Shown here: positions 1-18,655 of the stretch, piece after piece
Layout of the letters: each line of letters opens with the position of its first letter
Position numbering within the stretch: position 1 is the stretch's first letter
NCBI GenBank assembly: GCA_902787595.1
Contig: CADAHD010000028.1
Span: forward strand, 1 to 18,655
Length of the DNA stretch: 18,655 nt
Direction of reading: 5' to 3'
Origin: an uncultured Lachnospiraceae bacterium
GTDB lineage: Bacteria; Bacillota_A; Clostridia; Lachnospirales; Lachnospiraceae
The notes under the pieces: model-generated
Told to the model about the DNA's origin: nothing
Seen by the model: the letters and a program-made list of their open reading frames with translations, nothing else
Database searches by the model: none
Program-made: the position numbers and the translations under genes

Positions 1-55
1 GATATAACGGGTCCCTCCTAAGGACCAGTTGGGGGTTCGATTCCCTCAGGGAACA
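1..55 (+). tRNA. tRNA-Arg(CCU), 5' end outside the window
   Basis: The first 55 bases are the 3' two-thirds of a tRNA. The anticodon stem is GGTCC (10-14) with GGACC (22-26). The seven-base loop CTCCTAA (15-21) gives anticodon CCT, which reads the AGG arginine codon. A four-base variable region is followed by a T arm with stem 31-35/43-47 and loop TTCGATT. The acceptor strand AGGGAAC and discriminator A (55) come next. The preceding GATATAACG matches the D-arm end of the known bacterial tRNA-Arg(CCU). No CCA is encoded, so the tail would be added after transcription. The D arm and 5' acceptor strand lie upstream of the window. This tRNA is a frequent integration site for mobile elements, but I found no second copy of its 3' end here. 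Confidence 0.93.
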
Positions 56-89
56 CTTTTAATCGAATATCGGAAGAAAAAAGTCAGGT

Positions 90-112
90 TTTATTGCATT
101 GCTTGCAATAAA
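90..112 (+). other. Perfect hairpin in the spacer after the tRNA
   Basis: TTTATTGC (90-97) and GCAATAAA (105-112) form an exact 8-bp stem with a 7-base loop. No T run follows (GGGAGG comes next), so it is a poor intrinsic terminator. It could be a processing element, an operator, or part of a structured leader for the downstream lipoprotein gene. A second perfect hairpin lies at 154-174 in the same spacer. Apart from these two stems and a weak GTTG/CAAC pairing at 131-146, I see nothing else in the gap between the tRNA and the first gene. Confidence 0.4.
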
Positions 113-153
113 GGGAGGGCCTGGCGCATTGTTGTTTTGTAGCAACGGTTTGT

Positions 154-174
154 GCTGTATCAGTGGGATACAGC
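154..174 (+). promoter_or_regulatory. Hairpin directly abutting the Shine-Dalgarno of the first gene
   Basis: GCTGTATC (154-161) and GATACAGC (167-174) form a perfect 8-bp stem with the loop AGTGG. The ribosome site GGGAGG begins at 175, immediately after the stem, and the start codon is at 188. A stem ending exactly at the ribosome site could modulate 30S loading or stabilise the mRNA end. The role is inferred; only the stem and its position are seen. Confidence 0.4.
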
Positions 175-187
175 GGGAGGAGAAATT

Positions 188-1351
188 ATGAAAAAGAGAA
201 GCATTACACTACTGATGCTGGGCATGGCGGTATCTATCTTTGCCGCAGCCTGCACAAACGAAGAAGCTAAGCCTTCTACGGATCCCGGGACGGTTGTCAC
301 GCTTAATCCCGAGGATGGAGGCGTAAATGTTACACAGGCAGGAGATGCTCAGGATGAACCTGTTACCGAAGAGCTTGTTGTAGAGGAGCCCGATGAGGAA
401 GAGGATATTGTTCCTGAGGGCATGTACCGCAGCGAGCTCACCAATGAGTTCATTCCGCTTGAACTTAAGGACCAGCGCCCTATCGCGGTTATGACCGATA
501 ACGAGATCACGGCGCTGCCCCATTACGGTACCAGCGATGCTGATATAGTATATGAGATGATGAACAGTACCGCTAACGGTCGAATCACCCGTCTCATGCC
601 TATAATGAAGGACTGGAAGAGCATTAAACAGTTTGGATCCATTCGTAGCGCGCGTCCCACCAACTTCATGGTGGCTGCAGAATACAATGCGATACTGATA
701 CATGATGGTGGTCCTTATTACATCAATCAGTATACCGCAAAAGACTATACCAACAATCTGAGCGGCGGCTTTGCCCGTTTCTCAAACGGAAAGAGCACAG
801 AGTACACCAGCACGGGAAAGAGCTTTGACGGACTGGGATCCCGTATACAGCGCGCCGGCTATTCAGAGACCTACAACCAGTTTTATCCCGGCGAGCACTT
901 TGAATTTTCAAATAAAGAGCTTAAGCTTTCCGACAGCCACAGCGATGCATTTAAGGCAAAGGATGTATACCTTCCTTTCCCTCATAACAAGTCAGAGCTT
1001 CATTACAACGAAGAGCTGGGCAAGTACGAGTATTACGAGTACGGCAATGTATATGTTGATGAAGGAAACGGAAATAAGCATCTTACCTTTGAAAATGTAA
1101 TAATACAGAAGTGCAGTTTCACACAGCTGGATGAGCATGGATACCTGATCTACAATATACTGGTAGGCCAGCCCTGGGACGGATACCTTCTTCAGAATGG
1201 CGAGGCAGTGCCTATCCAATGGGTTAAGTTCGGTGAATCGGAACGCTGCGTGTACATGTATAAAGATTCATCGCACATAAAGCTCAACACCGGAAAGACT
1301 TATATAGCAATAGTTCCCGATGACGCCTGGGGCGATCTGAAGATAGACTGA
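188..1351 (+). CDS. DUF3048 (YerB-like) lipoprotein
   Basis: This encodes a 387-residue predicted lipoprotein. I chose ATG 188 because GGGAGGAG lies just upstream and the protein then starts with a clean signal peptide (MKKRS, a hydrophobic stretch, then FAAAC with Cys22 as the lipid site). An in-frame ATG at 152 lacks such a site. Residues about 23-75 are an acidic, low-complexity linker. The rest matches the two-part DUF3048 family: the N-terminal part has the hallmarks ADIVYE, GRITRLMPI and IRSARPTN, and the C-terminal part has FENVIIQ and GQPWDGYLLQNG. Family members such as Bacillus YerB sit on the outer face of the membrane, and their biochemical role is unknown to me. A hairpin precedes the ribosome site and a terminator-like hairpin follows the gene. 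Confidence 0.9.
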   Translation: MKKRSITLLMLGMAVSIFAAACTNEEAKPSTDPGTVVTLNPEDGGVNVTQAGDAQDEPVTEELVVEEPDEEEDIVPEGMYRSELTNEFIPLELKDQRPIAVMTDNEITALPHYGTSDADIVYEMMNSTANGRITRLMPIMKDWKSIKQFGSIRSARPTNFMVAAEYNAILIHDGGPYYINQYTAKDYTNNLSGGFARFSNGKSTEYTSTGKSFDGLGSRIQRAGYSETYNQFYPGEHFEFSNKELKLSDSHSDAFKAKDVYLPFPHNKSELHYNEELGKYEYYEYGNVYVDEGNGNKHLTFENVIIQKCSFTQLDEHGYLIYNILVGQPWDGYLLQNGEAVPIQWVKFGESERCVYMYKDSSHIKLNTGKTYIAIVPDDAWGDLKID

Positions 1352-1375
1352 TAAAAAGACCGGAAGGAGATTCAG

Positions 1376-1406
1376 GGATGGCTGCAAGAATTGCGGCCAT
1401 CCTTTT
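1376..1406 (+). terminator. Terminator-like hairpin, possibly an attenuator, ahead of the antiporter
   Basis: A 12-bp stem with a 3-base loop is formed by 1376-1387 and 1391-1402. All pairs are Watson-Crick except one T-G at 1383/1395, and TTTT follows at 1403-1406. This is a credible Rho-independent terminator for the DUF3048 gene. Its end is only 9 bases before the antiporter ATG at 1416. That leaves no room for a promoter between them, so it may act as an attenuator or as a translation-blocking stem in a read-through transcript. The U tract is short, which suggests partial termination. Confidence 0.65.
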
Positions 1407-1415
1407 GACATTGAG

Positions 1416-2615
1416 ATGGAAACATATGTAATACTGCGCGACCTGGCGATAATAATACTGGCCGCAAAATTCATGGCTATACTGGCCAAAAAACTTAAGG
1501 CTCCCGGCGTGGTGGGCGAGATAATAGCGGGACTGATACTGGGCCCCGCTCTATTAAACTTGGTTAAGCCCGGCGATTTCATTAATCAGATGGCAGAGAT
1601 CGGCGTTATACTGATCATGTTCTCGGCCGGCCTGGAGACCAATCTGAAAGAGCTTAAAAAGTCGGGGCTTATAGCGCTGGCGATCGCCTGCGTGGGCGTT
1701 CTTGTGCCTCTTGCGGGCGGAACCATACTGTACATGTGCATACATGGGTTTGCGGCGCCCGGGTCCGAGGAATTTTTGCGCGCCCTGTTCATAGGCAGCA
1801 TAATGACGGCTACTTCCGTAGGTATTACGGTGGAGACCCTGCGTGAGATGGGTTATCTCAACGGCCGCGTGGGTCAGACCGTTCTGAGCGCAGCGATCAT
1901 TGATGATGTGATAGGCATTATCGTGCTTACTTTTGTGCTGGGCATGAAGGACCCCAACAGCAATACCTTGCTGGTTATCGGGAAGACAGCGCTTTTCCTG
2001 CTGATCTCGCTGGTGGGCGGTTATATAGTATACCGCCTGATGAAGCTGGTTGATGCCCGTTATCCTCATACCAGGCGTATACCCATAATAGGTCTGGGAC
2101 TCTGCTTTATCATGGCATATGCCGCAGAAAAATACTTTGGCATAGCTGATATCACAGGCGCTTACGTGGCCGGCATAATCCTCTGCAATATCAGGGATGC
2201 AAGCTATATCGACAGGAAGGTCAGCATTAACAGCTATATGATCTTTGCGCCCGTCTTCTTTGTAGCTATCGGCCTTAAGACGGATTTTTCGAAGATAGAC
2301 ATGGATATGATCTGGTTCTCCGTGGCATTTGTGATAGTGGCCCTTCTCACCAAGGTAATAGGCTGCGGACTCACCGCGGCAGTGTGCCGCTTCAAGCCCA
2401 TCGACTGCTTAAAGATAGGCGCGGGAATGATGACCCGCGGAGAGGTGGCGCTGATCATTACCAATAAGGGACTTAATCTGGGGATCATAGATTCCTCATA
2501 TTTTACAGCCGTGATACTGCTGATAATCATATCCAGCATATCCGTGCCTATTATACTTAAAATACTGTACACCAAAGCACCTGACCCCGTTGAGAATGCC
2601 GCTGCATCATCGTAG
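1416..2615 (+). CDS. CPA2-type cation/proton antiporter
   Basis: This encodes a 399-residue polytopic membrane protein of the monovalent cation:proton antiporter-2 family (Kef/NapA-like), which exchanges Na+ or K+ for protons across the cell membrane. Family marks are the first helix followed by KLKAPGVVGEIIAGL (27-41), the helix-breaking TATSVG (131-136), and the paired aspartates D163-D164 in AAIIDDVIGII that bind the ion and proton. The length fits a transport domain alone; there is no C-terminal RCK/TrkA domain. ATG 1416 fits the family N terminus, but the bases before it hold only a poor ribosome site, because the terminator-like hairpin ends 13 bases upstream. The first eight isoleucines all use ATA. 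Ion specificity cannot be read from the sequence. Confidence 0.9.
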   Translation: METYVILRDLAIIILAAKFMAILAKKLKAPGVVGEIIAGLILGPALLNLVKPGDFINQMAEIGVILIMFSAGLETNLKELKKSGLIALAIACVGVLVPLAGGTILYMCIHGFAAPGSEEFLRALFIGSIMTATSVGITVETLREMGYLNGRVGQTVLSAAIIDDVIGIIVLTFVLGMKDPNSNTLLVIGKTALFLLISLVGGYIVYRLMKLVDARYPHTRRIPIIGLGLCFIMAYAAEKYFGIADITGAYVAGIILCNIRDASYIDRKVSINSYMIFAPVFFVAIGLKTDFSKIDMDMIWFSVAFVIVALLTKVIGCGLTAAVCRFKPIDCLKIGAGMMTRGEVALIITNKGLNLGIIDSSYFTAVILLIIISSISVPIILKILYTKAPDPVENAAASS

Positions 2616-2671
2616 ACAGATCATGGATCCGTGATCGGACTTATGCCGCGGCAGGATCTTTATGGAGAATA

Positions 2672-3142
2672 ATGATGAGAAAAAAGCTGCTCTTTATCAG
2701 TCTGCTGGCGATGCTTTCGCTGGCGGGCTGCGGTAAAAAAGAGATCAAGGTGGTGACGCTGACTCCGGCTACCGACTTAAATCCCGGCGAATCCGTGCCT
2801 CAGCCCGAGGACAGCCCGCAGGAAGTCAAAATGCAGGAGAAATGCGTCATCAGTTTTTCCAATATGACAGGCAGAGATATTGTGAGCCTCAGTTTCTCCC
2901 TGGGAGGAGAGGCGGCCAGGGAAGTACTGGGCGAATCGGTCCTGAGGGATGGGGCGCTGGTCAGATGGGAAGGCGAGGCCATGGCCCTGATAGGCAGCAA
3001 TCAATGCGCCGATATCAGCGTGAGCGCAAAGGCGAAGGACGGCACGGATATGATCTTTCAGCCTTATACCCTGCTGGATCCCGAGAGTACCGATCTGGTG
3101 CTCACGAAGGACGAAGAGGGCTATAAGTTATATTTACAATAA
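2672..3142 (+). CDS. Small lipoprotein of unknown function
   Basis: This encodes a 156-residue protein with a typical lipoprotein signal peptide: RKK, a hydrophobic core, then the lipobox LAGC with Cys20. A short Pro/Glu-rich linker (about 30-50) leads to a domain of about 100 residues rich in alternating hydrophobics, beginning ISFSNMTGRDIVSL. It looks like a small beta-sandwich. I do not recognise a named family. Two adjacent ATGs (2672 and 2675) are possible starts. GGAGA at 2664-2668 is better spaced for the second, which would shorten the protein by one residue. The gene sits 56 bp after the antiporter, and the promoter for the next gene overlaps its last codons. Confidence 0.8.
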   Translation: MMRKKLLFISLLAMLSLAGCGKKEIKVVTLTPATDLNPGESVPQPEDSPQEVKMQEKCVISFSNMTGRDIVSLSFSLGGEAAREVLGESVLRDGALVRWEGEAMALIGSNQCADISVSAKAKDGTDMIFQPYTLLDPESTDLVLTKDEEGYKLYLQ

Positions 3143-3161
3143 ACGCCAAATCTGATACAAT
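3133..3161 (+). promoter_or_regulatory. Predicted housekeeping promoter for the HD-GYP-like gene
   Basis: TTTACA (3133-3138) and TACAAT (3156-3161) are separated by 17 bases, with TGA directly before the -10 box giving an extended -10. The -35 box lies inside the last codons of the small lipoprotein gene. An inverted repeat, AATAAACG (3138-3145) and CGTTTATT (3172-3179), brackets the -10 box and the likely start point, and could be an operator. No experimental support is available here. Confidence 0.6.
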
Positions 3162-3195
3162 GACTTCAAATCGTTTATTTTAGAGGGGTTGCGTA

Positions 3196-4332
3196 ATGAT
3201 ATTTGTGCCTACTGATGAATTAAAGAGCGGGATGAGGCTGGCAAAGCCGATCTTTAACAAGCAGGGAGTCATGCTCTATGAGAGGGATTCACGGATCACG
3301 CTCCAGGGTATAAACAGTGTGCGCAACTTTGGACTTATCGGTGTCTATGTGCTGGAACCGGCAGAGCCTCTTCCTCCGATGACAGAGGAGGACAGGGAAT
3401 TCGAGCGCTTCCAGACGATGGCGGTATTTACCTTAAGGGATATTTTAAATGATATACGTGACGGCGGGCAGCCCACCAGGCTGGAAAGTCTTACCGCCGA
3501 CCTGATCAGCCGTTTCGGCAGGAATCCTGCCAAATTCAATTTTACCCAGAATCTCCGCAGCGTGGAGGATAATGTATATAAGCATTCGCTCAATGTGGCC
3601 ATACTTGCCGCAGCCATTTATAATAAGCTGGCTGCTAACCGTGAGGCTCAGCGCTGCTGTGTGATCGCTGCCCTTCTTCATGATATAGGATCGCTGGATA
3701 TTCCCGATCCCATAAGCCGCAAGAAGGAAGCCGACCTGACTGATGAGGACAGGGAAGTTATCGAGCGCTGCAAAGAGGAAGGCTATCGCATGCTCAGGGA
3801 GAACTGTGACCTTGACAGCGAGGTCATGAAGAATATCTCTTTCCTGCTGCGCGACCTTAAGGAATTGAAGAACGGCGGTTTCAAGGATATACGCCAGCCG
3901 GATTACCAGCTTGAAACGCTTAAAGTAGCCTGGTATTTTGATACCCTTACGGCAATGAAATACGGAGAGGAGCCCAAGAGCGACATAGCCGCATATAAGT
4001 TCCTTCATCATCCCCGCAACCGCATGAACCAGCAGGTAGTGCGCGCCCTTACGCAGGCTATAAATATCGTGCCTATGGGCTGCACCGTGCAGTTCACAAA
4101 CGGTACCAAGGGCATAGTGCTTACGGAAAACGGTGATGATATATTAAGACCTTTTGTACTCAGCTTTAATGACAATCATGTATATAATCTTGCCGATGGC
4201 AGGGTATACGAGAGTATGCAGATACAGGATGTCTTAAAGACCATGGACAACCGTTATATCATGACGGATAAGTTTGAAGAGTACAGGCAGGCGTTAAAAA
4301 ACGGAGAGGCGAAAGTCATTCATTTGGGATAG
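3196..4332 (+). CDS. Degenerate HD-GYP domain protein
   Basis: This encodes a 378-residue cytoplasmic protein. The N-terminal 60 residues form the small domain common in clostridial HD-GYP proteins, followed by an HD-GYP fold and a C-terminal module with NGTKGIVL and LRPFVL. HD-GYP enzymes hydrolyse the second messenger cyclic di-GMP. Here H130 and the H162-D163 pair in LLHDIGSLDIP are kept. The usual lysine after HDIG is serine (S166), the expected HPxxG is RCKEEG (C192), and the HHExxDGxGYP motif is replaced by FLLRDLKELKNGG. Several metal ligands are therefore missing, so I infer a non-catalytic sensor or scaffold, or another phosphohydrolase. It starts at ATG 3196 after GAGGGG. The Nudix gene follows 9 bases later, so the two are probably co-transcribed. 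Confidence 0.8.
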   Translation: MIFVPTDELKSGMRLAKPIFNKQGVMLYERDSRITLQGINSVRNFGLIGVYVLEPAEPLPPMTEEDREFERFQTMAVFTLRDILNDIRDGGQPTRLESLTADLISRFGRNPAKFNFTQNLRSVEDNVYKHSLNVAILAAAIYNKLAANREAQRCCVIAALLHDIGSLDIPDPISRKKEADLTDEDREVIERCKEEGYRMLRENCDLDSEVMKNISFLLRDLKELKNGGFKDIRQPDYQLETLKVAWYFDTLTAMKYGEEPKSDIAAYKFLHHPRNRMNQQVVRALTQAINIVPMGCTVQFTNGTKGIVLTENGDDILRPFVLSFNDNHVYNLADGRVYESMQIQDVLKTMDNRYIMTDKFEEYRQALKNGEAKVIHLG

Positions 4333-4341
4333 TTTTGGATA

Positions 4342-4953
4342 ATGGCTGATAAGTTCACATCTGTCGAAAATCTGTATTCCAACAGATTTCTGAATTTTTA
4401 TCATATGGACGCGCTGACGGATACCGGCAGGGCGTTCGATTATTTTTTTGTTTCAAGAAACAGCAGCGATAATATCAAAGCCCGTACGCATTCCGATAAG
4501 CCGGAAGGCTGTGTTATCTATCCGCTGCTTAGGGATGATCCCGGGAAAATAATCCTTATAAGGCAATATCGTTACCCTCTGGGGCGTTTTATATATGAGC
4601 TCCCGGCGGGGCTTATCGAAGAAGGCGAAAGCCCGGAACAGGCTGCAATAAGGGAGCTTAAGGAAGAAACGGGTTATGTCCTGGAGCCGGTTAAGGGAGA
4701 CGAGATGTGGAACCGACCTTTTTATATGGGAGCGGGCTATACGGATGAGAGTTCGGCCACGGTATTCGGCTATGCTTCGGGGATTGCCGGGAGCAGCGCG
4801 CCCGAAGATACGGAGAGCATCAGTGTGATAACAGCCGATAAGGCGGAGGTGCGCCGTATCATAAGCACCGAGCAGATATCCTTAAGGATGGCTTTTCTTT
4901 GCATGAACTTTCTTAATTCGGATCCGAGCGATCCTTTTGCTTTTTTGCGCTGA
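4342..4953 (+). CDS. Nudix hydrolase, ADP-ribose pyrophosphatase-like
   Basis: This encodes a 203-residue cytoplasmic hydrolase. The Nudix box is complete: G90, E96, R104-E105, E108-E109 and G111, within GLIEEGESPEQAAIREL and the following KEETGY. The preceding FIYELPAG and IRQYRYPLG are typical of the ADP-ribose/nucleoside diphosphate-sugar subgroup, which cleaves the pyrophosphate bond using Mg2+. The substrate cannot be fixed from the sequence. A proline marker that I associate with ADP-ribose enzymes after the box is not evident (FYMGAGYTDE). The gene begins 9 bases after the HD-GYP-like gene with only a weak ribosome site, so coupled translation is likely. Its stop codon lies inside a terminator-like hairpin. 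Confidence 0.88.
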   Translation: MADKFTSVENLYSNRFLNFYHMDALTDTGRAFDYFFVSRNSSDNIKARTHSDKPEGCVIYPLLRDDPGKIILIRQYRYPLGRFIYELPAGLIEEGESPEQAAIRELKEETGYVLEPVKGDEMWNRPFYMGAGYTDESSATVFGYASGIAGSSAPEDTESISVITADKAEVRRIISTEQISLRMAFLCMNFLNSDPSDPFAFLR

Positions 4954-4972
4954 AAGGAAATCAGGCGCTTTT
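4947..4972 (+). terminator. Possible terminator overlapping the Nudix stop codon
   Basis: GCGCTGA (4947-4953, including the TGA stop) can pair with TCA-GCGC (4961-4968, one bulged G at 4964), followed by TTTT (4969-4972). A second small hairpin, GCCGT-AAA-ACGGC, follows at 4975-4987, so the two stems may form in sequence. The stem is short, so termination could be partial. Confidence 0.4.
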
Positions 4973-5025
4973 ACGCCGTAAAACGGCATTTATCTGATAC
5001 GGGTCTTTGGGATGGGAGTATAAAG

Positions 5026-7417
5026 ATGTTGAGATATGACCTGTGCGGCGGCAGATGGGAAATGACCGACTGCACTACAAATAATGTATATCAGGCCGCT
5101 GCTCCGGGCAGTGTGCTTTCCGTGCTGCGTGAAGCAGGGGAGATAGGTGATCCTTATTTCGGTGAAAATGAGAAGGAGCTTTTGCCGTTATTTGAGAAGG
5201 ATTATGATTTTTCGACCCATTTTTCGATAAGGGGAGATATTTTTCAGGAAGAGGTACAGGAGCTGGTATTCGAAGGCCTTGATACCATCACCGAGATATA
5301 TCTTAACGGTGAAAAGCTGGGCAGGACCAGGAACATGCACCGCAAAAGAGCATAAAGAGATAAAGCAGAGCCCCGACGGCAGCATATACGGAGGGCATCT
5401 GCTCCGCAAGGCCCACTCATCCTTTGGCTGGGACTGGGGCCCCGTGCTTCCCGATATGGGCATTTTCCGCGGTATAAGGGTTGAAGCCTGGTCAAAAGTA
5501 AAGATCAGGGAAGTTTATTTCTTTCAGGAACATATTGACGGAAACGTAACGCTTTTTATCGATCCGGTTCTGGAGTTTTCGGATCCCATACCTGTGGAAA
5601 TGAGGATAGAGGTGAGCGGGGAGCGGCCTGTGGAGATCATGACCCGCATGCCCGATCCCGGAGTGACGTCCACGGAAAAAGGCGAAAATGAGATGGGCAT
5701 TCCCATACACGATCCCAGGCTCTGGTGGCCCAACGGCTGCGGTGAGCAGTATCTTTATGATGTGAGGATCACGCTTCGAAAGGCCAACCGTTCTTATGAT
5801 GATAGGAAATTCCGCATAGGTCTGCGCACAATAGAGCTGAGCCATCAGGCAGATGAATACGGCGAAGAGTTCTGTTTTGTCGTAAACGGCAAAAAGATCT
5901 TTGCAAGAGGCGCAAGCTATATCCCCGGGGACGCCGTTTATCCGGATACCACAGTCGAAAAGCAGCGCAGGCTGATCGACGCCGCGGCAGCAGCTAATTT
6001 TAACATGCTGCGCGTCTGGGGAGGCGGATATTATCCTTCGGATGCTTTTTATGATATGTGCGACGAGAAGGGCATAATGATATGGCAGGATCTTATGTAT
6101 TCAAACAATATCTATGACCTTACGCCCAAATTTGAAAAGAGCATACTGGCAGAGACGCGCGACAATGTATCACGCCTAAGGCATCATGCCTGCCTTGCAT
6201 TATGGTGCGGCAATGACGAGATGGAGAGCGCATGGGCCGATAAAGAGGGCTTTAAGGGGCATTCGCCCGCGCTCAAAGCCGATTATATAAAGATGTTCGA
6301 ATACCTTTTGCCAAAAAAAATGCGCGAAGAGGATGAGAGCACCGCATGGTGGCCTTCATCGCCTTCTTCGGGAGGCTGTTTTGAAGGACCGGGCGATGAA
6401 AACAGGGGAGATTCCCATTACTGGGAAGTATGGCGCGGATTCAAACCGTTTACGGAATATGCAGAGCATCACTTCCGCTTTTTATCGGCGTTTGGATTCC
6501 AGTCTTTTCCTTCGCTGAAGACCGTAAAGAGCTTTACGCGGCCGGAAGAACGCAATCCTTTTTCGCCCGTGATGGAAAGCCATCAGAAATATGAAAACGC
6601 CAATGGGAAGATACTTTATTACATTTCGGAGAATTTCCGTTATCCGAAGAATTTTGAGCAGCTTATATATGTGAGCCAGATACTGCAGGGAATGGCGGTC
6701 GAGTACGCCGTGGAGCATTTCAGGCGCGAGCGCGGACGCTGCATGGGCACGCTCTTCTGGCAGTTCAATGACAACTGGCCTGTGACCAGCTGGTCAGCCA
6801 TCGATCATTCAGGCAGATGGAAAGCCCTGCAGTATATGGCTGCGCGCTTTTATGCGCCGGTGGCCGGCAGCCTGCTGACAGACGGTCTTTGTGTTACCTC
6901 TTATGTGGTAAACGACAGTCCGGAGCCGGTAAGAGCAAAGGCAAGACTTACGCTTATGTCCACAGACGGGCAGGAGCTCACAAGATATACCGATGACGGA
7001 AAGGTAGAGCCGGGCGCTGTCTATAAGGGGATCAAGAGAGATTTTCATAAGCTTTCCGGCAGAAGTCCCAGAGAGGTATATGTGCTGGCGGAATATGATA
7101 TAAACGGCCAAAGCTTTACAAAAGAGGCGGTCTTTGTTCCCTACAAGTATCTGGAGCTTAAGAAGCCGGATATTTCCGTAGAGGTGCGTGAGACTGAAGA
7201 ATACTGGGAGATAGTGCTGTCTTCGGATGTATATGCGCCCTTTGTGATGCTCGATCTAAAGGAAGCCGATGCGGTATTTTCGGATAATGCATTCTCGCTT
7301 CACAAGGGAAGGGAGCGCATCATAAGCGCTGCCAAAGCGGACGTAAGCATGGACATTGAGGATGCGGAGAAGTTCAGAGAGCAGCTGGTGATCTATGATC
7401 TGTATAATTCATATTGA
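5026..7417 (+). pseudogene. GH2 beta-mannosidase, frameshifted and lacking its nucleophile
   Basis: This is a cytoplasmic-type GH2 beta-mannosidase, which removes terminal mannose from beta-mannosides. Frame one (5026-5355) gives the N-terminal sugar-binding domain with VFEGLDT, YLNGEKLG and NMHR, then reaches TAA. The rest continues in another frame from about 5345 to 7417 (KAHSSFGWDWGP, then Ig-like, barrel and C-terminal domains). Family members have about 50 residues between NMHR and the KAH(S/C)xFGWDWGP block. Here about 21 remain, so roughly 90 bp are missing at 5343/5345 and the frame is lost. The acid/base glutamate is present (LWCGNDE, codon 6218-6220). The nucleophile in the usual SEFGxQSFPS is alanine (LSAFGFQSFPS, GCG at 6488-6490). 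Two lesions point to a decaying gene, though the deletion alone could be an assembly error. The ribosome site GGGAG precedes ATG 5026. Confidence 0.85.
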
Positions 7418-7432
7418 CCGGAGGGATAACGT

Positions 7433-9643
7433 ATGAGCATATTCGTAAACGATAAGGAGAGGATCTTTAAGCTGGATACGCCAAATACCAGCTATATCTG
7501 CGCGGTGACGGATGAGCCGGGACATCTGGGGCATCTGTACTACGGCGCGCGTGTAAGCGACGACGATCTGCGCTTTCTTTTCAGGACCGGCGAGAATCCC
7601 TATGTTCCGTCAAAGAACCAAAGGGATAAACTCAGCTTTATGGATTACTATCCTTTTGAGTATTCCGCTCACGGCACCGGCGACTTTCGCGAATGCGCTC
7701 TTAAAGTGCGTACGGAAGATGGTTTCTGCGCCGCAGAGCTTCATTATGCGGGATACAGTATGGAAAATGCTGCGGACGGACCCATGCCCGGAGTATACGG
7801 AGATAACGGGCAGGTCCTTACGATAGAGCTTAAGGATGAATGTCTGGGCCTGACTGTCCTGCTTAAATATACGGTATTTGATGACTGCGACGCGATAGTG
7901 CGCCACAGCGAGATAATAAGCGCAGACAGGAAGCTTTATCTGGAGCGCGCAATGTCTGCGGATCTGGGCATGGATAACGACGGATACGAACTGATCACGC
8001 TCAACGGGACCTGGGCCAGAGAGCGTCATATCGACAGAAAGCCCATAGCCCACGGTTTCCAGGGAGTTTATTCTTCAAGGGGTGAGACTTCGCACCAGCA
8101 TCATCCTTTCCTGGGCATAGTTTCAAAAGACTGCACTCAGAGCCGCGGCGAGGCGCTGGGAATAAATCTTATTTATTCCGGCAACTTCACGGCCTCCGTA
8201 TATGAAGGACAGTTTGATAATCTGCGCATCCTGATGGGTATCAATCCCGAGGACTTTGAGTGGAGATTAAATCCCGGAGAGAGCTTTGTTACTCCGCAGG
8301 CTGCGCTGGTATATTCCGCCGAAGGTCTGGGCGGTATGAGCAGGGCTTTTCATGATCTGTACCGCGATCATCTGATACGCTCAGCCTGGAAGGATAAGCC
8401 CAGGCCCATACTTATCAATAACTGGGAGGCTACCTATTTTGATTTTGACGATGAAAAGCTCCTGGCTATAGCCAGAGAGGCGGCGCAGAGCGGCATAGAG
8501 ATGCTGGTGATGGACGACGGCTGGTTTGGACACCGCAATGATGACAACACTTCTCTTGGCGACTGGGTCGTTAATGAAAACAAGTTAAAGGGCGGACTCA
8601 AAAAGCTGGCAGAGGGCGTAAATGCCCTGGGGCTTAAGTTCGGCATATGGTTTGAACCCGAGATGATAAGCCCCGATTCGGATCTGTACCGCGCGCACCC
8701 CGACTGGGCCATCGCGATACCGGGCAGGACAGCCGGGCTGGCCAGGAACCAGTATGTGCTTGATATGAGCAGAAGCGAAGTGAGGGATCATGTTTTTCGA
8801 GCTTTATCCGATATATTAGATAGCGCTAATATTGAATATGTAAAATGGGACATGAACAGACCGCTCAGCGATCTGGCATCCGCAGGGCTGCCCGCAGACG
8901 CCCAGAAGGAGCTTTCACACCGCTATGTGCAGGGAGTGTATGAACTGCAGGGCAGGCTGGTGGAAAGATATCCCGGGCTGCTGCTGGAGAACTGCTCGGG
9001 CGGCGGCGCGCGTTTTGACGCCGGAATGCTCTGCTACAGCCCGCAGATATGGTGCTCCGATGATACGGACGCCATAGAACGCCTTATGATACAGGAAGGC
9101 ACGGCGCTGGTATACCCGCTCTCAAGTATGGGAGCCCATGTGAGCGACTGCCCCAATCATACGGTAGGCAGGGTCACGCCTTTCGAGACCAGGGGATATG
9201 TGGCGCTGGCCGGAACCTTTGGATATGAACTGGACATCACCCGCATACCCGCAGAGGACAGGGCGATGATACCCGCTCAGGTAAAGATGTACCACATGTA
9301 TCACGAGCTGGTGGCGGCAGGCGATTATTACCGCTTAGCTTCGTATTCGGAGAACAGGCTCTATGACAGCTGGATGTGCGTAAAGAAAGATAAGAGCGAA
9401 GCGCTCCTGACATATATACAGGTTATGGGAAGGGCCAACTGCCATTCAAGAAATATCAGACTGCAGGGCCTTGATCCGCAGAAGACTTACAGGATATACC
9501 GCTTTGATATGGAAAGCGCTGCAGAACAGCCCTACGGTCCGGATAAGGCTTATCATGGTGATACCCTTATCAATGCGGGCATCATCATCGATAATCTGTG
9601 GGGCGACTATAAGGGAGTGCTGTTACACATAGTAAGCGTATGA
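7433..9643 (+). CDS. GH36 alpha-galactosidase
   Basis: This encodes a 736-residue intracellular alpha-galactosidase that removes alpha-1,6-galactose from raffinose-type or galactomannan oligosaccharides. The N-terminal beta-sandwich (about 1-310) is followed by the catalytic barrel beginning NNWEATYFDFDDEKL. Key motifs are MDDGWFGHRNDD, KFGIWFEPEMI, the nucleophile D473 in EYVKWDMNRP, NCSGGGARFD, and the acid/base D543 in WCSDDTDAIER. The 70-residue gap between the two catalytic aspartates matches known GH36 enzymes, as does the length. There is no signal peptide. GGAGGG at 7420-7425 sets ATG 7433, 15 bases after the beta-mannosidase gene. That arrangement suggests one operon for galactomannan-derived sugars, but its mannosidase partner appears broken. 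Confidence 0.97.
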   Translation: MSIFVNDKERIFKLDTPNTSYICAVTDEPGHLGHLYYGARVSDDDLRFLFRTGENPYVPSKNQRDKLSFMDYYPFEYSAHGTGDFRECALKVRTEDGFCAAELHYAGYSMENAADGPMPGVYGDNGQVLTIELKDECLGLTVLLKYTVFDDCDAIVRHSEIISADRKLYLERAMSADLGMDNDGYELITLNGTWARERHIDRKPIAHGFQGVYSSRGETSHQHHPFLGIVSKDCTQSRGEALGINLIYSGNFTASVYEGQFDNLRILMGINPEDFEWRLNPGESFVTPQAALVYSAEGLGGMSRAFHDLYRDHLIRSAWKDKPRPILINNWEATYFDFDDEKLLAIAREAAQSGIEMLVMDDGWFGHRNDDNTSLGDWVVNENKLKGGLKKLAEGVNALGLKFGIWFEPEMISPDSDLYRAHPDWAIAIPGRTAGLARNQYVLDMSRSEVRDHVFRALSDILDSANIEYVKWDMNRPLSDLASAGLPADAQKELSHRYVQGVYELQGRLVERYPGLLLENCSGGGARFDAGMLCYSPQIWCSDDTDAIERLMIQEGTALVYPLSSMGAHVSDCPNHTVGRVTPFETRGYVALAGTFGYELDITRIPAEDRAMIPAQVKMYHMYHELVAAGDYYRLASYSENRLYDSWMCVKKDKSEALLTYIQVMGRANCHSRNIRLQGLDPQKTYRIYRFDMESAAEQPYGPDKAYHGDTLINAGIIIDNLWGDYKGVLLHIVSV

Positions 9644-9653
9644 GGATGTGCCT

Positions 9654-11987
9654 ATGAAAAGAAAGAAAAACAAACGTATCGTCATAAAAGCAGTAACAGC
9701 TTTTGTGCTGATCTTTTTACTGTGCCTTAGTATGGGCGGAACAAAGGCTGCTGCCGGCGGAGAAGGCCTGCAGCCCTCTCCCGTGCCCACGCCTGCCGCT
9801 TCGGGAGAAGAAGACGCGCAGGGCGCTGTATCACAGGACGCCGTACCCACTCCCGCTGCAACGGAAGATGAGGATACGGATGAACTGACGCCCACACCGG
9901 CCGCATCCGAAAACGCGGCAGAACCCACCACAGCTGACGACGGCGCAGATGAATCCGCTGATGAGGGCGCATTTGTGCCCACGCCCACGCCTTTTCAGAT
10001 ACAGGAAGCAGAGATCACGCTTGCTTTTACCACTGCGATATATACAGGCTATGAGATAAGCCAGGAAGTGGTAAGCGTTGAGTGGAACCATAAACAGCTG
10101 ATAAAGGGCCGGGATTATGTTGTGACCGGAGCCCTTGTAAAGAAAGAAATAGGAACCTATACCGTATCGGTCATAGGCACCGGCGAATACAGCGGCACGG
10201 CAACGGCCAGCTGGAGCATAGTGGCGCCCACCCCTACTCCGACGCCTTCCGTAACACCCGAGGATCCTACCGGACCCGTAGAGCCTACCGTATCACCCAC
10301 TCCCGCTGACCCCACGCCCATACCCGATAAGGGATACAGGATCATAGGCGTTCAGGGCAAGACCTATACAGGCTCAAAGATCACCCAGGATGATATGATA
10401 GTCAGGTATGACGGACTGCTGCTGGCCAAGGGCAAGGATTATACCGTCAAATATAAGAATAATGTAAATGCCGGCGTAGCCAGCGTGGTCATAAAGGGCA
10501 AGGGCAACTACAAAGGAAGCTGCGAGGTGGAATTCACCATAGTGCCCGCGGATATAAACGAATGCGACACTTATGACGAGATCTCCCTGGCGGTGGGAGC
10601 CGCAATCTCCGAAAAGACTCCCGTCCTGCGCTGGAACGGCAAGGTATTAAAGCGCCTGCGCGATTTTGAGATGAGTATTCAGCCCAATGAGATCTACGAC
10701 CCCGGAACATATGATATAAGGCTCATGGGCGTCGGAAATTACAGCGGCAGCAGGATCATAAAGCTTACCATAATGGACGGCGTTTCGGTAAAGAAGCTGA
10801 GCCTGGGCAGGATAAAGGATCAGCACTGGACCGGCGCGGAGATAATGCCTGCCATCAACATCAAATACAAAAACGATGTAGTCACCAGGGGCATAGACGT
10901 GACCTATGAAAATAACATTGACGCGGGCACGGCTTATCTGGTGATCACCGGAAACGGTGAGCCGTTTAAAGAGAATATCCGCTTTGCCGGTCAGGTCAAA
11001 GTGCCCTTCAGGATCAGGGGCAGGGATATATCAGGCGCTGTCATAAAGGTCGAAAAGACAGTATATACCGGTTATGCCTGCACGCCGCGCATTACCGTAA
11101 AGATGGGATCGACAGAGCTGGTTGAGGAAATAGATTATACCGTAAGCTTTAAGGCCAATAAGAAAGTGGGTACTGCCACGGTCATCGTAAAAGGCTGCGG
11201 CGGATATACGGGCAAGGCAAAGAACGAATTTGAGATACAGCCCTGTTCGCTTAATAACAAGAATATAAAGATAGACCTTCCCACCAGGGTTTATTACGAA
11301 AAGGGAGGCCCCAAACCCAAGCCTGTGATCACCTATAACAATCTGCTGCTGGTAGAGAACAGGGATTATGTGGTGACTTACAGTGATAACAGGGATGCGG
11401 GCGACCTGTTCAAGGTTTGGATCGACGGCATCAACAATTATGAGGGCAGGTATTCCACGGAGATCATGTGCTATACCAAGCCGCTCGACATGACTGTATC
11501 GATGACTCCGGATATCAAGTGGAAAAAGAATACCCTGGTATCACGTTATATTTCAAAACCCGTTATAATCGATACCAACGGCAAGAGGCTGGAGGCGGGC
11601 AGGGATTATTACGAAGACTATGCGTATTTCGATATCCTGGGAAATCCCATTGACCGCAGCGAATATATGCCGATGGGCCGTGAGATACGCATAAGGGTCA
11701 AGGGCAAGGGAAATTACAGCGGTACCATCTTTGTAAGTTACCGCGCCGTTCCTCAGATGCTTTCGGGCGTAAGCTTTAAAGTGGAACCCCAGGTATATAC
11801 CGGATACGCTGTGGAGCCCGTGCAGTATGATGTTACCACTTCCATAGAGACCGGCGAATACGAGATACTGTATTATAAAAACAATGTCAAAACCGGGACC
11901 GCTACCATGGTGGTTCACGGACTGGGACAGTACGGCGGTTACAAGAAGGTTAAATTCAGCATAGTCAAGTACAGGCTGACGGATTAA
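9654..11987 (+). CDS. Secreted multi-domain Ig-like repeat protein
   Basis: This encodes a 777-residue exported protein. I chose ATG 9654 because GAGGA (9642-9646) is well spaced; a GTG at 9648 would add two residues. The signal peptide is MKRKKNKRIVIK, a hydrophobic core, then TKAAA as a likely cleavage site. Residues about 30-115 are a Pro/Thr/Glu linker with three PTPAA units and a TPTP stretch. About eight domains of 70-90 residues follow, most with YTG, a central G/N-x-DY(T/V)V, and G-x-GNY-x-G, as in clostridial surface proteins. A second TPTPTPS linker separates the first and second domains. No LPXTG, SLH or other anchor is visible, and no catalytic domain. It may be an adhesin, scaffold or matrix protein. 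It begins 10 bases after the alpha-galactosidase stop, which suggests co-transcription but not a shared function. Confidence 0.85.
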   Translation: MKRKKNKRIVIKAVTAFVLIFLLCLSMGGTKAAAGGEGLQPSPVPTPAASGEEDAQGAVSQDAVPTPAATEDEDTDELTPTPAASENAAEPTTADDGADESADEGAFVPTPTPFQIQEAEITLAFTTAIYTGYEISQEVVSVEWNHKQLIKGRDYVVTGALVKKEIGTYTVSVIGTGEYSGTATASWSIVAPTPTPTPSVTPEDPTGPVEPTVSPTPADPTPIPDKGYRIIGVQGKTYTGSKITQDDMIVRYDGLLLAKGKDYTVKYKNNVNAGVASVVIKGKGNYKGSCEVEFTIVPADINECDTYDEISLAVGAAISEKTPVLRWNGKVLKRLRDFEMSIQPNEIYDPGTYDIRLMGVGNYSGSRIIKLTIMDGVSVKKLSLGRIKDQHWTGAEIMPAINIKYKNDVVTRGIDVTYENNIDAGTAYLVITGNGEPFKENIRFAGQVKVPFRIRGRDISGAVIKVEKTVYTGYACTPRITVKMGSTELVEEIDYTVSFKANKKVGTATVIVKGCGGYTGKAKNEFEIQPCSLNNKNIKIDLPTRVYYEKGGPKPKPVITYNNLLLVENRDYVVTYSDNRDAGDLFKVWIDGINNYEGRYSTEIMCYTKPLDMTVSMTPDIKWKKNTLVSRYISKPVIIDTNGKRLEAGRDYYEDYAYFDILGNPIDRSEYMPMGREIRIRVKGKGNYSGTIFVSYRAVPQMLSGVSFKVEPQVYTGYAVEPVQYDVTTSIETGEYEILYYKNNVKTGTATMVVHGLGQYGGYKKVKFSIVKYRLTD
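10011..11970 (+). repeat. About eight tandem Ig-like protein repeats
   Basis: The encoded protein repeats a motif set: YTG near the start, DYTV/DYVV in the middle, GTAT or GTYT, then GxGNYxG before a closing beta strand. Good matches include DYTVKYKNN with GKGNYKG, DYTVSFKAN with GCGGYTG, and YKNNVKTGTATMVV with GLGQYGG. The third, fourth and sixth copies are divergent. The DNA copies are not identical, so this is old protein-level duplication, not a recent DNA repeat. The outer limits are approximate. Confidence 0.75.
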
Positions 11988-11990
11988 TGC

Positions 11991-12020
11991 TTGTATTATG
12001 ACCATGATATGTGGTAAAAT
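11991..12020 (+). promoter_or_regulatory. Predicted promoter of the small-ORF-clpS-clpA operon
   Basis: TTGTAT (11991-11996) and TAAAAT (12015-12020) are 18 bases apart, with TGG before the -10 box forming an extended -10. It starts just after the stop of the repeat-protein gene, and transcription would begin about 25 bases before the small ORF. A perfect inverted repeat overlaps the -10 box, suggesting regulation. Confidence 0.6.
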
Positions 12021-12025
12021 ATCAT
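12004..12025. promoter_or_regulatory. Inverted repeat over the -10 box, candidate operator
   Basis: ATGATAT (12004-12010) and ATATCAT (12019-12025) are exact inverted copies with an 8-base spacer, and the second arm overlaps the -10 hexamer. Centre-to-centre spacing of 15 bases is somewhat longer than one helical turn but compatible with a dimeric repressor. It could also form a weak RNA hairpin if transcription started earlier. The regulator is unknown. Confidence 0.4.
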
Positions 12026-12053
12026 AGTTTCAGAAAAACCCGGAGGCAGTAAA

Positions 12054-12188
12054 ATGGCAGGATCAACGTTTATAACTTTAGTTACCATCTTTGGCGGAGC
12101 ACTGATAATCATTCTGGCAGTGGTGATCTCGGTTGTGAGTACCTTTGTCAGCTCCGTGGCATCTGCGGTGGATGATGAAGAGGAGTAA
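12054..12188 (+). CDS. 44-residue membrane protein with acidic tail
   Basis: ATG 12054 follows a good ribosome site (CGGAGG, 12041-12046) and opens a 44-codon frame ending at TAA 12186-12188. The product starts MAGSTFITLV and has one long hydrophobic stretch (about residues 6-34), then the tail SAVDDEEE. It contains no lysine or arginine at all, so topology is hard to predict. The clpS start codon lies two bases after its stop, and the codons for the final glutamates (GAAGAGGAG) also serve as the clpS ribosome site. This indicates tight translational coupling. I do not recognise a family. It could be a membrane tether or regulator of the Clp system, a small stress protein, or a translated leader. 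Confidence 0.7.
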   Translation: MAGSTFITLVTIFGGALIIILAVVISVVSTFVSSVASAVDDEEE

Positions 12189-12190
12189 CA

Positions 12191-12520
12191 ATGGCAGATA
12201 AGACAGGCAGAAAAGTCATGCACGATGAGGGCTGCAATGTGCAGTCCTCTGTTCGTATTAAGCCCAAGAAACCTTCACTTTACAAGGTTATAATGCTGAA
12301 TGATGATGTCACCACCATGGACTTTGTGGTGGAGATATTAAAGGATATCTTTGGCAAGAGCAATGAACAGGCCGTTGAGCTGATGCTCAAGGTGCATCAT
12401 GAAGGACGCGCTGTGATAGCCACATATATTTACGATATAGCAAAGACAAAACAGCGGCAGGCGATGGAACGGGCCAGAGCCCAGGGCTTCCCCTTCCGCA
12501 TTGATATAGAGAGTGAATGA
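12191..12520 (+). CDS. clpS: ClpS, N-degron adaptor of ClpAP
   Basis: This encodes a 109-residue adaptor that binds proteins bearing destabilising N-terminal residues and hands them to ClpA. Residues 1-28 are the flexible N-terminal extension that is fed into ClpA. The core carries the recognition residues aligned with E. coli ClpS: N37-D38-D39, T41, M43 and H69 (in LNDDVTTMDFV and KVHHEG). The start ATG 12191 uses a ribosome site inside the previous small gene. The gene's TGA (12518-12520) is followed by the clpA ATG 10 bases later, so adaptor and unfoldase are translated together. The clpP protease subunit is not in the window. Confidence 0.96.
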   Translation: MADKTGRKVMHDEGCNVQSSVRIKPKKPSLYKVIMLNDDVTTMDFVVEILKDIFGKSNEQAVELMLKVHHEGRAVIATYIYDIAKTKQRQAMERARAQGFPFRIDIESE

Positions 12521-12530
12521 GGACAACATT

Positions 12531-14990
12531 ATGATGTTTGATGATATGACAGAAAAAGTTATGCAGAGTATGCTTTACAAGGCATCAAAGATGGGAAGTG
12601 AATTTGTCACTCCCGAGCATGTGCTGTATACCTGTCTCGATCTGCCTGTATTTACCAAGGCTCTGGTTATGAACGGCGGAGATCCCAAGGAATTAAAGGC
12701 CGATCTGGATGATTTCCTTACTACCATGCTGCCTGCTGTCAAGAAGTCTGAAAATGAAGACATACGCAGCATAGGCGACCGCATTTCCGATTCTTTTGCG
12801 CGCATGATAGAAATGGCTGTGGAAGTGGCGGAGCATACGGGAAGCAAGCATATCTGCCTTTACCATGTGATCTATGCCATGAGCAAGCTCGAAGAGAGCT
12901 TTGCGGAATACTTCCTGACCCAGCAGGTGGGGAAGATCAGTGATTTTGTGTCTACTCTGGAGCTTCTTATCAACGGCAGCGCTCCTGCGCTTCCTTATGA
13001 TGATGAATTTCCGGATGAAGATATGGGCGCGCCGGAGGACTTTGTGCTGGAGTATGCGCGTCTTATGAACGATATGGTGGGTGAGCGCAATCCCCTTATA
13101 GGGCGTGATAGCGAGCTTGACCGCATAATACGCATACTGCTGCGTAAAGAGAAGAATAATCCTCTGCTGATAGGCGAGCCCGGGGTGGGCAAGACCAGCA
13201 TAGTATACGGGCTGGTGGAACGCATCGAAAAGGGAGAAGTGCCCGAAGGCCTTAAGAAGGCGCCGGTCTATGCGCTTGAAGTGGGAGCCCTGCTGGCCGG
13301 GACCCAGTACCGCGGAGATTTTGAGAAGCGTTTCCTGGACATAATGGATGCGCTTGAAGATATGGAGAGGCCCATAGTATTCATAGACGAGATACATAAT
13401 CTGATAGGCGCGGGTTCGTCCGGCAGCGGCGGGATGGACGCGTCCAATATGATGAAGCCTTATCTGGAGGGCGGCAATATCCGTTTTATCGGCGCTACCA
13501 CCTATGATGAGCATAAGAAGTATTTTTCTAAAAATGCCACTCTTTCCAGGCGTTTTCAGAAGGTGGATATAAAAGAACCGACAGAAGATGAAGCTTTAAG
13601 GATTTTAGAGGGAATAAAAAGCAGTTACGAGCATTATCATAATGTGAAGTACGGAAAGGACGTGCTTTTACATGCGGTGCACCTCAGCAAACAATTTATA
13701 GGAGGCAGATTTCTGCCCGATAAGGCCATTGACCTTATAGATGAAGCTGCTGCCTACAGGCGCATGCACCCGCTGACAGGCCAGAAGAAACAGACTGTCG
13801 GCAAGGATGTTATCGAGACTGTGCTGGCAGAGATAGGAAACATACCCAAACAGACTGCGGAACAGTCCGAGCTGGACGGCCTTAAGGATCTGTACGAGCG
13901 CATAACGGGAAGCATATACGGACAGGAGGAAGCAGTCCGCAGGATCACCGAAGCCATCTGCATGTCGCGTGCGGGACTTCTGGCAGATAACAAGCCCATT
14001 GCAAGCTTTTTGTTTGTGGGACCTACGGGCGTGGGTAAGACCGAGGTGGCAAAAGTCCTGGCAAAGGAGCTGGGAGTGGAATTCATACGTTTTGATATGA
14101 GTGAATATGCGGAAAAGCATACGGTATCAAAGCTCATAGGTTCACCTGCAGGTTATGTGGGTTATGATGACGGCGGCCTGCTGACCGATGCCATCAGAAA
14201 GACGCCACACTGCGTGCTGCTTCTGGACGAGATCGAAAAGGCGCATCCCGATATTTATAATGTGCTGCTGCAGGTTATGGATTATGCTTCGCTTACCGAT
14301 AACCGCGGCCAGAAGGCGGACTTCCGCAATGTGATCATCATCATGACCAGCAATGCGGGCGCCAGGATGATAGGAAAGCAGAATATAGGCTTTGGCGCAT
14401 CCAAGTTCAACGACAGCGTTATGATGGAAGAGGTAAAGCGCGTCTTTACGCCTGAATTCCGCAACCGACTGAGCGCAGTGGTAACCTTCAATCATATGAA
14501 CAGCCGCATGGCCGGACAGATAACCGATAAGAAGATAGCAGAACTGTCCGAACGCCTTAAGACCCGCAAAGTGCAGATACAGGTAGGTGATGATGCAAAG
14601 GATTATATCGTAAAGAGAGCCATCACAAAGGATTACGGCGGGCGTGAGATAGAGCGCATCATCGACAGCGAGGTCAAGCCGCTCTTCGTATCTGAGATAT
14701 TATTCGGCAGTCTTAAGAACGGCGGCGATGCAAAGCTTATCATGAAAGATGGCAAGCCCGCTCTGGAAGGCAAAAGATCCGCACAGGGCTCTTCGGTCAA
14801 AAAGACCATCGAACCTGAGGATCTGATAAACGGAAAGAAGACAGGGCCTAAAAAGCCGGATACAAAAAACTCAGGCTCAAAGAAAAGCGACCCTAAAAAA
14901 CCGGGACCCGCAAAGGGCGGTAAGGCTCAGGCGGGGAAAAAGCTCAGCCAGAAGGTAAAGCGCAGCAGCGGTAAGAAAGAGGAGGAGTAA
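12531..14990 (+). CDS. clpA: ClpA, ClpP-associated AAA+ unfoldase
   Basis: This encodes an 819-residue hexameric unfoldase that feeds substrates to ClpP. I prefer ATG 12531, as GAGGA at 12518-12522 is correctly spaced; an in-frame GTG at 12513 would overlap clpS and add six residues. Domains are the Clp N-domain (about 1-145, binds ClpS), AAA-1 with Walker A GEPGVGKT (about 215-222) and Walker B VFIDEIH (about 283-289), and AAA-2 with Walker A GPTGVGKT (about 497-504) and Walker B VLLLDEIE. There is no ClpB/ClpC-type middle coiled coil. The ClpP-docking tripeptide is I619-G620-F621, before TPEFRNRL. E. coli ClpA is 758 residues. The excess is mostly a C-terminal tail (about 765-819) rich in Lys, Pro, Gly and Ser and ending KKEEE, which is unusual for the family. 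Confidence 0.97.
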   Translation: MMFDDMTEKVMQSMLYKASKMGSEFVTPEHVLYTCLDLPVFTKALVMNGGDPKELKADLDDFLTTMLPAVKKSENEDIRSIGDRISDSFARMIEMAVEVAEHTGSKHICLYHVIYAMSKLEESFAEYFLTQQVGKISDFVSTLELLINGSAPALPYDDEFPDEDMGAPEDFVLEYARLMNDMVGERNPLIGRDSELDRIIRILLRKEKNNPLLIGEPGVGKTSIVYGLVERIEKGEVPEGLKKAPVYALEVGALLAGTQYRGDFEKRFLDIMDALEDMERPIVFIDEIHNLIGAGSSGSGGMDASNMMKPYLEGGNIRFIGATTYDEHKKYFSKNATLSRRFQKVDIKEPTEDEALRILEGIKSSYEHYHNVKYGKDVLLHAVHLSKQFIGGRFLPDKAIDLIDEAAAYRRMHPLTGQKKQTVGKDVIETVLAEIGNIPKQTAEQSELDGLKDLYERITGSIYGQEEAVRRITEAICMSRAGLLADNKPIASFLFVGPTGVGKTEVAKVLAKELGVEFIRFDMSEYAEKHTVSKLIGSPAGYVGYDDGGLLTDAIRKTPHCVLLLDEIEKAHPDIYNVLLQVMDYASLTDNRGQKADFRNVIIIMTSNAGARMIGKQNIGFGASKFNDSVMMEEVKRVFTPEFRNRLSAVVTFNHMNSRMAGQITDKKIAELSERLKTRKVQIQVGDDAKDYIVKRAITKDYGGREIERIIDSEVKPLFVSEILFGSLKNGGDAKLIMKDGKPALEGKRSAQGSSVKKTIEPEDLINGKKTGPKKPDTKNSGSKKSDPKKPGPAKGGKAQAGKKLSQKVKRSSGKKEEE

Positions 14991-14993
14991 GCG

Positions 14994-16109
14994 GTGAGCG
15001 CATACGACTATCTGATAGTTGGAGCCGGTATCTACGGCGCGGTATTTGCTCATGAGGCAAAGCAGGCCGGGAAGAAAGTGCTTGTCATAGAAAAGCGCGG
15101 TCACATAGCCGGAAATATATATACTGAGGATGTTGAGGGCATACAGGTCCATAAATACGGTCCGCACATTTTTCACACATCGGATAAGGCCGTGTGGGAC
15201 TACATGGGTAAGTTCACGGAATTCAACAGATACACGAACAGTCCCATAGCCCGCTATAAGGACGAGCAGTACAATCTGCCTTTTAACATGAACACCTTTC
15301 ATCAGATGTGGGGAGTAAGGACGCCTGAGGAAGCAAAGGCAAAGATAGAACAGCAGAAAAGGGAAGCCGGCATCACCGAGCCAAAGAATCTGGAAGAGCA
15401 GGCCATAAGCCTGGTGGGCCGCGATATCTACGAAAAGCTTATAAAGGGCTATACGCAGAAGCAGTGGGGGCGCCCCTGCAATGAGCTTCCGGCTTTTATA
15501 ATAAGACGTCTGCCTGTGCGCTTTGTTTATGATAATAATTATTTTAACGATCCGTATCAGGGCATACCCATAGGCGGCTACACAAAGATAGTGGAACGTC
15601 TGCTTGATGGCATAGAAGTCAGGACCGGCTGCGATTATTATTCCGACAGGGCATATTATGATTCTCTGGCTGATAAAAAGGTATTCACCGGCATGGTGGA
15701 TGAGTATTATGATTACAGATACGGCACCCTGGAATACAGGAGCCTGCGATTTGAGACGGAAACGCTGGATACGGAGAACTATCAGGGCAATACCCTGGTA
15801 AATTACACCGAATATGAGATACCCTATACCCGCATCATAGAGCATAAGCACTTTGAATTCGGGGCTCAGAACGGCAATATGAATCCCAAAACGGTGATAA
15901 CCAGAGAGTATCCTGCTGCATGGAAAAAGGGTGATGAGCCTTATTATCCCATCAATGATGAGAAGAACAATTCCCTTTATGAGAAGTACAGCGCTCTGGC
16001 TAAGGAAGAAGGAAATGTGATATTCGGCGGAAGGCTTGGCATATACCGTTATCTGGATATGGATAAGGTGGTGGCTCTGGCGTTAAAGGATGCCCGTGAA
16101 AACTTGTAA
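14994..16109 (+). CDS. glf: UDP-galactopyranose mutase
   Basis: This encodes a 371-residue FAD-dependent enzyme that converts UDP-galactopyranose to UDP-galactofuranose, the donor for galactofuranose in surface glycans. The FAD-binding start DYLIVGAGIYGAVFAHEA, the GGxxG-like RGHIAGNIY and the family block KYGPHIFHTSDK are clear, and so is the later YTQKQWGRPCNELP. The length is typical. The start is GTG 14994, three bases after the clpA stop, and its ribosome site AGGAGG is formed by the last glutamate codons of clpA. It therefore belongs to the clp operon by position, although its job is surface polysaccharide synthesis. A separate promoter follows within its final codons for the next gene. 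Confidence 0.97.
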   Translation: MSAYDYLIVGAGIYGAVFAHEAKQAGKKVLVIEKRGHIAGNIYTEDVEGIQVHKYGPHIFHTSDKAVWDYMGKFTEFNRYTNSPIARYKDEQYNLPFNMNTFHQMWGVRTPEEAKAKIEQQKREAGITEPKNLEEQAISLVGRDIYEKLIKGYTQKQWGRPCNELPAFIIRRLPVRFVYDNNYFNDPYQGIPIGGYTKIVERLLDGIEVRTGCDYYSDRAYYDSLADKKVFTGMVDEYYDYRYGTLEYRSLRFETETLDTENYQGNTLVNYTEYEIPYTRIIEHKHFEFGAQNGNMNPKTVITREYPAAWKKGDEPYYPINDEKNNSLYEKYSALAKEEGNVIFGGRLGIYRYLDMDKVVALALKDARENL

Positions 16110-16132
16110 AGTGCGGGCAAAATTGTTATAAT
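16104..16132 (+). promoter_or_regulatory. Strong predicted promoter for the pseB-like gene
   Basis: TTGTAA (16104-16109, overlapping the glf stop) and a consensus TATAAT (16127-16132) are 17 bases apart, with TGT giving an extended -10. Transcription would begin near 16139, leaving a 5' leader of about 25 bases with AGAGGAG before ATG 16165. This separates the surface-sugar genes from the clp operon. Confidence 0.75.
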
Positions 16133-16164
16133 GGTTGACATAATTTTTTGAGAGGAGTTTTATC

Positions 16165-17151
16165 ATGGTTCTTGACGGAAAAACCGTACTGGTCACCGGA
16201 GGTACAGGTTCCTTCGGAAAGTGCTTTGCGCGTTATGCACTGACCCGTACGAATGTTAAAAAGATAATAGTTTATTCCAGAGATGAATATAAGCAGTTTG
16301 TGATGCAGAACGAATTTAAGGAATATGCCGACAGGCTGCGTTTCTTTATAGGCGATGTGCGTGATCAGGACCGCATGCGCAGGGCGCTGAAAGGTGTGGA
16401 TTATATAGTGCATGCCGCAGCCTTAAAGCAGGTACCTGCCTGCGAATATAATCCCAATGAGGCGATAAAGACCAATATCCACGGCGCCATGAACGTTATA
16501 GAAGCGGCACTTGATTCGGACGTGCAGAAGGTGGTGGCGCTTTCTACAGATAAGGCAGTTAATCCCGTAAACCTTTACGGCGGCACCAAGCTGGTAAGTG
16601 ACAAGCTCTTTATTGCGGCGAATGCTTATGCCGGTTCCGGCGATCTGGCGTTCTCCATAGTGCGCTACGGTAACGTGGCCGGCAGCAGGGGCTCTGTGAT
16701 CCCTCTTTTCAAAAGTATGATCGAGAGAGGCGAGACTAAGCTGCCCATCACAGACTACCGCATGACCCGTTTCTGGATATCCCTGGAACAGGGAGTTGAG
16801 CTGGTGTTAAAAGCCCTTGAAGAGAGCGTAGGCGGCGAGACCTTCATAAGCAAGATCCCTTCCTTTAAGATAACCGATCTGGCAGAGGCTATGCTTCCCG
16901 GCTGTGAAAAGCCCGAGATAGGCAACAGGGGAGGTGAAAAGCTTCACGAGATCATGGTGACCGTTGAGGATTCACTGACTACCTATGAATATGAAAAGCA
17001 CTTTATCGTATATCCCCAGATGGTATGGAGCGAGAAGAGAGCGATAACGCCCAGCGGAAAGAAAGTGCCTGACGGCTTTTCCTACAGTTCGGGTAATAAC
17101 ACCGAATGGCTCAGCGTGGATCAGATAAAAGAGCTGCTTAAGACCGTATAA
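16165..17151 (+). CDS. pseB: UDP-GlcNAc 4,6-dehydratase (inverting), PseB-like
   Basis: This encodes a 328-residue short-chain dehydrogenase/reductase of the extended type. PseB-like enzymes dehydrate and 5-epimerise UDP-GlcNAc to start pseudaminic acid and related 4,6-dideoxy amino sugars, used on flagellin or capsules. Seen here are the NADP-binding TGGTGSFG (11-18), the HAAALKQVPACEYNP block, the catalytic STDKA with D129-K130, and Y138-x3-K142 in LYGGTKLVSDKL. These align with D132, K133, Y141 and K145 of Helicobacter FlaA1. The length is close to the family norm. It has its own promoter and is followed 12 bases later by an acyltransferase gene. The PseC aminotransferase expected next in a pseudaminate pathway is not seen before the window ends, so another sugar is possible. 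Confidence 0.92.
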   Translation: MVLDGKTVLVTGGTGSFGKCFARYALTRTNVKKIIVYSRDEYKQFVMQNEFKEYADRLRFFIGDVRDQDRMRRALKGVDYIVHAAALKQVPACEYNPNEAIKTNIHGAMNVIEAALDSDVQKVVALSTDKAVNPVNLYGGTKLVSDKLFIAANAYAGSGDLAFSIVRYGNVAGSRGSVIPLFKSMIERGETKLPITDYRMTRFWISLEQGVELVLKALEESVGGETFISKIPSFKITDLAEAMLPGCEKPEIGNRGGEKLHEIMVTVEDSLTTYEYEKHFIVYPQMVWSEKRAITPSGKKVPDGFSYSSGNNTEWLSVDQIKELLKTV

Positions 17152-17163
17152 CGGGGGAGTGAG

Positions 17164-18655
17164 ATGAACCATCATTATCTTAGAAATGCCCTTCCGACGG
17201 ACCGCGGCAGATATTTAAACTGGATGAAGGACGAGGAACTCCGCAAGAGTTCCTTTGGTCTGGAGCAGGACGACTATGAAAATGACAGAGCCTGGTTTGA
17301 GGCTCTTATGAAAGACGAAGAGACCGACAAGCTGGTCTACATGGACTTCTTCATGGCGCTGGGTGAAGCGAGAGTGATCCCTTCCCGGGATGAAGAAGGC
17401 ACCGGACTGGTCTCCTTAAGCGTATCCCGTGAATTCAGGGGACAGGGCATAGAAGCAGAACTGTTCGCGGCCCTGAAGGAAAAGCTTAAGGATAAGTATA
17501 AAAAGCTTGTGGCTGTGGATATTGCGGAAGAAACATTAAAGCCGGCTCCGCCTAAGGAGCGTGACGGCCGTTTTGAGATACTCCGCATCCTGGCCATGTT
17601 CATGATAATCACCATGCATTATCTGGGAAGCGGTGATCTTTTAAATCCACTCTCAACGGACAAAAGCGGCGCGAATATTATATTCTGGCTTGTGGAAGCA
17701 TTATGCTTTGCTTCAGTTAATGTATATGTGATGATAAGCGGCTACTATTCGGTAGATACCCGCTTTTCCCTGCGTAAGTTTATAAAGCTCTGGTGCGAGA
17801 TCTTTTTTTACAGCGTGGTGATAGGTGCCGTCTGTTTTGTTACGGGCATTGTAAGTTTTGAAGAGCATGCCAATCTGTTTGAGCTGCAGTATCTGGTATT
17901 CCCTGTGAGCAACGGCCATTACTGGTTTGCCACGGCATATATGATCCTGATGCTCATAGCGCCTTTCCTTGGACGCGGCTTTAAGGCGCTCAATAAGCTG
18001 CAGCATGGTTTTATACTGATCTGCCTTCTGGTATTTACCTGCGTATTTAAGAGCATCTTCCCCATGCACATGATGGGTCTGGAAGATCACGGCTGCGGAC
18101 TGCAGTGGTTCATAACGCTTTATGTGCTGGCGGCATATATCCGCCTCTATGGTCTGCCTTTCTGCAAGACAAAGGCGGGATCTGCCATATCATATGTATT
18201 CTGGTCGGTGCTGGTAGTGCCCTGCATTAGCCTGATGTACGGTATGGAAAACGGTGATATCGGGGGCTTGCATTTCGAAAACGCAAGTCTTCTGGTTGAT
18301 GATTACAATCATCTTCTGGTGCTTCTTTCAAGCGTCGGGGGCTTGCATTTCGAAAACGCAAGTCTTCTGGTTGATGATTACAATCATCTTCTGGTGCTTC
18401 TTTCAAGCGTCAGTCTGTTTATGATCTTTGTGAACATGAAGCCCATAAAGGGTAAGACGGCGGTCCTTATCTCAAAGATATCTGCCTGCGCCTTTGGTGT
18501 ATATCTTATACATGCCCATCTTTATCTGGAGAATACATGGCCTAAATGGTTAGGCATATCTGCGCCCAGGCAGGCGATGCGTCCCGTGCATCTTATAGCT
18601 TCTGTGCTGGGGATCTTTGTGGTCTGCTGTATCATAGATTTTATCAGGCAGATCA
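17164..18655 (+). CDS. GNAT-like/acyltransferase-3 fusion, 3' end outside the window
   Basis: An open frame of 497 codons runs from ATG 17164 (GGGGGAG at 17153-17159) to the window edge. Residues 1-125 resemble a GNAT N-acetyltransferase of the type that acetylates aminodeoxy-sugars (ELRKSSFG, AWFEALMKD, SREFRGQGIEAEL). The acetyl-CoA loop RxxGxG/A reads R92-G-Q-G95-I-E97, so the last small residue is lost. After a PAPPKERD linker, about residue 136 onward is an integral membrane acyltransferase-3 domain (FEILRILAMFMIITMHYLG with H152, VNVYVMISGYY, HYWFATAYMILML) with many membrane helices. Such domains move acyl groups onto surface glycans. Next to pseB, a role in modifying a nucleotide-activated or exported sugar is likely. 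A perfect 25-residue duplication occurs at 18261-18410. Confidence 0.82.
   Translation, partial: MNHHYLRNALPTDRGRYLNWMKDEELRKSSFGLEQDDYENDRAWFEALMKDEETDKLVYMDFFMALGEARVIPSRDEEGTGLVSLSVSREFRGQGIEAELFAALKEKLKDKYKKLVAVDIAEETLKPAPPKERDGRFEILRILAMFMIITMHYLGSGDLLNPLSTDKSGANIIFWLVEALCFASVNVYVMISGYYSVDTRFSLRKFIKLWCEIFFYSVVIGAVCFVTGIVSFEEHANLFELQYLVFPVSNGHYWFATAYMILMLIAPFLGRGFKALNKLQHGFILICLLVFTCVFKSIFPMHMMGLEDHGCGLQWFITLYVLAAYIRLYGLPFCKTKAGSAISYVFWSVLVVPCISLMYGMENGDIGGLHFENASLLVDDYNHLLVLLSSVGGLHFENASLLVDDYNHLLVLLSSVSLFMIFVNMKPIKGKTAVLISKISACAFGVYLIHAHLYLENTWPKWLGISAPRQAMRPVHLIASVLGIFVVCCIIDFIRQI
18261..18410 (+). repeat. Perfect 75-bp tandem duplication inside the acyltransferase gene
   Basis: Bases 18261-18335 are repeated exactly at 18336-18410, and identity extends one base on each side. 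The unit is 25 codons, so the reading frame is kept. Each unit encodes a segment starting GGLHFENASLLVDDYNH and ending LLVLLSSV, part of a membrane helix. Each unit contains an imperfect palindrome (18267-18287 and 18342-18362; 8 of 10 positions pair), which could favour slippage. A recent duplication and an assembly artefact both fit. Confidence 0.97.

Follow-up and report, generated by a model that had tools for sequence, protein, structure and literature searches.

The window, as we call the whole stretch of 18,655 nt analysed here, carries a short open reading frame directly in front of clpS and clpA, and it raises the question of whether this frame is a gene in its own right and why it stands before the genes of an N-degron adaptor and its unfoldase. 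The initial annotation had read the frame as a small membrane protein made in step with ClpS, which might recruit ClpSA to the membrane, possibly by pairing of its acidic tail with a basic tail of ClpA. The features needed for the argument are as follows.

12012..12020, plus strand: extended -10-like promoter element TGGTAAAAT, by consensus match only
12042..12046, plus strand: GGAGG, Shine-Dalgarno (SD)-like ribosome-binding site of the small gene
12054..12188, plus strand: small gene; 44-aa hydrophobic protein with an acidic C-terminal tail, of an unnamed family
12171..12188, plus strand: acidic tail codons GAT GAT GAA GAG GAG and the stop codon
12191..12520, plus strand: clpS (PF02617; Pfam E 3.1e-32), starting 2 nt after the small-gene stop
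12191..12280, plus strand: codons for the 30-aa N-terminal extension of the window's ClpS
12215..12262, plus strand: clpS codons 9-24, with 12 degenerate, residue-invariant codons unchanged synonymously in 5 species
12227..12249, plus strand: hairpin GAGGGCTGCA-ATG-TGCAGTCCTC inside clpS, matching the intergenic hairpin of relatives in place and stem
12513..14990, plus strand: clpA (Pfam) with a basic C-terminal tail, taken from the GTG that opens the longest frame, with 12531 or 12534 as possible true starts

The frame proved to be as first described: it begins with ATG at 12054 behind its ribosome site, ends with TAA at 12186-12188, and specifies a 44-aa product, MAGSTFITLVTIFGGALIIILAVVISVVSTFVSSVASAVDDEEE, that has a single hydrophobic stretch, lacks K, R and H altogether and ends in DDEEE. 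The claimed 2-base gap between its stop and the clpS ATG at 12191 is also there (TAA-CA-ATG), and GAGGAG at 12180-12185 forms both the last two small-gene codons and the likely SD of clpS. A protein search with the small product (E<=1) gave 12 matches with local-alignment identities of 73-98%, one of which (P0012) covers only 14% of the query; in the multiple alignment of the matches, identity to the window is 68-98%, and the core is nearly and the DDEE tail fully unchanged. Pairwise dN/dS, suggested at the outset as a check for purifying selection, bears such selection out with values of 0.077-0.183 in the seven of ten pairs that have a finite dS, the other three being saturated (window, L001, L003, L004 and L005; L002 was excluded for its length). 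Over 26 core codons of the window and L001-L005, the true frame has a mean pS of 0.67 and pN of 0.09, against pS/pN of 0.20/0.27 and 0.08/0.31 for the two shifted frames. A chance or non-coding frame is ruled out by the conserved matches and the low dN/dS, and on these comparisons 12054-12188 is a genuine gene under purifying selection. AlphaFold2 predicts for the product one helix over residues 2-43 (mean pLDDT 89.8), and such a single predicted helix is by itself no proof of membrane insertion.

Family membership was examined in an alignment (A3) of 37 rows, drawn from 42 small-gene loci (window, L001-L005 and L066-L101) by leaving out L071, L094, L099, L100 and L101; gene starts were picked by SD strength, and those of L067, L079, L096 and L097 were set by hand. 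The core of the family reads GGxLIIIxAVVISVVSSVVSSVASAV and is followed by an acidic tail, and G44, G45, I50 and S63 (L075 numbering) are invariant in all 37 rows. The window protein has both defining elements, the core GGxLIII-AVVISVVSSVVSSVASAV and, with DDEEE, the acidic tail. A longer N-terminus is found in 21 of the 37 rows and is mostly signal-peptide-like as judged by eye (endings MPVQAA and MPVMAA); such forms would have the N-terminus outside and the tail inside, and the window form, which has no longer N-terminus, may be oriented either way. Matches to the family at E<=0.01 occur in 45 of 144 relatives of genome G003 (the weakest at 0.006, and seven genomes weaker than 1e-7), with one match per genome except for a weak second match in G001. 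Order-wide, 27 of 392 genomes match at E<=0.001, and at least 548 database proteins do so at E<=1e-3 out of 7,995 scored candidates. No curated family matched the window protein, and among the first 25 families per library, Pfam, NCBIfam, PHROGs and PADLOC gave none that was convincing for the members: any listed family matched at most 5 of the 37, the best E was 1.5e-4, and the matches were scattered over unrelated families. Judged by this alignment, the small protein is a member of an unnamed Lachnospiraceae family. The unannotated genes of the Lachnospiraceae are joined by a family of membrane miniproteins that appears to be single-copy and whose tie to the N-degron protease can be tested.

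Single-helix membrane miniproteins such as CydX, AcrZ and KdpF are about 30-50 aa long and have one hydrophobic helix. The small protein differs from these in its acidic tail, its serine-spaced helix and the lack of a convincing curated match. Excerpts of PMC7765950 give SxxSSxxT and SxxxSSxxT as serine motifs of associating transmembrane helices; SVVSSVVSS in the family core fits SxxSSxxS, in which the last Ser replaces the Thr of the motif, and the window has its own version, SVVSTFVSS.

The neighbours of stand-alone family copies are varied (SAH hydrolase-like, rplT-like, MoxR-like, CpaF-like and others, named by eye). At L090, L135, L141, L145 and L147 the small gene is divergent from a CpaF/TadA-like ATPase gene (by eye), with one frame between the two at L090, and a gene whose product starts with NNLPxVKxGIVAVSRDCFPESL lies nearby in L090, L133, L135, L141 and L143. 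Both of these neighbourhoods are shared synteny of another lineage.

The position in front of clpS is well conserved in one part of the family. Of the 45 family genomes, 28 have the small gene immediately 5' of clpS-clpA and on the same strand, so that the conservation upstream of clpS by which the initial annotation wished to be judged is found in 28 of 144 related genomes and in the window. In the ClpA tree, computed with the tails removed and rooted at its midpoint, one branch (100/100) splits the 29 linked from the 19 unlinked rows, and no loss of linkage was seen within the linked clade; because one branch separates the two, the most economical interpretation is that the linkage arose once. 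We consider the operon position of the small gene to be meaningful. Three genomes (G056, G075 and G080) have the small gene and clpS apart, and 14 of the 45 family genomes, some of which may be incomplete, have no ClpS match. The small gene was read in 10 of these 14 (G036, G059, G068 and G079 were left out), and the acidic tail is kept in all 10. Thus ClpS is present in 31 of the 45 family genomes, and a family match is missing in 16 of 47 ClpS genomes. The small protein is not an obligate Clp partner, because the two do not co-occur consistently and the family, acidic tail included, is present in genomes without a ClpS match.

We next consider how the linked genes may be transcribed. The motif TGTGGTA occurs in 16 of 41 regions upstream of the small gene, against a background of 0.011 per 130 nt, and all 29 linked loci have a -10-like element at a distance of 15-90 nt before that gene. 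Downstream of the small gene, 23 of the 29 linked loci have a hairpin of E<=-8 kcal/mol with at least 5 T in the next 8 nt, compared with 1 of 87 stretches shuffled so as to preserve base composition alone. The six loci that failed this test were five loci in which clpS is coupled to the small gene, explained below, and L071, which has a shorter hairpin GGGACTGCGCAGCGGTCCC followed by TTTT. Including L071, a terminator-like hairpin stands 3' of the small gene in 24 of 24 linked uncoupled loci; these relatives have the GC-rich stem and the directly following U-tract of an intrinsic terminator. The gap separating the hairpin end from the clpS start measures 12-249 nt, with a median of 42, and is shorter than 45 nt at 16 of the 24 loci. 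Only 2 of the 24 gaps contain a -10-like element, and none of the eight longest (at least 63 nt) does, whereas 10 of 24 stretches of matched length taken from before the small gene have one; several of the 24 loci are near-copies and thus not independent. Because -10-like elements are so few after the hairpin, clpSA of the uncoupled loci is probably fed mostly by read-through from the small-gene promoter, and such dependence would explain the retained gene order. Alternatively, clpSA could be fed by a promoter that overlaps either the hairpin or the small ORF, and a 9-of-12 promoter match does lie inside the small ORF of the window (12082-12109).

The close spacing of the window is restricted to a part of the linked loci. 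Coupling at 2 nt is found in 5 of 29 only (window, L001, L002, L003 and L005), and these five form one clade on the ClpA tree (100/100). Since the terminator-like hairpin separates the genes in the other 24 linked loci, the 2-nt coupling is, on this tree, a derived state confined to the window's clade. The translational coupling first proposed is therefore likely in the window's clade, with its 2-nt gap, and does not hold in general, the other 24 linked loci being uncoupled. Locus L004 has downstream genes from the same clusters, a glf-like one and the two after it, and yet is in the uncoupled state, with a terminator-like hairpin and the clpS start 34 nt after it.

The five coupled loci likewise have such a stem, GAGGGCTGC...GCAGTCCTC, and then TGTTCGTATT, which replaces the U-tract. 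In the window the stem retains -15.6 kcal/mol, with 4 T in the following 8 nt and a longest T run of 2; the looser terminator scan still lists this intra-clpS hairpin, and termination at the decayed hairpin may be gone altogether. The clpS ATG stands 36 nt before the hairpin, which places the hairpin within the codons of the ClpS N-terminal extension. This extension is 30 aa long in the window; among the 24 uncoupled relatives, with starts chosen by script, it measures 22-26 aa in 22 and 39 aa in the other two. The terminator that the relatives have between the small gene and clpS thus appears, from its place and stem, to have been swallowed into the clpS coding sequence here. A search for known RNA families over 11900-12700 gave none at E<=1, and a 4-nt-loop hairpin pattern, to which the window's own hairpin is invisible, gave 0 matches in the window. 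L001, L002 and L005 have GAGGACTG at the small-gene stop, a stretch able to pair with the hairpin's CAGTCCTC; the possible alternative fold in which the clpS SD is hidden by pairing with the right arm of the hairpin is the minimum-energy fold in L005 only.

The hairpin lies in a part of clpS that is unusually fixed at synonymous sites. The five coupled loci have 80 residue-invariant degenerate clpS codons, 51 of which vary synonymously. Twelve such codons within codons 9-24 form a fixed run that covers the hairpin, while the remaining 4 codons there vary in residue. Shuffling the clpS codons gave an equally long run in 1 of 20,000 trials, a longest-run statistic for which, unlike the Fisher test (p 1.2e-5 for a region chosen after inspection), the region was not preselected. 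Six genes (clpS, clpA, glf, the last with four sequences rather than five, and three others) have 1,971 such codons between them, and this is the longest run they contain, the next being 11 and 8. The run of 11 degenerate codons without synonymous change among the five clade members is located in clpA at 13608-13643 (EGIKSSYEHYHN). Variation within the 23-nt hairpin is restricted to the loop or an A-U/G-U closing pair; the stem arms of the five coupled sequences are identical save for that one pair, so that compensatory change cannot be judged. In the small gene of the coupled clade, 4 of 27 degenerate residue-invariant codons are synonymously fixed, three of them among the last four. The codons GAA GAG of this clade look fixed for the clpS SD, which would not be the full cause of the tail; a tail that is a mere by-product of this SD was rejected, because uncoupled and clpS-less members are acidic as well.

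Excerpts of PMC9663308 describe the E. coli ClpS extension as mostly poorly conserved and changeable, and the strict conservation found here, set against it, favours a role at the nucleotide level, albeit on a small sample of five sequences. A cause other than the hairpin, such as an internal start at codon 17 giving a short ClpS, or a DNA-binding site, is improbable in our estimate. Four of the five coupled loci have GTG as codon 17 and the fifth has TTG, and two predicted ClpS relatives (P0019 and P0021) begin at its equivalent, so the upstream clpS start may not hold in all relatives; however, P0018 has Ala and no start codon there, the internal start would sit in or beside the loop of a stable hairpin, and all five coupled loci have an uninterrupted frame from 12191 onward, in which residue changes are few and mostly conservative.

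As to the small protein itself, the membrane anchor or regulator of ClpSA envisaged at first, with pairing between its acidic tail and the basic tail of ClpA, would fit the linkage in 29 rows of one deep clade. It would also fit the strongly basic added tail of the window ClpA, which was found again at 81 aa and net +14 by a common alignment cut (74 aa and +13 by another cut). A tail of at least 27 aa with a net charge of at least +3 is present in 25 of 29 linked ClpAs against 1 of 19 unlinked ones, and the median net charges are +7 and +1 (Mann-Whitney p 6e-6, uncorrected for kinship). However, on the ClpA tree the state "linked with basic tail" switches just two times, which amounts to one or two evolutionary events and not to independent proof of tail pairing. 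Four linked loci (L074, L080, L082 and L086) have ClpA tails of only 7-15 aa with net 0 to +1, the ClpAs of the three genomes with the genes apart end in 8-12 residues of net -2 to +2, and unlinked tails range from -3 to +8, with 6 of 19, short or long, at +3 or above (L164 at +8, L160 and L169 at +5 among them). With ClpS matches absent from 14 of 45 family genomes in addition, we regard such a membrane anchor or regulator as unlikely, and the evidence on tail pairing as ambiguous. Chances appear evenly balanced that the small protein is unrelated to proteolysis and a mere promoter donor, behind which clpSA has stayed in dependence on that promoter: the stand-alone members adjoin unrelated genes in the neighbourhoods read, and the terminator-like hairpin directly after the small gene in 24 linked loci and the scarcity of -10-like elements before clpS (2 of 24) point the same way, whereas the basic ClpA tail within the linked lineage is not predicted by it, though this may be coincidence.

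Two further readings fare much worse. The 2-nt spacing and the clpS SD within the last codons are what a leader would have whose translation only serves clpS, but the peptide sequence of a leader would not be conserved beyond the regulatory site, and the family alignment and the low dN/dS show that this one is, also in uncoupled and clpS-less genomes; this makes a leader extremely improbable. Type I toxin-like peptides, which damage membranes, resemble the small protein in size, single helix and charged tail. Against such a toxin stand a single-copy chromosomal gene kept in one place across a deep clade, weak and scattered PADLOC and PHROG matches, and the absence of any listed minus-strand promoter match over or just downstream of the ORF, and we consider it very unlikely.

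On the basis of the sequence comparisons that establish the gene, its family, the one linked clade, the hairpin of the relatives, its location inside clpS and the synonymous constraint, we narrowly favour the account of a promoter-sharing operon with a leaky terminator that was incorporated into clpS in the window's clade. The gene at 12054-12188 would be the first of a small-clpS-clpA unit, its product a putative one-helix membrane miniprotein with an acidic tail that probably self-associates via its serine/small-residue face, and its promoter the likely main clpSA promoter in this lineage. The intergenic hairpin would stop most transcripts after the small gene and let a minority read through, and a layout of this kind suggests that the membrane protein is in excess over ClpSA. 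In the window's clade the U-tract would then have decayed and the clpS start moved upstream across the hairpin, which now lies within the codons of the ClpS N-terminal extension. Ribosomes finishing the small gene would reach the clpS start 2 nt further on and melt the hairpin, and clpSA expression would become tied to small-gene translation. A more tentative idea, which we hold to be possible and rather doubtful, is that the captured terminator has stayed active as an intragenic attenuator, which ribosomes coming off the small membrane gene would open. If true, translation of a membrane miniprotein would set how much ClpSA is supplied, and RNA structure would determine part of the ClpS extension gripped by ClpA. 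In this clade a terminator can be compared before and after it became coding sequence, since relatives keep the old state, and the effect on expression is measurable.

Several known systems can be compared with this arrangement. The ClpS of the window, like the E. coli adaptor in excerpts of PMC9663308, has an intact PF02617 core, an extension of similar size (E. coli residues 2-26) and prolines before the core, and differs in that the hairpin encodes part of the extension and is fixed to the synonymous sites in five species. A terminator-like hairpin is shared with transcription attenuators that respond to ribosomes or proteins, such as B. subtilis bmrCD and rplJL as they appear in excerpts of PMC4191407 and PMC4538822, and, as in ribosome-mediated attenuation, the effect of the hairpin would depend on translation of the upstream small frame. 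Unlike in these two, the hairpin of putative activity lies inside the coding sequence of the downstream gene, and the upstream frame is a conserved protein. Actinobacterial ClpS operons, compared here by description and from excerpts of PMC1779556, include an uncharacterised helical protein and so likewise have clpS beside an uncharacterised small gene; their layout is another one, with ThiS/MoaD-, JAB- and cysteine synthase-type genes. The literature search found no paper joining Lachnospiraceae, a small transmembrane protein and clpS.

Two observations concern other parts of the window. At 5026-7417 a glycoside hydrolase-like frame (by eye) appears to be split into the overlapping frames 5026-5355 and 5279-7417, by a frameshift or a sequencing error. 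At 17164-18654 an acyltransferase-like frame, also named by eye, contains a tandem duplication of GGLHFENASLLVDDYNHLLVLLSSV.
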